Of a stretch of DNA of 64,000 bases, positions 1 to 64,000 are shown one piece after another. The stretch spans positions 1 to 64,000 of the forward strand of contig NZ_JADYUM010000005.1 of the NCBI RefSeq assembly GCF_021531815.1, written 5' to 3'. Numbering within the stretch: position 1 is the first letter of the stretch; each line of letters begins with the position of its first letter. The notes under the pieces are model-generated. The model was given only the letters and a program-made list of their open reading frames with translations, was not told the origin of the DNA and did not search any database. The stretch is from Pseudoflavonifractor phocaeensis (GTDB lineage: Bacteria; Bacillota; Clostridia; Oscillospirales; Oscillospiraceae). A program made the position numbers and the translations under genes.

Positions 1-270
1 CCTGCTGTTGCTCCCGCTCCCGCCCCCGCCGCCGCTCCCGCCGCTGTGGCTGCCGGTGAGACCGCTGTTAACAGCCCCATGCCCGGCAACGTATTTAAGG
101 TAGAGTGCAAGGTTGGCCAGCAGGTCAACGCCGGCGATGTGCTGGTGGTCCTGGAGGCCATGAAGATGGAGATCGAAGTCTCCGCTCCCGTGGCAGGCAC
201 CGTTAAGGCCATTTCTGCTACTGTGGGTGGTACTGTCAATACCGACGATCTGCTGGTCACCCTGGGCTAA
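1..270 (+). CDS. Biotin carboxyl-carrier domain, C-terminal end of a decarboxylase subunit (truncated by window edge)
   Basis: The reading frame is open from base 1 and ends at a TAA at 268-270, so only the last 89 residues of a longer protein are seen. It shows an Ala/Pro-rich flexible linker, then a complete biotinyl domain with the acceptor motif EAMKMEIE. The Lys of that motif is the residue biotin protein ligase modifies. The linker lets the biotin swing between a carboxyltransferase site and a membrane decarboxylase. The next genes encode OadG-like and OadB subunits, so this is most likely the end of a decarboxylase alpha or carrier subunit in a Na+-pumping complex. Its C-terminus is almost the same as that of OadA at 50796-52772. 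Which enzyme (oxaloacetate, methylmalonyl-CoA or glutaconyl-CoA type) cannot be decided from this fragment. Confidence 0.85.
103..170 (+). repeat. 68-nt identical DNA copy inside a biotinyl-domain coding region (copy 1)
   Basis: Bases 103-170 are identical, as read by eye, to 52605-52672 in oadA about 52 kb away. The flanking codons of the same domain differ at third positions. A third, more diverged copy of the domain lies at about 735-944. This indicates recent duplication or gene conversion among biotinyl domains. Confidence 0.8.
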
Positions 271-284
271 GGGGGTTATGACCA

Positions 285-944
285 ATGCCGAGTATTGAAA
301 AAGCAATCCTGAATCCCTTTGAACCCCTGGGCGTGAGCGAGGCCCTGCTGGTGGCTGTCTGCGGCATGCTGGTCGTCTTCATGATGCTGGCTGCCCTGTG
401 GGCCGTCATCGTGGTCATCTCCAAGGTGGTTGCCACTTTGGAGGGGAAGAAGAAGCCCGCCGCCGCGCCTGCCGCCAAAAAGGCTGCTCCTGCGGCTACT
501 CCCGCTGCCGCTCCCGCCGCTCCCGCTGTGGACGAGGGAGAGATGGTGGCTGTGATGATGGCTGCCATCGCCGAGGAGTCCGGCATGCCCGTCAGTTCCT
601 TCCGCATCACCAATGTGAGTTCCGCCCCCGCCGCTCCGGCTCCTGTGGCTGCGGCACCCGTGGCCGCTCCTGCCCCTGCCGCCGCCCCCGCTCCCGCTCC
701 TGCCGCCGCTCCCGCTGCTGTAGCTGCCGGTGAGACTGCCGTGAACAGCCCCATGCCCGGCAACGTGTTCAAGGTGGAGTGCAAGCCCGGCCAGGCCGTC
801 AAGGCCGGCGACGTGCTGGTGGTGCTGGAGGCCATGAAGATGGAGATCGAGGTCTCCGCACCCGTGGACGGCACTGTCAAGGCCGTGGCCGCCACTGTGG
901 GCAGCACTGTCAATACCGACGACCTGCTGGTCACACTGGGCTGA
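285..944 (+). CDS. OadG-like gamma subunit fused to a biotin carrier domain
   Basis: This 219-residue protein has one N-terminal membrane helix at about 18-45, typical of the OadG/MmdD small subunits that anchor Na+-pumping decarboxylases. A soluble stretch with VAVMMAAIAEESG follows, then a long Ala/Pro linker at about 110-150, then a biotinyl domain with EAMKMEIE near residue 183. In the classical oxaloacetate decarboxylase, gamma and biotin domains are on different chains, so this is a gamma-biotin fusion, or gamma and delta functions joined. It starts 14 nt after the previous stop behind a GGGGG-containing Shine-Dalgarno site and is followed 16 nt later by oadB. The biotin domain is closely related to the one just upstream. 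Confidence 0.85.
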   Translation: MPSIEKAILNPFEPLGVSEALLVAVCGMLVVFMMLAALWAVIVVISKVVATLEGKKKPAAAPAAKKAAPAATPAAAPAAPAVDEGEMVAVMMAAIAEESGMPVSSFRITNVSSAPAAPAPVAAAPVAAPAPAAAPAPAPAAAPAAVAAGETAVNSPMPGNVFKVECKPGQAVKAGDVLVVLEAMKMEIEVSAPVDGTVKAVAATVGSTVNTDDLLVTLG

Positions 945-960
945 TAGGAGGGCGAGAGAT

Positions 961-2157
961 ATGACTTTCTTTACAGATGTTTTAACCGCTATTTTGGGTA
1001 GTTCCGGTTTTGCCAACCTGGACATTAAGACCATCATCATGCTGTTCATTGCCTGTGTCCTGCTGTATATGGGCATTGGCAAGAAGTTCGAGCCCCTGCT
1101 GCTGGTCCCCATCGCTTTTGGTATGCTGCTGGCCAATCTGCCTGTTACCGGACTGTTCAACGCGCCGGTATATGATGCCGCTACTCACAGCGGTACCGTA
1201 GGCTTCATGTGGGTGCTGTACCAGGGCGTCCAGTACGCCATCTACCCCTCCATCATCTTTATGGGTATCGGGGCGATGACTGACTTTGGTCCCCTGCTCG
1301 CCAACCCCATGTCCCTGCTGTTGGGCGCCGCCGCCCAGTTGGGCATTTTCGCAGCCTTCCTGATGGCTCTGTGTATCGGGCCCATCACCAGCGCTATCCC
1401 CTTCCTGCCCACCATTGAGTTTACTCCTGCGGATGCCGCTGCCATCGGTGTAATTGGCGGCGCTGACGGACCGACCGCTATTTTGACAGCCTCTAAGCTG
1501 TCGGTAGAGCTTCTGCCCGCCATCGCCATTGCGGCATACTCCTACATGGCTCTGATCCCCATGATTCAGCCTCCGCTGATGAAGGCGCTGACCTCCAAGG
1601 AGGCCCGCAAGGTGAAGATGAGCCAGCTGCGCACCGTCTCCAAGACGGAGAAGATCATCTTCCCCATCGCCGTGGCGATCTTTGTCATCCTGCTGATTCC
1701 TGATACCGCTCCTCTGATCGGTATGCTCATGCTGGGCAACCTGTTCCGTGAGTGCGGCGTCACCGAGCGTCTGTCTGACACCGCTCAGAACGCTCTGATC
1801 AACATTGTGACCATTCCTCTGGGCCTGTCCGTGGGCTTCAAGGCCACTGCGGAGCAGTTCCTCACTGGTCAGACGCTGTTCATCATCGTCCTGGGCCTGA
1901 CCGCCTTCATGCTGTCCACTGCCGGCGGCCTGATTTTCGGCAATGTGATGTATGTGCTGACCAAGGGCAAGGTCAATCCTCTGATCGGCTCCGCCGGCGT
2001 GTCCGCCGTGCCTATGGCTGCCCGTGTGGCCCAGACCGTCGGCCAGAAGGAGAACCCCTCCAACTTCCTGCTCATGCACGCCATGGGTCCCAACGTGGCC
2101 GGCGTGATCGGCTCCGCTTGTGCGGCGGGCTTCATGATCAAGGTGTTCGGCGGCTGA
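961..2157 (+). CDS. oadB: Sodium-translocating decarboxylase beta subunit
   Basis: The protein is a 398-residue, very hydrophobic membrane protein with about nine membrane segments. It belongs to the OadB/MmdB/GcdB family, which decarboxylates carboxybiotin and moves Na+ out across the cytoplasmic membrane. The motif GGADGPTAIL near residue 165 is the family hallmark around the key Asp of the Na+ path. It follows the gamma-biotin fusion by 16 nt with the ribosome site GGAGGG, and the three genes look like one transcript ended by the hairpin at 2181-2212. The matching alpha subunit is probably encoded at 50796-52772 or by the truncated gene at the left edge. Substrate is not shown by the beta subunit alone. 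Confidence 0.95.
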   Translation: MTFFTDVLTAILGSSGFANLDIKTIIMLFIACVLLYMGIGKKFEPLLLVPIAFGMLLANLPVTGLFNAPVYDAATHSGTVGFMWVLYQGVQYAIYPSIIFMGIGAMTDFGPLLANPMSLLLGAAAQLGIFAAFLMALCIGPITSAIPFLPTIEFTPADAAAIGVIGGADGPTAILTASKLSVELLPAIAIAAYSYMALIPMIQPPLMKALTSKEARKVKMSQLRTVSKTEKIIFPIAVAIFVILLIPDTAPLIGMLMLGNLFRECGVTERLSDTAQNALINIVTIPLGLSVGFKATAEQFLTGQTLFIIVLGLTAFMLSTAGGLIFGNVMYVLTKGKVNPLIGSAGVSAVPMAARVAQTVGQKENPSNFLLMHAMGPNVAGVIGSACAAGFMIKVFGG

Positions 2158-2180
2158 TCTCCGTCTCTGTCTCTGAAAAT

Positions 2181-2212
2181 AAGGCGTGCCGGCCTTGGGC
2201 CGGTACGCCTTA
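2181..2212 (+). terminator. Intrinsic terminator-like hairpin after oadB
   Basis: AAGGCGTGCCGGC pairs with GCCGGTACGCCTT over 13 bp with one G-U pair. Only a weak T-rich tail follows, so termination may be partial. Confidence 0.65.
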
Positions 2213-2285
2213 TTGCCGCCTTGACCGGGCAGAAGTCCCCCTGTCGGTCGGCACCAAAAAAATTCAAAAAATTTGAAATTACCTC

Positions 2286-2314
2286 TTGCTTTTTCCGAAA
2301 GAGCATGCTATACT
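2286..2314 (+). promoter_or_regulatory. Promoter of tRNA-Arg
   Basis: TTGCTT (2286-2291), a 17-nt spacer and TATACT (2309-2314) lie about 37 nt before the mature tRNA end. This is a good SigA-type promoter. Confidence 0.8.
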
Positions 2315-2350
2315 AATCAAGCTGTTAAGAGGAACGCCTCTTTTCGGTAT

Positions 2351-2427
2351 GCGGCTGTAGCTCAGTTGGATAGAGTGACTGGCTACGAACCAGTAGGTCG
2401 GGGGTTCGAATCCCTTCAGCCGTACCA
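2351..2427 (+). tRNA. tRNA-Arg, anticodon ACG
   Basis: A full cloverleaf can be drawn. The anticodon stem ACTGG/CCAGT encloses loop CTACGAA with anticodon ACG, and the T loop is TTCGAAT. The acceptor strands are GCGGCTG and CAGCCGT, with a G1-U72 end pair, and CCA is encoded. ACG is expected to become ICG and read CGU/CGC/CGA arginine codons. A dedicated promoter precedes it and a strong terminator follows at once. Confidence 0.95.
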
Positions 2428-2467
2428 GCTCGTCGCAAGCGAAACAACGCTTGCGACGAGCTTTTTT
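2428..2467 (+). terminator. Intrinsic terminator of tRNA-Arg
   Basis: GCTCGTCGCAAGCG (2428-2441) pairs perfectly with CGCTTGCGACGAGC (2448-2461) and is followed by TTTTTT. Confidence 0.95.
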
Positions 2468-2505
2468 ATTGCACGAATATTTCGATGAGTAGGCAGGCGG
2501 CAAGA

Positions 2506-3357
2506 ATGCGTACTTTAAAAAAGGTATATCTTGAGATCACCAACCTCTGCAATCTGGACTGTTCTTTTTGTGTGGGAACCAAGCGGCCCGGCGGTTTTAT
2601 GACGCCGGACCAGTTCCGCACTCTGACGGAGAAGATCCGGCCCCATACGGAATATCTCTATCTCCACCTGATGGGGGAGCCGCTGCTCCATCCGCAGTTG
2701 GAGGAACTGCTGGACTGCGCCGCGCAGCTGGGCTTCCGGGTGATGATCACCACCAACGGGACCCTGTTGTCCCGGCGAAAAGAGCTGCTCTGTGCCAGTC
2801 CGGCAGTCCACCGGATCAGCATCTCCGTCCACTCCTTTGAGGGCAACCGGGGGGGCTGTCTGGAGGAGTATCTGGACCAGTGTGTTTCCTTTGCCCGGGA
2901 GGTAGCCGGGGCGGGGAAGCGGTGCGTCCTCCGGCTGTGGAATCTGGACGGGGAGCAGACCAGGGGGGAGAACCGGCAGAACCAGATAATCCTGGAACGC
3001 TTGGCTTTGGAGTTTCCCCAGCCCTGGCTCGTCAGGCCACAGGGCACCACCTTGGCGGACCGGATCTATCTGGAGTGGGGGGAACGGTTCGATTGGCCTG
3101 ACCTGAGCGCGGCTGACGGGGGAGACCAAGGCTTCTGCATGGGGTTGCGGGACCAGGTGGGCGTCCTGGTGGATGGAACGGTGGTACCCTGCTGCCTGGA
3201 TCATGAGGGGGACATCCCCCTGGGGAACCTGTACCGTCAGAATCTGGAGGAGATCCTGAACGGTCCCCGGGCCCGGGCCATTTACGAGGGTTTCTCCTGC
3301 CGGAAGGCGGTGGAACCTCTGTGCCGTCGGTGCGGCTATGCCCGGCGCTTCCGGTAA
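2506..3357 (+). CDS. Radical SAM protein with SPASM/twitch-like C-terminus
   Basis: This protein of about 283 residues begins MRTLKKVYLEITNLCN and carries the radical SAM motif CNLDCSFC, which binds the [4Fe-4S] cluster that cleaves S-adenosylmethionine. A GEP-like patch (MGEPLLHP) follows. The C-terminal third has extra cysteines (FCMG, VPCCLD, SCRK, LCRRC) in a SPASM-like arrangement that would hold a further cluster. Such enzymes often modify peptides or act as maturases, but no precursor peptide is seen nearby. An upstream ATG at 2485 is in frame, but 2506 has the better ribosome site (AGGCGG) and matches the usual start of the family. The gene begins just after the tRNA terminator and has no clear promoter of its own. 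Confidence 0.8.
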   Translation: MRTLKKVYLEITNLCNLDCSFCVGTKRPGGFMTPDQFRTLTEKIRPHTEYLYLHLMGEPLLHPQLEELLDCAAQLGFRVMITTNGTLLSRRKELLCASPAVHRISISVHSFEGNRGGCLEEYLDQCVSFAREVAGAGKRCVLRLWNLDGEQTRGENRQNQIILERLALEFPQPWLVRPQGTTLADRIYLEWGERFDWPDLSAADGGDQGFCMGLRDQVGVLVDGTVVPCCLDHEGDIPLGNLYRQNLEEILNGPRARAIYEGFSCRKAVEPLCRRCGYARRFR

Positions 3358-3383
3358 CCGGGGAAGATTTGGAAACATATTCC

Positions 3384-3446
3384 ATAGTTTTTTCCGGGTA
3401 GTCCGAAGAATTTTCTATCGTTTTTTCCGGTTTGAACGGCTACAAT
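3384..3446 (+). promoter_or_regulatory. mgl promoter with two direct repeats (probable activator sites)
   Basis: Two 14-nt direct repeats, ATAGTTTTTTCCGG (3384-3397) and ATCGTTTTTTCCGG (3417-3430), start 33 bp apart, about three helix turns. The second covers the place of the -35 element. A good -10, TACAAT, lies at 3441-3446, but no consensus -35 is present. That layout is typical of promoters needing an AraC-family activator, and a response regulator with an AraC output domain is encoded just downstream of the transporter. The link is inferred. Confidence 0.6.
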
Positions 3447-3511
3447 GATAATCGCCGGGGCCAAGCCCCGGTGAGAAGCAAAGGAAAGCATTTGAATTAG
3501 GAGGAACGATA

Positions 3512-4651
3512 ATGAAGAAGAAACTTGCTCTTGCTCTGGCGGCCGTTATGATGATCGGCCTGTTCGCCGGCTGCGGCGGCAACAAGACCGCCTCTTCCAG
3601 CAACGCTGCCGGGTCCCAGGCCAGCAGCGGCTCCGCCGCTCAGGCTGAGGAGCTGAATGTGGGCGTGTTCTACTACGACTTCTCTGACGTGTACATCTCC
3701 AGTGTCCGTGCCAGCATGGACGAGCAGCTGACCGCCATGGGCGTGAAGTTCACCAACTACGACGCCGCCGGCAGCCAGCCCTCCCAGACCGAGCAGGTCA
3801 ACACCGCCATCACCGGCGGCACTAACCTGCTGATCGTCAACATCGTGGAGACCGCCACCTCCGACCCCGCCAAGGACATTGTGGACGCCGCCAAGGCCGC
3901 CGGCATCCCCGTGATCTTCTTTAACCGCGAGGTCGCTGACAACGACGTCATCAACAGCTATGACAAGTGCGCTTTCGTGGGCACCAACGCCCCCGACGCC
4001 GGCCACATGCAGGGCGAGATGATCGGCAACTACCTGATGGAGCACTATGACGAAGTGGATCTGAACGGCGACGGCGTCATCTCCTACGTCATGTTCAAGG
4101 GCCAGGAGGGCAACGCCGAGGCCGAGGCCCGCACCCAGTACGGCGTTGAGGACGCCGACGCCATCCTGACTGCCGCCGGCAAGCCCGCCCTGTCCTACTA
4201 CGACGCTTCCGCCTCCACCAAGTACCTGGTGGATACCGCCGGCAAGTGGTCCGCTCAGGCCGCCAACGACTACATGGTTTCCCTGCTGGGCTCCTACAAC
4301 GAGGACAACGGCAACATGGTCGAGCTGATCATCTGCAACAACGACGGCATGGCCGAGGGCGCCATTTCCGCCCTCCAGAACGTGGGCTACAACAACGGTG
4401 AAGGCACCACCATCATCCCCGTCTTCGGCGTGGACGCCACCGACTCCGCCAAGGCTCTGATCAAGGCTGGCAACATGACCGGCTCCATTAAGCAGGACGC
4501 CGTGGGTATGGCTACCACCATCATGACTCTGGTCCAGAACGCGAAGGACGGCGCTGAGCTGATGGCCAACACCGGCAGCTTCACCGTGGACGCCGACGTG
4601 GCCAAGATCCGTGTGCCTTACGCCATGTATGACGCAAACACTCAGGACTGA
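3512..4651 (+). CDS. mglB: Galactose/methyl-galactoside ABC transporter substrate-binding lipoprotein
   Basis: The 379-residue protein starts with a lipoprotein signal (lysines, hydrophobic core, LFAGC lipobox with Cys24) and a Ser/Ala-rich linker, so it is anchored outside the membrane. The mature part is a periplasmic-binding-protein type 1 fold like enteric MglB. It keeps the Ca2+-loop-like stretch DLNGDGVISYVMFKG near residues 183-197 and the ICNNDGMAEGAI segment. It should bind D-galactose or D-glucose and deliver it to MglA/MglC encoded directly downstream. The ribosome site AGGAGG lies 8 nt before the ATG. A long hairpin separates it from mglA, which would let the binding protein be made in excess. 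A second, shorter paralog is encoded at 11908-12975. Confidence 0.93.
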   Translation: MKKKLALALAAVMMIGLFAGCGGNKTASSSNAAGSQASSGSAAQAEELNVGVFYYDFSDVYISSVRASMDEQLTAMGVKFTNYDAAGSQPSQTEQVNTAITGGTNLLIVNIVETATSDPAKDIVDAAKAAGIPVIFFNREVADNDVINSYDKCAFVGTNAPDAGHMQGEMIGNYLMEHYDEVDLNGDGVISYVMFKGQEGNAEAEARTQYGVEDADAILTAAGKPALSYYDASASTKYLVDTAGKWSAQAANDYMVSLLGSYNEDNGNMVELIICNNDGMAEGAISALQNVGYNNGEGTTIIPVFGVDATDSAKALIKAGNMTGSIKQDAVGMATTIMTLVQNAKDGAELMANTGSFTVDADVAKIRVPYAMYDANTQD

Positions 4652-4697
4652 GCCTGACAGACAAAGCTGAAAAGGCCCCCTGACATACGAAACAACA

Positions 4698-4733
4698 GTC
4701 AAGCGGGGCTGCCCTGTGGCAGCTCCGCTTGAC
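4698..4733 (+). promoter_or_regulatory. Intercistronic hairpin 1 between mglB and mglA
   Basis: GTCAAGCGGGGCTGCC pairs with GGCAGCTCCGCTTGAC over 16 bp with one G-U pair around a CTGT loop. There is no T-run, so it is more likely an RNA stabiliser or partial terminator that raises MglB over MglA/C. Confidence 0.7.
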
Positions 4734-4740
4734 CCTATGT

Positions 4741-4791
4741 GAAACCTCCGCTTTTGTTTTGCCCGCCGGGCAGCATGAAAGCGGTGGTTTC
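4741..4791 (+). promoter_or_regulatory. Intercistronic hairpin 2 just before the mglA ribosome site
   Basis: GAAACCTCCGCTTT (4741-4754) pairs with AAAGCGGTGGTTTC (4778-4791) with one mismatch, and GCCCGCCGGGC in between folds on itself. It ends about 10 nt before the GAGGAGG of mglA and could modulate its translation. Confidence 0.65.
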
Positions 4792-4813
4792 ACCGAGCGA
4801 GAGGAGGAAGTAT

Positions 4814-6313
4814 ATGGAACAGCCGGCTCTGTTGGAAATGCGCGGCATCAGCAAGGAATTCCCCGGCGTGAAGGCCCTGGACAACGTAAACCTGACGGTC
4901 CGGGCCGGCACCGTCCACGCCCTGATGGGAGAAAACGGCGCGGGCAAGTCCACTTTGATGAAGTGCCTCTTCGGCATCTATAACAAGGATGGCGGCACCA
5001 TCACTCTGGACGGCCAAGAGATCAATTTCAAAAGCTCCAAGGAGGCCCTGGAAAACGGTGTGGCCATGGTGCATCAGGAACTGAATCAGGCCCTGACCCG
5101 TACGGTCAAGGACAATCTGTGGCTGGGCCGCTACCCCAAGGTGGGCGGTTTCATCGTCAGTGAGCGGATCATGGACCAGAAGACCCGTGAGATCTTCGAA
5201 ACGCTGGAGGTCAACGTCAACCCCAAGGCCATCATGTCCACCCTGCCTGTCTCCCAGCGGCAGATGGTGGAGATCGCAAAGGCCGTCAGCTACGACGCCA
5301 AGATCGTGGTATTTGACGAGCCCACCTCCTCCCTCACCGAGGCGGAGGTGGAGCACCTGTTCCGCATCATCAACATGCTGAAGGCCAAGGGCTGCGGCAT
5401 CATCTACATATCCCATAAAATGGAGGAGATCCTCCGCATCAGCGACGACGTGACCATCATGCGGGACGGCCAGTGGGTGGCTACCCGGCCGGCCAGCGAG
5501 CTGACCATGGAGGAGATCATCAAGCTGATGGTGGGCCGGGAGCTGACCAACCGCTTCCCCGAGAAAACCAACGAGCCTGGGGATGTCATCCTGGACGTTC
5601 AGCACATGAGGGGAAAATATACCCGCCTGCAGGAGGCAACCTTCCAGCTCCGCAAGGGCGAGGTACTGGGCATCGCCGGCCTGGATGGTTCCGGCCGTAC
5701 CGAGGTGCTGGAGAACCTCTTTGGCGTCATGACCCGGGGCGGCGGTACCATCACCCTCCATGGCAGGGAGATCCAGAACCGCACCCCCCAGGAGTCCATC
5801 AAGAACGGTTTCGCCCTCCTGACGGAGGAGCGCCGGGCCACCGGTATTTTCGGGATCCGGGACATCCGGGAGAACACGGTGATCTCCAACCTGAAGGATT
5901 ACCTGATTGGCGGGATCTGTCTCAACGACATAAAGATGAAAGAGGACACCGACTGGGCGATCCAGGCCATGCACATCAAGACGCCCAGCCAGAAGACCCA
6001 GATCCGCTCCCTGTCCGGCGGCAACCAGCAGAAGGTCATCATCGGCCGCTGGCTGCTCACCAAGCCGGAGGTCCTGCTGTTGGACGAGCCCACCCGCGGC
6101 ATCGACGTGGGCGCCAAATATGAGATCTATCAGCTGATCAACGACCTGGCCAAGGAGGGCAAGGGCGTGATCATGGTCTCCTCCGAAATGCCGGAGCTGC
6201 TGGGCGTGTGTGACCGGATCCTGGTCATGTCCGGCGGCCAAGTGGCCGGTGAGGTAGACGCCAAAAATACCAGCCAGGAGGAGATCCTCACCCTGGCGGC
6301 CAAGTATGTGTAA
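4814..6313 (+). CDS. mglA: Galactose/methyl-galactoside ABC transporter ATP-binding protein
   Basis: This 499-residue cytoplasmic ATPase has two fused ABC domains, as in MglA/RbsA/XylG. Domain 1 has Walker [10 protein letters not shown] at about 39-47 and Walker B with VVFDEPTSS. Domain 2 has LSGGNQQK and [13 protein letters not shown], while its Walker A is degenerate, which is normal for this family. The start is placed at ATG 4814 because GAGAGGAGGAAG lies 3-12 nt upstream. An in-frame ATG at 4739 falls inside the intercistronic hairpins. It powers import of sugar bound by MglB through MglC, whose gene follows 15 nt later. Confidence 0.95.
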
Positions 6314-6328
6314 AGAGGAGGAACTTCC

Positions 6329-7387
6329 ATGAGTAATGAATCCAAGGCCCTTGCCGCCAAGTCCAAAAGTCTGGACGCCAAGCAGGTGGGCAATGTTCTG
6401 CTGAACAACGCGCTGATCATCATCATGCTGCTGGTGGCTGCCTATGTGGCGGTTACCCAGCCTTCCTTCCTGAGCCCCCGGTCCCTGGTGAACCTGCTGT
6501 CCCTGACGGCGGCTTACCTGCCTGTGGCCCTGGGCATCGGCGGCTGTATCGTCCTTACCGGCACTGACCTGAGCGCCGGCCGCGCCGTGGGCATCACCGC
6601 CTGCGTCTCCGCCTCCCTGCTCCAGGCCAGCGACGCCGCCAACAAGATGTGGCCCAATATCGGCACTCTCCCCATCCCCGTGGTCATTCTGATCTCTGTG
6701 GGCCTGGGCGCCCTCATCGGCGCCTTCAACGGCTTCTTTGTGGCCAAGTTCAAGCTGCATCCCTTTATCGTCACCCTGGCCACCCAGCTGATCCTGTACA
6801 CCACTCTGCTGCTCTACGTCCAGCAGGGCAACAACAAGGGCATGGCCATCTCCTCCCTGGCCCCCGACTACCGTAACTTCGTGGTGGGCAATCCCCCGCT
6901 GCTCAACTTCGGTAAGATCCAGATCCCCAACTATGTGATCTACGCCCTGCTCCTCACCGCTTTGATGTGGTTCATCTGGAACAAGACCACCTTCGGCAAG
7001 AACATGTTCGCTCTGGGCGCCAATGAGGAGGCGGCCCGGGTGTCCGGCGTCAACGTGCTCAAGACCACCATCATGGTCTTCGCTCTGGCCGGCGCCATGT
7101 ACGGTTGGGCCGGCTTTGTGGAGTCCGCCCGTATTGCCTCCAACACTGCCAACACCGGCGTCAACTATGAGTTGGACGCCATCGCGGCCTGCGTCATCGG
7201 CGGCGTGTCCTTCGTCGGCGGCATCGGTAAGATCAGCGGAATCGTCATCGGCGTGCTGATGCTCCGCCTGATCTTCGTGGCGCTGCCTCTGGTGGGCATG
7301 GACCAGAACCTCCAGTACCTGATCAAGGGCGGCATCATCCTCTTTGCCTGCGCCCTGGATATGCGCAAGTACCTGGTCAAGAAGTAA
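6329..7387 (+). CDS. mglC: Galactose/methyl-galactoside ABC transporter permease
   Basis: A 352-residue polytopic membrane protein of the MglC/RbsC/AraH family. It opens with a short polar Lys-rich cytoplasmic stretch, then 8-10 hydrophobic segments. Family motifs seen include GGCIVLTGTDLSAG near 70, which precedes the membrane loop contacted by the ATPase, and GGVSFVGGIGKISG near 290. It forms the membrane channel of the importer with MglA and MglB. RBS AGAGGAGG precedes the ATG, and the strong terminator at 7410-7445 ends the mglBAC operon. Confidence 0.95.
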   Translation: MSNESKALAAKSKSLDAKQVGNVLLNNALIIIMLLVAAYVAVTQPSFLSPRSLVNLLSLTAAYLPVALGIGGCIVLTGTDLSAGRAVGITACVSASLLQASDAANKMWPNIGTLPIPVVILISVGLGALIGAFNGFFVAKFKLHPFIVTLATQLILYTTLLLYVQQGNNKGMAISSLAPDYRNFVVGNPPLLNFGKIQIPNYVIYALLLTALMWFIWNKTTFGKNMFALGANEEAARVSGVNVLKTTIMVFALAGAMYGWAGFVESARIASNTANTGVNYELDAIAACVIGGVSFVGGIGKISGIVIGVLMLRLIFVALPLVGMDQNLQYLIKGGIILFACALDMRKYLVKK

Positions 7388-7409
7388 GAGAATATAAGGA
7401 ACTGTCTTG

Positions 7410-7445
7410 GGCGTCCGCCCGCCGTCTGGCGGGCGGACGCCTTTT
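7410..7445 (+). terminator. Intrinsic terminator of mglBAC
   Basis: GGCGTCCGCCCGCC pairs perfectly with GGCGGGCGGACGCC over 14 bp around GTCT, followed by TTTT. Confidence 0.95.
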
Positions 7446-7467
7446 CCTATTCAAGCGGGCTAAAATA

Positions 7468-7476
7468 TGTTATACT
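7468..7476 (+). promoter_or_regulatory. Extended -10 promoter of the galactose two-component operon
   Basis: TGTTATACT (TGn plus TATACT) ends 22 nt before the TTG start at 7499. The -35 position holds only TATTCA, so the extended -10 probably carries recognition. Confidence 0.65.
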
Positions 7477-7498
7477 GAAAGGCAAAGGAGGGATCACC

Positions 7499-9106
7499 TT
7501 GGAACCGTACCGGGTTTTGCTGGCCGATGACGAGGAGGAGATCCGGGTGGGCATCAGCCGGAAGATCGACTGGGCCGGCCTGGGTTTTGTCCTGGTGGGC
7601 GAGGCGGAGAATGGGGCGGAGGCGCTGGAACTGGCGGAGCAGCTGCGCCCCGATGTGGTGCTCACCGACATCAAGATGCCCTTTATGGATGGCCTGGAGC
7701 TGTGCCGCAGGCTGAAGCAGTCTCTCCCCGCGGCCAAGCTGGTGGTCTTCTCCGGCTTTGATGATTTTGAGTATGCCCGCCAGGCCATCGGGATGAATGT
7801 CTTCGAGTATATTCTCAAGCCCATTAACGCCCCTGAGCTGAATCAGGTGCTGAACAAGCTGAAGGTACAGCTGGACCAGCAGCGGATGGAGCGCCGGGAC
7901 ATGGAGACCTTGCGCCGCCGGTATGAGGAGAGTCTGCCCATCCTGCGGGAGATGTTTTATACCCGGCTGCTGGACGGGCGCATCCGGCCGGACCAGATCC
8001 GGGACCGGGCGGCGCGCTATGAGATCCAACTGCCGGAAGGGCACTGGGTGGCGGCTCTGGTCCAGGTAGACGCACCCAAGGGCGGGGAGGAGGCGGAACG
8101 GGACGAGCTGCTGCTGCTGTCCGTCCGGGCCTTCATCCAGGAAAACTTTGACCTGCCGGGCTGCGGCCTCCGGGTGATCCTCTACAATGACGCGGTGGCT
8201 TTGCTGGCTAACCTTCCGGAGCGGGAGGCGATCTACCCTCTGCTGGAGGAACTGGAACGGCTGTGTGTCTTGTCCCACAGCTACCTGGGTATGACGCTGA
8301 CCGTGGGCATTGGCCTACCCTGTGACGGACCGGCCGGCCTGCATGATTCGGTGGAAGGCGCCGGGTCGGCCCTGGATTACCGGGTGCTCATGGGGGGAGA
8401 CCGGGTCATTTACATCGGCGATCTGGAACCTGACCGCTCCGCCCGCCTCTCTTTTGAGGAAGAAGACCAGCGGGACCTGGCCACGGCGGTAAAGTTGGGC
8501 AGCCGGGAGCAGGTGGAGCAGGTGGTCCGGAGTCTGACGGGGCGGGTCCGGGAGACACGCTTGGCTTTGCCCCAGTGCCACCTCTTCTTTCAGGAGGTGG
8601 TGACCAGCCTGGTCAAGCTGGCCCGTGCCGGCGGAGCGGAGCTGGAGGAGGTCTTCGGCCCCGGCTTTACAGGGGTGGTGACGCTGACGGATTTCTCCTC
8701 TCTGGAGGAGCTGGAGGGGTGGCTGACGGAGGGCTGCCTGAAGCTGCGGGAGGTCTTGGGCCGCCAGCGTACCGATTCCGCCTGGAAGACGGTGGAAAAA
8801 GCCAAGGACTTTATCAATGAAAACTACCGAAACAGCGAATTGAGCGTGGAATCCCTCTGCTCTCACCTCCACCTGTCGCCCACCTATTTCTCCACGCTGT
8901 TCAAGCGGGAGACTGGAATGAGCTTTACCGCCTATGTGACCGAGGTGCGGATGGACCAGGCGGCCCGTCTGCTCCGGGACACGGGGGAGAAGACCTACCT
9001 CATTGCGGAGCAGACAGGGTATACGGATCCCAATTATTTCAGCTATGTGTTTAAGCGCCGTTTCGGCGTGACCCCGTCCAAGTTCCGGGCGGGACAGAGC
9101 CGCTAA
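7499..9106 (+). CDS. YesN-type response regulator with AraC output domain
   Basis: The 535-residue protein has an N-terminal receiver with acidic pair Asp10-Asp11, phospho-acceptor Asp57 (VLTDIKMP) and Lys107 (YILKPI). A long middle region at about 130-420 resembles the linker of YesN-like regulators. A C-terminal AraC/XylS double helix-turn-helix spans about 425-530. It begins with TTG behind GGAGGG. The histidine kinase gene follows after a short gap, and the genes of two sugar-binding proteins come next. The direct repeats before mglB at 3384-3430 are its most likely DNA target, so it probably activates galactose uptake when the kinase senses sugar. Target and signal are inferred. Confidence 0.9.
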   Translation: MEPYRVLLADDEEEIRVGISRKIDWAGLGFVLVGEAENGAEALELAEQLRPDVVLTDIKMPFMDGLELCRRLKQSLPAAKLVVFSGFDDFEYARQAIGMNVFEYILKPINAPELNQVLNKLKVQLDQQRMERRDMETLRRRYEESLPILREMFYTRLLDGRIRPDQIRDRAARYEIQLPEGHWVAALVQVDAPKGGEEAERDELLLLSVRAFIQENFDLPGCGLRVILYNDAVALLANLPEREAIYPLLEELERLCVLSHSYLGMTLTVGIGLPCDGPAGLHDSVEGAGSALDYRVLMGGDRVIYIGDLEPDRSARLSFEEEDQRDLATAVKLGSREQVEQVVRSLTGRVRETRLALPQCHLFFQEVVTSLVKLARAGGAELEEVFGPGFTGVVTLTDFSSLEELEGWLTEGCLKLREVLGRQRTDSAWKTVEKAKDFINENYRNSELSVESLCSHLHLSPTYFSTLFKRETGMSFTAYVTEVRMDQAARLLRDTGEKTYLIAEQTGYTDPNYFSYVFKRRFGVTPSKFRAGQSR

Positions 9107-9180
9107 GGCCTGGAACGTCCATGACCGGTTCCGCCTATCCGGAGAGCGGTGGGGCGGAAGCGCAGAAGGGAGGGACAGAA

Positions 9181-10998
9181 GTGCGGATATTTTTCAAAGG
9201 TTTTGTGGGTAAGGTGGCCGACCGTTACCGGAAGATGAGTATTCAGATGGTGATCTCCCTTTCCTTCACAGCCGTTGCGGTGGTGGGAATGGTTTTCATG
9301 GGGATGAGCATGTATCTGCGCTTTTCCACCACCACCCACAGCATGGCGGAGGACAACAGCCAGCGGGTCCTGGCCCAAGTGAACGCCAATCTGGAGAGCT
9401 ATCTCCACCGGATGATGCGGGTCTCTGACACCATGTACTACCGGGTCATCAAGCATACCGACCTGGCGGAGGGCGGCTTTCAGGAGGGCATGGACCTGCT
9501 TTATGAGGAGAACCGGGACAGCCTGGTGTCCATCGCGGTGTTTGACCGTTCCGGCGGCCTGGTGTCGGCGGTGCCCCTGTCCAACATGAAATCCTCCGCC
9601 GTCCCCTCGGCCAGCGGTTGGTTCCAGTCGGCCATGGCGAAAATGGAGAACCTGCATTTTTCCACGCCCCATATTCAGAACCTCTTTGAAGATCCGGATT
9701 ACCGCTACCGCTGGGTGGTCTCCCTCAGCCGGTATGTCCAGCTCACCCGGGACGGCGTGACGGAGAGCGGCGTGCTTCTGGTGGATATGAGCTTTGCCGG
9801 CATTGAGCAGGTCTGCCAGGGGGTGGAACTGACCAACGGAGGCTACCTCTACCTGATGGACAGCGACGGGGAACTGATCTACCATCCCCGGCAGCAGCTG
9901 ATCTACGCCGGGTTGCTGGAAGAAAACAATCTGGCGGCGGCGGGCTACCGGGACGGGACCCGCCGGGAAACGTTTCAGGGACAGGCCCGCCAAATCACGG
10001 TAAAGACCGTGGGGTACACCGGCTGGAAGCTGGTGGGTGTGGTGCCCGCTCAACAGATGGGCGCGGATACATGGCAGACCCTCCTCTTTGGATTGGCGCT
10101 GCTGCTGTTCTCTGTCTTTTTGATGGCCTTTCTGAATTTCCGCATCTCCGCCCATATCACCGATCCGATCCTCAGGCTGGAGCAGGCTGTGAAGGAACTG
10201 GAGGCGGGAACAGAGAACGTGGAAATCGAGGAGGGGGGCTGCTATGAGGTCCAGCGCCTGGGCCACTCCATCCGCTCCATGGTGTCCACCATGCACCACC
10301 TGATGGACGACATTATCCAGCAGGAGAGCCAGAAACGGCGCTCTGAGCTGGAGGTCCTCCAATCCCAGATCAATCCGCACTTCTTGTACAACACCCTGGA
10401 CTCGGTGATCTGGATGACCGAGGCGGGACGCTATGAGGAGGCCATTCAGATGGTCACCTCCCTGGCCCGCTTGTTCCGCATCTCCCTGAGCCGGGGCAAG
10501 CGCATCATTCCCTTGGCCGACGAACTGGAGCACGCCCGCCATTACATGACCATTCAGCAGATTCGCTTCAAAAACAAATTCACCTCGCAAATATCGGCGG
10601 GGCCGGGCACAGAGGGGCTGTACACGCTGAAGCTGATCGTCCAGCCCATTCTGGAGAACGCCATTTACCACGGCATGGCCTCCGCCGAGGAGGACGGCTT
10701 CATCACGGTGGCCGCCCGGAGGGACGGGGAGGACCTGGTCATCGAGGTGGCGGACAACGGCATGGGGATGCGGCCTGAGGTAGCGGCTTCGCTGCTGGAC
10801 GAGGACCGGCCCGACGTCCGGACCACCGGCTCCGGCATCGGCGTGCGCAATGTTCACCGGCGCATCCAACTGACCTTCGGAAAGCAATATGGGCTGATGA
10901 TCTTCAGCGAGCCGGATGAGGGAACCACGGTTCAAATCCGTCTGCCCGCCCTTGACCGGGAGGGCCTGGCCGCCTATGAGAGGGAGGTCATGGAATGA
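9181..10998 (+). CDS. YesM-type sensor histidine kinase
   Basis: This kinase of about 605 residues has a membrane helix at about 20-42, an extracellular sensor region at about 43-300 (Cache-like by position), a second helix near 301-320 and a HAMP linker. A His_kinase domain follows with QINPHFLYNT, where His400 is the phospho-acceptor, then a GHKL ATPase domain with DNGMGM and GSGIGV. The GTG at 9181 is chosen as start because AGGGAGGGAC precedes it. An in-frame ATG at 9121 lies before that ribosome site. It overlaps the next gene by 4 nt (ATGA), which indicates coupled translation with a membrane-anchored sugar-binding protein that may present the ligand to this sensor. Confidence 0.9.
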   Translation: MRIFFKGFVGKVADRYRKMSIQMVISLSFTAVAVVGMVFMGMSMYLRFSTTTHSMAEDNSQRVLAQVNANLESYLHRMMRVSDTMYYRVIKHTDLAEGGFQEGMDLLYEENRDSLVSIAVFDRSGGLVSAVPLSNMKSSAVPSASGWFQSAMAKMENLHFSTPHIQNLFEDPDYRYRWVVSLSRYVQLTRDGVTESGVLLVDMSFAGIEQVCQGVELTNGGYLYLMDSDGELIYHPRQQLIYAGLLEENNLAAAGYRDGTRRETFQGQARQITVKTVGYTGWKLVGVVPAQQMGADTWQTLLFGLALLLFSVFLMAFLNFRISAHITDPILRLEQAVKELEAGTENVEIEEGGCYEVQRLGHSIRSMVSTMHHLMDDIIQQESQKRRSELEVLQSQINPHFLYNTLDSVIWMTEAGRYEEAIQMVTSLARLFRISLSRGKRIIPLADELEHARHYMTIQQIRFKNKFTSQISAGPGTEGLYTLKLIVQPILENAIYHGMASAEEDGFITVAARRDGEDLVIEVADNGMGMRPEVAASLLDEDRPDVRTTGSGIGVRNVHRRIQLTFGKQYGLMIFSEPDEGTTVQIRLPALDREGLAAYEREVME

Positions 10999-11951
10999 GT
11001 AAACGAAGCAGAAACGCCTGGATACAGCTGGCGGTCCTGGCCCTCCTGGGCGGCGCGGTGATCCTGACGCTGGTTTTGCCGCAGCTGTCCGACCACCGGA
11101 CGCCGGACCCTCCGCTGGAGCTGTCGGTGATCATCCGGGAATCGGACAGTTCCCTCTGGGGAAACGCCCGCCTGGGCATGGAGCAGGCGGCGGCGGAGCT
11201 GCGGGCGGAGACCCGCTTTTTGGTGCTGTCTGCGGACAATGACGGGCAGGAGCAGGAGGATCTGCTGCGCCGGGAGTACGAAGGTGGGGCGGGCGCCCTG
11301 GTGGTCGTCCCGGCCGAGCCTGAGAAGCTGGCACAGGACCTGCGGGAGCTGACGGGGAAATGCCCGGTGGTGGCGCTGGAATCGGCGCTGGAGGGGGTGG
11401 AGGACACGGTCTTCCCCGATAACCGGGCTTTGGGTCAGGCGTTGGCCCGGGCTCTGTTAGAGGACTGGACGGGGGGCGCGGTACTCCTGCTGGATACGGC
11501 CCCCGGCAGCTTCGGCGTGCGGGACCGGCTGGAAGGCGCCCGGGAGGTTCTGGAGGAGGCCGGGGTCCCGGTCCAGCGCCGGGCCGCCCGGGCGGGCGGC
11601 TTGCCTGTAGTGCTGGATGGGCTGGCAAGAGAGGCTGGGACAGACTGGATCATGGCCTTTGAACCGGCTGCCACCCAGGGGGCGGCGGCGGCCAAGGAGA
11701 GCCGTGGACTGGAGCAGCCCCTGTACGGGGTCGGAGTGACCACTGACGTGGCGGCTTGGCTGGAGCGGGGGACCGTGACCGCTGTGGCGGTCTGGAGTGA
11801 TTACGCCGCCGGCTATCTGGCCGTGGAGAGCGCCGTGAAAGCCGCCCGGGGCGAGAAGAACAAATCGGAGCCGCTGCCCTTTTCTGTGGTGCGGGGGGAG
11901 GAGATCTATGATCCGGACAATGAAAAACTGCTGTTCCCGGTGGCGTCTTAA
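10995..11951 (+). CDS. Membrane-anchored periplasmic binding protein, putative sensor partner
   Basis: The 318-residue protein has an uncleaved-looking N-terminal helix at about 11-29 without a lipobox, then a type 1 periplasmic-binding fold (LSVIIRESDSSLWG, later GAGALVVVPAEPEK and GVGVTTDVAAWL). It overlaps the kinase gene by 4 nt and the next binding-protein gene by 44 nt. In Firmicutes, a helix-anchored binding protein next to a kinase (as in the XylFII-LytS xylose sensor) transmits ligand occupancy to the kinase rather than feeding a transporter. By analogy this protein may sense galactose for the YesM/YesN pair. The ligand is not shown by the sequence. Confidence 0.8.
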   Translation: MSKRSRNAWIQLAVLALLGGAVILTLVLPQLSDHRTPDPPLELSVIIRESDSSLWGNARLGMEQAAAELRAETRFLVLSADNDGQEQEDLLRREYEGGAGALVVVPAEPEKLAQDLRELTGKCPVVALESALEGVEDTVFPDNRALGQALARALLEDWTGGAVLLLDTAPGSFGVRDRLEGAREVLEEAGVPVQRRAARAGGLPVVLDGLAREAGTDWIMAFEPAATQGAAAAKESRGLEQPLYGVGVTTDVAAWLERGTVTAVAVWSDYAAGYLAVESAVKAARGEKNKSEPLPFSVVRGEEIYDPDNEKLLFPVAS

Positions 11952-12975
11952 GCACCGGTGTGCGGCGCTGGGTCTGGCGGTCCTGATGCTGACGGCGCTG
12001 GGGGGCTGCGGCGCCAGAGCGCGGGACAAGAATACCACTCTCCGGGTAGGGGTGGCGCTCTACACCCAGGACGATACCTTTATCTCCACCATTGTTCAAC
12101 ATTTGGAACGGATGGCGCAGGAGGCGGAGAGCGGGGGAACGCTGAAGATCAACCTGTCCACTGCCGACGGGCGGAGCAACCAGACCGCCCAGCTGGAACA
12201 GGTGGACCGGTTTCTGGACAAGGGCTGCGATGTGCTGTGCGTCAACATCGTGGACCGGACGGCGGCGGCGGTGATCGTGGACAAGGCGGAGGCGGCGGGA
12301 GTGCCCCTGATCTTCTTCAACCGCCAGCCGGTGGCGGAGGATATTCAGCGCTGGGAGGAGGTCTACTATGTAGGGGCCAGCGCGCCCGAGGGAGGCACGC
12401 TTCAGGGACAGATCGTTCTGGACGCCTGGCTGTCTGACCGGGAAACCATGGACCGGAATGGAGACGGCGTGCTTCAGTATGTGATGCTGGAAGGGGAACC
12501 CGGGCACCAGGATACTCTGCTTCGGACCGAATACTCCATCAAGACGCTGACCGACGCGGGGGTGGAGGTGGAGAAGCTGGCCAGCGACACCGCCAACTGG
12601 AACCGGGGACAGGCCTCCGCGAAAATGGCCCAGTGGCTGGCGGAGTTCGGCGGCCAGATCGAGGTGGTGTTCGCCAACAATGACGATATGGCCCTGGGCG
12701 CCATCGATACCTTCCGGGAGGCGGGGGTGGAGCAGCCTATGGTGGTGGGCGTGGACGCCACGGCGCCGGCCCTGGAGGCCATCAAGTCCGGGGAGCTGTC
12801 GGGCACCGTCCTGAACGACGCCAAAGGCATCGCCCGGGCCATGCTGGACCTGGTGCTGGAACTCACCGCGGGCAACGACCCGGCGGACACCATGGACATT
12901 GTGGACGGCCACTATATCTGGCTGCCCTATCAGCGGGTGACCCAGGAAAACTGGGAGGAGTTCCGGGAGCCGTAG
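11908..12975 (+). CDS. Second MglB-like galactose-binding lipoprotein
   Basis: This 355-residue lipoprotein has signal sequence and lipobox LGGC (Cys34 region). It resembles MglB encoded at 3512-4651: VGVALYTQDDTFIS at the start of the mature part, a MDRNGDGVLQYVMLEGEPG Ca2+-loop-like segment, and FANNDDMALGAIDTF. It has no permease of its own and lies in the sensory operon. It could serve as an alternative receptor for MglAC, or as a ligand donor to the sensor. The ATG at 11908 has GGGGGGAGGAG upstream and overlaps the previous gene by 44 nt. An ATG at 11920 is a second choice. Confidence 0.85.
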   Translation: MIRTMKNCCSRWRLKHRCAALGLAVLMLTALGGCGARARDKNTTLRVGVALYTQDDTFISTIVQHLERMAQEAESGGTLKINLSTADGRSNQTAQLEQVDRFLDKGCDVLCVNIVDRTAAAVIVDKAEAAGVPLIFFNRQPVAEDIQRWEEVYYVGASAPEGGTLQGQIVLDAWLSDRETMDRNGDGVLQYVMLEGEPGHQDTLLRTEYSIKTLTDAGVEVEKLASDTANWNRGQASAKMAQWLAEFGGQIEVVFANNDDMALGAIDTFREAGVEQPMVVGVDATAPALEAIKSGELSGTVLNDAKGIARAMLDLVLELTAGNDPADTMDIVDGHYIWLPYQRVTQENWEEFREP

Positions 12976-13055
12976 CAGGAGAGAAGCCGTGCCACCGAAG
13001 TCTGTGCTTTGAGCCGGCATGTAAAAACGAAAAACGGGCGGCAGACCGGAGGAAC

Positions 13056-13071
13056 TACCGGTATACCGGTA
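13056..13071. repeat. Perfect 16-bp palindrome TACCGGTATACCGGTA
   Basis: It lies in the gap between the two convergent transcription units (11908-12975 and galM). It is not part of the terminator, which is at 13134-13166. It looks like a protein-binding site, but no gene start is adjacent. Confidence 0.7.
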
Positions 13072-13133
13072 AATCTGGACTGGTGGGCCGTATATCCACG
13101 CTCCATGGATGAAGAAGGCGCATAGAGACAAAG

Positions 13134-13166
13134 GTCCCCGGCTCGTCCTGAGCCGGGGACTATTTT
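13134..13166. terminator. Bidirectional terminator between sensory operon and galM
   Basis: GTCCCCGGCTC pairs perfectly with GAGCCGGGGAC. TATTTT follows on the plus strand, and a T-rich CTTTGTCTC tail follows on the minus strand. Confidence 0.85.
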
Positions 13167-13168
13167 GC

Positions 13169-14218
13169 TTATTCGGCAATGGAAAAACGGTAGCAGGTGG
13201 TGTGGTCGTACCGGCCGCCTGCCCGGAGAATGCAGGAGGGGAAGCCGGGCTGGTTGGGGGAGTCGGGGAAGAACTGTGTCTCCAGACAGAAGGCGTGGCG
13301 CGGGCCGTAGACAGCGTCCCCTTTGCCTTTCCGGCCAGGTTCCAGGAAATTGGCGGTGTAGAACTGGACACCGGGGAGGGTGGTCTCTGTCTCCATGACA
13401 ATCCCGGTGGCGGCGCAGCGGGCCCAGGCGGCGGGACGCAGCTGTCCTATAGGGCCGTCGATCACAAAGTTATGGTCGTAGCCGTGGCCCAGCTCCAGCT
13501 GAGGGAACGGCTCGTCGAGATGCGCGCCAATGGGGGTGGGACGGGTCAGGTCCATGGGAGTGCCGCTCACTGGCTCCAGAACGCCCAGCGGGATACTGGT
13601 CCCGTCCGCGGGAGTGTACTGGGAGGCGTGCAGGGCAATCTCCTGGTCCAGCACGGGGCCGGAGCCCTGTCCCGCCAGGTTGAAGTAGCTGTGGTTGGTG
13701 AGATTGCAGGGGGTGTCCCGGTCTGTCTCTGCCTCATACCGGATGGACAGGGCGCTGCCCTCCAGACGGTACGTGACCCGGACCCGCAGGGTACCTGGGT
13801 AGCCCTCCTGGCCGTCCGGGCTGACCAGCGAGAGGACAGCCCGGTCCGCTGTCAGCTCCTCCACGGCCCAAACCTGATAGGAGAAGCCAACCAGCCCGCC
13901 GTGGAGATGGTTGGGGCCGTTGTTGACCGCCAGCGTATATTCCCGCCCGTTGAGGGTGAAGCGCCCACCCGCGATGCGGTTGGCAAACCGGCCCACCACG
14001 GCGCCCAGGTAGCCGTCCTGGGTCCGGTACTCCTCCAGGGTGTCGTAACCCAGTATCACGTCCACCGGCCGGCCGTCCTTGTCCGGCACCACCAGAGAAC
14101 GGAGGGTGGCCCCGAAGGTGAGGAGACGGCAGGTGAGGATGCCGTTGGACAGGGTGAGCTGCTCCACCTGTTCCCCGGAGGGGGTGGTCCCGAAGGGACA
14201 GCGGATGGATTCATTCAT
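13169..14218 (-). CDS. galM: Aldose 1-epimerase (galactose mutarotase)
   Basis: GalM interconverts beta- and alpha-D-galactose, giving the alpha anomer used by galactokinase. The 349-residue protein carries family motifs: NRIAGGRFTLNG near 80, NHLHGG near 105 with an active-site His, NHSYFNLAG near 175 with the second catalytic His, and a C-terminal VQFYTAN and ETQFFPDSPN with the Glu base region. Length is normal for the family. RBS GGAGGACC precedes the ATG. It is transcribed away from the LacI-family regulator gene from a separate promoter at 14273-14301. Confidence 0.95.
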   Translation of the reverse strand: MNESIRCPFGTTPSGEQVEQLTLSNGILTCRLLTFGATLRSLVVPDKDGRPVDVILGYDTLEEYRTQDGYLGAVVGRFANRIAGGRFTLNGREYTLAVNNGPNHLHGGLVGFSYQVWAVEELTADRAVLSLVSPDGQEGYPGTLRVRVTYRLEGSALSIRYEAETDRDTPCNLTNHSYFNLAGQGSGPVLDQEIALHASQYTPADGTSIPLGVLEPVSGTPMDLTRPTPIGAHLDEPFPQLELGHGYDHNFVIDGPIGQLRPAAWARCAATGIVMETETTLPGVQFYTANFLEPGRKGKGDAVYGPRHAFCLETQFFPDSPNQPGFPSCILRAGGRYDHTTCYRFSIAE

Positions 14219-14272
14219 GGGAGGTCCTCCTTTTTGGCAATGCGCCGGGGCAGTTCTGACTATGTTGCTTCC

Positions 14273-14301
14273 ACTATACCAGACCGGGAAAGAAAAGGCA
14301 A
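14273..14301 (-). promoter_or_regulatory. galM promoter
   Basis: On the minus strand TTGCCT (14301-14296), a 17-nt spacer and TATAGT (14278-14273) precede galM by about 55 nt. Confidence 0.7.
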
Positions 14302-14320
14302 AGAAAACCGGTTCTGCCCC

Positions 14321-14362
14321 TTGTCAAAAATTCCGCTGTGTGCTATTCTTTTTTTAGTAAAA
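14321..14362 (+). promoter_or_regulatory. Promoter and autoregulatory operator of the LacI-family gene
   Basis: TTGTCA (14321-14326), a 17-nt spacer and TATTCT (14344-14349) form the promoter. TTTTTA-G-TAAAAA (14351-14363) is a perfect inverted repeat covering the start of transcription. It is the same core as in the galK operator, which suggests the repressor controls itself. Confidence 0.75.
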
Positions 14363-14379
14363 ATTATGGAGGAAGGACC

Positions 14380-15423
14380 ATGGCGACTTTGAAGGAACTG
14401 GCCGACCGGACCGGCTATTCCCCTGCCACCATCTCCCGCATCCTCAGCGGGGACCCCGCCCTGTCGGTGACACCGGAGGCCCGGCGGAAGGTGCTGGAGG
14501 AGGCGGGGCGGCTGAACTACACGGCCACCCGCAGTCGGCGGGGCAGGACCCCAAAGGGGGTGCTCCGGGTGGGGGTGGCGGAGATGCTCACGCCGGTCCA
14601 GCAGCTGGAGGACCCCTACTACCTCTATCTCAGCGGTTTTGTCCGGCAGGGCTGTCTGGACAAGAAGTACACCTGCCTGACCTTGGAGAGCCGGGGCGAG
14701 GTGTTTCTTCCCCCGGAGGGGGAGGGTCTGGACGGCATTGTAGCCATCGGGCTGTTCACTCCTGCCCAGATCGAATCCCTGTCCGCCCTTACGCCCAACG
14801 TGGTCTTTCTGGATTCCTCCCCCTTTGAGAGCCGTTTCGATTCAGTGGTTCTGGGATATGAACTGGGGATCTCGCTGGCGTTGGAGCATCTGACCCAGTT
14901 GGGGCACCGGCGCATTGGGTTCATCGGTCCGGCTTACAAGCTGGATGACCGCCGCCAGCGGGCACCCGAGGTCCGCCGCCAGCTGTTCCTGCGCCTTATG
15001 GACGGACATGGGCTGCTGGACCGGGGCCTGATGGTGGACTGCCCCATGGAGGCGGAGGCCGCCGCCCAGGCGGTGGAAGCTTTTCTGGGGTCCGGCTCTC
15101 TGCCGCCCACGGCCTTCCTATGCGCCAATGAGGAGGTGGCCATCGGCGCCCTGCGGGCGCTACGGGAGGCGGGATTGTCCGTGCCCGGCGACTTGTCGGT
15201 GGTTTCCTTCAATGACACGCCACGGTCCGCCCTGGTGGACCCGCCCCTCACCTCTGTCTCCACCCATGTGGAGGAGATGGCCCGGACTGCCCTGCGCCTG
15301 TTGGGGGAGCGGGCCTGTCCCCAGGGGAGGGAGCCGGTGCGGACCCTGCCCCTGAAGGTGGTGGTCCCGCCCGCTCTGGTGGTCCGACGGAGCAGCGGCC
15401 CGGCGGAAGAACAGTCAAAATAG
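14380..15423 (+). CDS. LacI/GalR-family transcriptional regulator of galactose genes
   Basis: This 347-residue DNA-binding protein has an N-terminal LacI helix-turn-helix (ATLKELADRTGYSPATISRI) and a hinge helix near 45-58. A sugar-binding effector domain at about 60-340 shows the family segment GHRRIGFIGP. The start at ATG 14380 has GGAGGAAGG upstream. An in-frame ATG at 14338 precedes the mapped transcription start and is unlikely. It lies between galM and galK-galE-galT, and a shared inverted repeat with TTTTTA/TAAAAA arms sits in front of both its own gene and galK. The effector is most likely galactose or a galactoside; this is inferred. Confidence 0.9.
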   Translation: MATLKELADRTGYSPATISRILSGDPALSVTPEARRKVLEEAGRLNYTATRSRRGRTPKGVLRVGVAEMLTPVQQLEDPYYLYLSGFVRQGCLDKKYTCLTLESRGEVFLPPEGEGLDGIVAIGLFTPAQIESLSALTPNVVFLDSSPFESRFDSVVLGYELGISLALEHLTQLGHRRIGFIGPAYKLDDRRQRAPEVRRQLFLRLMDGHGLLDRGLMVDCPMEAEAAAQAVEAFLGSGSLPPTAFLCANEEVAIGALRALREAGLSVPGDLSVVSFNDTPRSALVDPPLTSVSTHVEEMARTALRLLGERACPQGREPVRTLPLKVVVPPALVVRRSSGPAEEQSK

Positions 15424-15483
15424 ACAGTGCGGGATACGGGTTTCTGTGCATTGCGACAAAGTTTTGGTTCCGAGAAAAATGGG

Positions 15484-15513
15484 ATTGAATTTTTACTAAA
15501 AATTCAATATACT
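15484..15513 (+). promoter_or_regulatory. galK promoter built around a perfect operator
   Basis: TTGAAT (15485-15490), a 17-nt spacer and TATACT (15508-15513) form the promoter. From 15484 to 15508 the arms ATTGAATTTTTA and TAAAAATTCAAT are exact inverted repeats around a central C, so the operator fills the spacer and overlaps both promoter elements. A bound LacI-family protein would exclude RNA polymerase. Confidence 0.85.
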
Positions 15514-15545
15514 GTGACCAAGAAATGAAAATGAGGTGACGCGAT

Positions 15546-16847
15546 ATGAGCTCCTGCGAATTGCTGCTGCGGACCTTGCGTGCCGGGGAACACGACCGGA
15601 CGCTGGCCGGACTGTACGCCTTGGACGGTACACAGTCCAGTCTGGAGGCCGCCCGGGCGCGGGCTGTCCATGTGGTGGAACGCTTTCAGGAATCCTTTGC
15701 GCCGGAGGAGACGGTCCAGGCGGCCCTGTTTACCGGCCCCGGCCGCACGGAGATCGGCGGCAACCACACCGACCACCAGCACGGCCATGTGCTGTGCGGC
15801 AGCGTGGACCTGGACATGCTGGCCTGTGCCTCGGCCAATGGCCTGCGGATGATCCGCATCGTCTCCGAGGGCTATCCCGCGCTGAAGGTGGATCTGGACC
15901 GGCTTTTCCCCCAGGACGGAGAGAAAAATACCTCTGCCGCCCTGGTGCGGGGGGTGGCCGCCAAGATTCAGGAATTGGGTTATCCCGTCTCCGGGTTTGA
16001 CGCCTATGTGACCTCCACCGTCCTGTCCGGTTCCGGCCTGTCCTCCTCCGCCGCTTACGAAGTGCTGGTGGGGAACATCCTGAACTATTTTTGCTGCGGC
16101 GGTGCGCTGGACCCCGTCCAGATCGCCAAGATCGGCCAGTACGCCGAAAACGTGTTTTTCGGCAAGCCCTGCGGCCTGATGGACCAGATGGGCTCCTCCG
16201 TGGGCGGGGCCGTGGCCATCGATTTTGCCGACCCCGCGGCCCCGGTGGTGAAGAAGGTGGACTTTGATTTCTCAAAGTCGGGCCACGCCCTGTGTATCGT
16301 GGATACCGGCTCCTGCCACGCCGACCTCACCGACGATTACGCTGACATTCCCGGGGAAATGGGTGCGGTAGCCGCCCACTTTGGGAAGAAACACCTGCGG
16401 GAGGTACCTGAGGAGGAGTTCCGTGCCAGTCTGCCCTCCCTGCGGGTGCGGTGCGGCGACCGGGCGGTGCTCCGGGCCATGCACTATTACGACGATGACC
16501 GCCGGGCGATCCAGGAGGCGCAGGCCCTGGAGGCGGGGGACTTTGCACAGTTCCTGGCCCTGGTCAACGCCTCCGGCGTCTCCTCCGCCCTCCACCTCCA
16601 GAACACCTGGGCCATCGCCGATCCCAGACAGCAGGCCATCCCTGTGGCCCTGGCGGTGGGCCAGGAGCTGCTGGAGGGGACCGGGGCCATCCGGGTCCAC
16701 GGCGGCGGCTTTGCCGGCACCATCCAGGCCTTTGTCCCCAATGAGAAGTTGGACCACTTCAAGACCGGCATAGAGGCCCTGCTGGGCCCTGGCAAGTGCC
16801 ATATCCTCCACATCCGTCCTCAGGGCGGCTGCGTGGTCATCGCGTAA
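15546..16847 (+). CDS. galK: Galactokinase
   Basis: GalK phosphorylates alpha-D-galactose to galactose 1-phosphate in the Leloir pathway. The 433-residue protein has the galactokinase signature GRTEIGGNHTDHQHG near 62-76 and the GHMP ATP-binding motif GSGLSSSAAYE near 160-170. The C-terminal GHMP motif is GGGFAGTIQAF. It is about 40 residues longer than typical enteric GalK, mainly at the N-terminus. The ATG follows GAGGTGACGCGAT. It is the first gene of galK-galE-galT, directly downstream of the operator-promoter at 15484-15513, with galE starting 29 nt after its stop. Confidence 0.95.
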   Translation: MSSCELLLRTLRAGEHDRTLAGLYALDGTQSSLEAARARAVHVVERFQESFAPEETVQAALFTGPGRTEIGGNHTDHQHGHVLCGSVDLDMLACASANGLRMIRIVSEGYPALKVDLDRLFPQDGEKNTSAALVRGVAAKIQELGYPVSGFDAYVTSTVLSGSGLSSSAAYEVLVGNILNYFCCGGALDPVQIAKIGQYAENVFFGKPCGLMDQMGSSVGGAVAIDFADPAAPVVKKVDFDFSKSGHALCIVDTGSCHADLTDDYADIPGEMGAVAAHFGKKHLREVPEEEFRASLPSLRVRCGDRAVLRAMHYYDDDRRAIQEAQALEAGDFAQFLALVNASGVSSALHLQNTWAIADPRQQAIPVALAVGQELLEGTGAIRVHGGGFAGTIQAFVPNEKLDHFKTGIEALLGPGKCHILHIRPQGGCVVIA

Positions 16848-16876
16848 TCGAGTATTTGGAAAGGAAGGGTATTATT

Positions 16877-17866
16877 ATGGCGATTCTTGTGTTGGGCGGA
16901 GCCGGTTACATCGGCTCCCACACTGTGTATGAACTGATCGGTGCCGGCCGGGACGTGGTAGTGGCCGACAACCTGCTCACCGGCTTCCAGGAGGCCGTCC
17001 ACCCCAAGGCCCGGTTCTACCGGGCGGACATCCGGGACCGGCAGGCCATGGACCAGCTGTTTGAGCGGGAGCAGATCGAGGGCGTCATCCACTTTGCCGC
17101 CTCCTCCCAGGTGGGGGAGTCCATGTCTGACCCGCTGAAGTATTATGACAACAACCTGGGCGGCACCACCGTCCTCCTCCAGTCCATGGTGGCCCACGGG
17201 GTGGACAAGATCGTGTTCTCCTCCACCGCCGCCACCTACGGGGAGCCCGAGCGGGTGCCCATCCTGGAGACGGACAAGACCGTCCCCACCAACTGCTACG
17301 GCGAGACCAAGCTGGCCATGGAGAAGATGATGGCCTGGACCAGCCGGGCCCACGGCCTGCGCTATGTGGCCCTGCGGTACTTCAACGCCTGTGGCGCCCA
17401 TCCCTCCGGCCTGATCGGCGAGGCCCATGATCCCGAGACCCATCTGATCCCCGTCATCCTCCAGGTGCCCAACGGCAAGCGGGCGAAGATCTCCATCTTC
17501 GGCGACGACTACCCAACCAAGGACGGCACCTGCGTCCGGGACTACATCCATGTCTCCGACCTGGCCCAGGCCCATATCCTGGCCCTGGACTACCTGCTGG
17601 CCGGCGGGGAGAACAACGTGTTCAACCTGGGCAACGGCGTAGGCTTTACGGTGAAGGAGGTCATTGACGTGGCCCGGTCTGTCACCGGCCACCCCATTCC
17701 CGCCGAGACCTGCCCCCGCCGGGCCGGGGATCCCGCCCAGCTGGTGGCTTCCTCCGACAAGGCCAGGACCGTCCTGGGCTGGCAGCCCAAGTACGCCGAC
17801 CTGGAGACCATCGTCTCCTCCGCCTGGGCCTGGCACAAGAGCCACCCCAACGGCTACCACGCCTGA
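16877..17866 (+). CDS. galE: UDP-glucose 4-epimerase
   Basis: GalE interconverts UDP-galactose and UDP-glucose with bound NAD. The 329-residue short-chain dehydrogenase-type protein has the Rossmann motif GGAGYIGS at 7-14, the catalytic Ser in SSTAATYG and the YxxxK pair in NCYGETKLAMEK near 140. The C-terminal part matches the sugar-nucleotide-binding half (RRAGDPAQLVAS). The ATG at 16877 has AAGGAAGGG upstream. In-frame extension to 16796 would overlap galK and adds no family residues. It lies between galK and galT, completing the Leloir set. Confidence 0.96.
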   Translation: MAILVLGGAGYIGSHTVYELIGAGRDVVVADNLLTGFQEAVHPKARFYRADIRDRQAMDQLFEREQIEGVIHFAASSQVGESMSDPLKYYDNNLGGTTVLLQSMVAHGVDKIVFSSTAATYGEPERVPILETDKTVPTNCYGETKLAMEKMMAWTSRAHGLRYVALRYFNACGAHPSGLIGEAHDPETHLIPVILQVPNGKRAKISIFGDDYPTKDGTCVRDYIHVSDLAQAHILALDYLLAGGENNVFNLGNGVGFTVKEVIDVARSVTGHPIPAETCPRRAGDPAQLVASSDKARTVLGWQPKYADLETIVSSAWAWHKSHPNGYHA

Positions 17867-17890
17867 GAAGGACAATGAGGTGATTGAAAC

Positions 17891-19381
17891 ATGATCGACG
17901 CCGCTGTTTCCAAGCTGGCCACCTACGCCCTGCGCACCGGGCTGATCGAAGAAAATGAGTACACCTGGGCGGTCAACACCATCCTGGACGTTTTGAAGCT
18001 GGACGGCTATACCGACCCCGGCCAGGAGTGGGGGGACATTGAACTGGCTCCCGTCTTGGAAGAGTTGCTGGACGATGCCCACGCCCGGGGCGTGCTGGCG
18101 GAGAACTCCGTGGTCTACCGGGACCTGTTTGATACCGAGCTCATGGGCCGGCTGACGCCCCGTCCGGCTCAGGTGATCGGAAAATTCCAGGCCCTGTACC
18201 GGGAGGATCCCCAAAAGGCCACAGACTGGTATTACAAATTTTCCCAGGACACCAACTATATCCGCCGGGACCGAATCGCCAAGGACATGCAGTGGAAGGC
18301 GGAGACGGAGTACGGGGAGCTGGACATCACCATCAACCTGTCCAAGCCGGAAAAGGACCCCAAGGCCATTGCCGCTGCCCGGAACCTGCCCGCCTCCAGC
18401 TATCCCCGGTGCCAGCTGTGCGCCGAGAACGAGGGCTACGCCGGCCGGGTGAACCACCCCGCCCGTCAGAACCACCGCATCGTCCCCATCACCATCAACG
18501 GCTCCCCCTGGTTTTTGCAGTATTCCCCCTATGTGTACTACAACGAGCACTGCATCTGCCTGAACAGCGTCCATACCCCTATGAAGATCGACCGGGCCTG
18601 CTTCGGTAAGCTGCTGGACTTTGTCCGCCAGTTCCCCCATTATTTTGTGGGCTCCAATGCCGACCTGCCCATCGTGGGCGGTTCCATCCTGGCACACGAC
18701 CACTTCCAGGGCGGACGGTACACCTTCGCCATGGAGAAGGCCCCCGTGGAGACCCCCTTCACCTTCCCCGGATTTGAGGACGTGGAGGCGGGGATCGTCA
18801 AGTGGCCCATGTCGGTGGTGCGGATCGCCGGACAGGACCCGGAGCGGATGATCGAGCTGGCCGACCGCATCCTGAACGCCTGGCGGGGCTACACCGACGA
18901 GGCTGCCGTCATCTATGCCGAGACCGACGGAACCCCTCATAACACCATCACCCCCATCGCCCGCCGGAGAGGGGAGAAGTATGAGCTGGACTTGGTGCTG
19001 CGCAATAATCTGACCACGGAGGAGCACCCCCTGGGCCTGTACCATCCCCACGCTGAGCTCCACCACATCAAGAAGGAGAACATCGGCCTCATTGAGGTCA
19101 TGGGTCTGGCTGTCCTCCCCGCCCGGCTGAAGGAGGAGCTGGCGGCGGTGGCCGGCGCCCTGGTGTCCGGGGCCGACCTGCGCGCCCATGAACTGACAGA
19201 GAAGCACGCCGACTGGGCCGAGGGCTTCCGGGGCAAATACCACATCACCCGGGAAAACGCCCTGGAGGTGGTCCAGAAGGAGACGGGCCTGGTCTTTGCC
19301 AAGGTGCTGGAGCACGCCGGCGTCTACAAACGGGACCCGGAGGGCAAAGAGGCGTTTCTGCGGTTTCTGCATACGGTCTGA
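17891..19381 (+). CDS. galT: UDP-glucose--hexose-1-phosphate uridylyltransferase, Firmicutes type
   Basis: GalT transfers UMP from UDP-glucose to galactose 1-phosphate. This 496-residue protein belongs to the longer GalT class found in Firmicutes, not the 350-residue enteric class. Landmarks are YPRCQLCAENEGYAGR near 171-186 and GGSILAHDHFQGG near 260-272, where the HDHFQ replaces the HxHxQ of the enteric form and includes the uridylylated His. It starts 24 nt after galE behind GAGGTGATTG and is the last gene of the operon, followed by a terminator at 19389-19420. Confidence 0.95.
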   Translation: MIDAAVSKLATYALRTGLIEENEYTWAVNTILDVLKLDGYTDPGQEWGDIELAPVLEELLDDAHARGVLAENSVVYRDLFDTELMGRLTPRPAQVIGKFQALYREDPQKATDWYYKFSQDTNYIRRDRIAKDMQWKAETEYGELDITINLSKPEKDPKAIAAARNLPASSYPRCQLCAENEGYAGRVNHPARQNHRIVPITINGSPWFLQYSPYVYYNEHCICLNSVHTPMKIDRACFGKLLDFVRQFPHYFVGSNADLPIVGGSILAHDHFQGGRYTFAMEKAPVETPFTFPGFEDVEAGIVKWPMSVVRIAGQDPERMIELADRILNAWRGYTDEAAVIYAETDGTPHNTITPIARRRGEKYELDLVLRNNLTTEEHPLGLYHPHAELHHIKKENIGLIEVMGLAVLPARLKEELAAVAGALVSGADLRAHELTEKHADWAEGFRGKYHITRENALEVVQKETGLVFAKVLEHAGVYKRDPEGKEAFLRFLHTV

Positions 19382-19388
19382 ATTTTTC

Positions 19389-19420
19389 GGTCCCCGCTCG
19401 GTGAGCGGGGACCGGTTTCT
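19389..19420 (+). terminator. Intrinsic terminator of galKET
   Basis: GGTCCCCGCTC pairs perfectly with GAGCGGGGACC around a GGT loop, followed by GGTTTCTTT. The following 210 bp up to 19630 hold no gene that can be supported. Confidence 0.85.
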
Positions 19421-19630
19421 TTGTCCGGATGCCGGAAACCGAAGGGACGGCGGCCCCGGAACTTGCGGGCTTCTGCGGGGAAAAATGCCGGTGTGCCGCG
19501 GGAGCGGCAGAAAAATTTTCCCCGTCAAAAAGAATGAAAAACTTTGCTTTAAAGCGTTAAATTTTAAGATAAATGCAATAAAAACAAACAAAAGGTTATG
19601 ATAACAGAGGAAAACAGCCGGAAAAAATAG

Positions 19631-19659
19631 TTGACATGCGAAAAACATAGTGCTATGAT
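19631..19659 (+). promoter_or_regulatory. Promoter of the aromatic amino acid operon
   Basis: TTGACA (19631-19636), a 17-nt spacer and TATGAT (19654-19659) form a near-consensus promoter. Transcription should start near 19666, 15 nt before the leader peptide's ribosome site. Confidence 0.9.
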
Positions 19660-19695
19660 TGCCCTAGATTTTGAAGCGCGAAGGAGTCCCTGACC

Positions 19696-19809
19696 ATGCT
19701 GAATCTGTTTGCGGCTTACTTTTTTAGCTACTTTTACTTTTTTAGCTTTAGTGCTGACAAGGTAAAAGTGCTTTTTGCTGCAAATAATGGCGTGACCACC
19801 TTTGCGTGA
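19696..19809 (+). CDS. Phe/Tyr-rich leader peptide of the aro operon attenuator
   Basis: A 37-codon reading frame starts at ATG 19696 behind AAGGAG (19681-19686) and ends at TGA 19807-19809. Within LNLFAAYFFSYFYFFSFS there are seven Phe and three Tyr in 18 residues, just what a sensor of charged tRNA-Phe and tRNA-Tyr needs. It lies between a strong promoter and an intrinsic terminator in front of aroF. ACTTTTAC (19730-19737), inside the Tyr-Phe-Tyr codons, can pair with GTAAAAGT (19762-19769). GGTAAAAGTG (19761-19770) can instead pair with CACTTCACC (19846-19854) in the terminator. A ribosome stalled at Phe/Tyr codons would favour the second pairing and read-through. The pairing scheme is my inference. 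Confidence 0.85.
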   Translation: MLNLFAAYFFSYFYFFSFSADKVKVLFAANNGVTTFA

Positions 19810-19829
19810 CAGAAAAGGGATCATTTCAG

Positions 19830-19867
19830 GGCCTGCGGTGAAAAACACTTCACCGCAGGCCTTTTTT
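19830..19867 (+). terminator. Attenuator terminator before aroF
   Basis: GGCCTGCGGTGAA (19830-19842) pairs perfectly with TTCACCGCAGGCC (19849-19861), then TTTTTT. It stands 20 nt after the leader peptide stop and 48 nt before aroF. Confidence 0.95.
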
Positions 19868-19914
19868 CAAGCCTGTGGGTACCGTGAGGCCAACTTGGAA
19901 AGGAAGAGAATCAT

Positions 19915-20934
19915 ATGGTCATCATTGTAAAACCAGAGGCGAAGGAAGAACAGATCCAGGATCTGATGCACTGGATCGAGGCCCAGGGCCTTCGGACCCA
20001 TGTCTCCACCGGAGATTACACCACCATCATCGGCGTCATTGGCGACACCAGCCGGCTGGACGACGACCTGATCAACGGTCTGGGAATCGTCCAGGGCATC
20101 AAGCACGTCTCCGAACCTTATAAGAGTGCCAACCGGAAGTTCCACCCCATGGATTCCATCATCGAGGTGGGAGAACAGAAGCTGAAGGTGGGACATGGCA
20201 ATTTCGCCCTCATTGCCGGGCCCTGCTCTGTGGAGAGCGAGGAGCAGATCATCTCCGTGGCCAAAAGCGTCAAGGCCGCCGGAGCCACCATGCTCCGGGG
20301 CGGCGCTTTCAAGCCCCGCACGTCCCCTTACGACTTCCAGGGGCTGAAGGCAGACGGCATCGAGCTGCTGTTGGAGGCCAAGCGGGAGACCGGCCTGCCC
20401 ATCGTCACCGAGATCATGAACGCCAACCACCTGCCCCTGTTCGAGGAGGTGGACGTGATCCAGGTGGGAGCCCGGAACATGCAGAATTTCGAACTATTGA
20501 AGGAGCTGGGCCACATCAAAAAGCCCATTCTCATCAAGCGGGGCCTGGCCAATACCATCAAGGAACTGCTGATGAGCGCCGAGTACGTCATGTCCGGGGG
20601 CAATGAGAACATCATCCTCTGTGAGCGCGGCGTGCGCACCTTCGAAACGGCCACCCGGAACACCCTGGACCTGTCCGCCGTTTCCGTCCTCCATGAGCTG
20701 ACCCACCTGCCCGTCATCGTGGACCCCAGCCACGCCACCGGCGTGGCCCGGTATGTCAAGCCCATGGCCATGGCTGCCGCTGCCTGCGGAGCCGACGGCC
20801 TCATTATCGAGGTCCACAACGACCCGCCCCACGCCAAATGCGACGGGGCCCAGTCCCTCCGCCCGGAACAGTTCGAGGATGTAGCCAGGGCTGTCCGCGC
20901 CATCCGTTCCACCGTTCAGGAATTGGAAGGCTGA
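19915..20934 (+). CDS. aroF: 3-deoxy-7-phosphoheptulonate synthase
   Basis: This enzyme joins phosphoenolpyruvate and erythrose 4-phosphate, the first step of the shikimate pathway. The 339-residue protein is of the type I-beta (Thermotoga-like) class. An N-terminal ferredoxin-like regulatory domain at about 1-70, which in relatives binds Phe or Tyr, is followed by the barrel with LIAGPCSVES near 101-110, KPRTSPYDFQG near 125 and DPSHATG near 270. RBS GGAAAGGAAG precedes the ATG. It is the first gene behind the aromatic leader attenuator, so it is likely controlled both by attenuation and by feedback. Confidence 0.95.
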   Translation: MVIIVKPEAKEEQIQDLMHWIEAQGLRTHVSTGDYTTIIGVIGDTSRLDDDLINGLGIVQGIKHVSEPYKSANRKFHPMDSIIEVGEQKLKVGHGNFALIAGPCSVESEEQIISVAKSVKAAGATMLRGGAFKPRTSPYDFQGLKADGIELLLEAKRETGLPIVTEIMNANHLPLFEEVDVIQVGARNMQNFELLKELGHIKKPILIKRGLANTIKELLMSAEYVMSGGNENIILCERGVRTFETATRNTLDLSAVSVLHELTHLPVIVDPSHATGVARYVKPMAMAAAACGADGLIIEVHNDPPHAKCDGAQSLRPEQFEDVARAVRAIRSTVQELEG

Positions 20935-20972
20935 TTTCATAATTTACCGCTTTCAACAAGAGGATCAGAACC

Positions 20973-22031
20973 ATGACAACCATCACAGTAAAAGCCTCCC
21001 GGGCTTACGAAGTGAAGATCGCCCCCGGCCTGCTGGCCCGGGCCGGAGAACTGTCCGCTCCCCTCATCCAGGGCAGAGACGCGGTCATCGTCTCTGACAG
21101 CAACGTCTGGCCCCTCTACGGTCAGACGGTCCGCGACAGCTTGGAACAGGCGGGCTTTCGGGTGGATGCCTTCGTGTTCCCAGCGGGGGAGAGTTCCAAG
21201 ACCCCCCAGACCCTGGTGGAGCTGCTCACCTTCCTGGCCCGGAAGGGGCTGACCCGCTCCGACGCCCTGTTTGCCCTGGGGGGCGGAGTCACCGGGGATA
21301 TGGCGGGACTGGCCGCCTCCCTGTACCTGCGGGGCGTGCCCTGTGTCCAGCTGCCTACCTCGCTACTGGCCATGGTAGATTCCTCTGTGGGAGGTAAGAC
21401 CGCCGTGGACCTGCCGGAGGGAAAGAATCTGGTGGGTACCTTTACCCAGCCGCATCTGGTCCTGTGCGACACCGATGCCCTCAAAACCTTGTCCCCCGCC
21501 GTGGAGGCGGAGGGCTGGGCGGAGATCATCAAGTACGGCATGATCCGCAGCCGGAGGCTGCTGGATGTTCTGAGCGCCAACCCCGCCGGCAGCGAGATCG
21601 AGTGGGTCATCGCCCACTGTCTGGAGATCAAGCGGGACGTGGTGGCCTCCGACGAGCGGGACAACGCCGTCCGTCAGGTGCTGAACTTCGGCCACACCAT
21701 TGGCCACGCGATCGAGCGCTGCGGAGGCTATTCCATTTATCATGGGGAGGGGGTGGCCATGGGCATGGCCATCATGACCCGGGCCTGTGTCCGTATGGGC
21801 CTGTGTCCGGAGGAGTGCCGGACGGTGCTGGAAGATCTGCTGGACCGGTACCACCTGCCCAAGACCTGCGGGATGAAGCGGGAGGACCTGCTGGCGGCCG
21901 CCCGGGCGGACAAGAAGCGACGGGGCGAGACCATCACCCTGATCCAGCCCGAAGCACTGGGCAGCTGCATCCTGAACAAAACCGATTTTTCCCGGCTGGA
22001 CCGGGTACTGGAAGTGGGGATGGACCTATGA
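20973..22031 (+). CDS. aroB: 3-dehydroquinate synthase
   Basis: AroB turns DAHP into 3-dehydroquinate, the second step of the pathway, using NAD+ and a divalent metal. The 352-residue protein has the NAD loop GGGVTGDMAG near 103 and LPTSLLAMVDSSVGGKT near 130. Metal-site residues appear in EIIKYG, HTIGHAIE and YHGEGVAMGM. It follows aroF after 38 nt and overlaps aroA by 4 nt (ATGA), which implies translational coupling. Confidence 0.96.
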   Translation: MTTITVKASRAYEVKIAPGLLARAGELSAPLIQGRDAVIVSDSNVWPLYGQTVRDSLEQAGFRVDAFVFPAGESSKTPQTLVELLTFLARKGLTRSDALFALGGGVTGDMAGLAASLYLRGVPCVQLPTSLLAMVDSSVGGKTAVDLPEGKNLVGTFTQPHLVLCDTDALKTLSPAVEAEGWAEIIKYGMIRSRRLLDVLSANPAGSEIEWVIAHCLEIKRDVVASDERDNAVRQVLNFGHTIGHAIERCGGYSIYHGEGVAMGMAIMTRACVRMGLCPEECRTVLEDLLDRYHLPKTCGMKREDLLAAARADKKRRGETITLIQPEALGSCILNKTDFSRLDRVLEVGMDL

Positions 22032-23281
22032 GTACCGTGATCATTCGCCCCAAAACCCTGGCGGGGACGGTGGCCCCGCCCCCCAGCAAAAGCCAGGCTC
22101 ACCGCCTGATCATTTCCGCCGCCCTGGCCCGGGGGACCAGCACCATTCGGAACGTGGCCTTCTCCCAGGACATCGAGGCCACCCTCCGGTGTATGGAGGC
22201 CCTGGGGGCCTCATGGGAGCAGCCGGAGGAGGGCGTGATCCGGGTCACCGGGATCGGGGGAACAGTCCCCCGTGGTCCTGCCGGAGAGGAGCTTCCCGCC
22301 TTTGATTGCGGGGAGTCCGGTTCCACCCTCCGGTTCCTCATCCCCATCGCCCTGGCGGCGGCGGGGGGCGGACGGTTTACCGGCCGGGGACGGCTGATGG
22401 AACGGCCTCAAAAGCCCTACCTTGATCTGTTTGCGGAGAAGGGGATCTTTTACCGGCAAAAGGACGGCGTTCTCACCGTCCGGGGCCGGCTGGAGCCGGG
22501 GGAGTACCGCCTTCCGGGTAACGTGTCCAGCCAGTTTTTCACCGGCCTGCTCTTTGCATTGCCCCTGCTGGACGGCACGTCCACCATTGCCCCTACCACG
22601 GAGGTGGAGAGCTGGGATTACATCCTGATGACCATGGACGCGCTGATGGGGGCCGGGGTGGCGGTAATAGAGCCCCGGGAAAACCGGAATTGCTTTTCCA
22701 TCACTCCGTCCGCCTATGCTCCCTTTGATCGGACAGTTGAGGCCGACTGGTCCCAGGCGGGCTTCTGGTACGGGGCGCGGGTCCTGGGAAATCCGGTGGA
22801 AGTGACCGGGCTGAATGAAGAGTCCGCCCAGGGGGACCGTGTGGTAGCCGCTTACAGCGCCCGGCTGGCCCAGCCGGGAGACGTGGACATCGACGTGTCC
22901 CAGTGTCCCGACCTGGTGCCTCCGCTGGCCGTCATGGCGGCGGTGCGGCAGGGTACCACCCGGATCCTCAACGCCGCCCGGCTGCGCATCAAGGAGAGCG
23001 ACCGGCTGGCTTCCGTCACCGCCACCCTCAACGCCCTGGGGGCACAGGTGGAGGAGCACCCGGATAGCCTGACCATCCACGGCTTGGAACGTTTGGCTGG
23101 CGGCGCGGACATTGACTGTTGCAATGACCACCGGATCGCCATGATGGCAGCCATTGCCGCCACCCGCTGTGAACAGCCGGTCACCCTGCTGGGCGCCCAC
23201 TGTGTAAAAAAATCCTATCCCAACTTTTGGGAACATTACCGTATGTTAGGAGGGGACCTGGATGTCCTCGTATCTGGGTAA
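22028..23281 (+). CDS. aroA: 3-phosphoshikimate 1-carboxyvinyltransferase (EPSP synthase)
   Basis: AroA adds the enolpyruvyl group of PEP to shikimate 3-phosphate. The 417-residue protein has the N-terminal PPSKSQAHR with the substrate Lys and Ser, CGESGSTLRFL near 95-105, SSQFFTGLLFALPLL near 160, and RIKESDRLA near 320-328. The reading frame stays open far upstream into aroB, but the family N-terminus and the ATGA overlap place the start at 22028. It overlaps aroC by 20 nt. Glyphosate class cannot be judged safely by eye. Confidence 0.95.
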   Translation: MSTVIIRPKTLAGTVAPPPSKSQAHRLIISAALARGTSTIRNVAFSQDIEATLRCMEALGASWEQPEEGVIRVTGIGGTVPRGPAGEELPAFDCGESGSTLRFLIPIALAAAGGGRFTGRGRLMERPQKPYLDLFAEKGIFYRQKDGVLTVRGRLEPGEYRLPGNVSSQFFTGLLFALPLLDGTSTIAPTTEVESWDYILMTMDALMGAGVAVIEPRENRNCFSITPSAYAPFDRTVEADWSQAGFWYGARVLGNPVEVTGLNEESAQGDRVVAAYSARLAQPGDVDIDVSQCPDLVPPLAVMAAVRQGTTRILNAARLRIKESDRLASVTATLNALGAQVEEHPDSLTIHGLERLAGGADIDCCNDHRIAMMAAIAATRCEQPVTLLGAHCVKKSYPNFWEHYRMLGGDLDVLVSG

Positions 23282-24359
23282 AAATCTCCATGTCGCAATT
23301 TTCGGCCAGTCCCACTCGGAAGCCATCGGCGTCACGGTGGACGGCCTTCCCGCCGGAGAGGCGGTGGACTTGGAGGAGCTGGACCGCTTCCTTCAGCGCC
23401 GGGCCCCCGGCAGGACCGATACCTCCACGCCCAGGAAAGAGGCGGACAAGCCCCGTATCCTCTGCGGGCTGGCGGATGGCGTGACCTGCGGCGCGCCTTT
23501 GGCCGCTGTCATTGAGAACACCAACACCCGCTCCCGGGACTATGACAAGCTCAAGGATGTGCCCCGGCCCGGCCACGCCGACTACACCGCACAGGTGCGG
23601 TACGGCGGCTTCCAGGACGTGCGGGGGGGAGGCCATTTCTCCGGACGGCTCACCGCTCCCCTGTGTGTGGCCGGAGGGATCGCCCTCCAGATCCTGGCCC
23701 GGCGGGGCATCCAGGTGGCCGCCCACATCCTGAGGGTGGGAGAGGTGACTGACCGGCCCTTTGATCCCATGGGTGAGCAGGGAGAAACACTGGACCGGGT
23801 GCGCCGCGCCCCCTTCCCGGTTTTGGACCAGCAGGCGGGAGAACGGATGCGCAAGACCATCCTGGAGGCCCGGGAACAGCGGGACTCTGTGGGCGGTGTG
23901 GTGGAGTGTATGATCACCGGCCTGCCCGCCGGAGTGGGAGACCCCATGTTCGGCGGCATGGAGAGCAGAATGGCCTCGGTTCTTTTCGGCATCCCCGCCG
24001 TCAAAGGCGTGGAGTTCGGCTCCGGCTTCGGCGCGGCCCGGATGCGGGGCTCGGAGCACAACGACCCCTTCGGTATCGAGGGGGGACAGGTGGTGGCCCG
24101 GAGCAACCACGCCGGCGGAATCCTGGGCGGCATCACCAGCGGAATGCCCATCCTGTTCCGCTGTGCCTTTAAGCCCACCCCCTCCATCTCTAAGGAGCAG
24201 GACAGCGTGTCCCTGTCCCGGATGGAGCCGGAGAAGCTGGTGGTGGAGGGGCGTCACGACCCCTGCATCGTCCCCCGGGCGGTCCCGGTGGTGGAGGCCG
24301 CCGCCGCGCTGGTGGTGCTGGACGCCCTGCTGGACGGCCCGGCGAAAGTGGAATGGTAG
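23262..24359 (+). CDS. aroC: Chorismate synthase
   Basis: AroC makes chorismate from EPSP with reduced flavin as cofactor. The 365-residue protein has the family signatures GQSHSEAIGVTVDGLPAG near 14-31, RPGHADYT near 104 and the GGGHFSGR FMN-site region. AARMRGSEHNDPF near 260 and GGILGG follow near 285. The ATG lies inside the end of aroA (20-nt overlap) behind GTTAGGAGGGG, so the two are translationally coupled. Confidence 0.95.
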   Translation: MSSYLGKNLHVAIFGQSHSEAIGVTVDGLPAGEAVDLEELDRFLQRRAPGRTDTSTPRKEADKPRILCGLADGVTCGAPLAAVIENTNTRSRDYDKLKDVPRPGHADYTAQVRYGGFQDVRGGGHFSGRLTAPLCVAGGIALQILARRGIQVAAHILRVGEVTDRPFDPMGEQGETLDRVRRAPFPVLDQQAGERMRKTILEAREQRDSVGGVVECMITGLPAGVGDPMFGGMESRMASVLFGIPAVKGVEFGSGFGAARMRGSEHNDPFGIEGGQVVARSNHAGGILGGITSGMPILFRCAFKPTPSISKEQDSVSLSRMEPEKLVVEGRHDPCIVPRAVPVVEAAAALVVLDALLDGPAKVEW

Positions 24360-24476
24360 ATCACCGCGGCCATCGGCCGCCCCTTGGAACAGAATTTCCC
24401 GGGGGCGGCGGAACCCGGAACTTTAACAATACAAATCGGAAAAGCAGCCTGCCAATGTTTTAGGAGGAGATCAAAT

Positions 24477-25628
24477 ATGAGTCAGAGTCTGGAAGAGATT
24501 CGCGGACAGATCGATCAGATCGACCGCCAGATGGTGGACCTGTTCAAGGCCCGGATGGAGGCGGCCGCCCAGGTGGCGGAGTACAAGATGGAGAACGGGC
24601 TTCCGGTGCTGGACGCCGGACGGGAGCGGGCCCTGCTGGGCAAGATCGGGGACCAGGCCGGAGAGGAACTGGCCGATTACGCCCAGTCCATGTACCGGAC
24701 CATTTTAGCCGCCAGCCGTTCCTACCAAAACGGGAAGATGGGCCGGGGCTCCCAGGTCTACGACGGGATCAAGAAAGCCATGGACACCACCCCCAAGCTG
24801 TTTCCCCAGCGGCCCACCGTGGCCTGCCAGGGCATCGAAGGGGCTTACTCCCAGATCGCCTGCGACCGGCTGTTCAAGTCCCCCAACATCGTCTATGTCC
24901 AGACCTTTGACCATGTGTTCAAAGCCGTGGAGAGCGGCATGTGCCAGTATGGCCTGCTGCCCATTGAAAACAGTACCGCCGGCTCCGTCAAGGCGGTATA
25001 TGATCTGATGATCCGGCACAATTTTTATATTGTCCGCTCCGCCCGGCTGAAGATTAGCCACAACCTGCTGGCCAAGCACGGCACCCGGCTGGAGGATGTG
25101 CGGGAGGTCTTCTCCCATGAGCAGGCCATCAGCCAGTGTGCGGGCTACCTGGCGGGGCTGAAGGATGTGAAGGTCAACATCGTGGAGAACACCGCCGTGG
25201 CCTCCCGGCTGGTGTCCCAGTCCGAACGCAAGGATGTGGCAGCCCTGTCCTCCCGGTTCTGCGCCGAGCTGTACGGCCTCCAGACCCTCCAAGAGAACGT
25301 GCAGGACCAGGACAACAACTACACCCGGTTCATCTGCATCTCCAAGAAGCCGGAGATCTACCCCGGAGCCGACCGCACCTCCCTGATGATGACCCTGCCC
25401 CACAAGCCTGGCTCCCTCTATCACGTGCTGGCCAAGTTCTACGCCCTGAATATCAACCTCCAGAAGCTGGAGAGCCGTCCCCTGCCCGGTCGGGAATTTG
25501 AGTTTATGTTCTACTTTGACATCGAGGCCTCGGTATACGCCCCCGAGATGGAGCAGCTGTTCCGGGACCTGGAGGTGGACAGCGAGCGGATGCGGTATCT
25601 GGGGACCTACAATGAGGTGATCTGCTGA
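24477..25628 (+). CDS. pheA: Bifunctional chorismate mutase / prephenate dehydratase (P-protein)
   Basis: The 383-residue enzyme converts chorismate to prephenate and then phenylpyruvate. An AroQ-type chorismate mutase fills about 1-90 (LEEIRGQIDQIDRQMVDLF). Prephenate dehydratase follows at about 105-285, with CQGIEGAYSQIA, LPIENSTAGSV and the catalytic TRF in NNYTRFI. A C-terminal ACT domain with KLESRPLPGREFEFMFY (the ESRP Phe-binding motif) gives feedback by phenylalanine. Start 24477 has TAGGAGGAGA upstream. The frame is open back to 24384, but no family residues lie there. It is inside the aro operon, so the operon runs to phenylpyruvate. No tyrA is seen in the window. Confidence 0.95.
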   Translation: MSQSLEEIRGQIDQIDRQMVDLFKARMEAAAQVAEYKMENGLPVLDAGRERALLGKIGDQAGEELADYAQSMYRTILAASRSYQNGKMGRGSQVYDGIKKAMDTTPKLFPQRPTVACQGIEGAYSQIACDRLFKSPNIVYVQTFDHVFKAVESGMCQYGLLPIENSTAGSVKAVYDLMIRHNFYIVRSARLKISHNLLAKHGTRLEDVREVFSHEQAISQCAGYLAGLKDVKVNIVENTAVASRLVSQSERKDVAALSSRFCAELYGLQTLQENVQDQDNNYTRFICISKKPEIYPGADRTSLMMTLPHKPGSLYHVLAKFYALNINLQKLESRPLPGREFEFMFYFDIEASVYAPEMEQLFRDLEVDSERMRYLGTYNEVIC

Positions 25629-25629
25629 C

Positions 25630-26862
25630 ATGGCTGGAAAGAGATTCTACGGACTGATCGGCGAGAAGCTGGGCCACAGCTTTTCTCCCGCCATCCACGG
25701 GAAGCTGGCCGACTATGAGTACCGCCTGATCGAGCTGACGCCGGAGGAACTGGGGCCCTTTCTCCAGATGGGGCAGTTCCAGGGGCTGAACGTGACCATC
25801 CCCTATAAAAAAGCGGTGATCCCCTACTGCGCGGAGCTGACCCCCCAGGCCCGCCATATCGGCAGCGTGAATACCATCCTCCGCCGGCCGGACGGGACCC
25901 TGCTGGGACATAACACCGACTACTACGGCTTTGCCTACCTGCTGCGCTCCGCCGGGGCGGAAGTGGCCAAGAAAAAGGCCCTGGTGCTGGGCACCGGCGG
26001 CGCCTCCCTCACGGTCCACGCGGTGCTCCGGGACCTGGGGACCCGGGAGCGGGTGACCATTTCCCGGACCGGGCCGGATAACTACGGCAATCTGGAGCGC
26101 CACGCCGACGCCCAGATCATCGTCAACACCACCCCCGTGGGCATGTATCCCAACACCGGGAAGGCCCCGCTGGACCTGTCCCGGTTCCCCAAGCTGGAGG
26201 GTGCCTTCGACCTGATCTACAATCCCGCCAAGACCCAGTTCCTGCTGGATGCGGAAAAGCTGGGGGTGCGGAACGCCAACGGCCTCGGGATGCTGGTGGC
26301 CCAGGCCAAGGCGGCGGCTGAGATGTTCCTGGACCGCCCCATTCCCGACGAGCGGGTGGATGAGATCATCCGGGAAATGGAGCGGAACACCCGTAACCTG
26401 ATGTTGATCGGAATGCCGGGCTGCGGCAAGACCACGGTGGGACAGGCTTTGGCCCAACGTCTGGGCCGAAAGCTGGTGGACACCGACGTGCTGATCGAAG
26501 AAGAGGCGGGGCGCACCATCCCGGAGATCTTCGCCCAAGACGGGGAAGAGGCTTTCCGCCGCCTGGAGCATGAGATTCTGTGCCGGGTGAGCCGGGAGTC
26601 GGGATTGGTCATCGCCACCGGCGGCGGAGTTGTCACTCGTCCAGAGAACCTGGATCCCCTGCGTCAGAACTCCACGGTGATCTTCCTGCGCAGACCCCTG
26701 GACCAGCTGCCTGTGGATGGGCGGCCCGTCTCCCAGGCCAATAATTTGGAGACATTGTACCAGCGCCGGCTCCCCCTGTATCAGCAGGCGTCGGACTGGG
26801 CGGTAGACAATATTGTTTTGGATGATACCATTACGGAAATTATGAGGAGGTTTTCAAAATGA
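25630..26862 (+). CDS. aroE: Shikimate dehydrogenase-shikimate kinase fusion
   Basis: One 410-residue chain carries two pathway steps. Residues about 1-255 are shikimate dehydrogenase: GEKLGHSFSPAIH with the shikimate-binding Ser pair, NVTIPYKK with catalytic Lys, LGHNTDYYGF with the catalytic Asp, and the NADP loop GTGGAS. Residues about 256-410 are shikimate kinase (AroK): Walker A GMPGCGKTT, DTDVLIEEEAGRTIPEIF, ATGGGVV and DGRPVS near the lid. A fused AroE-AroK is uncommon. The two steps are not adjacent in the linear pathway in the sense that AroE yields shikimate, which AroK uses at once, so channelling is possible. It begins 1 nt after pheA ends and overlaps aroQ by 4 nt. Confidence 0.94.
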   Translation: MAGKRFYGLIGEKLGHSFSPAIHGKLADYEYRLIELTPEELGPFLQMGQFQGLNVTIPYKKAVIPYCAELTPQARHIGSVNTILRRPDGTLLGHNTDYYGFAYLLRSAGAEVAKKKALVLGTGGASLTVHAVLRDLGTRERVTISRTGPDNYGNLERHADAQIIVNTTPVGMYPNTGKAPLDLSRFPKLEGAFDLIYNPAKTQFLLDAEKLGVRNANGLGMLVAQAKAAAEMFLDRPIPDERVDEIIREMERNTRNLMLIGMPGCGKTTVGQALAQRLGRKLVDTDVLIEEEAGRTIPEIFAQDGEEAFRRLEHEILCRVSRESGLVIATGGGVVTRPENLDPLRQNSTVIFLRRPLDQLPVDGRPVSQANNLETLYQRRLPLYQQASDWAVDNIVLDDTITEIMRRFSK

Positions 26863-27386
26863 AACTGCTGGTGATGAATGGACCGAATTTAAATATGCTG
26901 GGCATCCGGGAACCGGATATTTACGGCAAGCAGGATTATCAGGCGCTGATGGAGCTGGTGCAGGAGACCTGTGACAATCTGGGTGTGGAGCTGGAGACCT
27001 ATCAGTCCAACCACGAGGGCGACCTGGTGGACCGTATTCAGATGGCCTATGGCGACGTGGACGGCATCGTCATCAACCCCGGCGCCTACACCCACACCAG
27101 CGTGGCGCTGCTGGACGCCGTCAAGGGCGTGGGTATCCCCACGGTGGAGGTCCACATCTCCGACGTCAAGAGCCGTGAACCCTTCCGTCAGGTTTCCTAC
27201 GTTGGTCAGGCCGCTGAGAAGCGGATCATGGGCATGGGCCTTCAGGGCTATGTGGAAGGCATCCACTACCTCTACGGCAAGTACGCCCGTGTCCGGAACA
27301 AGGAGGAGAAGGCCGAGCAGCGCCGCCGAGCCGAAAAGTCCCTGCTGATCAACGGAAAGCGGATCAGCGAGCTGAAAGCCCAATAA
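26859..27386 (+). CDS. aroQ: 3-dehydroquinate dehydratase, type II
   Basis: AroQ dehydrates 3-dehydroquinate to 3-dehydroshikimate. The 175-residue protein has the type II motifs MNGPNLNMLGIREPDIYG with the catalytic Arg and Tyr, SNHEGDLVD, NPGAYTHTS, and VEVHISD with the catalytic His. A basic, charged C-terminal tail of about 30 residues (KEEKAEQRRRAEKS) exceeds the usual 145-150 residue length. It starts inside the ATGA overlap with the aroE/aroK fusion and is the last gene of the operon. Confidence 0.95.
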   Translation: MKLLVMNGPNLNMLGIREPDIYGKQDYQALMELVQETCDNLGVELETYQSNHEGDLVDRIQMAYGDVDGIVINPGAYTHTSVALLDAVKGVGIPTVEVHISDVKSREPFRQVSYVGQAAEKRIMGMGLQGYVEGIHYLYGKYARVRNKEEKAEQRRRAEKSLLINGKRISELKAQ

Positions 27387-27393
27387 AAGAGGC

Positions 27394-27422
27394 TTTTCAT
27401 CCCGGAAAAAATGTGCTAAAAT
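27394..27422 (+). promoter_or_regulatory. Promoter between aroQ and the MATE gene
   Basis: TTTTCA (27394-27399), a 17-nt spacer and TAAAAT (27417-27422) with an extended -10 TG at 27414-27415. It lies before, not after, the hairpin at 27471, so that hairpin can act on this transcript. Confidence 0.6.
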
Positions 27423-27470
27423 TAAAAAACCGTGTTACGATTGAACGGGCCGGATGACGGCCCTGCAAAA

Positions 27471-27498
27471 CCGCTGGCGGCGCCTCGCCAGCGGTTTT
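27471..27498 (+). terminator. Terminator/attenuator between aroQ and the MATE gene
   Basis: CCGCTGGCG pairs perfectly with CGCCAGCGG, then TTTT. It ends the aro operon and also stands in the 5' leader of the MATE gene, 9 nt before its ribosome site. GGGCCG/CGGCCC (27447-27463) forms another hairpin in the same leader. Confidence 0.8.
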
Positions 27499-27520
27499 CT
27501 GCGCAGAGGAGGCGGGTCCG

Positions 27521-28900
27521 ACGGCTGAGAAAAAGAATGATTTTTCCAAAGGGAGTATCTCTCGTAATATTCTGTCTCTGGCGGTGCCCATGACGGCGGC
27601 CCAGCTGGTCAATGTGCTGTACAGCGTGGTGGACCGGGTCTACCTGGGCCGGCTGCCCGACAGCAGCCACCTGGCCCTCACCGGACTGGGGGTCGCCATG
27701 CCCATCGTGTCCATCATCATGGGACTGGCCAACCTGTGCGGCACCGGGGGCGCCCCCTTGTGCTCCATCTGCCGGGGACAGGGGGACGAGGACGAGGCAG
27801 AGCGTGTCATGGGAAATTCCTTTACCCTCCTGATGGTCCTTGGCCTGGCGGCAACCGCCTTTTTCATGGTGTTGAAGCGGCCCATCCTCTATCTGTTCGG
27901 CGCCAGCGACGCCACCTTTCCCTATGCCGACGATTATATGACCATCTACCTCTGTGGGACCCTGTTTGTGATGGTCAGCCTGGGGATGAATCCCTTCATC
28001 AGCTCCCAGGGGTTTGGACGCATCGGAATGTGGACGGTGGTCATTGGGGCGGTCATCAACATTGTTCTGGACCCCATTTTCATCTTTGCGCTGGGTATGG
28101 GCGTGAAGGGCGCGGCGCTGGCCACGGTCATCTCCCAGGGATTGTCCGCAGTCTGGGTGCTCCGGTTCCTGACGGGGCGGCAGGCCATTTTGAAGCTGCG
28201 GCGGAGCTGCCTGCGGCTGGACGCCCGCCGGACCAAGCGGATCGTGGGCTTGGGCCTGTCCGGTTTCTGCATGAACATGACCAACAGCCTGGTCCAGGTG
28301 GTGTGCAACGCCACCCTCCAGGCCTACGGCGGCGACCTGTATGTGGGTATCATGACCATTATCAACTCCCTGCGGGAGGTGTTCTTCATGCCCGTCCACG
28401 GTCTGGCCAACGGCTCCCAGCCGGTGACCGGGTACAACTACGGGGCAGGGAAGTACAGCCGGGTCCGGGAGTCCATCCGGTTCAGCTGCGGCCTGACGGT
28501 GGCCTACGCCCTTCTGTTCTGGGCGGTGGCCATGGCCTTCCCCGGACTGCTGATCCGGATCTTCAGCGACGAGGCGGAGGTCATTGCGGCGGGGATCCCG
28601 GCGCTGCGCATCTACTTCGGCCTGTTTATCCCCATGTCCCTCCAGTCGGCGGGGCAGGCGGTCTTTGTGGGCCTGGGCCGTTCCAAACAGGCGGTGTTTT
28701 TCTCCCTGCTGCGCAAAGCCATCATCAACGCCCCGCTCACAGTGATCCTTCCCATTTGGCTGGGGACCACGGGAGTCTTCGTGGCGGAGTCCGTGTCCCA
28801 GTTAGTGGGGGGGATGGCCTGTTTCCTCACCATGTATTTCACCGTCTACCGCCCATTGGGTGGGATGAAAGATGGAACGCCCCTCTCCGGGCGGGTGTGA
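27521..28900 (+). CDS. MATE-family multidrug/toxin exporter (probable ACG start)
   Basis: This exporter of about 459 residues has twelve membrane segments in two similar halves, as in MATE antiporters that expel cationic compounds using Na+ or H+. Coding signal and family homology begin at TAEKKNDFSKGSISRNILSL, where no ATG, GTG or TTG exists. The codon at 27521 is ACG, placed 8 nt after a perfect AGGAGG (27507-27512), and the frame is closed by TGA at 27455-27457. A GTG at 27584 would cut into membrane helix 1 and has no ribosome site. ACG is therefore the best start, or a base error turned ATG into ACG. Substrate is unknown. Confidence 0.88.
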   Translation, partial: TAEKKNDFSKGSISRNILSLAVPMTAAQLVNVLYSVVDRVYLGRLPDSSHLALTGLGVAMPIVSIIMGLANLCGTGGAPLCSICRGQGDEDEAERVMGNSFTLLMVLGLAATAFFMVLKRPILYLFGASDATFPYADDYMTIYLCGTLFVMVSLGMNPFISSQGFGRIGMWTVVIGAVINIVLDPIFIFALGMGVKGAALATVISQGLSAVWVLRFLTGRQAILKLRRSCLRLDARRTKRIVGLGLSGFCMNMTNSLVQVVCNATLQAYGGDLYVGIMTIINSLREVFFMPVHGLANGSQPVTGYNYGAGKYSRVRESIRFSCGLTVAYALLFWAVAMAFPGLLIRIFSDEAEVIAAGIPALRIYFGLFIPMSLQSAGQAVFVGLGRSKQAVFFSLLRKAIINAPLTVILPIWLGTTGVFVAESVSQLVGGMACFLTMYFTVYRPLGGMKDGTPLSGRV

Positions 28901-28913
28901 TCCCATAAAAATT

Positions 28914-28945
28914 GCGGACGCCGGCAGGTGCAGGCGTCCGCTTTT
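28914..28945 (+). terminator. Intrinsic terminator of the MATE gene
   Basis: GCGGACGCC pairs with GGCGTCCGC, followed by TTTT. Confidence 0.9.
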
Positions 28946-29171
28946 GCGTGTCAGGGAGAGGGAAAATGAAAAAGAGGTGCACTGGCCCCGGAGGACCTCT
29001 ATATGGAACAGAGGAGGGGGTCTGTGCCGGAGAACCGGTCACAGCCGCCGTCCCCCGGAATTTGGAGGACGTTCCGTCCCTTCTGTCTGAACTTATTCTA
29101 TGCGGGCCCTGCGTTCTTTTCCACCATGCTCCGGTCAAATTCAGGTTAAATGCAGATGATAGCCCAGCCTC
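28946..29171. other. Intergenic stretch without a supported gene
   Basis: Short frames occur here, but none has both a ribosome site and protein-like composition. Nothing further is recognised. Confidence 0.6.
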
Positions 29172-29200
29172 TTGTCAAAACCGCCGCTTTGTGCGACAAT
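29172..29200 (+). promoter_or_regulatory. mutS2 promoter
   Basis: TTGTCA (29172-29177), a 17-nt spacer and GACAAT (29195-29200), 43 nt before the mutS2 ATG. Confidence 0.75.
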
Positions 29201-29242
29201 AGGGACATAATAAGACCAAGCATCTCAATAGGAGTTTTTAAT

Positions 29243-31612
29243 ATGAGTGAACTGTTTGAAAAATCCATTCAGGTCCTGGAGCTGCCCCGGGTGCTGGAGC
29301 GGCTGGCCGGCTGCGCCGTCACCGACGAGGGACGGGAGCGCTGCCTGGCTCTGCGGCCGCTGACCGACCTGGACGATGTGGAGCGGGCCCAGAAGGAGAC
29401 CTCCGCCGCCGTGAACATGCTGATCCTCCGGGGGACGCCCGGCTTTTCTGGCATCCGTCCGGTGGTGGCCAGCCTCCAGCGGGCGGACATGGGGGGCAGC
29501 CTGAACACCCGGGAGCTGCTGGACATCGCCGCCGTCCTCCGGGCGGCCCGCACCGCCGGAGACTACGGGGCGGGGGAGGAGAAAAACGCCATCTCCCACC
29601 TGTTTCGCGCCCTGACGCCCAATAAATTCCTGGAGGAGACCATCACCAGCTCCATCCTCGGAGAGGATGAAATCGCCGACTCCGCCAGCGGGGAGCTGGC
29701 CTCCATCCGCCGCCACATGCGGGCCACCGAGGCCAAGGTGCGGGACATTCTGCAAAAGATCATCTCCTCCAACCAGTCCAAATACCTGCAGGAGTCCATC
29801 ATTACCATCCGCTCGGACCGGTATGTGGTGCCGGTGAAGTCGGAGCATAAGAACGACATTCCCGGCCTGGTCCACGACGTGTCCTCCTCCGGCTCCACCT
29901 TCTTCATCGAGCCCATGGGGGTGGTGAAGGCCAACAACGAGCTGCGGGAGCTACTGGCCAAGGAGAAAAAGGAGATCGAGCGCATCCTGGCCCAGATGTC
30001 CGCTGACTGCGCCGCCCACAAGGAGGACATTCTGGAGGACTACCGCCTGCTGGTCTGGCTGGATGAGATCTTCGCCCGGGCCAAGCTGTCCTTGAAGCTG
30101 GAGTGTACCGAGCCCAGGCTCTCTGACAAGTATTTACACCTGCGGGGGGCGCGGCACCCCCTGCTGGACCAGAAGAAGGCGGTGGCCAACGACCTGGAGC
30201 TGGGGGAGCGGTTTGACACTCTGGTCATCACCGGCCCCAACACCGGCGGCAAGACGGTGACCCTGAAAACCATGGGCCTCATCACGCTGATGGCCCAGTG
30301 CGGCCTGCACATCCCGGCCAAGGATGACTCCACCGTCCGGGTCTTTGAGCGGGTATTGGCCGACATCGGCGACGAGCAGTCCATCGCCCAGTCCCTGTCC
30401 ACCTTCTCCTCCCACATGACCAACATTGTGGGCATCCTGGAGGAGGCGGACCGGGATACCCTTATCCTCTTCGATGAGCTAGGGGCGGGCACCGATCCGG
30501 TGGAGGGCGCCGCCCTGGCCGCCGCCATCATCGAGTCGGCCCGGGGCCTGGGGGCCCAGGTGGCCGCCACCACCCATTACGCCGAGCTCAAGGTATACGC
30601 CATGACCACCCCAGGGGTGGAGAACGCCTCCTGCGAGTTCAATGTGGACACCCTGGCCCCCACCTACCGGCTGGTGCTGGGCATCCCGGGCAAGTCCAAC
30701 GCCTTTGCCATTTCCCGCCGCCTGGGTCTGCCCGAATATATCATTGACAAGGCCGCCGCCCGGCTGGACGCGGAGAACGTCCGCTTTGAGGATGTGCTCA
30801 CCCGCCTGGACCAGCAGCGCCAGGAGATGGAGCGGGAGCGGGCCGAGGCCAAGCGGCTCAAACTGGAGATGGAGCAGTCGGCCTCCAAGGCCCGGGAGTA
30901 CCGGAAGAAGCTGGAGGAGGAGCGGTCCAAGGTGGTGGAGAAGGCCCAGGCCGAGGCCAGGGCCATCATTCAGGAGGCCCGGGCGGCCAGCGACCTGGCT
31001 TTGGCCGAGCTGAAGGACATGAAAAAACGCCAGGACAAGCTGGACTGGCAGCGGGTCAACGACAGCCGCGCGGAGGCCCGGCGGCTGCTCAACGAGGCGG
31101 AGCGGAACATTGGTGGTTCCGCCCAGGAGGTGGAGGCGCCGCCCCCCACCCGGCCCGCGGTGGCCGGAGACACGGTGGAGCTGGTGTCCATGGGCACCAA
31201 GGCCACGGTTTTGTCGGTAAACAAGGACGGGGTGCTCCAGCTCCAGGCCGGCATTTTGAAGATCACCGCCAAGCAGGAGGAGGTCCGGGTGGTGGAGGGG
31301 GCCGGCAAGGCTCAGAAGGAAGCCAAACGCATCATCACCCAGGCCCAGCACACCCTGCGCACCGCCGCCGTGCCCAGCCAAATCGACCTGCGGGGCATGG
31401 AGACCTTGGAGGCCATCGCGGTGCTGGAGCGGTTCCTGGATACCGCCATGATGGGCAAGCTGGAGACAGTGACCATCATCCACGGCAAGGGCACCGGGGC
31501 CGTCCGCAAGGCGGTCCGGGACTATTGCAAGCGCAGCCGGTATGTCAAGTCTTTCCGGCCCGGCCGCTACGGCGAAGGCGAGGACGGCGTCACCGTGGCG
31601 GAGCTGCGGTAA
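29243..31612 (+). CDS. mutS2: Endonuclease MutS2 / ribosome-rescue ATPase
   Basis: The 789-residue protein has the MutS core without the mismatch-recognition domain. Coiled lever regions are followed by an ABC-type ATPase with Walker A TGPNTGGKTVT near 331-341 and Walker B LILFDELGAGTDPVEG near 405. A long charged coiled coil lies at about 515-620, and a C-terminal Smr nuclease domain begins near 713 (IDLRGMETLEAI, then IIHGKGTGAVR). In Bacillus, MutS2 limits recombination and splits collided ribosomes. Start 29243 has AGGAG 9-14 nt upstream, and the in-frame ATG at 29150 would precede the promoter. No clear terminator follows. Confidence 0.95.
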   Translation: MSELFEKSIQVLELPRVLERLAGCAVTDEGRERCLALRPLTDLDDVERAQKETSAAVNMLILRGTPGFSGIRPVVASLQRADMGGSLNTRELLDIAAVLRAARTAGDYGAGEEKNAISHLFRALTPNKFLEETITSSILGEDEIADSASGELASIRRHMRATEAKVRDILQKIISSNQSKYLQESIITIRSDRYVVPVKSEHKNDIPGLVHDVSSSGSTFFIEPMGVVKANNELRELLAKEKKEIERILAQMSADCAAHKEDILEDYRLLVWLDEIFARAKLSLKLECTEPRLSDKYLHLRGARHPLLDQKKAVANDLELGERFDTLVITGPNTGGKTVTLKTMGLITLMAQCGLHIPAKDDSTVRVFERVLADIGDEQSIAQSLSTFSSHMTNIVGILEEADRDTLILFDELGAGTDPVEGAALAAAIIESARGLGAQVAATTHYAELKVYAMTTPGVENASCEFNVDTLAPTYRLVLGIPGKSNAFAISRRLGLPEYIIDKAAARLDAENVRFEDVLTRLDQQRQEMERERAEAKRLKLEMEQSASKAREYRKKLEEERSKVVEKAQAEARAIIQEARAASDLALAELKDMKKRQDKLDWQRVNDSRAEARRLLNEAERNIGGSAQEVEAPPPTRPAVAGDTVELVSMGTKATVLSVNKDGVLQLQAGILKITAKQEEVRVVEGAGKAQKEAKRIITQAQHTLRTAAVPSQIDLRGMETLEAIAVLERFLDTAMMGKLETVTIIHGKGTGAVRKAVRDYCKRSRYVKSFRPGRYGEGEDGVTVAELR

Positions 31613-31830
31613 GTGTCGCAATCACGCGTAGGCGCAGCCCATAGCCTCCGGAGGGAAACGGAACGAGAAAATTTGCGCAGACGCCTAAAATAAAACAAGA
31701 AAAGTTTTAAAGCCCTTTCGGCGGGGAAAAAATGCCCAAATTTTATCACTTCACAAAAAAATGCTGAAAATCCCGTCCAGCTCCCGTAATTTTTCGGTGA
31801 AAACCAGAGTAATATTTGTGAAAAATGTCA

Positions 31831-31860
31831 TTGACGTAGACGGGATAAATCTGGTATGCT
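31831..31860 (+). promoter_or_regulatory. HPr promoter
   Basis: TTGACG (31831-31836), an 18-nt spacer and TATGCT (31855-31860) with an extended -10 TG. Confidence 0.8.
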
Positions 31861-31897
31861 AGTGTCACACCAAAACGACGAGGCGGAGGTACAGCTT

Positions 31898-32161
31898 ATG
31901 TATAGTCAGGAAGCAGTCGTGAACAACCAGGTCGGTCTGCACGCCAGACCCGCTACTTTCTTCATTCAGAAGGCCAACGAGTTCAAGAGCTCCATCTGGG
32001 TGGAAAAGGAGGAGCGCAAGGTGAATGCCAAGAGCCTGCTTGGCGTTCTGTCCCTGGGGATTGTAAAGGGCACCCCCATCAAGCTCATTGCGGATGGTCC
32101 TGATGAGAAGGAAGCGGTCGAGGCCCTGTACAAGATGATTTCTTCTGATTTTTCCGAGTAA
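31898..32161 (+). CDS. ptsH: Phosphocarrier protein HPr (with His15 and Ser46)
   Basis: HPr carries phosphate from enzyme I to sugar-specific PTS components. This 87-residue protein has the active-site motif GLHARPA with His15 and the regulatory site NAKSLLGVLSLG with Ser46. Ser46 is the residue phosphorylated by HPr kinase to signal catabolite repression in Firmicutes. It is a single-gene unit with its own promoter and terminator. The ATG at 31898 follows GGCGGAGGTACAGCTT. It contrasts with the second HPr at 54542-54799, which has Arg at 46, so this one is the likely global regulator. Confidence 0.93.
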   Translation: MYSQEAVVNNQVGLHARPATFFIQKANEFKSSIWVEKEERKVNAKSLLGVLSLGIVKGTPIKLIADGPDEKEAVEALYKMISSDFSE

Positions 32162-32174
32162 GCCGATTACCAGC

Positions 32175-32203
32175 AAAAGGCGCCGCAACGCGGCGCCTTT
32201 TTT
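32175..32203 (+). terminator. Intrinsic terminator of ptsH
   Basis: AAAAGGCGCCGC folds with GCGGCGCC, followed by TTTTTT. Confidence 0.92.
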
Positions 32204-32238
32204 GACGTTGCGCAAAAAATGGGGAGAGGAGGGAGCAC

Positions 32239-34059
32239 ATGACCTTTGACGAGCTGAAGGAGAAGGCCCACAGCCTGCCCTTGAAGCCGGGTGTCTATAT
32301 TATGCAGGACGCCAAGAACACGGTGATCTATGTGGGCAAGGCCAAGGCGCTGAAAAACCGGGTGTCTCAGTATTTTCAGGACTCCTCCTCCCACACGGAA
32401 AAGACCCGGGCTATGGTGTCCCAGATCGACCACTTTGACGTGATCATCGCCGACAGCGAGTTTGAGGCCCTGGTGCTGGAGTGCTCTCTGATCAAGCGGC
32501 ACCAGCCCCGGTACAACATTCTGCTGAAGGATGACAAGGGCTACCCCTATATCCGCCTGTCCAACGAGGCCTATCCCCGGTTTTCCCTGGCCTCCAAGGC
32601 GGCGGAGGACGGGGCGCGGTACTTTGGTCCCTATGCCAGCCGCCACAACACCCAGGCTATCATCGATGCCCTGCGCACCGCCCTGCGGCTGCCCTCCTGT
32701 CATAAAAAGTTTCCCCGGGACATCGGCAAGGAGAGGCCCTGCCTCAACTTCCACATGGGCAAGTGTGACGGCTACTGCCGGAGCGATGAGTGGAAGGAGC
32801 AGCACGACCGGGCCATGGCCCAGGCGGTCTCTCTGCTGGAGGGTCACTTCAAGGAGGTCCAGGCCGACCTGACCGCCGAGATGGAGCGGGCAGCGGAGGA
32901 ACTGCGCTTTGAACAGGCCGCCGAGCTCCGGGACCGCCTGCGGGCCATCGAGCTGCTGGGCAAGCGGCAGAAGGTCATTGCCGGTTCCCTGGCCGACACA
33001 GACGTCACCGGCTTTTTCCGGGGGACGGCCAAGAGCTGCTTTGTGGTGCTTCACTATGTGGAGGGAGAGCTAGCCGCCAAGGACTTTGACCTGTTTGAAT
33101 CTCCGGTGGAGGAGGACGAGGGCAGCGTTCTGTCCTCCCTCATGCGGGAATACTATGTGGGCCGGACCCGCCTGCCCAAGCAGATCTTGCTGCCCTGCGA
33201 GCTGACGGACCAGGTGTCCCTGACCCGGATGCTGTCCGAGCAGGTGGGCAGCCGGGTGGAGCTGGTCACCCCCCAGCGGGGCGCGAAGATGGACCTGATC
33301 CGCCTGGCCAACCAGAACGCCCGGGAGGAGGTGGAGCGGGCCACCACCCGGGAAGAACGGCAAAATAAGCTGCTGGAGGCGCTGGGACGGATGCTGGGAC
33401 TGGACGGTCCGCCCCGCCGCATGGAGTCCTACGACATCTCCAACCAGGGAGCCAGCGACATCGTGGCCTCCATGGTGGTCTACGTGGATGGAAAGCCCCT
33501 GAAACGGGACTACCGGCGGTTCAAGCTGAAGGACATGGACGGCCCTGACGATTACGCTTCCATGGAACAGGTGCTCACCCGGCGGTTCCGCCGCTATCTG
33601 GACGGAGACGAAAAATTCTCCGACAAGCCCGACCTGCTCCTCATCGACGGTGGACACGAGCACGTGAAGGTGGCCGCCCGGGTGCTGGCAGCCATGAATC
33701 TGGACATCCCGGCCTACGGAATGGTAAAGGATGACCGGCACCGGACCCGTGCCCTGGTCCACCCGGACGGCCGGGAAATTGGCATCCAGGCCATCCCGGC
33801 GGTGTTCGCCCTCATCGGCCAGATCCAGGAGGAGACCCACCGCTTTGCCATCGAGTACCACCGGCAGCTCCAGGCGGGACACGTAAAAACCTCTGTTCTG
33901 GACAAAATACCCGGGGTGGGGGAGGTGCGCCGCACCCAGTTGCTGAAGCATTTCAAAAGCGTCAAGACCATCAAAGCCGCCTCGCTGGAGCAGCTTCAGG
34001 AGGTCGTGCCGAAGAATGCCGCCCAGGCGGTGTACCAATACTTTCATGGGGAAGAATAA
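32239..34059 (+). CDS. uvrC: Excinuclease ABC subunit C
   Basis: UvrC makes both incisions around a DNA lesion in nucleotide excision repair. The 606-residue protein has the N-terminal GIY-YIG nuclease (GVYIMQDAKNTVIYVGKAK at about 14-32) and a UVR motif for UvrB binding near 210-240 (ELRFEQAAELRDRL). The RNase H-like nuclease has ESYDISNQGASDIVASMV near 395-412, DLLLIDGGHEHV near 471, and a helix-hairpin-helix end LDKIPGVGEVRRTQLLKHF near 555. RBS GGAGAGGAGGGAG precedes the ATG. It stands alone, with no terminator clearly visible downstream. Confidence 0.96.
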   Translation: MTFDELKEKAHSLPLKPGVYIMQDAKNTVIYVGKAKALKNRVSQYFQDSSSHTEKTRAMVSQIDHFDVIIADSEFEALVLECSLIKRHQPRYNILLKDDKGYPYIRLSNEAYPRFSLASKAAEDGARYFGPYASRHNTQAIIDALRTALRLPSCHKKFPRDIGKERPCLNFHMGKCDGYCRSDEWKEQHDRAMAQAVSLLEGHFKEVQADLTAEMERAAEELRFEQAAELRDRLRAIELLGKRQKVIAGSLADTDVTGFFRGTAKSCFVVLHYVEGELAAKDFDLFESPVEEDEGSVLSSLMREYYVGRTRLPKQILLPCELTDQVSLTRMLSEQVGSRVELVTPQRGAKMDLIRLANQNAREEVERATTREERQNKLLEALGRMLGLDGPPRRMESYDISNQGASDIVASMVVYVDGKPLKRDYRRFKLKDMDGPDDYASMEQVLTRRFRRYLDGDEKFSDKPDLLLIDGGHEHVKVAARVLAAMNLDIPAYGMVKDDRHRTRALVHPDGREIGIQAIPAVFALIGQIQEETHRFAIEYHRQLQAGHVKTSVLDKIPGVGEVRRTQLLKHFKSVKTIKAASLEQLQEVVPKNAAQAVYQYFHGEE

Positions 34060-34658
34060 ATTTTAGTTTAGCTGTCCATGGAAGCGGAAACTCATGTAAT
34101 GTAGGGCAAGGGCTCTGCCCTTACCTTCGAGGGATGTATCAGCATGAGGGCCAGTTTACGAGGCAGAGGCTATGGTTTGTGGTGACTGTTGTTCAACGTA
34201 TGGTAGGGCGGCCCCTTGGGGCCGCCGCGGCAAAGAACCACGAACATTGAGCATCGCCTGCGGGCGGGACGGGAGATGGGGATATTTCGCCCCCGGGCGA
34301 GGTACTTTTGTAGAGATACAAAAGTACCCAAAAAATCTCCGGGCCCGCGGGCCCGGACCCGATGAGAGTTCGATTGGGAAAGTATTCCTTGCGTCCGGCG
34401 CGCAAAATTCGGTTCTGTTGCCTCTCTTTCCGGGCCTTCGGCCCTGGGTCGGGGAAACTTGGATTCAACAGCCGCTGAATCCTGCGCCTGGGTTTCACAA
34501 TTGTGCGGCGTGGTCCTTGACCGCGTTGGTCCGTCTATTGCATGCAGCTTGATTCATCGGCAGTCCGCATAGGTCAGTCCTACAGAGCGTAAAACTGCTG
34601 CCCCATAAACCAAAATTTTTCAGTGCATACAACAAACGAAAAGAAAGGAACAAAACTT
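34060..34658. other. Gene-free, strongly structured intergenic region with dispersed-repeat fragments
   Basis: About 600 bp lack a supported gene but are full of inverted repeats. GGGCA/TGCCC lies in 34101-34122, GGGCGGCCCC/GGGGCCGCC near 34206-34227, GTACTTTTGTA/TACAAAAGTAC near 34302-34327, and CCGGGCCCGCGGGCCCGG near 34340-34358. GTAGGGCAAGGGCTCTG (34101-34117) recurs exactly at 43946-43962, and GGCAGAGGCTATG nearby has an inverted relative there too. It looks like a mosaic of short genome-wide repeats. A frame at 34172-34552 lacks coding signs. Confidence 0.6.
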
Positions 34659-35216
34659 ATGCGTGTGATTTCCGGAGCGGCCCGGGGCCGTCGGTTAAAG
34701 GAACTCCAGGGGATGGACACCCGTCCCACCACCGATAAGGTGAAGGAATCCCTGTTCAATATCATCCAGTTTGAGATCGAGGGCCGCAAGGTGCTGGACC
34801 TGTTCGGCGGCACCGGGCAGCTGGGGATTGAGGCCCTTTCCCGGGGGGCAGACCGCTGCACCTTTGTAGACCAGCGCCGGGAGGCGACAGCGCTGATCCG
34901 GGAGAATTTGAAGACCTGCGGTTTTTCCGAGCGGTCCCATGTGGTCCAGGGAGACGCGCTGTCCTTTTTGGCCTCCTGCCGGGAGAAGTTTGACGTGATC
35001 CTGTTGGACCCCCCTTATCACACGGAGCTGCTGGAAAAAAGCATGGAAGCCATCACAAGGTTTGACATTCTTGCGGAACATGGTATAATGATTTGCGAAA
35101 GTGCCGCGGATCGGGAACTTCCTCCGCTGGCGCCCCCCTATGAGCAAGGGAGAGAGTACCGGTACGGTAAGATCAAATTGACCATTTGCCGCCGGGCGGG
35201 GAGTGAGAGAACATGA
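34659..35216 (+). CDS. rsmD: 16S rRNA (guanine966-N2)-methyltransferase
   Basis: RsmD methylates G966 of 16S rRNA in the 30S subunit. The 185-residue protein has the N-terminal MRVISGAARGRRL, TRPTTDKVKESLFNII, the SAM-binding VLDLFGGTGQLGIEALSRGA near 48-67, and the catalytic DPPY near 117-120. Start 34659 follows AAAGGAACAAAACTT. The frame is open to 34623, but MRVISG is the family start. It overlaps coaD by 4 nt, a gene pair conserved in many bacteria. Confidence 0.94.
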   Translation: MRVISGAARGRRLKELQGMDTRPTTDKVKESLFNIIQFEIEGRKVLDLFGGTGQLGIEALSRGADRCTFVDQRREATALIRENLKTCGFSERSHVVQGDALSFLASCREKFDVILLDPPYHTELLEKSMEAITRFDILAEHGIMICESAADRELPPLAPPYEQGREYRYGKIKLTICRRAGSERT

Positions 35217-35710
35217 GCGTCGCCATCTATCCCGGCAGCTTTGACCCGGTCACCCTGGGCCATTTGAACATCATCAAGCGGGCGGCCGCCTGTTTTGATA
35301 AGCTGATCGTCTGCGTGATGGTCAACTCCAAAAAGCAGGGGATGTTTACGCCGGAGGAGCGAGTGGACCTGCTGCGCCGTTCCACCGAGCGGTTCCACAA
35401 TGTGGAAGTGGATTTTTCCGACGAGCTGTTGGCTGACTATGCCAAGCGCCGCCGGGCCCATGTGGTGGTCAAGGGCCTGCGAGCAGTGTCAGATTTCGAG
35501 CAGGAGGTCCAGATGGCGGTCATCAATCGGAAGCTGAATCCCCGGCTGGAGACCATGTTCCTGGCCTCCAGTGAAAAGTATACGTATCTCAGCTCCACGA
35601 TCGTCAAGGAGATGGCGCGCTACGGAGCGGACCTGGCGGATTTTGTGCCCCGGGAGATCGTGGACGATGTGAACCGCCGTATGAGCGAGCTGCAGGGAAA
35701 GGAAGGATAA
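35213..35710 (+). CDS. coaD: Phosphopantetheine adenylyltransferase
   Basis: CoaD adenylylates 4'-phosphopantetheine to dephospho-CoA. The 165-residue nucleotidyltransferase has YPGSFDPVTLGHLNIIKRAA with the HxGH-type TLGH, KGLRAVSDFEQEVQMA near 88-103, and YTYLSSTIVKEMA near 122. ATGA overlap with rsmD gives coupled translation. The following coiled-coil gene starts 3 nt later. Confidence 0.96.
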   Translation: MSVAIYPGSFDPVTLGHLNIIKRAAACFDKLIVCVMVNSKKQGMFTPEERVDLLRRSTERFHNVEVDFSDELLADYAKRRRAHVVVKGLRAVSDFEQEVQMAVINRKLNPRLETMFLASSEKYTYLSSTIVKEMARYGADLADFVPREIVDDVNRRMSELQGKEG

Positions 35711-35713
35711 CCA

Positions 35714-36244
35714 ATGGCAAGCGGTGTGGAAGAACTGCTGGACATGCTTTTTGAAATGATCGACGAGGCGAAAAACGCCCCCTTCTCCAACGACAAGTGC
35801 ATTGTGGAGCGGGACCGGGCTCTGGATCTCATCGACGACATCCGCAGCCAGTTCCCCATGGAACTGGGGGAGGCCCGGAAGATGATGGCCAACCGGGCTG
35901 AGCTGGTGGCCTCCGCCAAGCGGGAGGCCGAGTCCATCCGCAAAGCCGCGGAGGATAAGGCACGGCAGCTGCTGGCGGAGGACGTGATCACCCTCCAGGC
36001 CAAGCAGCGGGCCAACGAGATGATGCAGACGGCGGAGGAGCGCAGCCGGGAGCTGAAGCGCTCGGCCAACGAGTACTGCGAGGACGCCCTGCGCCGCACC
36101 GAGGAGGCGGTGGCCGAGGCCTACGACGAGATCAAGAAGTCCCGCGCCCGGTTCCGGGCTGCCGCCGGGGTGTCTGCCGCCCCCGCTGCCGGGGCCAATG
36201 GAGGCTCCCGGCCCATCTATGACGCCGCCGCGGACGAAGATTAA
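35714..36244 (+). CDS. Coiled-coil protein of unknown function next to coaD
   Basis: The 176-residue protein is acidic-basic and almost wholly helical in character. Long heptad-like stretches at about 55-145 are rich in Ala, Glu, Arg and Lys (AEERSRELKRSANEYCEDAL), as in DivIVA-like or ATP-synthase-stalk-like proteins. The tail is Ala/Gly-rich. It has no signal peptide or catalytic motif. Similar genes commonly follow coaD in Clostridia. It may be a structural or cell-division associated protein, but no function can be assigned. A 17-bp bidirectional terminator follows. Confidence 0.8.
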   Translation: MASGVEELLDMLFEMIDEAKNAPFSNDKCIVERDRALDLIDDIRSQFPMELGEARKMMANRAELVASAKREAESIRKAAEDKARQLLAEDVITLQAKQRANEMMQTAEERSRELKRSANEYCEDALRRTEEAVAEAYDEIKKSRARFRAAAGVSAAPAAGANGGSRPIYDAAADED

Positions 36245-36245
36245 C

Positions 36246-36283
36246 AAAACAGCCCTTGGAGCAAAGGCTCCAAGGGCTGTTTT
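36246..36283. terminator. Bidirectional terminator
   Basis: AAAACAGCCCTTGGAGC pairs perfectly with GCTCCAAGGGCTGTTTT over 17 bp around AAAG. It serves both the coaD unit and the convergent SLH gene. Confidence 0.95.
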
Positions 36284-36307
36284 CATTGTCATCGACTTGG
36301 AAATGAA

Positions 36308-37627
36308 TCACCAGGGCAGCCAGCTGCCCTCCTCCCGGGCAGCCATGACGTCCAGAGCGCCGTCCAGCATCTCCGCGACCTCGCCCCGGGTCAGGGAACA
36401 GGACAGGGCGGCGGAGTTGGCGGCTCCGGTGTTCAGAATACCGGAAGCGGTCAGATTGGCGGCGGATTGGGCGGCCCAGTGGGCGTCGCTGTCGGAGAAG
36501 AAGACCTCGGCGGGGACGTCGGTGATGTTCAGCAGGCGGTCCAGCATCACCGTGGCCTCGCCAAGGGTGACAGTCTGGTCCGCGCCGAAGACGGGGGCGC
36601 CCTCTTCATCCCGGGAGCCCTGGATGGTCCCGGCCTTGAGGGCTGCGGAGACAGAGCCCTTGGCCCAGGTGGGGATGGCGCTGTCGTCGGCAAACCCGGT
36701 GAGGGTGACGTCCTCCATGGGCTCCAGACCGGATACCGCCATGGCCATGGTCAGGAACTGGGCGCGGCTCACAGGCTCGTCGGGCTCAAAGAAGTACTGC
36801 CCGTTCATATACTCGCCCACATAGACGCCCTCCTCCGCCAGACGGATGGCGGCCTTGTGAGCGCTGCTGCCCTCCATGTCGGCGTAGGTCACCTTGGTGT
36901 CCGGCTTCTCGATGCGGACGGTGACTTTGGCCTCGGAGGAGGTGTTGCCGGCGGGGTCCACGGCCACGTAGGTGAAGGAGTCGCTACCCGTTTTATTTTC
37001 ATAGGGGGTGTAAACAAACTGGCTGGAGCCGTCTTCCGCCATGGTGACAGCGCCCCGGGCGGGGTTGGAGGTCAGCTCAAAGGAGAGCAGGTCCCCTTCG
37101 CTGTCCACCGCGTCGAAATAGCCGGTGATGGCGATGTTCTTATAGGTGGACAGGTCCATGTTCCGGGCGATGGGGGCCTGGTTCTCCTGAGTGAGCAGGT
37201 ACAGGGTGACGGTGGTGGTCCTGCTGTCCTGACCGGAGGAGAAAGAGGGGGTGAAGGTGAAGGCGGTGGTGGTGACGATGGGATTCTGGGAGGACTGGAA
37301 GCGCAGTCCGCCCAGGGCGGTGCTGTCCACCACGGCGCCCGCCGCCAGGGGCTGTCCGCCGATGACCAGGATGCCGGCCCCCGGGTCGGGGAGGGTGTCG
37401 ATGGTGATGCTGTTCAGGGTGGCCTTGTTGTCCGTTTTGACCACAAAGTCCTCCGGCTCGAAGGCGATGATGGAGCCAATCAGTCCGTTTTTGGAGAAGT
37501 CGCTCACGTAGGGCGCGTCTTCCTTTTTGTTCCAGAAAAAGGCGGAGGCGGGGGAGGACAGGGTACACACCAGGGCCAGTGCCATCAGAGCCGCCAGCCT
37601 CCGGGAAAGAGAGAAGGAACGTTTCAT
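36308..37627 (-). CDS. Secreted S-layer-homology domain protein with cadherin-like repeat
   Basis: The 439-residue exported protein has a signal peptide (basic start, ALMALALVCTLSSPASA). A region at about 30-130 is of unknown fold. An Ig/cadherin-like tandem domain spans about 130-250 (TGYFDAVDSEGDLLSFEL, SFTYVAVDPAGNTS). About 255-439 hold two to three SLH repeats (AIRLAEEGVYVGEYMNGQYFFEPDEPVSRAQFL and AHWAAQSAANLTASGILN). SLH repeats bind pyruvylated cell-wall polymer, so the protein should sit on the cell surface. The start is at 37627, where GGAGGTATCCC precedes the ATG. The frame continues upstream but loses the signal peptide context. It is a single gene, convergent with the coaD unit. 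Confidence 0.85.
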   Translation of the reverse strand: MKRSFSLSRRLAALMALALVCTLSSPASAFFWNKKEDAPYVSDFSKNGLIGSIIAFEPEDFVVKTDNKATLNSITIDTLPDPGAGILVIGGQPLAAGAVVDSTALGGLRFQSSQNPIVTTTAFTFTPSFSSGQDSRTTTVTLYLLTQENQAPIARNMDLSTYKNIAITGYFDAVDSEGDLLSFELTSNPARGAVTMAEDGSSQFVYTPYENKTGSDSFTYVAVDPAGNTSSEAKVTVRIEKPDTKVTYADMEGSSAHKAAIRLAEEGVYVGEYMNGQYFFEPDEPVSRAQFLTMAMAVSGLEPMEDVTLTGFADDSAIPTWAKGSVSAALKAGTIQGSRDEEGAPVFGADQTVTLGEATVMLDRLLNITDVPAEVFFSDSDAHWAAQSAANLTASGILNTGAANSAALSCSLTRGEVAEMLDGALDVMAAREEGSWLPW

Positions 37628-37697
37628 GGGATACCTCCATTCGTTTCGTGATGTATCCCTATTGTTCTTTCTTTCCTGTGAAATTATGCGGCTCCGG

Positions 37698-38186
37698 TCA
37701 GAAACGCAGGCGCATCTGATACCACACAACGTCCCCGTGGGTGGAACCGGATACGCCCTCGCTGACAAAGCCCAAATTGCCGTAGTAGTGCAGCAGGGCC
37801 TCCTTGCAGGTGAGGACCAGTCCCTTGCGGCCCTGGGCCCGTGCGTCTTCGATGGCCCGGCGGAGCAGCAGCTGGGCATAGCCCCGGCGTCGTGCCTCCG
37901 GGAGGGTGTTGACCCCGAAGATCATCTGCCAGGCGCCGTCCTCCCGGTGGAGAGAGGCGTCCTGGTACATCTCGTCCCGGAGGTCGGCCTCGTCGGTGAC
38001 CATGCCGTTGACAAAGCTGACCAGCTTGTCCCCCTCGTAAAGGAGCCAGAAATGGTCAGGATAGGCTGCCAGACGGCCCATAAAGTCCTCGCGGGTGGCC
38101 GCCTCGGCTGGCGGGAAGCAGGCAGCCTCCACCCGGGTCACTGCCTCCAAATCGGCTGGAGTGGCTGTACGGATCATCAATGCCAT
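37698..38186 (-). CDS. GNAT-family N-acetyltransferase
   Basis: A 162-residue acetyl-CoA-dependent acyltransferase. It begins MALMIRTATPADLEAVTRVE and has the acetyl-CoA-binding loop LPEARRRGYAQLLLRRAI near 102-119, and the C-terminal HYYGNLGF motif near 138. GGGAGGTGAG precedes the ATG at 38186. It starts 5 nt after cysK ends, so it is cotranscribed with the cysteine synthase gene. The substrate is unknown; a serine or other amino acid role by association is speculation. Confidence 0.88.
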   Translation of the reverse strand: MALMIRTATPADLEAVTRVEAACFPPAEAATREDFMGRLAAYPDHFWLLYEGDKLVSFVNGMVTDEADLRDEMYQDASLHREDGAWQMIFGVNTLPEARRRGYAQLLLRRAIEDARAQGRKGLVLTCKEALLHYYGNLGFVSEGVSGSTHGDVVWYQMRLRF

Positions 38187-38191
38187 TTTGC

Positions 38192-39124
38192 TCACCTCCC
38201 GAACATGGGGGAGGACAGGTAGCGGTCCCCGGAGTCGGGCAGAAGGACCACGATGGTCTTGCCCCGGTTTTCTTCCAACTGGGCCAGCTGTCCCGCCGCC
38301 CACAGGGCCGCCCCGGAGGAGATGCCCACCAGGATGCCCTCAGTCCGGACCACGTCCCGGCCCGCCTGGAAGGCGTCCTCGTCCTTCACCCGGATCACCT
38401 GGTCGTAGACAGAGCGGTCCAGTGTGGCGGGAATAAAGTTGGCGCCGATGCCCTGGATCTGGTGGGGACCCGCCTGTCCGCCGGAGAGCAGGGGGGAGGC
38501 GTCGGGCTCCACCGCCACCACCCGGACCCGGGGGTTTTGTTCTTTCAGATAGCGTCCGGTGCCCGAGAGGGTGCCGCCGGTGCCCACGGTGGCCACAAAG
38601 ATGTCCACCGTCCCGTCGGTGTCCCGCCAGATCTCGGGGCCGGTGGTGCGGTAGTGGGCCTCAGGGTTGGCGGGGTTGTCGAACTGGCCGGGGATGAAGC
38701 TGCCGGGAATGGAGGCGGCCAGCTCCCGGGACTTTTCCACCGCCCCCTGCATCCCCTGCGCTCCGGGGGTGAGGACCAGCTGGGCGCCGTAGGCCGCCAG
38801 CATGGCCCGGCGCTCGGCGCTCATGGTGTCGGGCATGGTGAGAATGACCTTGTATCCCCGGACGGCGGCCACACAGGCCAGACCGATGCCGGTGTTCCCG
38901 GAAGTGGGTTCGATGATGGTGGAGCCGGGTTTCAGCAGTCCCCGGGCCTCCGCGTCCTCGATGAGGTGCAATCCCACCCGGTCCTTGGCGGAACCGGCGG
39001 GATTGAGATACTCCAGCTTTGCCAGCACAGTCGATGTAAAGTGATGCTCCGCCCCGTAGCGGTCCAGCCGGAGCAGGGGGGTGCTGCCGATCAGTTCTTC
39101 CACACTGTTGCAGTAATGGACCAT
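38192..39124 (-). CDS. cysK: Cysteine synthase (O-acetylserine sulfhydrylase)
   Basis: CysK makes L-cysteine from O-acetylserine and sulfide with pyridoxal phosphate. The 310-residue protein has NPAGSAKDR with the PLP Lys47, EPTSGNTGIGLA near 72-83, GTGGTLSGTGR near 178 for the phosphate, and GISSGAA near 266. Its own near-consensus promoter lies upstream on the minus strand, and the GNAT gene follows 5 nt after the stop. Confidence 0.95.
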   Translation of the reverse strand: MVHYCNSVEELIGSTPLLRLDRYGAEHHFTSTVLAKLEYLNPAGSAKDRVGLHLIEDAEARGLLKPGSTIIEPTSGNTGIGLACVAAVRGYKVILTMPDTMSAERRAMLAAYGAQLVLTPGAQGMQGAVEKSRELAASIPGSFIPGQFDNPANPEAHYRTTGPEIWRDTDGTVDIFVATVGTGGTLSGTGRYLKEQNPRVRVVAVEPDASPLLSGGQAGPHQIQGIGANFIPATLDRSVYDQVIRVKDEDAFQAGRDVVRTEGILVGISSGAALWAAGQLAQLEENRGKTIVVLLPDSGDRYLSSPMFGR

Positions 39125-39169
39125 GGTCTATCATCCTTTCCGGAAAATAGTTTGGAAACAGATGGGACT

Positions 39170-39198
39170 ATCATATCCCCCGGAGGTCGTTCTGTCAA
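39170..39198 (-). promoter_or_regulatory. cysK promoter
   Basis: On the minus strand TTGACA (39198-39193), a 17-nt spacer and TATGAT (39175-39170). Confidence 0.88.
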
Positions 39199-39203
39199 TT
39201 CGA

Positions 39204-39232
39204 TTGCAAAAGCCGCAAAAAAGGGATATAAT
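39204..39232 (+). promoter_or_regulatory. Promoter of the patatin-like gene
   Basis: TTGCAA (39204-39209), a 17-nt spacer and TATAAT (39227-39232). It diverges from the cysK promoter with the -35 boxes 5 bp apart, so the two could share a regulator. Confidence 0.88.
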
Positions 39233-39271
39233 AAAAATGCTTAAAAATCCTGAACTAACGAGGTTTGCACT

Positions 39272-40123
39272 ATGAAAACAGGACTGGTTCTGGAGGGCGG
39301 AGCCCTCCGCGCGATTTTTTCCAGCGGCGTGTGCGACGGTATGCTGGAGGGAAACATTATGCCCGACTACCTGGTGGGGGTCTCGGCGGGTATCGCCTAT
39401 GGGGTGAGCTACCTCTCACGTCAACCCAGGCGGAACCTGGAAGTGGTCACCACCTATGCGCCGGACCGCCGGTATATGGGGATGAACAACCTGGCGGACA
39501 AGAATAACCGGAGCTATTTTGGGTTGAAATTTGCCTATGATACCATCCCCAACGAGCTGATCCCCTTTGATTATGATGCCTTCGCCGCCTATCCCGGCCA
39601 GGTGGAGGCGGTGGTCACCAACCTGAACACGGGAGAGGCGGACTATATGGAGGTGGCCCGGAGGGAACGGAACTCCCCGCTGCTTCAGGCCACCTGCGCC
39701 ATGCCTCTGATGTTTCCCATTTACCACATCAACGGCCAGCCCTACCTGGACGGAGGCGTGGCCGACTCCATCCCCTGGAAGCACGCCATGGAGCAGGGCT
39801 GCGACCGGGTGATGGTGGTCATGACCCATCCACGGGACTATGTGCGGAAAGGGGAGAAGCTGATGCCCCTGATCCGCAAGACTTACCGGGAATACCCCAA
39901 CTTTGTGGCAGCCATGGAGAGCCGGGCCCAGCGGTATAACGAGGACCGGGAGCGGATCTTTGAGCTGGAGCGCCAGGGAAAGCTGCTTGTCATCGCCCCG
40001 GAGTCCACCATGGGGGTGTCCCGCACGGAGCGGGACCCGGACAAGCTGCGGCTGCTGTGGGGCCATGGGTACCAGGCGGCGGTGGACCGGCTGGAGGAGA
40101 TCAGGGCGTTTTTTGGCTGTTGA
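39272..40123 (+). CDS. Patatin-like phospholipase family protein
   Basis: The 283-residue protein belongs to the patatin family of Ser/Asp-dyad lipid acyl hydrolases. It has the oxyanion-hole glycine run LVLEGGALRAIF near 5-16, the nucleophile elbow GVSAG near 35-39 and the dyad Asp in LDGGVADSIPW near 153. It has no signal peptide, so it acts in the cytoplasm. The closest-looking members are the YqhO/RssA-like bacterial esterases of unknown substrate. It is a single gene with its own strong promoter, and its 3' end overlaps a small minus-strand gene by 23 nt. Confidence 0.88.
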   Translation: MKTGLVLEGGALRAIFSSGVCDGMLEGNIMPDYLVGVSAGIAYGVSYLSRQPRRNLEVVTTYAPDRRYMGMNNLADKNNRSYFGLKFAYDTIPNELIPFDYDAFAAYPGQVEAVVTNLNTGEADYMEVARRERNSPLLQATCAMPLMFPIYHINGQPYLDGGVADSIPWKHAMEQGCDRVMVVMTHPRDYVRKGEKLMPLIRKTYREYPNFVAAMESRAQRYNEDRERIFELERQGKLLVIAPESTMGVSRTERDPDKLRLLWGHGYQAAVDRLEEIRAFFGC

Positions 40124-40367
40124 GGTCTTCTTCTGTATCCGCCTCTTGTCCCGTTTCGGACTCAGGAGGGCACAGGGAGCGGCAGTCCCGGAACAGGTTG
40201 GGCTGGAGGGCAAAGAGGGCCAGGGTGTCGCCCACGATGGTGAAAAAGGCGGCCATTTTGCCCACGGTGTCCTCGTCCTGGTCCTGGGCCAGCAGGACAG
40301 ACAGGGCCACCGCCAGCACCAGCAGCTCCCGGCTGTCGCGGTCAAATAAGGAACACAGGGATACCAC
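40101..40367 (-). CDS. Small hydrophobic protein of unknown function
   Basis: An 88-residue frame with a probable GTG start. The middle has two amphipathic-to-hydrophobic helices (RELLVLAVALSVLLAQD and KMAAFFTIVGDTLALFALQP), while the tail is charged. The composition is protein-like on this strand only, and short proteins of this kind are common in this bacterial group. Against it, a G-rich run lies directly before the GTG with poor spacing, and the end overlaps the patatin gene. It is possible but not certain. Confidence 0.5.
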   Translation of the reverse strand: MVSLCSLFDRDSRELLVLAVALSVLLAQDQDEDTVGKMAAFFTIVGDTLALFALQPNLFRDCRSLCPPESETGQEADTEEDLNSQKTP

Positions 40368-40409
40368 CCCCGGGCCATCTTATGCGCGGCTCCGGCGGGT
40401 GGTTTTCTC

Positions 40410-40438
40410 TTTTCAAAGCGCGTCCCATATGGTATGAT
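40410..40438 (+). promoter_or_regulatory. Promoter of the DUF3842-aldo/keto reductase pair
   Basis: TTTTCA (40410-40415), a 17-nt spacer and TATGAT (40433-40438) with extended -10 TGG. Confidence 0.7.
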
Positions 40439-40471
40439 TGACTCATCTGAAATAAAGCGGGGAATTTTACC

Positions 40472-40885
40472 ATGAAAATCGTCGTTGTAGACGGCCAGGG
40501 CGGCCGTTTGGGAAAGCTGCTGGTGGAGGGGGTCAAGGCCCGCCTGCCCCAGGCTCAGGTCTATGCCCTGGGCACCAACAGCATCGCCACCGCCACCATG
40601 CTCAAGGCGGGCGCCGACTTTGGCGCCACGGGAGAGAATCCGGTGATCCGGGGCGTCATGGACGCGGACGCGGTGCTGGGTCCGGTGGGCATTGTGGTGG
40701 CCCACGCCATCCTGGGGGAAGTGACCCCCGCCATGGCTGAGGCGGTGGGTGGCTGCCGGGCCAGAAAGTTTCTGGTGCCCATGAACAGCTGCGGCGTGGT
40801 GGTGGCCGGTGTGAAGGAGCAGCCCTTGCCGGCCTATGTGGCCCAGGCGGTGGAGCAGATGGCGGAAGCCTTGAAGGAGGATTAG
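40472..40885 (+). CDS. DUF3842 family protein
   Basis: The 137-residue protein begins MKIVVVDGQGGRLGKLLVEG, a glycine-rich Rossmann-like start. It also contains ALGTNSIATATMLKAGAD and VPMNSCGVVVAGV, the conserved core of DUF3842, a family found in Clostridia without a known function. It is probably a small nucleotide- or metabolite-binding protein. It is followed 3 nt later by an aldo/keto reductase gene, so the two may act together. Confidence 0.85.
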   Translation: MKIVVVDGQGGRLGKLLVEGVKARLPQAQVYALGTNSIATATMLKAGADFGATGENPVIRGVMDADAVLGPVGIVVAHAILGEVTPAMAEAVGGCRARKFLVPMNSCGVVVAGVKEQPLPAYVAQAVEQMAEALKED

Positions 40886-40888
40886 AGC

Positions 40889-42019
40889 GTGGAGTACCGG
40901 AAGATGGAGCGGACGGGGGCGAATCCCTCGCTGCTGGGCTACGGATGCATGCGGTTTCCTATGGACCCGGAGACAAAGCACATAGACGAGGCGCGGGCGG
41001 CGGCATTGATCCGCCGGGCCATGGAGGGCGGGATCACCTATTACGACACCGCCTGGCCCTACCACGACGGAGAGAGCGAGCCCTTTCTGGGCAGGACTCT
41101 GTCCCAGTACCCCAGGGACAGCTACTACCTGGCTACCAAGCTGCCCTGCTGGGAGATCAACAGCCGCCAGCAGGCGGCGGAGCTCTTTGAGCGCCAGTTG
41201 GAGCGGCTCCAGACCGGCTATGTGGACTTCTATCTCCTCCACAGCCTCAGCCGGAAGACCTGGCAGCGGATGCTGGAGCTGGACGTCCTCTCTTTGCTGG
41301 AGGAGTACCGGAGGCAGGGGAAAATCTGCCGCCTGGGCTTTTCCTTCCACGACTCCTACGAGGCTTTTGAGGAGATCCTGAACTACCGGGAGTGGGATTT
41401 TTGTCAGATCCAGCTCAATTACATGGACGTGAACCATCAGGCGGGACTACGGGGTCTGGAGCTTGCCAGAAGCCGCGGAGTCCCTGTGGTGGTCATGGAG
41501 CCGGTGAAGGGCGGTTCCCTGGCCCAGCTGCCCCAGGAGGTTACGGAACCTTTGAAGGGGCTGGACCCGGCGGCCTCCGACGCTTCCTGGGCCCTGCGCT
41601 GGGTGGCCAGCCAGCCGGGAGTGGCGGTGGTCCTCAGTGGTATGTCCACCCCGGAGCAGCTGGAGGAAAATCTGGACACCTTTTCCCGCTTCCGCCCCCT
41701 GGACGAGGGAGAGAAACAAGCGGTGGAGAAGACTGCGGACCGGCTTCGGAGCCGGCTGAAAAATGGCTGTACCGGCTGCCGCTACTGCCTTCCCTGTCCC
41801 AAGGGAGTGGACATCCCCAAGAATTTCCAGATCTGGAACAACATGGCCATGTACGGGAACCGGACCCTGACCGGGCGGGCCTGGCGGGACCTGGAACCCG
41901 GGGCCAGAGGGGACCAGTGCGTGGGCTGCGGCCGCTGTGAGACGCTGTGCCCCCAGCATATTCCCATTCGCGAGCACCTGTCCCGCCTTGCCGGAGAGGT
42001 GGAGGCGTTTCTGGAATAA
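40889..42019 (+). CDS. Aldo/keto reductase with C-terminal ferredoxin domain
   Basis: The 376-residue protein has an aldo/keto reductase barrel at about 1-285, with catalytic residues in YYDTAWPYHDGE (Asp53, Tyr58) and LATKLPCW. It ends in a ferredoxin-like domain with CTGCRYCLPCPKG near 294 and CVGCGRCETLCP near 343, enough cysteines for two [4Fe-4S] clusters. This domain order is common in anaerobes and suggests electron exchange between the flavin/NAD(P)H-type barrel and a ferredoxin pool. The start is GTG at 40889, 3 nt after the DUF3842 gene. The substrate is unknown. Confidence 0.9.
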   Translation: MEYRKMERTGANPSLLGYGCMRFPMDPETKHIDEARAAALIRRAMEGGITYYDTAWPYHDGESEPFLGRTLSQYPRDSYYLATKLPCWEINSRQQAAELFERQLERLQTGYVDFYLLHSLSRKTWQRMLELDVLSLLEEYRRQGKICRLGFSFHDSYEAFEEILNYREWDFCQIQLNYMDVNHQAGLRGLELARSRGVPVVVMEPVKGGSLAQLPQEVTEPLKGLDPAASDASWALRWVASQPGVAVVLSGMSTPEQLEENLDTFSRFRPLDEGEKQAVEKTADRLRSRLKNGCTGCRYCLPCPKGVDIPKNFQIWNNMAMYGNRTLTGRAWRDLEPGARGDQCVGCGRCETLCPQHIPIREHLSRLAGEVEAFLE

Positions 42020-42077
42020 AACGCCGGAAAACTGACAGGAACAGCCCCAAGCAGGGCTGACACAACCCAATAGAATT

Positions 42078-42119
42078 AACCAGCCCTGCGTCCGATCCAT
42101 GGACGCGGGGCTGGTTTTT
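42078..42119. terminator. Bidirectional terminator
   Basis: AACCAGCCCTGCGTCC pairs with GGACGCGGGGCTGGTT over 16 bp with one G-U pair, followed by TTTTT on the plus strand. Confidence 0.88.
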
Positions 42120-42121
42120 CA

Positions 42122-43162
42122 TCAGGGATAGGTGAGCTGGCAGCATTCTTTTACCCGGCATACTTGGAAGTAGCGGTCCTCCATGGGGATCCACTGGGTT
42201 TGAAAGCGGTTCAGACAGCCGGGGCCGCCCCGCTGAGCCAGCCGGCTGAGCCGGACCTCCCAGGGGGCCTCCACCCAGATGCGCAGGTGGTAGCGGTCCC
42301 GCAGGTCGGGACGCAGGGCGTAGCTGCCCTCCACCACGGTCAGGGGGGAGGGCTCCAGCGTGATCTCCGGACCGAAGTCCGCCGCGCGGCACTGCCAAGG
42401 GCGGTACCGGACCGTTTCACCCCGGCACAGGGGAGAGAGGACCTCCCGGTCAAACCGCTCGTAGTCCACGTTGCCCCCGGGCTGGGCCAGCCGCTCCGCG
42501 GTCCGCTGGTCGGGGCGAAGGAAAAAGTCGTCCATATGGACCAGGGGGCAGCGGTAGACCTTTGCCAAAGACGCACCCAGGGTGGATTTGCCCGAGGCAC
42601 AGGGACCGTCGATGGCCACCCGAAACCGGGGTTCCGCCGCCATGCCGCGGTCAATAGCGGACAGTATGGGGAGCAGATTTACATAAGATTCGGATACCAC
42701 GCGGTAGGCGGGCCGGTAGGCACGGCGGTAACGTTCGCTGTGCCCCAACGCTAGACAGCCGTCGGAGCGGTATTGGGTCAAAAAAGCCGCGGCTGTTTCC
42801 CGGGGAAAGGGCAGCTCATATACCAAGTCGAGATCCCGTTCCAGGGCGGAGCGGTCTGACATCGCTTCCCGGGCCGTCAAAACAAAGAGGCGGCATACTG
42901 TTTTGGGGGATAGGTGTTTTGCTTTACAAGCACTGAGGTTCAACCTATGCAGACCGTTGCCGAGGGCTTCAGCCAGAGGGAAGGTGGAGTCGGCCTCTAC
43001 CTGCTCCCACTCCGCCTCCAGCCGGCTCAGAGCGGCTTCCTCATTGTCGATCAGGTGCCCCGGCCCCATATGGTGCTGGTAGAGAAATTTTACAGCGTCC
43101 CGGACCTCCATGTCCGGGTGGTTGTCATAATGCTTCTTCAGAAGCTCCGTCAGTTTCTCCAT
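42122..43162 (-). CDS. P-loop kinase (uridine kinase-like) with an extra N-terminal domain
   Basis: The 346-residue protein has a C-terminal kinase domain from about 180 with Walker A GPCASGKST at 186-194, the substrate Asp region VHMDDFFLRP near 212 and the ERFDREVL segment. This matches uridine kinase/pantothenate kinase-like NTPases. Residues 1-175 form a helical domain of no recognised family (LTELLKKHYDNHPDMEVRDA). It lies 3 nt after an ECF-type vitamin uptake gene, so it could phosphorylate the imported compound and trap it. The natural substrate is not evident. Confidence 0.8.
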   Translation of the reverse strand: MEKLTELLKKHYDNHPDMEVRDAVKFLYQHHMGPGHLIDNEEAALSRLEAEWEQVEADSTFPLAEALGNGLHRLNLSACKAKHLSPKTVCRLFVLTAREAMSDRSALERDLDLVYELPFPRETAAAFLTQYRSDGCLALGHSERYRRAYRPAYRVVSESYVNLLPILSAIDRGMAAEPRFRVAIDGPCASGKSTLGASLAKVYRCPLVHMDDFFLRPDQRTAERLAQPGGNVDYERFDREVLSPLCRGETVRYRPWQCRAADFGPEITLEPSPLTVVEGSYALRPDLRDRYHLRIWVEAPWEVRLSRLAQRGGPGCLNRFQTQWIPMEDRYFQVCRVKECCQLTYP

Positions 43163-43165
43163 GGG

Positions 43166-43708
43166 TCACACCGCCTGGGGGACCAGTTTGGCCTTCTGGA
43201 GGGCCAGGACCAGGGCGGGGATGACTGCCAGCTGGAGGATAATGCCGGGAATGGCGGTGGTGAAGGCGCCGGCAATGAAGGCGGCGAAGGAGAAGGTGTT
43301 GTTGCCGGCCAGGGTCATCAGCGCCCGGACCACGCCCCAGACCACCCGGCCGCACACCATGGCGCTGATGAGGGAGGCATAGATGCCGCCCAGATTTTTC
43401 GGCAGCCGCTGATAGAGAAAACCGGTCACGAAGCCGTAAGCGGCCAACTCAAAGGCCATGGAGACGGCGGTGGGGAACATGGGGGGCATCCCCAGAACGG
43501 CGGAGCGCATCAGCGGAGCGATGAAGCCCACCGCGGCCCCCCACGGGCCTCCGCACAGAAAGCCGCACAGCAGGATGGGCAGGTGCATGGGCAGCAGCAT
43601 GGAACCGAACTGGGGAATGTTTCCGGTGAAGTTGGGCAGGATGTAGGCCAGCGCCAGCATCAGGGCAGCCATCACCATATTTTTCAGGCTTTGATTGGAT
43701 CTTGTCAT
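43166..43708 (-). CDS. ECF transporter S component, substrate unknown
   Basis: This 180-residue membrane protein with six hydrophobic segments has the typical start of substrate-capture subunits of energy-coupling-factor importers (MAALMLALAYILPNF, with the Ala-rich helix that contacts the T component). LLPMHLPILLCGFLCGG and MFPTAVSMAFELAAYGFVTG match a family of uncharacterised S components in Clostridia. Without energising genes nearby it would use the shared EcfAAT module. It starts behind AAGGAGTAGAGTTT and is preceded by a 130-nt leader with a terminator. The kinase gene follows 3 nt later. Confidence 0.85.
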   Translation of the reverse strand: MTRSNQSLKNMVMAALMLALAYILPNFTGNIPQFGSMLLPMHLPILLCGFLCGGPWGAAVGFIAPLMRSAVLGMPPMFPTAVSMAFELAAYGFVTGFLYQRLPKNLGGIYASLISAMVCGRVVWGVVRALMTLAGNNTFSFAAFIAGAFTTAIPGIILQLAVIPALVLALQKAKLVPQAV

Positions 43709-43842
43709 AAACTCTACTCCTTGCTTACAAAAAATACCGCGCAGGCAGGCTCCGCCCTTCTGGGCGAGACATACCTTCGCGGTATCTTGTTTCGTGATAA
43801 GGGGAATCTGCTGTGGTGAGATGTCGGCTTCATGCCGGCGAT
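43709..43842 (-). ncRNA. Candidate riboswitch/attenuator leader of the ECF gene
   Basis: Between the minus-strand promoter and the ECF gene, about 134 nt of RNA can adopt two exclusive folds. ATACCGCG with a distal CGCGGTAT followed by TTTTTT makes a terminator enclosing CGCCC/GGGCG. ATACC with the nearby GGTAT makes a small hairpin (ATACC-GCGAA-GGTAT) that destroys it. I do not recognise it as a THF, TPP, FMN, preQ1 or cobalamin riboswitch. The aptamer, if any, would lie at 43790-43842. Confidence 0.55.
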
Positions 43843-43849
43843 TGTCATC

Positions 43850-43878
43850 ATTATAGCATGGAGCATGGAGGCGGTCAA
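43850..43878 (-). promoter_or_regulatory. Promoter of the ECF-kinase operon
   Basis: Minus strand TTGACC (43878-43873), a 17-nt spacer and TATAAT (43855-43850). Confidence 0.85.
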
Positions 43879-43945
43879 GGGCTTTTGACCGTCCCGGCGG
43901 GACAGGCGAGTTTCATTTCATTGACCATAAGAAGTCGAACCCAAG

Positions 43946-43962
43946 GTAGGGCAAGGGCTCTG
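43946..43962 (+). repeat. 17-nt dispersed repeat GTAGGGCAAGGGCTCTG
   Basis: An exact second copy lies at 34101-34117. The surrounding 43879-44053 gap, between the ECF promoter and phosphoketolase, holds no supported gene. Confidence 0.7.
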
Positions 43963-44053
43963 ACCTAGCCTCTGCTGCATGCATAGGGTTCAGGTCCCAC
44001 GGGCCGGAAACGAAAATTCTGCTGGTATCAGATGTGCAGCGGAAAGCGGGCGT

Positions 44054-46492
44054 TTAGTAGATCCCCTTGCCGTCGTTCCATTTCCATTCCCGGACTTCGG
44101 GCAGGTCCTGACCGTGGGTGGTGATATACTGCCGGTGTTCCACCAGCTTGTCCTTCATCTCCTGGATCAGGTAGGAGGCGCTGTTGCCCAGCTGGGGCAG
44201 CCGCTTCACCGTGTCCATGACCAGGTGGAAGCGGTCGATGTCGTTGCGTACCCGCATGTCGAAGGGGGTGGTGATGGTGCCCTCCTCCTTATAGCCCCGG
44301 ACATGGAGCTTTTTGTTGTGGCGGCGGTAGGTCAGCTCGTGGACCAGGGTGGGGTAACCGTGGAAGGCGAAAATGATGGGGGCGTCGGTGGTGAACAGGG
44401 CGTCGTAGTCCTCGTCGGTGAGGCCGTGAGGGTGTTCGGTGTGGGGCTGGAGCTTCATCAGGTCCACCACGTTGATCACGCGGATCTTCAAATCGGGCAG
44501 ATAGTGGTGCAGGATGGTGACGGCGGCCAGGGTTTCCAGAGTGGGGGTATCGCCGCAGCAGGCCAGCACCGCGTCGGGTTCGTAGCCCTGGTCGTTGGAG
44601 GCCCACTGCCAGATCCCGATGCCGTGGGTGCAGTGTTTGATGGCCTGGTCCATGCTGAGCCACTGGGGCCGGGGGAGCTTGGAGGCCACGATCACGTTGA
44701 TGTAGTTGCGGCTCTTGATGCAGTGGTCAAAACAGCTGACCAGGCAGTTGGCGTCGGGGGGCAGGTAGAGGCGTACCACGTCCGCCTTCTTGTTGGCCAC
44801 ATGGTCCAGGAAGCCGGGGTCCTGGTGGGTGAAGCCGTTGTTGTCCTGCTGCCACACATTGGAGGCCAGCACGTAGTTCAGGGAGGCGATGGAGGGCCGC
44901 CAGGGGAGCTGGCTGCACACCTTCAGCCACTTGGCGTGCTGGGACACCATGGAGTCCACGGTGCGGATAAAGGCCTCGTAGCTGTTGAGAAAGCCGTGGC
45001 GGCCGGTGAGGAGGTAGCCCTCCAGCCAACCCTGGCACAGGTGTTCAGACAGGGCGGCATCCATGACGCGGCCATCGTGGGAGAGGCTGGAATCGGAGCG
45101 GGGGTCGATGCCGTCGGACCAGCGGCGGCCCGTCACCTCGAAAACCTGGGACAGGCGGTTGGAGGCGGCCTCATCCGGCGCGAAGATGCGGAAGTTCCGG
45201 CCCTTGAGATTGCGCTCCATCAGGTCCCGGACGTAATGGCCCAGGACCGCCATGTCCTCGGCCTCCACCGCGCCGGGCTGTGGGACCTCCAGGGCATACT
45301 CCTGAAAGTCGGGGGTGCGCAGGTCACGGAGGAGCTGGCCGCCGTTGGCGTGGGGGTTGGCGCCCATGCGCTGGCTACCCTTGGGCGCAATCTCCTGGAG
45401 CAGGGGCACGGGAGCGCCGTGCTCGTCAAAGAGCTCCTCGGGTTTGTAGCTGCGCAGCCACCGCTCCAGCTCCTGGACCCGGCCGGGCTTGCCGTCCCGG
45501 ACGGGGATGGGGGCGGTGTGGGACCGCCAGCTTCCCTCCACCTGCTGGCCGTCCACCTCCTTGGGACCGGTCCAGCCCTTGGGAGTGCGCAGGACGATCA
45601 TGGGCCAGCGGGGCCGGGCGGAGTCCCCGGTGGTGCGGGCGTACTCCTGAATACGCTGGATCTCCCGGACCGCCCAGTCCAGGGCGGCAGCCATTTTCTG
45701 GTGCATGGTCTTGGGCTCGCTGCCCTCCACGAACCGGGGTTCCCAGCCGCAGCCTTTGAAAAACATCTCCAGCTCCTCATGGGAGATCCGGGAGAAGATG
45801 GTGGGATTGGATACCTTGAAGCCGTTCAGATTAAGAATGGGCAGGACTGCTCCGTCGGTGATAGGATTGAGGAACTTGTTGGAGTGCCAGGCAGCGGCCA
45901 AGGGGGCGGTCTCCGCCTCTCCGTCTCCCACTACGCAGGCGGCGATGAGGCCGGGGTTGTCCATCACCGCGCCGAAGGCGTGGGCCAGGGAGTAGCCCAG
46001 TTCCCCGCCCTCGTTGATGGAACCGGGGGTGGCCGGTCCTGTGTGGCAGGGGATGCCTCCGGGGAAGGAGAACTGGCGGAACAGCCGTTTCATGCCGGCG
46101 GTGTCCTGGCTGATGTTGGGGTATACCTCGCTGTAGGAGCCGTCCAGATAGTCCTGGGCCACAATGGCGTTGCCGCCGTGGCCGGGGCCGCAGATGTAGA
46201 TCATGTCCAGGTCATATTTGACAATGGCCCGGTTCAGGTGGGTGTAGATAAAGTTCTGGCCCGGGCAGGTGCCCCAGTGGCCCACGATATTCTGCTTGAT
46301 GTGGGAGAGCTGGAGGGGCTCCCGGAGCAGAGGATTGTCCAGCAGGTAGAGCTGGCAGGCGGACAGGTAGTTGGCAGCCCGCCACCATGCGTCTATGGCG
46401 TGGAGCTGCTCACGGGTGAGGGGGTCCTTTTTGGACATGCGGGCCGGGGCCTTGGCGGATGCCTTGGCGGCGGCGTCAGCGGTCTTTGGCAT
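44054..46492 (-). CDS. xfp: Phosphoketolase
   Basis: Phosphoketolase splits xylulose 5-phosphate (and often fructose 6-phosphate) with phosphate into acetyl phosphate and glyceraldehyde 3-phosphate (or erythrose 4-phosphate), using thiamine diphosphate. The 812-residue protein is the usual length. It has [25 protein letters not shown], the TPP motif [16 protein letters not shown] near 186-201, and the downstream SHEELEMFF. The C-terminal part has [17 protein letters not shown]. The N-terminal 20 residues are an Ala/Lys tail. RBS GGAGGCAGCCCC precedes the ATG. It is a single gene from its own promoter with an inverted repeat over the -10. Confidence 0.96.
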
Positions 46493-46551
46493 GGGGCTGC
46501 CTCCTTGATCTCAGAAATGACCGGCATAAGCCGGAGAACGACAAATATATC

Positions 46552-46585
46552 AAGGTAAGTATACCTTAAACAAAATAAAAGTCAA
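46552..46585 (-). promoter_or_regulatory. xfp promoter with inverted repeat
   Basis: On the minus strand TTGACT (46585-46580), a 16-nt spacer and TATACT (46563-46558). The -10 lies inside AAGGTA-tact-TACCTT (46552-46567), a 6-bp inverted repeat that could be an operator. Confidence 0.65.
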
Positions 46586-46702
46586 ATAAAAAAGGCGTAT
46601 TAAAGAAAATGACGACAGGAGAAGAAAATAAAGCGGAGAATAACTGAAATTTTTGAAGGCTAAGAAAAAACTAACGGCGACTTGAAGACGGGAAAGAGGC
46701 AT

Positions 46703-46738
46703 AAAAAATCTCCGGTCCCGTAAAGGGGGACCGGAGAT
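46703..46738 (-). terminator. Intrinsic terminator of leuA
   Basis: ATCTCCGGTCCC pairs perfectly with GGGACCGGAGAT, followed on the minus strand by TTTTTAT. Confidence 0.9.
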
Positions 46739-46759
46739 CGAGAGGGAAAGAGAACCGGG

Positions 46760-48448
46760 TCACCGGTCGTTCTTGGCGCGGTTGATGGCGGAGAGAATGG
46801 CGCGGAGGGGGGCCAGGTTAATGTTGTGGGACAGGCCCACGCCCCAGTATTTCTTGCCGCTGCGCTGGTCCTGGAGCAGGATGTAAGCCACGCCCTGGGA
46901 GTCGGAACCGTCGGTGATGGCGTGGGAGGAATAGTCCAGGAAGGTGAAGCGGGCCATTTTCTCGTCCTTGATGGCGTTGAAGAAGGCGTCGATGGGGCCG
47001 TTACCCTCGCCGGAGACCTTGAAGATGGTGTCGGTGTGCTGGAGGGTGCCCCAGAAGGTGACATGGGAGTGGCCCTCGGCGTCCACGCTCTCCTGGAAGG
47101 CGTGCTTGAGCAGCTTGTAGGGCTCCTTGGCCTCGATGTACTCCTGATGGAACAGCTCGTTGATGCGCTCGGGGGAGATCTCCTTGCCCACCCGGTCAGT
47201 CTCGGCCTGGACGATGGCGCCAAATTCGGGGTGCATGGTCTTGGGCAGGTCAAAGCCGAAGTTGTGCTCCATGATATAGGCGGCGCCGCCCTTGCCGGAC
47301 TGGGAATTGATGCGGATGATGGGCTCGTACTCCCGGCCCACGTCAGCGGGGTCGATGGGGAGGTAGGGGATCTCCCAGTAGTCAGAATTGGACTCCTTCA
47401 TGTACTGGGTGCCCTTGTTGATGGCGTCCTGGTGGCTGCCGGAGAAGGCGGTAAAGACCAGCTTGCCGGCGTAGGGCTGGCGGTCGCCTACGGGCATCTT
47501 GGTGCACCGCTCAAACATCTCCTTGATCTTATTGATGTTGGAGAAGTCCAGCTTGGGGTCCACGCCCTGGGTGAACATATTCATAGCCAGGGTGACGATG
47601 TCCACGTTGCCGGTGCGCTCGCCGTTGCCGAAGAGGGTGGCCTCCACCCGGTCGGCTCCGGCCAGCAGGCCCATCTCAGCGGTGGCCACGCCGCAGCCCC
47701 GGTCGTTGTGGGGGTGGAGGGAGATGATAGCGCTGTTCCGGTCGGGGATCTTCTTGCAGAAGTATTCCAGCATGTCAGCGAACTGGTTGGGCATGCAGTT
47801 CTCCACCGTGGTGGGCAGGTTCAGGATGACCTTGTTGTCGGGGGTGGCGTGGAGGTGGTCCAGCACTGCCTGGCAGATCTCCACGGCATAGTCCATCTCG
47901 GTGCCCATAAAGGACTCGGGGGAGTACTCAAAGCGGAGATTCATGCCCTCTTCGATGAGGGGGCGGGACATCTCGTAAATGAGGTCGGCGGCGTCGGTGG
48001 CGATCTTGGTGATGCCGTCGGTGTCCATGTGGAACACCACCTTGCGCTGGAGGGTGGAGGTGGAGTTGTAGAAGTGGAGAATCACGTTTTTAGCGCCCTT
48101 GATGGCCTCAAAGGTCTTTTTGATCAGATGCTCCCGGGCCTGGACCAGCACCTGGATGGTCACGTCGTCGGGGATGTGGCCCCCCTCAATCAGTTCCCGG
48201 CAGATCTCATACTCGGTCTCGCTGGCGGAGGGGAAACCGATCTCGATCTCCTTGATGCCGATGTCCACCAGGGTGTGGAAATACTCCAGCTTCTCCTGGA
48301 GGTTCATGGGGTCCACCAGTGCCTGGTTGCCGTCCCGCAGGTCGACGGAGCACCAGATGGGGGCCTTGGCGATGACCTTGTCGGGCCAGGTGCGGCCCAC
48401 GATCTTCTGGGGCTGGAAGGGAATGTACTTTTTGTAACCTGGATTCAT
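46760..48448 (-). CDS. leuA: 2-isopropylmalate synthase (long, LeuA2-type)
   Basis: LeuA condenses acetyl-CoA with 2-oxoisovalerate, the first step of leucine synthesis. The 562-residue protein has the metal-binding SVDLRDGNQALVDP near 34-47, HFYNSTS, LHPHNDRGCG near 244-253 with the HxH metal ligands, and GNGERTGNVD. A C-terminal LeuA dimer/allosteric domain with EGNGPIDAFFNAI follows. The longer form starting NPGYKKYIPF is the LeuA2 class. It is controlled by a T-box leader (48515-48780) and closed by a terminator at 46703-46738. Confidence 0.96.
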   Translation of the reverse strand: MNPGYKKYIPFQPQKIVGRTWPDKVIAKAPIWCSVDLRDGNQALVDPMNLQEKLEYFHTLVDIGIKEIEIGFPSASETEYEICRELIEGGHIPDDVTIQVLVQAREHLIKKTFEAIKGAKNVILHFYNSTSTLQRKVVFHMDTDGITKIATDAADLIYEMSRPLIEEGMNLRFEYSPESFMGTEMDYAVEICQAVLDHLHATPDNKVILNLPTTVENCMPNQFADMLEYFCKKIPDRNSAIISLHPHNDRGCGVATAEMGLLAGADRVEATLFGNGERTGNVDIVTLAMNMFTQGVDPKLDFSNINKIKEMFERCTKMPVGDRQPYAGKLVFTAFSGSHQDAINKGTQYMKESNSDYWEIPYLPIDPADVGREYEPIIRINSQSGKGGAAYIMEHNFGFDLPKTMHPEFGAIVQAETDRVGKEISPERINELFHQEYIEAKEPYKLLKHAFQESVDAEGHSHVTFWGTLQHTDTIFKVSGEGNGPIDAFFNAIKDEKMARFTFLDYSSHAITDGSDSQGVAYILLQDQRSGKKYWGVGLSHNINLAPLRAILSAINRAKNDR

Positions 48449-48514
48449 GATAATGTCCTCCTTACGTGGTTCCCGCCTGGTTGGAGCGGGACGGTTGGGA
48501 GCCGGGGAGCATAG

Positions 48515-48780
48515 AAAAACGCCCCTGACTCGGTAAAGTCAGGGGCGTGAATGTCACGCGGTACCACCCTGGTTCAGCCGCCGGTCACCCGAACGGCCCT
48601 CAAAGCCTCCAACAAGGCCGCGGCCGGTAACGGGGCCAGACGTCCTGTTCTACTGAAACCTTCAAACAGGCTGCTCGGGGACCAGTCATACACAGCGGCG
48701 CCACACACCGGTTCGCACCAACCACCGGCTCTCTGAGAGGGACATTCCGCCGTCTTTATTCCCGTCATCGCATTTGCTTG
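48515..48780 (-). ncRNA. T-box riboswitch of leuA
   Basis: The minus strand carries the T-box sequence AGGGTGGTACCGCG (48570-48557), which binds the tRNA acceptor end. A terminator with perfect arms ACGCCCCTGACT/AGTCAGGGGCGT (48548-48519) and a T-run follows. Upstream, AGAGAGCC and GGTTGGTG resemble the distal Stem I motifs. Uncharged tRNA would favour antitermination. A leucine specifier is expected from leuA, but I could not fix the codon with confidence. Confidence 0.93.
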
Positions 48781-48786
48781 TTGTAG

Positions 48787-48815
48787 ATTTTAGCTGAAAG
48801 GGAAGGGTTTGTCAA
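48787..48815 (-). promoter_or_regulatory. Promoter of the leuA T-box transcript
   Basis: Minus strand TTGACA (48815-48810), a 17-nt spacer and TAAAAT (48792-48787). Confidence 0.85.
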
Positions 48816-48917
48816 GGGAAAATTTTCTTCTGCGGCCAATGGAAACGGGTGGCCGGGGAAGCGGTGTGGAATTCCCAATCCCGCGGCATAGAATAAGGGG
48901 AGAAGGGGTGGGGAGCG

Positions 48918-49466
48918 ATGGAGCAGAAACTGGAGATGAGGGGCGGCGGGACCCTGACCCTGCGCCGGGACGGGCCGCGGGTACTGCTGGAGGCTGTGCG
49001 CCCCAGGGACGACCGGGGGCTGTATAAGGTGTGGCTGCTGGGACAGCGGGGCGGCCGCCTGCTGCTGGGGACCATGGCGCCCGAGGGAAATGTGCTCCGG
49101 CTCTGGCGGACCATCTCCCAGGGAGAGCTGGAGCGGGCGGGCTGCTGGCCGGCGTCGGGGGCGGAGGCCGTCATGGCCTTCTCCTTCTCCGGCGGGGAGC
49201 GGTGGTACCGGGAGGCCCATCCCGAGCGGATGATCCGGGATCCGCTGCTCCGTAGTATGATCCGTGGCCCTATGTTGTGCCGGAAGGAGGGGGACGGCTT
49301 CCGCCTGGCGGCCCCATTCCGGACGGACGGTCCGGTGGCGCTGGAGCCCCTGTTTTGCCTGGCGCGGCCGGAGCGGCTGGAGGGGAAGGTCCACCTGGTC
49401 TGGACCTTTGACCGGGAGGGAAGGCCAAAAGTCCCGCATAAAACCGGAGCCGCTGGGCAAGACTGA
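48918..49466 (+). CDS. Hypothetical protein, 182 residues
   Basis: The protein is rich in Arg, Gly and Leu and looks mostly beta-stranded, alternating charged and hydrophobic residues (MRGGGTLTLRRDGPRVLLEA, GLYKVWLLGQRGGRLLLGTM). It has no signal peptide, membrane helix or cofactor motif. GGGTGGGGAGCG precedes the ATG, and TAGAAT at 48889 may be a -10. The next two genes encode small coat-like proteins, so a link to sporulation is possible but not shown. I do not recognise the family. Confidence 0.75.
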   Translation: MEQKLEMRGGGTLTLRRDGPRVLLEAVRPRDDRGLYKVWLLGQRGGRLLLGTMAPEGNVLRLWRTISQGELERAGCWPASGAEAVMAFSFSGGERWYREAHPERMIRDPLLRSMIRGPMLCRKEGDGFRLAAPFRTDGPVALEPLFCLARPERLEGKVHLVWTFDREGRPKVPHKTGAAGQD

Positions 49467-49506
49467 CCTTTAGTACGGGCCCGACCCGCCAAAAGGAGGA
49501 ACGTCT

Positions 49507-49692
49507 ATGTCCAATCTGACCACCAAGGAACTGGATGGCCTGTCCGACCAGCTGGACTTTGAGAAGGTGCTCCACTGCAAGTACTTGTCCGCCGTCCAGG
49601 AGTGCCAGGACCAGGAGCTGAAAAGCAAATTCCAGAGCTGCGCCGACCAACACATGCAGAACTACAAGACCCTGCTGAACTATCTGCGCTGA
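49507..49692 (+). CDS. Small spore-coat-like protein (61 residues)
   Basis: This short helical protein (DQLDFEKVLHCKYLSAVQEC, then QHMQNYKTLLNYL) has the pattern of small proteins paired with CotF-like coat proteins: two helices and a buried His/Cys-rich stretch. AAAGGAGGAACGTCT precedes the ATG. It is 13 nt before the next gene of the same kind, so they form a pair. Confidence 0.75.
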   Translation: MSNLTTKELDGLSDQLDFEKVLHCKYLSAVQECQDQELKSKFQSCADQHMQNYKTLLNYLR

Positions 49693-49705
49693 GGAGGGAG
49701 TACCA

Positions 49706-49963
49706 ATGAACGACCAGGAGAGATTGACCGATTTTCTTTGCAGCGAGAAGAAGATGTCCGCCAATTATGACAGCTATGCCTCCGAATGCGTCAGCACGAG
49801 TTTGCGGGACGACTTTCTGAAGCTCTTCAACCAGAGCCACATGACCCAGACCGACCTGTTCAAGCTGGCCCAGGCCAAGGGGTGGTATCAGGTGGAACAG
49901 GCGCCCCAAAACAAGGTGAGCCAGGCCTATACCAAGTTCTCCAACCAGCAGCCCACCAACTGA
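49706..49963 (+). CDS. CotF-like spore coat protein
   Basis: The 85-residue protein (DQERLTDFLCSEKKMSANYD, then RDDFLKLFNQSHMTQTDLF) fits the COG5577/CotF family of small helical coat proteins, ending in a Gln/Pro/Asn tail with KGWYQVEQAP. GAGGAGGGAG precedes the ATG. It forms an operon with the 61-residue gene just upstream and is ended by the terminator at 49978-50014. Expression in the mother cell under SigE/SigK is likely, though no such promoter could be fixed. Confidence 0.85.
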   Translation: MNDQERLTDFLCSEKKMSANYDSYASECVSTSLRDDFLKLFNQSHMTQTDLFKLAQAKGWYQVEQAPQNKVSQAYTKFSNQQPTN

Positions 49964-49977
49964 GCGGACACGCCGGG

Positions 49978-50014
49978 ACCGGAGAGGTGCGGTTGGCTGC
50001 ATCTCTCCGGTTTT
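49978..50014 (+). terminator. Intrinsic terminator of the coat-protein pair
   Basis: ACCGGAGAGGTGC pairs with GCATCTCTCCGGT over 13 bp with one G-U pair, followed by TTTT. Confidence 0.88.
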
Positions 50015-50057
50015 GCACTAAACAGGGAAAATTCTTGCATAAAAAAGAAAAATTTAC

Positions 50058-50086
50058 TTGACAGAAAGTGAAGAAAGGTTTACAAT
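50058..50086 (+). promoter_or_regulatory. Promoter of the structured RNA at 50093
   Basis: TTGACA (50058-50063), a 17-nt spacer and TACAAT (50081-50086), near consensus. Confidence 0.9.
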
Positions 50087-50092
50087 AATTGA

Positions 50093-50322
50093 AAGGACCG
50101 AAGCTGAGAGGCAGGTTCTGAAAAACTAATCATTATTAAAGGATTAGAGAGGAAAGAGGCGGCACAGGATGCGGAGCTTTCGTTATGTAACCCAGGGCGG
50201 CTGGCCGGGCTGCAAGCGGTGGGAGCAAAGTGTGCGCGAACGCGGGGCCTGAATGAGGGCCGGCGAATTCTGAACACGGTCTTTTTCCTCCATCGTTTGC
50301 GGCGCAGACGATGGTATTTTTA
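50093..50322 (+). ncRNA. Candidate structured RNA or long leader, class unknown
   Basis: A strong promoter starts about 230 nt of RNA with no supported reading frame. It ends in a terminator: CCATCGT (50290-50296) pairs with ACGATGG (50308-50314), followed by TATTTTTATA. Inside, AAAGGACCG near the 5' end can pair with CGGTCTTT near 50275, closing a large domain, and GGCCT/AGGGCC makes a local stem. A second hairpin CCCAT-TTCG-ATGGG (50325-50338) adjoins the ribosome site of a 42-codon gene. It could be a free regulatory RNA or a riboswitch for that gene. I matched it to no known class. Confidence 0.6.
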
Positions 50323-50357
50323 TACCCATTTCGATGGGCGGAAAGGAGTTGAACAGC

Positions 50358-50486
50358 ATGACGATGATGAAGCGCGAGGTCAATAATATTTGGTCCCGGG
50401 TCCGGTCCGACGTGGACGTGGACGATCTGATCTTCAACTATGAAGACACCCACCCCCGCGAGGAGGAGCCGTGCAGCGAGCGGTAA
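50358..50486 (+). CDS. Small acidic protein, 42 residues
   Basis: This short gene has a good AAAGGAG site 9 nt before ATG 50358 and stop TAA at 50484-50486. The product MTMMKREVNNIWSRVRSDVD continues with an acidic stretch (VDVDDLIFNYEDTHPREEE). It has one amphipathic start and an acidic tail, no signal peptide. It lies behind the structured leader and before a terminator at 50526-50566. The function is unknown. Confidence 0.7.
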   Translation: MTMMKREVNNIWSRVRSDVDVDDLIFNYEDTHPREEEPCSER

Positions 50487-50525
50487 TGAAAAGACCGCAG
50501 CCGGCCGGTGAAAGGGACGATTGAA

Positions 50526-50566
50526 CGCCGCAGCAGGATTTCGTTGATTCTGCTGCGGCGGTTTTT
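50526..50566 (+). terminator. Intrinsic terminator of the 42-residue gene
   Basis: CGCCGCAGCAG pairs perfectly with CTGCTGCGGCG, followed by GTTTTT. Confidence 0.9.
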
Positions 50567-50661
50567 GTCATTTGGGGATGGCAGACGGAAAGCCGCGGAA
50601 GATAGGGCAAGAAAAGACAAGATAGGGCAGAAAAAAGCATCGATTCTTCCGAGGGAGGTAC

Positions 50662-50690
50662 TTGCTTTATGAGGAAAGATATACTAAAAT
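50662..50690 (+). promoter_or_regulatory. oadA promoter
   Basis: TTGCTT (50662-50667), a 17-nt spacer and TAAAAT (50685-50690), about 105 nt before oadA. Confidence 0.75.
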
Positions 50691-50795
50691 GATAACAAGT
50701 GACTTCGCGGCTATTCTGACGATGCCGCTGCCCTGTGGGCAATTCCTTATGCGTGAAAAATGCTCCCGTGTGGAGCAATACGGAGGTCGATTGAC

Positions 50796-52772
50796 ATGAG
50801 AAAAGTACAGTTTACGGAGACCGTGCTGCGTGACGCCAACCAGTCGCTGATCGCTACCCGGCTGCCGTACAGCAAGTTCGAGCCCATTCTGGAGACCATG
50901 GACAAGGCCGGCTTCTACTCCGCCGAGGTCTGGGGCGGCGCCACCTTCGACGTCTGCCTGCGCTACCTGCAGGAGGACCCCTGGGACCGTCTGCGCAAGA
51001 TCCGCGCCAAGATGCCCAACACCAAGCTGCAGATGCTGCTGCGCGGCCAGAATATCCTGGGCTATAAGCACTACCCCGACGACGTGGTCCGCAAGTTCGT
51101 GGAGTACTCTGTAAAGAACGGCATCGACATCATCCGTATTTTCGACGCCCTGAACGACGTGCGCAACCTGGAAGTGGCCATCGACGAGACCAACAAGCAG
51201 GGCGCCCACGCTTCCGGCACCATCTGCTTCACCACCAGCCCTGTTCACACTCTGGAGAAGAACGTCCAGATGGTCAAGGACCTGAAGAGCATGGGCGTGC
51301 AGTCCATCTGCATCAAGGATATGGCCGGTATCATGGGCCCCAAGGAGGCCTATGACCTGTCCGCCGCCATCAAGGACGCGGTGCCTGAGCTGCCCCTGGT
51401 CATCCACACCCACTGCACCACCGGCCTGGCTTTCATGACCTGCCTGAAGGCGGTAGAGGCCGGCGCCGACGTGCTGGACACCGCCATCTCCCCCATGTCC
51501 GGCGGCACCGCCCAGCCCGCCACCGAGACGCTGGCCTATGCCCTGCGCCACCTGGGCTATGAGGTGGACCTGGACGACAAGGTGCTTATCAAGATGGCCG
51601 ATTTCTTCAAGGGCGTCCGCGCCGACTTCCTGAAGGACGGCACCCTGGATCCCATCTCCATGGCCACCGACACCCAGTGCCTGAACTACCAGATCCCCGG
51701 CGGCATGCTGTCCAACCTGATCTCCCAGCTGAAGATGATGAACGCCATCGACAAGCTGGACGAGGCCCTGGCCGAGACCCCCAAGGTCCGCGCCGACCTG
51801 GGCTATCCTCCCCTGGTCACCCCCACCAGTCAGATGGTGGGCTCCCAGGCCGTGCAGAACGTGCTGGCCGGTGAGCGCTACAAGGTGGTGGGCAAGGAGA
51901 TCAAGGCCTACTGCCGCGGTGAATACGGCCGTACTCCCGCCCCCATCGATCCCGACATCCAGAAGAAGATCCTGGGCGACACCCCCCTGGTGGAGGGCCG
52001 CTTTGCCGATTCTCTGGAGCCCGAGTTTGAGAAGACCAAGAAGGAACTGGCCGGCGTGGCCAAGAGCGACGAGGACGTCCTGTCCTACATCGCCTTCCCC
52101 CAGGTGGCCATGGCCTTCTTCAAGGACCGCGAGGCCGGCTTCCCCAAGAAGGAGGCTCCCAAGGCCGCTGCTCCCGCCCCCAAGAAGGCGGAGCCCGCAC
52201 CTCTGCCCACCTGGCAGGGCCATGTCTACTACGCCAACGTGCCCGCTCCCGTGATCAGCGGCTATACCGCCCGTCCCATCGAGCCCTTCGCCGCCACCTA
52301 TCAGCCGCCTCACCTGGTGATGGGCAACCGTGAGGACTGCACCGGCACCTTCACCGTCACCATCGACGGCAAGCCCTACCAGGTGTCCGTGGAGAAGGCC
52401 GACGGCCCCGCCGCCCCCGTGGCTGCTGCTCCCGTGGCCGCCGCTCCTGTGGCTGCCGCGCCCGTAGCCGCCCCTGTGGCCGCTCCTGCGCCTGCCGCTG
52501 CCCCCGCCCCTGCGGCTGCTCCTGCTCACGCCGCCGCTCCCGCTGCGGTGTCCGCCGGTGAGACCGCGGTGAACAGCCCCATGCCCGGCAACGTGTTCAA
52601 GGTGGAGTGCAAGGTTGGCCAGCAGGTCAACGCCGGCGATGTGCTGGTGGTCCTGGAGGCCATGAAGATGGAAATCGAGGTCTCCGCTCCCGTGGCCGGC
52701 ACCGTCAAGTCCGTCTCTGCCACCGTGGGCAGCACCGTCAACACCGACGATCTGCTGGTGGTCCTGGGCTGA
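50796..52772 (+). CDS. oadA: Oxaloacetate decarboxylase alpha subunit / carboxyltransferase with biotin domain
   Basis: The 658-residue protein has an HMGL-like barrel at about 1-260 with metal and substrate residues in ETVLRDANQS, CIKDMAG (catalytic Lys) and VIHTHCTTG. A PYC/OadA conserved domain follows to about 450, then an unusually long Ala/Pro linker. The C-terminal biotinyl domain has acceptor Lys in EAMKMEIE near residue 623. It removes CO2 from oxaloacetate (or a related acid) onto biotin, for use by the OadB pump at 961-2157. ATG 50796 has GGAGG upstream; 36 extra in-frame bases before it lack family residues. It stands alone, 48 kb from OadB. Confidence 0.93.
   Translation: MRKVQFTETVLRDANQSLIATRLPYSKFEPILETMDKAGFYSAEVWGGATFDVCLRYLQEDPWDRLRKIRAKMPNTKLQMLLRGQNILGYKHYPDDVVRKFVEYSVKNGIDIIRIFDALNDVRNLEVAIDETNKQGAHASGTICFTTSPVHTLEKNVQMVKDLKSMGVQSICIKDMAGIMGPKEAYDLSAAIKDAVPELPLVIHTHCTTGLAFMTCLKAVEAGADVLDTAISPMSGGTAQPATETLAYALRHLGYEVDLDDKVLIKMADFFKGVRADFLKDGTLDPISMATDTQCLNYQIPGGMLSNLISQLKMMNAIDKLDEALAETPKVRADLGYPPLVTPTSQMVGSQAVQNVLAGERYKVVGKEIKAYCRGEYGRTPAPIDPDIQKKILGDTPLVEGRFADSLEPEFEKTKKELAGVAKSDEDVLSYIAFPQVAMAFFKDREAGFPKKEAPKAAAPAPKKAEPAPLPTWQGHVYYANVPAPVISGYTARPIEPFAATYQPPHLVMGNREDCTGTFTVTIDGKPYQVSVEKADGPAAPVAAAPVAAAPVAAAPVAAPVAAPAPAAAPAPAAAPAHAAAPAAVSAGETAVNSPMPGNVFKVECKVGQQVNAGDVLVVLEAMKMEIEVSAPVAGTVKSVSATVGSTVNTDDLLVVLG
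52605..52672 (+). repeat. 68-nt identical DNA copy inside a biotinyl domain (copy 2)
   Basis: This is the partner of 103-170, identical over 68 nt by eye. It lies within the C-terminal biotinyl coding region of oadA. Confidence 0.8.
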
Positions 52773-52796
52773 ACCGGCTCTAAAACACAATGATGT

Positions 52797-52834
52797 AAAA
52801 ACCGAAGGACGGCATTTGCCGTCCTTCGGTTTTT
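52797..52834 (+). terminator. Intrinsic terminator of oadA
   Basis: AAAAACCGAAGGACGGC pairs perfectly with GCCGTCCTTCGGTTTTT over 17 bp around ATTT. Confidence 0.96.
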
Positions 52835-52849
52835 GTGTCCTAACAGATG

Positions 52850-52885
52850 AAATGAGGCGACTGATGGAAATCAGCCGCCTCATTT
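52850..52885 (-). terminator. Terminator of the PTS operon
   Basis: AAATGAGGCG pairs with CGCCTCATTT, and CTGAT/ATCAG stack inside. It lies after ptsI on the minus strand. Confidence 0.75.
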
Positions 52886-52923
52886 TTATGTAGCGGTTAT
52901 GAGCGGAATGTGCCCCGGGACAG

Positions 52924-54519
52924 TCAGCGCAGGTCCAATTCCCGGATATGCCGCCGCAGTCCGGGGAGGGCAGAGGGCGAGGCGGACAGCTCGTCTACGC
53001 CCAGACGCAGCAGTTGTTCGGTCATCTCCAAATCGGCCCCCAATTCGCCGCAGAGGGCGACCCGGCATCCGTGGCGGTGGGCGGCCTCCACGGCCATCCC
53101 GATCAGAGTCAGGACCGCCGGATGGTGGGGATCATAGGCGGCAGCTTCCTGGCGGTCGGCGGCCAGAGCGTATTGGGTCAGGTCGTTGGTGCCGATGGAG
53201 AAGAAGGATACCTCCCGGGCCAGCTCGCCGGCAATCAAGGCGGCGGCCGGGGTCTCGATCATAATGCCCACTTCCACAGGCCCCATGGGGACTCCTTCAG
53301 CCTCCAACTCCCGGCGGCATTCTTCCAGCAGGGCTTTGCCCCGAATGACCTCGTCCAGAGCGGAAACCATGGGAAACATGAGGGAGACGGGGCCGAAGGC
53401 GGCGGCGCGGAGAATGGCCCGCAGCTGGGGGCGAAACAGGCCGGGACGGGTCAGGGACAGGCGGATGCCCCGGCGGCCCAGGGCGGGATTCTCCTCCCGG
53501 GGCAGGTCCAGATAGGGGAGGGGCTTGTCCGCCCCCGCGTCCAGGGTCCGAATAACCACCCGGCGTCCCTCCATGGCCTGAACCACCTGGCGGTAGAGAA
53601 GAAACTGCTCCTCCTCGGTGGGGCAGCAATCCCGGTCCAGAAAGAGGAATTCGCTGCGGAACAGGCCGATCCCTTCCGCCCCCCGGGCCAGCGCCCGGCC
53701 GGCCTCCTCCGGGTGGCCGATATTGGCGAGCAGAGCGACTTTGCGGCCGTCTGAAGTGACAGCGGGAAACTGGCTGGGCTGCCGCGCTTCCTGGGTGTTG
53801 TCTTCGAAGGTTTGGACCTGAGAGAGAAGAGCGGCGTCCGGGTCCAGCCGGAGCTGGCCGGCAGTCCCGTCCAAAACTGCCTGACGCCCCTGCCAGTGCT
53901 TCTCCAGGGCGGAGACCTGCACTGTGGGCAGTTCCATGGCCCGGGCGAGAATGGCGGTGTGGCTGGAGGGGGCGCAGTGGGTGAGGACCAGCCCCAGGAG
54001 CCGTTCCCGGCCCCAGCCCAGAAGCTGAGCGGGGGAGAGGGATTCCGCCGCCAGTAGAACGGGAACGGCGGGCAGCGGGGCGTCGCGGCGTCCGGTGATC
54101 CGGTCGGACACATGCTGGGCCAGTCCGGTGATGTCGGCAGCCCGGGCCTGGAGGTAGGGGTCATCCATGGCGGAAAAGGCGTCGGCGAAGCGCTGGCCGG
54201 CTTCCATGACCCCCTCCTGGGCGGTTGCGCCGTTGCGGATCAGTTCCTCAGACGTCTCCAAAAAATCCGGGTCCTCCAGTAGCATGGCGTGGATGTGGAG
54301 CAGGTCGGTCCCGGTTTGGCCTGCTTGTGTTTGCGCGGCCGATTCCATGCCTGCCAGCTCCTCCGCAGCCTGGCGGCAGGCCAGGTGAAAACGGTCCAGT
54401 TCCCGCTGGGGCGTTGTTGGACAGGAACCGGAGTCGGGACGCGGTGTATCTTGCCGCAGAATGTGGATGGGGCCGGCGGCAACACCGGGTGCAATGGGAC
54501 GGCCGGTGATAAGCTCCAT
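52924..54519 (-). CDS. ptsI: PEP-protein phosphotransferase (PTS enzyme I)
   Basis: Enzyme I takes phosphate from PEP and passes it to HPr. The 531-residue protein has the swivelling domain with active-site His187 in CAPSSHTAILARAM and the PEP-binding barrel. The latter has GIGLFRSEFLFLDRD near 308, PALGRRGIRLS near 371, SIGTNDLTQYALAADR near 446 and CGELGAD near 498. It is shorter than typical EI (about 570) and has CAPS where most have GGxTS, so it is diverged. It follows the gene of an HPr lacking Ser46 and a PfkB kinase gene, so this looks like a dedicated rather than a general PTS. Confidence 0.9.
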   Translation of the reverse strand: MELITGRPIAPGVAAGPIHILRQDTPRPDSGSCPTTPQRELDRFHLACRQAAEELAGMESAAQTQAGQTGTDLLHIHAMLLEDPDFLETSEELIRNGATAQEGVMEAGQRFADAFSAMDDPYLQARAADITGLAQHVSDRITGRRDAPLPAVPVLLAAESLSPAQLLGWGRERLLGLVLTHCAPSSHTAILARAMELPTVQVSALEKHWQGRQAVLDGTAGQLRLDPDAALLSQVQTFEDNTQEARQPSQFPAVTSDGRKVALLANIGHPEEAGRALARGAEGIGLFRSEFLFLDRDCCPTEEEQFLLYRQVVQAMEGRRVVIRTLDAGADKPLPYLDLPREENPALGRRGIRLSLTRPGLFRPQLRAILRAAAFGPVSLMFPMVSALDEVIRGKALLEECRRELEAEGVPMGPVEVGIMIETPAAALIAGELAREVSFFSIGTNDLTQYALAADRQEAAAYDPHHPAVLTLIGMAVEAAHRHGCRVALCGELGADLEMTEQLLRLGVDELSASPSALPGLRRHIRELDLR

Positions 54520-54541
54520 GGTGACACCTCCCGGAATATGG

Positions 54542-54799
54542 TCACAAATTCGCCCGGAAAAAATTCTCCAGAAGAACGGCGTCCTGTTCCTCCTCCGGTC
54601 CCTCCAGCGTGACGGTGATCTGATCCCCCTGGGCCACACCCAGGAGCATCAGGGCCATCATCCGGTTTGCGGCGGCGGTTTGATCGCCCTTCCGAATGGT
54701 GACGGAGCTGGACAGCCGGCGGACCGTCTCCACCAGAAGTGCGGCCGGGCGTGCGTGTATTCCTACGGAATTGGTGATGGTATAGGAAAATTCTTTCAT
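54542..54799 (-). CDS. Divergent HPr with Arg at position 46
   Basis: The 85-residue protein has the HPr active-site motif GIHARPA with His15 but reads AAANRMMALMLLG where HPr normally reads NxKSIMGVMSLG. Residue 46 is therefore Arg, not Ser, and HPr kinase cannot phosphorylate it there. It would pass phosphate from the EI encoded 22 nt downstream to some enzyme II, but could not take part in Ser46-type catabolite repression with CcpA. ATG 54799 has AAGGGAG upstream. A TTG at 54808 has no room for a ribosome site. Confidence 0.9.
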   Translation of the reverse strand: MKEFSYTITNSVGIHARPAALLVETVRRLSSSVTIRKGDQTAAANRMMALMLLGVAQGDQITVTLEGPEEEQDAVLLENFFRANL

Positions 54800-54804
54800 A
54801 GAAT

Positions 54805-55764
54805 TCAACTCCCTTGTCCGGAACGGCCGAAGCCCTCCAGCTCCGCCAGGGTAGGCATGGCGGGGATGGCGCCGCTGCGGGAGCAGGTGAGGGCCGCGGC
54901 CCGGTTGGCGAAGGAGAGGATCTCCTCCAGCTCTGGGGAAGAAAGGGCCTCAAAGGGTCCGGCGGGCCGCCGGGCCAGCTTGCTGAGGACGGCCCCCAGG
55001 AAGGTGTCGCCCGCTCCGTTGGTGTCGGCCACCTGGACGGAGACGCCGGGGACCAGTCCGGTAGCCCCCTCCCAACGGTAAAAAACTCCACGGGGGCCCA
55101 GGGTGACCAGAACCATCCGGACCCCCTTGCGGGACAGGGCCAGCGCGCCCTGCTCCAGATCCTCCGTGCCGGTGAGCAGCTGCAATTCCTCATCGGACAC
55201 TTTCAGTAGGTCCACCATGGGCAGGGGAATGGTCATCCACTGGATGGCCGACTCCCGGGAGGGCCAGAGGGCGGAGCGGTAGTTGGGGTCAAAGCTGATG
55301 AGGGAGCCGTTGGCCTTGGCCTGCCGGGCGGCAAAAATGGTGGCGGACCGGGATAAACCGGCGGTGAGGCTCACCGAACCGAAGTGGAGGAAGGTGGCGT
55401 TCCGGGGCAGGTGTTCCTCCACCTCGCGGGTGGTCAGTGTCTGGTCCGCGCCCCGAAGGAAGCGGAAGGACCGCTCTCCCTGGGGAGAAATGGTCACTGT
55501 GGCCAGTGTGGTGGGCAGGTCACCGCGGCAGACGCCGGAGGTGTCCACGCCGTTGTTTTGAAGGGTGCGGACCAGAGTGTCGCCAAAGCCGTCCTGTCCC
55601 ACCTTGCCCAGAAAGGAACAGGAGGCCCCGAGGCGGGCGGCGGCAACTGCTACATTGGCGGGCGCGCCGCCGGGATAGGCGGCAAACATGCCGTTCCCCT
55701 GTGGATCGGTCCCGATCTGGGTCAGATCAATCAAAATTTCGCCGATGCTGGTAATGTCGTGCAT
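54805..55764 (-). CDS. PfkB-family sugar kinase (fructokinase-like)
   Basis: The 319-residue ribokinase-fold enzyme phosphorylates a sugar with ATP. It has the PfkB signature 1 region GGAPANVAVAAARLG near 32-46 and the catalytic-Asp motif DTNGAGDTF near 248-256 (signature 2). The overall sequence (SIGEILIDL, FDPNYRSALW) fits fructokinase better than ribokinase or adenosine kinase, but the exact sugar is not fixed. It is the first gene of an operon with HPr and EI. GGAGGGCCCC precedes the ATG. Confidence 0.9.
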   Translation of the reverse strand: MHDITSIGEILIDLTQIGTDPQGNGMFAAYPGGAPANVAVAAARLGASCSFLGKVGQDGFGDTLVRTLQNNGVDTSGVCRGDLPTTLATVTISPQGERSFRFLRGADQTLTTREVEEHLPRNATFLHFGSVSLTAGLSRSATIFAARQAKANGSLISFDPNYRSALWPSRESAIQWMTIPLPMVDLLKVSDEELQLLTGTEDLEQGALALSRKGVRMVLVTLGPRGVFYRWEGATGLVPGVSVQVADTNGAGDTFLGAVLSKLARRPAGPFEALSSPELEEILSFANRAAALTCSRSGAIPAMPTLAELEGFGRSGQGS

Positions 55765-55826
55765 GGGAGGGGCCCTCCTTTCGTTGAAGTTCCGATGCCG
55801 TTCAACCGGCCCGTATGGCCGGATTG

Positions 55827-55840
55827 TTTCGTTTGATTCA
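55827..55840 (-). repeat. 14-nt element TGAATCAAACGAAA (copy 1, minus strand)
   Basis: It begins immediately after the -10 of the PfkB promoter and covers its transcription start. The second copy lies at 56087-56100 on the plus strand, 9 nt after the -10 of spoIIGA. Confidence 0.75.
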
Positions 55841-55868
55841 TAATACCATATTCAGAGACGGGGAACAA
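55840..55868 (-). promoter_or_regulatory. Promoter of the PfkB-HPr-EI operon
   Basis: Minus strand TTGTTC (55868-55863), a 17-nt spacer and TATTAT (55845-55840). Confidence 0.75.
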
Positions 55869-56036
55869 GGGCAATCCGAAAACACCGCCAAAAAATCCTG
55901 CTTTTCCCGTGAAATCCCCACAAAGCGCCGGGGATCATCCGAAATTTGTAGGGGAAGAACCGCCTGCGTGCACCGGGCCGGCGTTTTCGGAGGGAACGGG
56001 GCGGAACATGGCGTCTCGGGACAAAGAGAGTTCCGC

Positions 56037-56077
56037 CGCCGAATTTGACTCCTTTCTCCCGGCCAAGCCCCTATAAT
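56037..56077 (+). promoter_or_regulatory. spoIIG promoter with 21-nt spacer and possible Spo0A box
   Basis: TTGACT (56045-56050) and TATAAT (56072-56077) are near consensus but 21 bp apart. The spoIIG promoter of Bacillus subtilis has the same defect (22 bp) and is rescued by phosphorylated Spo0A. CGCCGAA (56037-56043), one base off the TGNCGAA Spo0A box, abuts the -35. Function by analogy. Confidence 0.65.
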
Positions 56078-56086
56078 AACCTCTGT

Positions 56087-56100
56087 TGAATCAAACGAAA
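56087..56100 (+). repeat. 14-nt element TGAATCAAACGAAA (copy 2, plus strand)
   Basis: Exact inverted partner of 55827-55840, 260 bp away. Both copies lie just after promoter -10 elements. Confidence 0.75.
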
Positions 56101-56146
56101 AGCGGTTGCTCCGTGCGGTCGCGCCAACAGAGGACCGGGAGGGGGA

Positions 56147-57022
56147 GTGGCGGTGGTCATCTATGTGGATACCCTGTTTCTGCTCAACGCCCTGGTGGAC
56201 TACCTGCTGCTGCTGGGTGCGGCCCGGCTGGCGGGGGAACCCCTGCGGCGGCTCCAGTTTGGAGCCGGAGCGGCGCTGGGCGGGCTGTATGCCGTGGCTC
56301 TGTTCCTGCCCGGCATGGGCTTTCTGAACCATCCCCTGTGCAGAGTGGCCGCGGGAGTGCTGATGGTGATGGCCGCCTATGGAGGCAGCAGAAGGCTTCT
56401 GCGGCAGGGACTGATTTTTCTGGCGCTGACCTGCGCCTTCGGGGGCGGAGTGGTGGCCATCGGTCTGCTGGGAGGCCAGGGATTGGCGTTGGGGCCACAG
56501 GGGGTTTTTTACTCCAAACTGGATCTGAACATGGTTTTGCTGTCAGCGGCCTTCTGTTATGGGATTCTGACAGTGGCCTTTCAGCGGCTGGGGAAGCATA
56601 CGGCCCTGAACGGAGAGCTGGTGGAGGCGAAGCTGACCTTGGGAAAGCGGACGGTGAAGCTGACCGCCCTGGTGGATACGGGAAACACCCTGACCGATCC
56701 GGTTTCCGGGCGCCCTGTCATGGTGGCGGAAGGGGAAAGCCTGGGCCCCCTGTTCCCGGGGGACCGGTGCCCCGGCCCGGAGGACCTGCGGGAACCGGCG
56801 GGGGCGCTGGACCGGCTGAGCAGGGGAGAATGGAGAGGCCGGTTTCGGCTGCTGCCCTACCGGGCGGTGGGGGTGGACCGGGGGCTGCTGCTGGCCCTGC
56901 GGGTGGATCGGTTGGAACTGAATGGTGTGGACCAGGGCGGGATCCTGGTGGCGCTGTCTCCCACGCCAGTGTCAGACGGGGGAGGGTACCGGGCGCTGGT
57001 GGGAGCCGTCCGGGGAGGATAG
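56147..57022 (+). CDS. spoIIGA: Sigma-E processing peptidase
   Basis: SpoIIGA is a membrane aspartic protease that cuts the pro-sequence off sigma-E in the mother cell during sporulation. The 291-residue protein has five hydrophobic segments in the first half ([18 protein letters not shown] and further). The catalytic motif [15 protein letters not shown], with Asp177, begins the soluble half. A GTG at 56147 is given; the GTG at 56153 is better spaced from GGGAGG and may be the true start. The sigE gene follows 22 nt after the stop, the standard order. Confidence 0.95.
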
Positions 57023-57044
57023 TGCGGAAAGGTCGGAGGAGTGC

Positions 57045-57767
57045 ATGAAAGGAATATTCTGGAGCCTGAAAGATCGCCTGGGGTCTATCTTGACACGGCT
57101 GGGCCTGTGCCTGCCGGGAAAAGTGATGTACATAGGGGGCAGCGACACCCTGCCCCCGCCGCTGAGCCGGGAGGAAGAAGCCGGGATGATCGCACGCCTG
57201 GGGGAGGGGGACAGTCAGGCGCGGAATCTGCTGATCGAGCACAACCTCCGCCTGGTGGCCTATATTGCCCGACGGTTTGAGAATACCGGGATCAACATCG
57301 AAGATCTGATCTCCATCGGCACCATTGGCCTGATCAAAGCGGTGGGCACTTACCAGCCGGACCGCAGCATCAAACTGGCCACCTACGCCAGCCGGTGCAT
57401 CGAAAATGAGATCCTGATGTACCTGCGCAAGACGGCCAGCCAGAAAACGGAGCTGTCCTTTGATGAACCGCTGAACACCGACTGGGACGGCAACGAGCTG
57501 CTACTGTCCGATGTGCTGGGTACCGACGGGGACCTGGTCATGCGGCCCATTGAAGCGGATGTGGACCGGCAGCTGCTGCGCCGGGCCATGGACCGGCTGG
57601 AGGAGCGGGAGCGCACCATCATCACCCTGCGTTTTGGCCTGGACGGGCGCCGTGAACGGACGCAGAAGGAGGTGGCCGATCAGCTGGGTATTTCCCAGTC
57701 CTACATCTCCCGTCTGGAGAAGCGGATCATCGCCCGGCTGAAAAAGGAGATCATAAGAATGATGTGA
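57045..57767 (+). CDS. sigE: Sporulation sigma factor E precursor
   Basis: The 240-residue sigma-70 family protein starts with a pro-sequence ([20 protein letters not shown]) and the conserved cleavage region [19 protein letters not shown] near 27-45, as in Bacillus pro-sigma-E. Region 2 has [26 protein letters not shown], and region 4 ends with a helix-turn-helix ([22 protein letters not shown]). It directs mother-cell gene expression once cut by SpoIIGA. The ATG at 57045 has GGAGGAG upstream. Confidence 0.97.
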
Positions 57768-57821
57768 ATGGCAGCCGGGTGAGGAGAAGGCGGGGACGCG
57801 CGCGTGGAAAGAGAGGAAAAA

Positions 57822-57852
57822 GGAGCCGGTCATTGTGACCGGCTCCTTCTCT
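57822..57852. terminator. Bidirectional terminator between sigE and the XRE gene
   Basis: GGAGCCGGTCA pairs with TGACCGGCTCC around TTG. Outer AAAGAGAG/CTCTTT lengthens the stem. Confidence 0.88.
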
Positions 57853-57857
57853 TTCGT

Positions 57858-58442
57858 TCACAGAGGCTGGCGGAACAGCCCGTGTTCGGTGCAGTACCAG
57901 AACAGCATTCCGTGGCCCCGGCGGGGCAGACGGACCTGGAAATCCCACTCCGGCCACCGCTTGATCACCGTGGCCTGCTCCCCGGACACCAGGGCGGCAA
58001 AGGACAGGTAGTGACCCTTGACCATGGGGTGGGAGGCGGTGATGAACCAGTCGTCCTCCACCTGCTCAAAGGTCAGGCGGTGTTCCTCGTCGGGCTTCCG
58101 GGGCTCCAGCGCCTCCAGCTTTCTACCGCAGCAGGACAGTACAGCGGAGCCTGTGGCGGTGATGAGGTTGCCGCACTGGGGGCAGACATAAAATTTCAGT
58201 TGACGCATACTTCCTCCATCCGGATCTTGCTCCTCTAGCTCTCCGGCCAGCAGGCGCTCCACCGGAACGCCCAGGGCCTGGGCCAGACTGGGCAGGAGGG
58301 ATACGTCGGGGCAGCCAAATCCCCGTTCCCATTTGCTGACTGCGCGGTCTGTGACCCCCAGGACGTCAGCCAGAGCCTGCTGGGTCATATGCTGTTCCGC
58401 CCGCAGGGCGCGGATGAGCGAGCCGGTTTTCTGTTGATCCAT
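57858..58442 (-). CDS. XRE-family regulator fused to a complete desulfoferrodoxin (superoxide-reductase) domain
   Basis: Residues 1-70 form a Cro/CI helix-turn-helix (TQQALADVLGVTDRAVSKWE). From about 83 the protein follows desulfoferrodoxin. CPQC (Cys87, Cys90) and CC (Cys104, Cys105) form a rubredoxin-like FeS4 site. His121, His138 (HPM), His144 (GHYL), Cys184 and His187 (WYCTEHG) match the five ligands of the superoxide-reducing iron. The Lys next to the first ligand in true enzymes (EKH) is Glu here (EEH), so catalysis may be lost while iron and superoxide sensing stay. This suggests a redox-sensing repressor. A palindrome in its own promoter may be its operator. Confidence 0.88.
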   Translation of the reverse strand: MDQQKTGSLIRALRAEQHMTQQALADVLGVTDRAVSKWERGFGCPDVSLLPSLAQALGVPVERLLAGELEEQDPDGGSMRQLKFYVCPQCGNLITATGSAVLSCCGRKLEALEPRKPDEEHRLTFEQVEDDWFITASHPMVKGHYLSFAALVSGEQATVIKRWPEWDFQVRLPRRGHGMLFWYCTEHGLFRQPL

Positions 58443-58453
58443 TCTTCATCCCT

Positions 58454-58504
58454 CCAACGGCATTATGACAGAGCGGGGGAGAAAAGGCAACCAACGGTCC
58501 GTTG
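58454..58504 (-). promoter_or_regulatory. Promoter and candidate operator of the XRE-desulfoferrodoxin gene
   Basis: Minus strand TTGCCT (58490-58485), a 17-nt spacer and CATAAT (58467-58462). CAACGG-T-CCGTTG (58492-58504) is a perfect inverted repeat just upstream, and the half-site CCAACGG recurs at 58454-58460 after the -10. Confidence 0.65.
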
Positions 58505-58527
58505 AGCCGCGAAAGAAAAGCGCTCAT

Positions 58528-59220
58528 TTACAGCTCCTGGACCAGGACCACGCCCTGGATCGCCTGGAGCTGTCCCAGGAGCCAGTCCGCCTTGCACTTT
58601 TTGTTCAGCCGCAGGGTGAAGATGGCGCAGGAGGTGATCTTTTCACCGTCGGAGTTCCGGGTGATCTCCACATCCAGCAGCTTCAGCTCCTGCTCACGGT
58701 AGAGCCGAAGCACATTGTCCAGGCAGTTTCTGCCGCTGTACTCCATGTAGAGGTTGATCTCCGGCGCGTTGTCCAGCATCCGGTATTCCAGCTTGGAGAA
58801 CAGCAGCTCCGCCAGCAGGATCAGCAGGGTGGACAGCAGGCCGCCCTCATAGAAGCCGGCCCCCAGGGTCAAGCCGATGATGGCGGCCGCCCACAGTCCG
58901 GCGGCAGTGGTCAGGCCCTTGACCCGCTGGCGGCGGGTGACGATGATGGTGCCCGCGCCGATGAAACCGACCCCGGCCACCACCTGGGCGCCCAGACGGG
59001 CCATATCGGTGTAGTAATGGAGCACCAGATAGAGGTACTGGCTGGTCAGGGTGGTCATGGCCGCCCCCAGGCAGATGAGGATATGGGTGCGGAAACCGGC
59101 CGGACGCCGCTTATATTCCCGTTCCATGCCGATAATGCCGCCGCAGATGACGGCCAGCAGCATCCGGACCGCCACGGACAGGAAGGTGATGTCCCGCAGG
59201 GGATCGAGAATCGATAACAT
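58528..59220 (-). CDS. MgtC/SapB-family membrane protein (copy 1)
   Basis: The 230-residue protein has four to five membrane segments in the first 130 residues with family motifs GGIIGMEREYKRRPAGFRTH and GVGFIGAGTII near 82-92. A cytoplasmic ACT-like tail lies at about 150-230. Relatives modulate membrane potential or ATP synthase in some pathogens, or assist Mg2+ homeostasis. No mgtA gene or Mg2+ leader is seen here. It starts 11 nt after the next similar gene ends, so two paralogs are cotranscribed. Confidence 0.9.
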   Translation of the reverse strand: MLSILDPLRDITFLSVAVRMLLAVICGGIIGMEREYKRRPAGFRTHILICLGAAMTTLTSQYLYLVLHYYTDMARLGAQVVAGVGFIGAGTIIVTRRQRVKGLTTAAGLWAAAIIGLTLGAGFYEGGLLSTLLILLAELLFSKLEYRMLDNAPEINLYMEYSGRNCLDNVLRLYREQELKLLDVEITRNSDGEKITSCAIFTLRLNKKCKADWLLGQLQAIQGVVLVQEL

Positions 59221-59231
59221 GACCTACCCTC

Positions 59232-59957
59232 CTATACTTCGTCAATGACGGTGATGTTCTCCAGTTCGGAGATGGCCGTCAGGACCTGTTCGTGGGCGCG
59301 CCGCTGGTTCAGGCGGATGGAGAATACCGCGCTGGGCCGCTGGGCGTACTGTTCCTTGCCTCTGGTGATGTCCACGTCGTAGATCTGGGCGTCCTGCGCC
59401 TTGATCTGGCTGATGATCGCTCCCACGTCGTCCAGAGAGGTGAACTCCACATAGATGTTCATATTCCGGGCGCGCTCCACAATGGCGGACTCCAGAGAGG
59501 GAAGGAAGCGGATACACAGGAAAATCAGCAGGAAGGCCAGGATCACGCACTCATAGAAGCCCGCGCCGATGGCCAGACCCATGCAGGCGGAGGCCCAGAG
59601 CCCGGCGGCGGTGGTCAGGCCCTTGACCTCCTGTTTCCCGGTGACGATGATGGTGCCGGCGCCCAAAAAGCCGATGCCGTTGATCACCTGGGCGCCGAAA
59701 CGGGAGACGTCGGTACGGATGCCTACCTCCTGGGCCACGCTGTTCCAGGGACCGTACAGCATCATGCTCTCGTATTGACTGAGCAATACTGTCAGCGCCG
59801 CTCCCATGCAGACGAACATGTAGGTGCGGAAGCCCGCTGCCCGGCCTTTTTTCGCCCGCTCGATCCCCAGCATACCGCCGAAAAGCATGGCCAGGACCAG
59901 CCGTAAAGCCACAGCCGGCAGGTTGCACTGCCGGAAATAGTCAAAGAAAACGATCAT
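59232..59957 (-). CDS. MgtC/SapB-family membrane protein (copy 2)
   Basis: The 241-residue paralog of the protein at 58528-59220. It has GGMLGIERAKKGRAAGFRTY, NGIGFLGAGTIIVTGKQEVKG and a C-terminal ACT-like domain ending FSIRLNQRRAHEQVL. The ATG at 59957 has AAAGGGGGCATCTC upstream; further in-frame sequence lacks family residues. Two tandem, diverged copies might form a heteromer or respond to different signals. The preceding YcxB-like gene ends 72 nt away with a CCGGCGG/CCGCCGG hairpin in the gap. Confidence 0.9.
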   Translation of the reverse strand: MIVFFDYFRQCNLPAVALRLVLAMLFGGMLGIERAKKGRAAGFRTYMFVCMGAALTVLLSQYESMMLYGPWNSVAQEVGIRTDVSRFGAQVINGIGFLGAGTIIVTGKQEVKGLTTAAGLWASACMGLAIGAGFYECVILAFLLIFLCIRFLPSLESAIVERARNMNIYVEFTSLDDVGAIISQIKAQDAQIYDVDITRGKEQYAQRPSAVFSIRLNQRRAHEQVLTAISELENITVIDEV

Positions 59958-60029
59958 TGGGAGATGCCCCCTTTCTCTTGGCCGGCGGATGTGCTGCCGC
60001 CGGAACACAGGACATCGGTTGTTACAAAA

Positions 60030-60605
60030 TCATGGCTGAGAAGCCTTTTTCCGGGCGGAAAGCCGGTGCAGGACACGGATGATGGGAGCGGAGCGGGCAT
60101 GGAAGACCAGACCGGACCGTTCCTCCAAAAAGAGGCGGAAATCCGGGACCTTTTCTCCCAGTGCTGCTTTGGGGACCATGTATCCGCCAAACTGGTCCCG
60201 GAACAGGTAAAAATACTCCATATCCTCCCCCAAACGGCAGATGTCGGCGTAGGCCAGGGAACTGTCTTTCTTCTCTCCGGCCGGGAGGGGGATGACGTCC
60301 ATGGCTTTGTCACGGAACACATACCGGGAGGCGGGGAACGGCATGCCGGATTCTTTGATCTGAGCCGTCAGCTTGTGGGCTGTGTGATTGGCGGAGCTGT
60401 ACGTGCTGGTGGTCAGATAGCAGCCATAGGCCACAAGGAGAATGCCCCACCAGCTGGAAAAATTCAAAACGCCTGCGATCACAAAGGCCAGACTGAGAAG
60501 GGTGCGGACCGTGCGGTTGCTTTTGCAGAAAAGGTCGTACTGCATATGGGCCAGAGATTCGAAACTCTCCTCACTGTGGTGCATCTCTACTTCATAGTAT
60601 GTCAT
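60030..60605 (-). CDS. YcxB-like membrane protein
   Basis: This protein of about 191 residues begins MTYYEVEMHHSEESF. Two membrane helices near 33-75 (TVRTLLSLAFVIAGVLNFS and WWGILLVAYGCYLTTS) are followed by a cytoplasmic YcxB-type domain (ICRLGEDMEYFYLFRD, GGYMVPKAAL). The family is widespread in Firmicutes, with no known function. GGTGGAGATGG precedes the ATG at 60605; an ATG at 60611 is an alternative. The longer frame towards 60719 runs through a terminator and is unlikely. Confidence 0.85.
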   Translation of the reverse strand: MTYYEVEMHHSEESFESLAHMQYDLFCKSNRTVRTLLSLAFVIAGVLNFSSWWGILLVAYGCYLTTSTYSSANHTAHKLTAQIKESGMPFPASRYVFRDKAMDVIPLPAGEKKDSSLAYADICRLGEDMEYFYLFRDQFGGYMVPKAALGEKVPDFRLFLEERSGLVFHARSAPIIRVLHRLSARKKASQP

Positions 60606-60675
60606 ATCCATCTCCACCTGCTCTGCGTTCCGGGCGCCGGAACGGTTGGTTGGACCGCCCTGACGGGCGGTTTGA

Positions 60676-60710
60676 TAAAAAATCTGAGAGGCCACACGAC
60701 CTCTCAGATT
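60676..60710 (-). terminator. Intrinsic terminator of the TRAP operon
   Basis: AATCTGAGAGG pairs perfectly with CCTCTCAGATT, followed on the minus strand by TTTTTTATC. Confidence 0.93.
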
Positions 60711-60741
60711 ATGTGACATGCTGGGAGACCAGAGTCACTGG

Positions 60742-62055
60742 TCAGGCTGCCGCGCCGTACATCAGGTCGGGAAGAATGGTGATCAGCACCGGACAGAAGG
60801 TCAGCAACATCAGTACCAGGAACAGGCATAGGATAAATGGCCAGACCTCTTTCAGGAAGTCGGTGATGGGACACCTGGTAATGCCGCAGGTGGTGAACAT
60901 CATGGAGCCGAAGGGAGGCGTGATGCCGCCGATCATGATATTGACGATGGCCACCAGGCCGAAGTGATAGACATCGATGCCCAGAGTCCGCGCCACAGGC
61001 AGCAGCAGAGGGGTGATGATCATCAGAGCCGCGCCGCCCTCCAGGAACATACCCATGATCAGGAAGACCACGTTGCACAGGATCATGAAGACCCACTTGT
61101 TCTCGGTGATCCCCAGGATCGCGCTGGCGACAATCTTGGGCAGGTTGATCCAGGTCATATACTGGCCGAACACATTTGCGGACACCATGATCAGGACCAC
61201 GCTGGAGGTGCCGGAGATGGTATCCAGCAGGATGGGGATCAGGTGCTTGCGGAGGCTGAGCTTTTTGTAGACCAGCCGCCCGATGATGAAGGAGTACAGG
61301 ACCGCGATGGCGCCGCCCTCAGAGGGGGTGAACATGCCGAAGCGCATACCCAAAATGATGCCGAAGGGGAAGAACAGCCCCCAGAAGGAAATCAGAGCCT
61401 GCTTCAGAATGACCCGGATGGGGGGGAATTTATCACGGGTGGTGGGGTAATTGCGCTTGTGGGAAATGATGGCCACGGTGATCATCATGGAGATGGCCAT
61501 CAGGATGCCGGGGATATAGCCGGCGGCGAAGGTCCGGCCCAGAGAGGCTTGAGCGATCAGGGTGAAAACGATCAGGTTGACTCCGGGGGGGATGACGGGG
61601 GTAGCCGCAGAGGAGGCGGCAGTGATGGCTGCGGAGAAGGCCTTGGAGTAACCGCGCTTCTCCATCTCGGGGACCAGCATCTTGGACTGCATGGCGCAGT
61701 CGGCGTTGGCGGAGCCGGAGCAGCCGCCCATGAGCATGGACAGAAGAACGTTGACCTGAGCCAGACCGCCCTTCATATGTCCTGTGACACATTCACAGAA
61801 GTCCATCAGTTTGTCGCTGATCCCGCCGAAGTTCATCACCGAACCGGCCATGATGAAGAAGGGGATGGCCAGCATGGAAAAGGATTGGGTGGAGTTCATG
61901 ACCTTCTGAAGGATCAGCCAGGGAAGGGAGGTGGTGTCGATGAACAGGAAGTAGAAGAAAGTGGACCCGAACAAGGCGTAGACAATGGGCAGACCCAGGA
62001 AATAGAGGATGAAGACCATGAAAATGGGGATCATGTCCGTAAAAGTCAACGTCAT
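60742..62055 (-). CDS. dctM: TRAP transporter large permease
   Basis: The 437-residue protein has about 12 membrane helices and is the ion-coupled channel of a tripartite ATP-independent transporter. Family features are GGCSGSANADCAMQSKMLVPEM near 110-131, ASSAATPVIPPGVNLIVF near 147, and EGGAAL. GGITPPFGSMMFTTCGI, near the end, is the second DctM gateway motif. It works with DctQ, overlapping by 4 nt (ATGA), and the binding protein DctP. The transported acid or sugar acid is unknown. Confidence 0.95.
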   Translation of the reverse strand: MTLTFTDMIPIFMVFILYFLGLPIVYALFGSTFFYFLFIDTTSLPWLILQKVMNSTQSFSMLAIPFFIMAGSVMNFGGISDKLMDFCECVTGHMKGGLAQVNVLLSMLMGGCSGSANADCAMQSKMLVPEMEKRGYSKAFSAAITAASSAATPVIPPGVNLIVFTLIAQASLGRTFAAGYIPGILMAISMMITVAIISHKRNYPTTRDKFPPIRVILKQALISFWGLFFPFGIILGMRFGMFTPSEGGAIAVLYSFIIGRLVYKKLSLRKHLIPILLDTISGTSSVVLIMVSANVFGQYMTWINLPKIVASAILGITENKWVFMILCNVVFLIMGMFLEGGAALMIITPLLLPVARTLGIDVYHFGLVAIVNIMIGGITPPFGSMMFTTCGITRCPITDFLKEVWPFILCLFLVLMLLTFCPVLITILPDLMYGAAA

Positions 62056-62606
62056 TCTTCAATCCCCCCTTCTTCTGCCGCCTGCGCGGCCGCGGGCTTC
62101 TTTTTGATGATGTGCAGACGGTCCGTCAGCAGGAAGTAAATGGAGTAAATGGTGGACAGGCCGAAGCCGATGGGAACAGCGATACCGGTGTAGACCTTGG
62201 GCACCCGCAGCATATCGGTTAGCGCGATCTTCAGGACGCCTCGGGAGAAGACCAGGTTGTAAGCATACTGGGCGCTGATCACGGTGAGCATGATCAGGAT
62301 GAGCAGCTCCACGACGCTCATGATGTCACGAACGATATTCCGGACCTTGGGAGGCATCAGGTTGACCAGGATGTCGATGCCCAAGTGGGAGTGCTTACGG
62401 TAGGCATAGGCGCTGCCGATAAACACAGTCCACACGAACAGGCTGGTAACGACTTCTTCGCTCCACTGGATGGGGCTGTTCAGGAAGTACCGGCAGATAA
62501 CGTTCAGGTTGACCAGAATCGTACACAGTGACAGGGTCACCGCGGTGATAATGGCGTCCAGATTTGTCAGGACCGTTTTAAGAGTGATCTTTTTTTTATG
62601 TTCCAT
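62052..62606 (-). CDS. dctQ: TRAP transporter small permease
   Basis: This four-helix membrane protein of about 184 residues has the DctQ pattern RYFLNSPIQWSEEVVTSLFVW near 40 and YRKHSHLGIDILVNLMPPK near 71, ending in a charged Ala/Lys tail. It pairs with DctM in the membrane. The ATG at 62606 has AAGGAA 7 nt upstream; an ATG at 62612 lies too near that site. The gene follows dctP after a gap with a strong hairpin. Confidence 0.93.
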   Translation of the reverse strand: MEHKKKITLKTVLTNLDAIITAVTLSLCTILVNLNVICRYFLNSPIQWSEEVVTSLFVWTVFIGSAYAYRKHSHLGIDILVNLMPPKVRNIVRDIMSVVELLILIMLTVISAQYAYNLVFSRGVLKIALTDMLRVPKVYTGIAVPIGFGLSTIYSIYFLLTDRLHIIKKKPAAAQAAEEGGIEE

Positions 62607-62682
62607 ACGCATTTCCTTACAAAATCAGTTGGGATGGTACGAACTCGCACGGCATTGGGAAAGGAACTTTGCTTTTAAGGAC

Positions 62683-62724
62683 CTCAGCATAGGCCGCCCA
62701 TTCACTCGGACGGCCTATGCTGAG
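62683..62724 (-). promoter_or_regulatory. Intercistronic hairpin between dctP and dctQ
   Basis: CTCAGCATAGGCCG pairs perfectly with CGGCCTATGCTGAG over 14 bp. No strong T-run follows, so it may stabilise dctP mRNA or partly terminate, giving excess binding protein. Confidence 0.75.
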
Positions 62725-62766
62725 TGAAATGTTACATGTTTTTGGGAAAGAGGGGAATGGAAAAGA

Positions 62767-63861
62767 TCACTTGTTGCTGGCGCGGTAGTCGTTGATCAGA
62801 GCGACCAGCTGGTCACGCAGTTCGGGGTTGGCGCCATACTCTTCCACCATCCAGTCATAGACGGGAGCACAGGCCTCGGTGAAGGCGTCCAGGTCCACTT
62901 CGTTCCAGGTGACGCCGTTCTCAGCCAGCATCTTCTTCTGGGTATCCTCGTCCTCGGCGCAGCTGGTCTGCTCCCAGATACCGCACTCAACAGCGCACTC
63001 GTCGATGATGTTTCTCCACTTCTCGGGGATGGACTGATACAGGTCCTCGGGCATGAACAGCCAGCGGGTGGCGATCAGGTGGTTGGTCAGAGCGACCTTC
63101 TTGACCAGCTCATAGGGGGCGCCGGCGCCGGCCAGAGTGGAGGTGGAGCCCTCGAAGCCTTCGACCACGCCGGAGGAGATGGCGGACAGGCACTCAGTGA
63201 AGCTCATGGGGGTGGGGATGGCGCCCAGGCACTCAACGGTCTTGGAGAACATGGCGGAGGAGGTGGCGCGCAGCTTGACGCCCGTCAGATCGGCGGGGGT
63301 GTAGATGTCGCGGTTGGTGACCACGCTGCGGAAGCCGAAGGAGTAGTGGGTGTCCAGAATGTGGATGTTCTCGGCGGCCAGACGGTCAATAACGTCCTTG
63401 ACGATGTCGGACTCCATGACGTAGTTGTACTCGTCATTGCTGTTGTACAGCATGGGGCCGATCAGCACAGCGGCGTCGCCCACGTAGTCGGCAAACAGGG
63501 AGGGCTCTTCCAGGCCCATCCAGTTGGCGCCGTTGACGGCCTGGGTGACGGAGTCGCCGTAGCAGTCCAGCTCGTTCTGGCCGTAGTAAGTAACATTGAT
63601 GTGGCCCTCGGTGCGCTCGGTGATCATCTCAGCCAGCTTCTCAGAGGCCTTGTAGTTCCACTCGGTGGGCTGGAATACGTTGGAGAACTTGATGTCCAGA
63701 TAGAAGTCATCAGCGGGATCGGTCTCGGCGGTGGAGGCGGAGGCGGCGCTGCCGGCGGACGTGGTTCCGGTGGAAGGGGTGGACTTGCTGCCACCGCCGC
63801 CGCAGGCGCACAGGGACAGGGTCATGGCCAGGGCAAGAAGCATTGCGATTGTCTTTTTCAT
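62767..63861 (-). CDS. dctP: TRAP transporter substrate-binding lipoprotein
   Basis: The 364-residue exported protein has a lipoprotein signal (LSLCAC, Cys20), a Ser/Thr/Ala-rich linker and the DctP fold. LRATSSAMFSKTVECLGAIPTPMSFTE, near 195-221, contains the Arg that binds the carboxylate of the ligand. It captures an anionic compound outside the cell and passes it to DctQM. Arg in the motif suggests a carboxylate substrate. AAGGAGAGATTTAAG precedes the ATG. Confidence 0.94.
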   Translation of the reverse strand: MKKTIAMLLALAMTLSLCACGGGGSKSTPSTGTTSAGSAASASTAETDPADDFYLDIKFSNVFQPTEWNYKASEKLAEMITERTEGHINVTYYGQNELDCYGDSVTQAVNGANWMGLEEPSLFADYVGDAAVLIGPMLYNSNDEYNYVMESDIVKDVIDRLAAENIHILDTHYSFGFRSVVTNRDIYTPADLTGVKLRATSSAMFSKTVECLGAIPTPMSFTECLSAISSGVVEGFEGSTSTLAGAGAPYELVKKVALTNHLIATRWLFMPEDLYQSIPEKWRNIIDECAVECGIWEQTSCAEDEDTQKKMLAENGVTWNEVDLDAFTEACAPVYDWMVEEYGANPELRDQLVALINDYRASNK

Positions 63862-64000
63862 CTTAAATCTCTCCTTCTGTTTTTCTGAAAGCCTTTGTTT
63901 TGCTGCCCCCGCCGGAGGGGCTCCGGCGGACTTACATTCCCTTCACGCAGGCTTAACAGCAATTTAACGTTTGTCACATTATTATAGAACAGCTGAGAAA
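63862..64000 (-). promoter_or_regulatory. dctP leader and partial promoter
   Basis: Minus strand TATAAT (63986-63981) is a likely -10; its -35 would fall beyond the window edge. The leader has a GC-rich hairpin CCGCCGGAG/CTCCGGCGG (63909-63929). No gene is seen here. Confidence 0.6.

Follow-up and report, generated by a model that had tools for sequence, protein, structure and literature searches.

A helix-turn-helix protein with a diverged desulfoferrodoxin module, its conserved putative operator and recurrent candidate target genes

A 64,000-nucleotide stretch of the Pseudoflavonifractor phocaeensis genome (contig NZ_JADYUM010000005.1, positions 1 to 64,000; here called the window) holds a gene that joins a DNA-binding domain to a domain resembling an enzyme, the superoxide reductase desulfoferrodoxin. 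This raises the question whether the product acts as an enzyme or as a regulator and, in the latter case, which part of it may sense a signal and which genes it may control. The fusion architecture is already known: in 2011, SORGOdb grouped 19 proteins with an N-terminal helix-turn-helix (HTH) in front of desulforedoxin (Dx) and superoxide reductase (SOR) modules as class HTH-Dx-SOR (PMC3116461). As far as the accessible sections of that article go, the class description comes without operator, targets or sensing site. In the open-access literature searched, the term HTH-Dx-SOR was found only there, and neither a functional study of the class nor an operator, target or signal for it was found; judged against this literature, the operator and the target set described below appear to be new.

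The gene occupies positions 57858..58442 on the minus strand, a single frame of 194 amino acids without internal stop that runs from an ATG at 58442 to a stop codon at 57858-57860. Residues 1-70 (58233..58442, minus) form the XRE domain of the original prediction: residues 10-63 match PF01381 (HTH_3) with 54.5 bits against a cut-off of 23, a phmmer-type search relates the HTH to 1adr (E 5.9e-6), and in the structure model it superimposes on the P22 c2 repressor 3jxb_D (Z 12.9, 65 residues, 1.5 Å). A desulforedoxin-like Cys4 site follows in residues 80-109 (58116..58205, minus; Cys87, Cys90, Cys104 and Cys105), and residues 117-194 (57861..58094, minus) make up a superoxide-reductase-like domain with the five ligands of the second metal site, His121, His138, His144, Cys184 and His187. 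Translation and alignment place all nine ligands at the numbers given beforehand. The observation of a desulfoferrodoxin domain with all its ligands is confirmed, while the sequence scores are low, with 26.5 bits (E 5.8e-6) for the match of residues 81-190 to NCBIfam dfx_rbo (cut-off 146.9), 16.3 bits for PF06397 (Desulfoferrod_N; cut-off 23) and 13.1 bits for PF01880 (Desulfoferrodox; cut-off 22.2). Because these scores lie below every curated desulfoferrodoxin cut-off, the protein is best described as a diverged desulfoferrodoxin relative; phmmer links it to 1dfx with E 5.6e-5. A template-free AlphaFold2 model based on 62 family sequences (pLDDT 92.5) recovers the desulfoferrodoxin fold, matching the T. 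pallidum superoxide reductase 1y07_D (Z 14.4, 114 residues, 1.9 Å), 1dfx (Z 13.8, 115 residues, 2.8 Å) and 2ji1 (Z 13.5). Together with the two E values, these fold matches take the resemblance beyond chance. In the catalytic loop, which reads EEH, Glu119 is the equivalent of enzyme Glu47, the first His is kept, and the residue preceding it is Glu120 in place of Lys48. The genome encodes one such fusion protein and one ordinary desulfoferrodoxin with an EKH loop (L001), whose cysteines are spaced CX2CX15CC as against CX2CX13CC in the fusion protein. Directly upstream of the gene lies a tandem pair of MgtC/SapB-like membrane protein genes (58528-60008, minus), followed further upstream by a TRAP-type transporter set of large and small membrane subunits and solute-binding protein (60742-63861, minus); spoIIGA-like and sporulation sigma factor (sigE-like) genes (56147-57767) are convergent with it, all of these named by eye.

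Which of the two metal sites is conserved was read from an alignment of 134 full-length proteins, comprising the 27 best-scoring loci of the same taxonomic family, 80 from a scan of named genomes, 26 from the phylum and the window protein; an initial set of 139 included five partial sequences, which were left out, and among those retained two are truncated near the C-terminus and some are near duplicates, for example L049 and L127. Cys87, Cys90 and Cys104 are cysteine in 134/134 rows and Cys105 in 132, the other two having His, which leaves the Cys4 site intact in 132/134; the patterns of the named-genome scan favour one Cys pair, so that part of the sample is biased towards Cys87 and Cys90. 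For the SOR site, the counts out of 134 are 134 for His138, 126 for His144, 122 for Cys184, 102 for His187 and 78 for His121, with Met140 kept in 133; all five ligands occur together in 64 and not in the remaining 70. Position 119 is Glu in 69/134, the window protein among them. Lys is found at position 120 in two rows, both of which carry Glu for His121, so the Lys-His pair occurs in 0/134. As a control, 32 stand-alone SOR sequences of the same taxonomic family all have Glu47, Lys48, His49 and the remaining ligands of site II, and 31 of them keep the four Cys. The exchange of the catalytic Lys for Glu was thus read correctly, and the pattern in the relatives suggests that catalysis is altered, as had been proposed.

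In a tree, the HTH-fused proteins form one clade against the 32 stand-alone SORs with support 100/100, although few columns were available and the outgroup is narrow, all of it from one family. Most losses of His121 fall within a single large group, beside which the window protein branches together with its nearest relatives L003 and L032; these three keep all five site-II ligands. An early-branching clade of six members (L111, L134-L138; support 98/88) has Pro for His121 in four of them, and several lineages have lost most SOR-site ligands, down to one of five in Lacrimispora L048 (KHYSQ). The fold predicted for L048 has nearly the same secondary structure (pLDDT 88.6), which is weak evidence because it was built on the same family alignment.

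Upstream of the gene, all on the minus strand, stand a Shine-Dalgarno-like GGAGGG (58450..58455, by eye), a -10 element CATAAT (58462..58467) and, 17 bases from it, a -35 element TTGCCT (58485..58490), whose TTG it has in common with a putative operator, CTCAACGGACCGTTGGTTG (58488..58506). Given the placement of the -35 and -10 elements, the centre of this dyad falls roughly 43 bases upstream of the inferred transcription start. Family comparison yields the dyad CTCTACG-N3-CGTNNNTTG, abutting the -35 element of the gene's own promoter; the window version is CTCAACG-GAC-CGTTGGTTG, and the aligned upstream regions read aCTCTACGgagCGTttaTTGc, then the -10 element. The core ACG-N3-CGT is present in 88/133 upstream regions, where 2.5 are expected, and the spacer between TTGNNN and the -10 element measures 17 bases in 91/107 relatives. 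An operator matrix, scored leave-one-out with relatives of at least 70% identity dropped, gives at least 10 bits in 116, at least 15 bits in 107 and at least 20 bits in 89 of the 133 regions; among 1330 shuffles, one reaches 10 bits and none 15 or 20. Chance was considered as the origin of the operator and is ruled out by these shuffles together with a reversed-pattern control run on 200 genomes from the same taxonomic family (24 matches vs 4). The 17 regions below 10 bits (L098 rounds to 10.0) include L055, with its site beyond the trained offset, as well as L063 and L118, in which the operator precedes a reductase gene (in L063 the order is operator, FMN reductase, regulator); apart from these and the six-member clade, the low-scoring regions are unexplained or weak variants. 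This conserved putative operator bears out the predicted role as a DNA-binding regulator as far as comparison can, and the protein is predicted to bind it and thereby to regulate its own gene. Lambda CI activates PRM from a dyad centred near -43, and a repressor could equally occupy a dyad at about this position.

The search for further targets started from the pattern CTCWACGNNNCGTNNNTTG, which has exactly two perfect matches in the window's genome: the gene's own promoter and G000:C22:202258-202276, a site on another contig that precedes the gene of a 217-residue CatA-like acetyltransferase. A flavin-reductase/rubredoxin fusion gene, named by eye, is convergent to this acetyltransferase gene (L172 109-732). 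With two mismatches allowed, this genome has 52 matches vs 68 for the reversed pattern, and weaker sites are therefore indistinguishable from chance. The 24 matches of a stricter pattern in the 200 family genomes comprise 13 own promoters, one start of a truncated regulator, three CatA-like genes, one XRE gene (L217) and six chance matches that have no such gene just downstream and lie mostly in coding sequence. The 12 matches (8 reversed) in 396 phylum genomes comprise four chance matches and eight others, of which five are at own promoters and one each stands before the CatA-like gene of the window's genome, before an FMN reductase gene (G418) and before a GIY-like operon (G202). In 28 named genomes, one mismatch gave 75 matches vs 55 reversed; among 14 second matches picked from them, five stand before genes (L284, L285, L286, L289, L290), six lie in coding sequence (L287, L288, L291, L294, L295, L296), and two stay below 12 bits (L293, L297). 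As the pattern rises little above its reversed control in these wider searches, the case rests on where the matches fall.

They fall repeatedly in front of two kinds of enzyme genes. The CatA-like targets score 190 bits with PF00302 in Pfam and remain below the NCBIfam chloram_CatA cut-off (204 vs 270 bits). A search of the 200 family genomes gave 43 CatA-like matches, of which the six closest (at least 47% identity, a line drawn after the data had been seen) are all linked to the operator or the regulator: five have an operator of 22.4-31.9 bits in front (G000, G150, G155, G082, G044), and in G014 the gene stands directly behind the regulator. Among the 37 distant matches, 24 had their loci examined; none was linked, and no site above 6.9 bits was present anywhere in these loci. 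In the regulator copies of G014 and G082, the HTH part is interrupted by an in-frame stop, and the G014 copy also lies at a contig end. A second test set consisted of 52 other regulator-bearing genomes, 28 of them named, with six of the phylum-search genomes left out. Here, close CatA-like genes (>330 bits) are linked in 4/4 cases and distant ones in 0/9; for FMN reductases, the figures are 8/9 for close (at least 340 bits) and 0/5 for distant genes. Four of the linked reductase genes lie behind the regulator (G606, G600, G331, G524) and four have their own operator (G598, G418, G534, G368), while a close reductase gene in G584 has no link to operator or regulator. Two loci were set aside from these counts: L379, the second gene of the G606 operon, and L377 (G444), a more distant reductase gene directly before the regulator with an operator of 22.7 bits. 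The reductases match PF03358 in Pfam (66 bits), and four sequences share Cys48-X2-Cys51-X2-Cys54-X7-Cys62, which resembles the compact motif of iron-sulfur flavoproteins; a 2006 study reportedly concerned such an iron-sulfur flavoprotein with oxygen and hydrogen peroxide.

A third kind of target is a small operon. Second operators also precede genes of small proteins, presumably GIY-like, in Clostridium sp. Marseille-P2415, Lacrimispora, Anaerotignum and Desulfosporosinus acididurans; in Lacrimispora the gene is followed by DUF2087 and CatA-like genes, and in Anaerotignum it stands behind a 74-residue XRE gene. These proteins match nothing above cut-off in Pfam, and one of the two tested against NCBIfam has a weak match to a group I intron endonuclease (19.8 vs 56 bits). 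A 17.2-bit site about 2.9 kb upstream of the L111 regulator and the D. acididurans site before a GIY-like operon prompted an operon test, for which the regions of the other five members of the early-branching clade and three further copies were fetched. None of the six members (L111, L134-L138) has an operator immediately before the regulator; in each, an operon begins with the GIY-like gene and ends with the regulator. Between the two lie a gene for an AAA-VWA protein (6/6) and, except in L385, one for a DUF6530 protein. The operator is found just before the GIY-like gene, at 17.2 (L111), 16.6 (L381), 24.0 (L382), 24.5 (L383), 24.4 (L384) and 23.4 bits (L385), and likewise in two second copies (L386, 26.6 bits; L387, 17.2 bits); the first D. 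acididurans copy (L388) shows the common arrangement, with the site at its own promoter. Two sites, in L111 and L386, were known before the test, the five other clade sites and that of L387 were new to it, and none of the operon-head sites had been included in the operator matrix. In L383, the AAA_5 match amounts to 46.7 bits and that to DUF6530 (PF20140) to 158.9 bits; the AAA-VWA protein matches VWA below cut-off (19.2 vs 23.8 bits), and its gene is split into two ORFs in L111 and L385. The word DUF6530 was not found in the open-access literature searched. L381 also has a 24.5-bit operator before a gene of 414 residues that by eye is transporter-like (1066-2368, sense strand) and is possibly a further target.

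Fusion, fold, ligand conservation, the operator with its position and its recurrence at targets are all computed here, and on balance they make it probable that the protein is an autoregulated one-component transcription regulator that senses through its Cys4 centre. The XRE domain would bind the dyad abutting the -35 element of its own promoter as a dimer, and also the second copy before the CatA-like O-acetyltransferase gene (G000:C22), while the desulfoferrodoxin part would serve as the sensor and probably also as the dimer interface. The desulforedoxin-type Cys4 site, presumably holding iron as a one-electron switch, would be the centre under constraint; the SOR site, which has no catalytic Lys, may be a remnant that is decaying in other family members. 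Oxidation, loss or modification of the Cys4 metal could then alter DNA binding and thereby raise or lower the expression of a few defence genes, namely the regulator's own and, beside it, the acetyltransferase, the FMN reductase resembling iron-sulfur flavoproteins, or the small GIY-like/DUF6530/AAA-VWA operon. We infer the binding, the dimer, the identity of the metal, the redox signal and the direction of control. The Cys4 site could also hold zinc and be structural, and invariance alone does not make a sensor. Built on this is an alternative that we consider unlikely, though worth weighing, in which a structural zinc holds a fold that has become a pocket for a small molecule, for instance an antibiotic or another xenobiotic, and the regulator induces an acetyltransferase or reductase acting on it. 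Targets of the CAT family (PF00302) and of the FMN reductase family (PF03358) would suit xenobiotic handling, as would the operator before the transporter-like gene in L381, and variation of a former metal site is what a ligand pocket would be expected to show. Two residues do not vary accordingly, however: His138 (134/134) and Met140 (133/134) are near-invariant, which suits a metal site, and the AAA-VWA operon of one clade is no evident drug-modifying set.

The original prediction had favoured superoxide as a possible signal, sensed at the SOR iron. Spelled out, superoxide (or oxygen, or NO) would be sensed at the His4Cys iron, and the loss of Lys would slow turnover, so that an oxidised or peroxo state persists for long enough to serve as the signal. 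The window protein and its clade, with five ligands and the fold intact, fit this idea, and so does the retention of His138 in all and of His144 in 126 of the relatives. As a family-wide mechanism, it is nevertheless not supported by the conservation of the two sites: the five ligands are complete in only 64/134 and His121 is kept in only 78/134, several lineages being without most ligands and four of six members of the early-branching clade having Pro at His121, whereas Cys4 is kept in 132/134. Lacrimispora (L048 genome), in which most ligands are lost, still has the operator both at the regulator's own promoter and heading a CatA-like operon. Since a CatA-like gene stands under the operator in the window's genome, with five ligands, as well as in Lacrimispora, with KHYSQ, the choice of target does not track site II. 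Superoxide chemistry at this site thus does not seem to be required family-wide, while it is possibly still active in the window protein, because all five ligands are kept there; as an account of the regulator, sensing at the SOR iron appears rather improbable.

The specificity of the operator was examined in 40 further loci, most of them holding XRE genes of other kinds whose HTH is similar. A readable HTH gene is present in 37; one of these (L351) is an HTH-Dx-SOR fragment, and the other 36 were counted. Upstream of these 36, no site attains 20 bits, with one at 15 or more and five at 10 or more; judged by eye, the dyad there is CTCTACC-N3-GGT or CTCAACC-N3-GGT in about nine cases. These 36 XRE genes (L312-L347, from related genomes), which combine a similar HTH with other, mostly membrane-type tails, often have a related but distinct dyad in the same place, CTCTACC-N3-GGTNNNTTG. 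From sequence comparison, operator and HTH of these genes seem to have diverged together. Two other XRE genes carry an operator of the HTH-Dx-SOR type: L217 (G062), the product of which has a membrane-like tail and two CxxC pairs, and the short, 74-residue L290. Other XRE proteins may therefore read it, and the L217 operator hints at cross-talk between XRE families. The operator might even belong mainly to other XRE regulators, HTH-Dx-SOR regulating only itself and the sites at CatA-like, FMN reductase and GIY-like genes reflecting the others, as L217 and L290 would allow and as would G150, where a CatA-like gene has a 31.6-bit operator and no HTH-Dx-SOR was found in the genome. We hold this to be quite improbable, given that 0/36 other XRE genes have a 20-bit site and about nine have the GGT-type dyad instead, and that the regulator shares an operon with CatA-like genes (L066, L071, L077, L082, G556 and G014, the last with its operator not visible in a locus cut by the contig end), with FMN reductase genes (L046, read by eye in a locus cut by the contig end, L049, L057, L060, L063, G331, G524, G444) and, in eight loci, with the AAA-VWA gene. 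A working superoxide reductase with a DNA-binding tether that shields DNA from superoxide is hardly credible: the complete ligand set and the Glu47 equivalent of the window protein would suit it, but Glu replaces Lys48, Lys stands beside His in 0/134, the full site is missing in 70/134 relatives and the same genome has the ordinary EKH enzyme L001.

Several known systems can be compared with the window protein and with the favoured reading, a regulator sensing through Cys4. With desulfoferrodoxin or class I superoxide reductase (1dfx, 2ji1, L001), the protein shares the fold and the nine ligands; it differs in Glu for Lys48, in the added HTH and in scores below the curated cut-offs, and the Glu47 equivalent is present in only 69/134 of its HTH-fused relatives. 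The common N-terminal HTH, desulforedoxin Cys4 motif and SOR module (four His, one Cys) agree with what the accessible part of the SORGOdb article gives for HTH-Dx-SOR, where the Dx motif is quoted as CXXCX15CC, two residues longer than CX2CX13CC in the window protein (PMC3116461). The class label implies an enzyme, whereas the window protein is without the key Lys. With repressors of the P22 c2 / lambda CI type, the HTH domain is common (1adr, E 5.9e-6; Z 12.9), and the dyad near -43 is placed as that of lambda CI at PRM. Those repressors have a self-cleavage domain, which is absent here; the sensor module of the window protein is a metalloprotein fold instead. The SoxR operator lies between -35 and -10, unlike that of the window, which adjoins -35. 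If the favoured reading is right, SoxR is alike in combining a DNA-binding domain, a one-electron iron-sulfur switch and few defence targets; as described in the part of PMC8063818 consulted, it differs as a MerR-family HTH protein with a CX2CXCX5C [2Fe-2S] motif, the window protein being of the XRE type (HTH_3) with a mononuclear CX2CX13CC site. TrtA of Treponema denticola is likewise an XRE-family regulator tied to oxygen stress (PMC12724145). It was considered as a studied member of the class and rejected: it has 104 residues, and the sections of that article consulted report no similarity of its C-terminal part to a functional protein, and none to desulfoferrodoxin.

The spread of the class was also surveyed. 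Among 200 genomes from the taxonomic family of the window's genome, 57 have a match that begins in the HTH half and continues to at least residue 190; the search listed 82 genomes at E 1e-15, the remainder being mostly HTH-only and G153 a C-terminal fragment. In the phylum, 31 of 398 genomes match at 1e-25, four of the matches being of partial length. The scan of named genomes returned at least 596 candidate stretches, at least 575 of which encode a relative, some possibly as HTH-only matches; at least 80 full-length HTH-Dx-SOR proteins were kept from it by alignment, with members in Bacilli, Gordonibacter, Enteroscipio and two Spirochaete MAGs. What appears to be a self-regulating switch thus occurs in many Gram-positive bacteria. 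The 80 named loci show no conserved gene neighbourhood: the neighbour cluster with the most loci is the regulator itself (71), and second comes an ABC ATPase, present in 9 loci without a fixed position. In four Lawsonibacter-type loci the regulator is followed by TcdA-like (ThiF) genes, and in three Bacilli by isochorismatase-like genes. A link to the ordinary enzyme was also considered and rejected: counting matches at 1e-12 or better, the 200 family genomes divide into 32 with both regulator and stand-alone SOR, 25 with the regulator only, 66 with the enzyme only and 77 with neither, with no association between the two (p 0.21).

In a wider perspective, and only tentatively, HTH-Dx-SOR proteins may be one-component redox sensors of a class of their own, a counterpart of SoxR in Firmicutes and some other bacteria, in which the electron-entry iron of the Cys4 site has been turned into a sensor while the former active site decays, and which controls itself and one of a few defence modules through an operator of its own. 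The conserved operator and the recurrent targets make this unstudied class experimentally testable. Redox regulators of anaerobic Firmicutes include PerR and Rex; if the Cys4 centre is the sensor, these bacteria would gain a further one, and the auxiliary electron centre of an enzyme would provide an example of how such a centre may become a gene switch.
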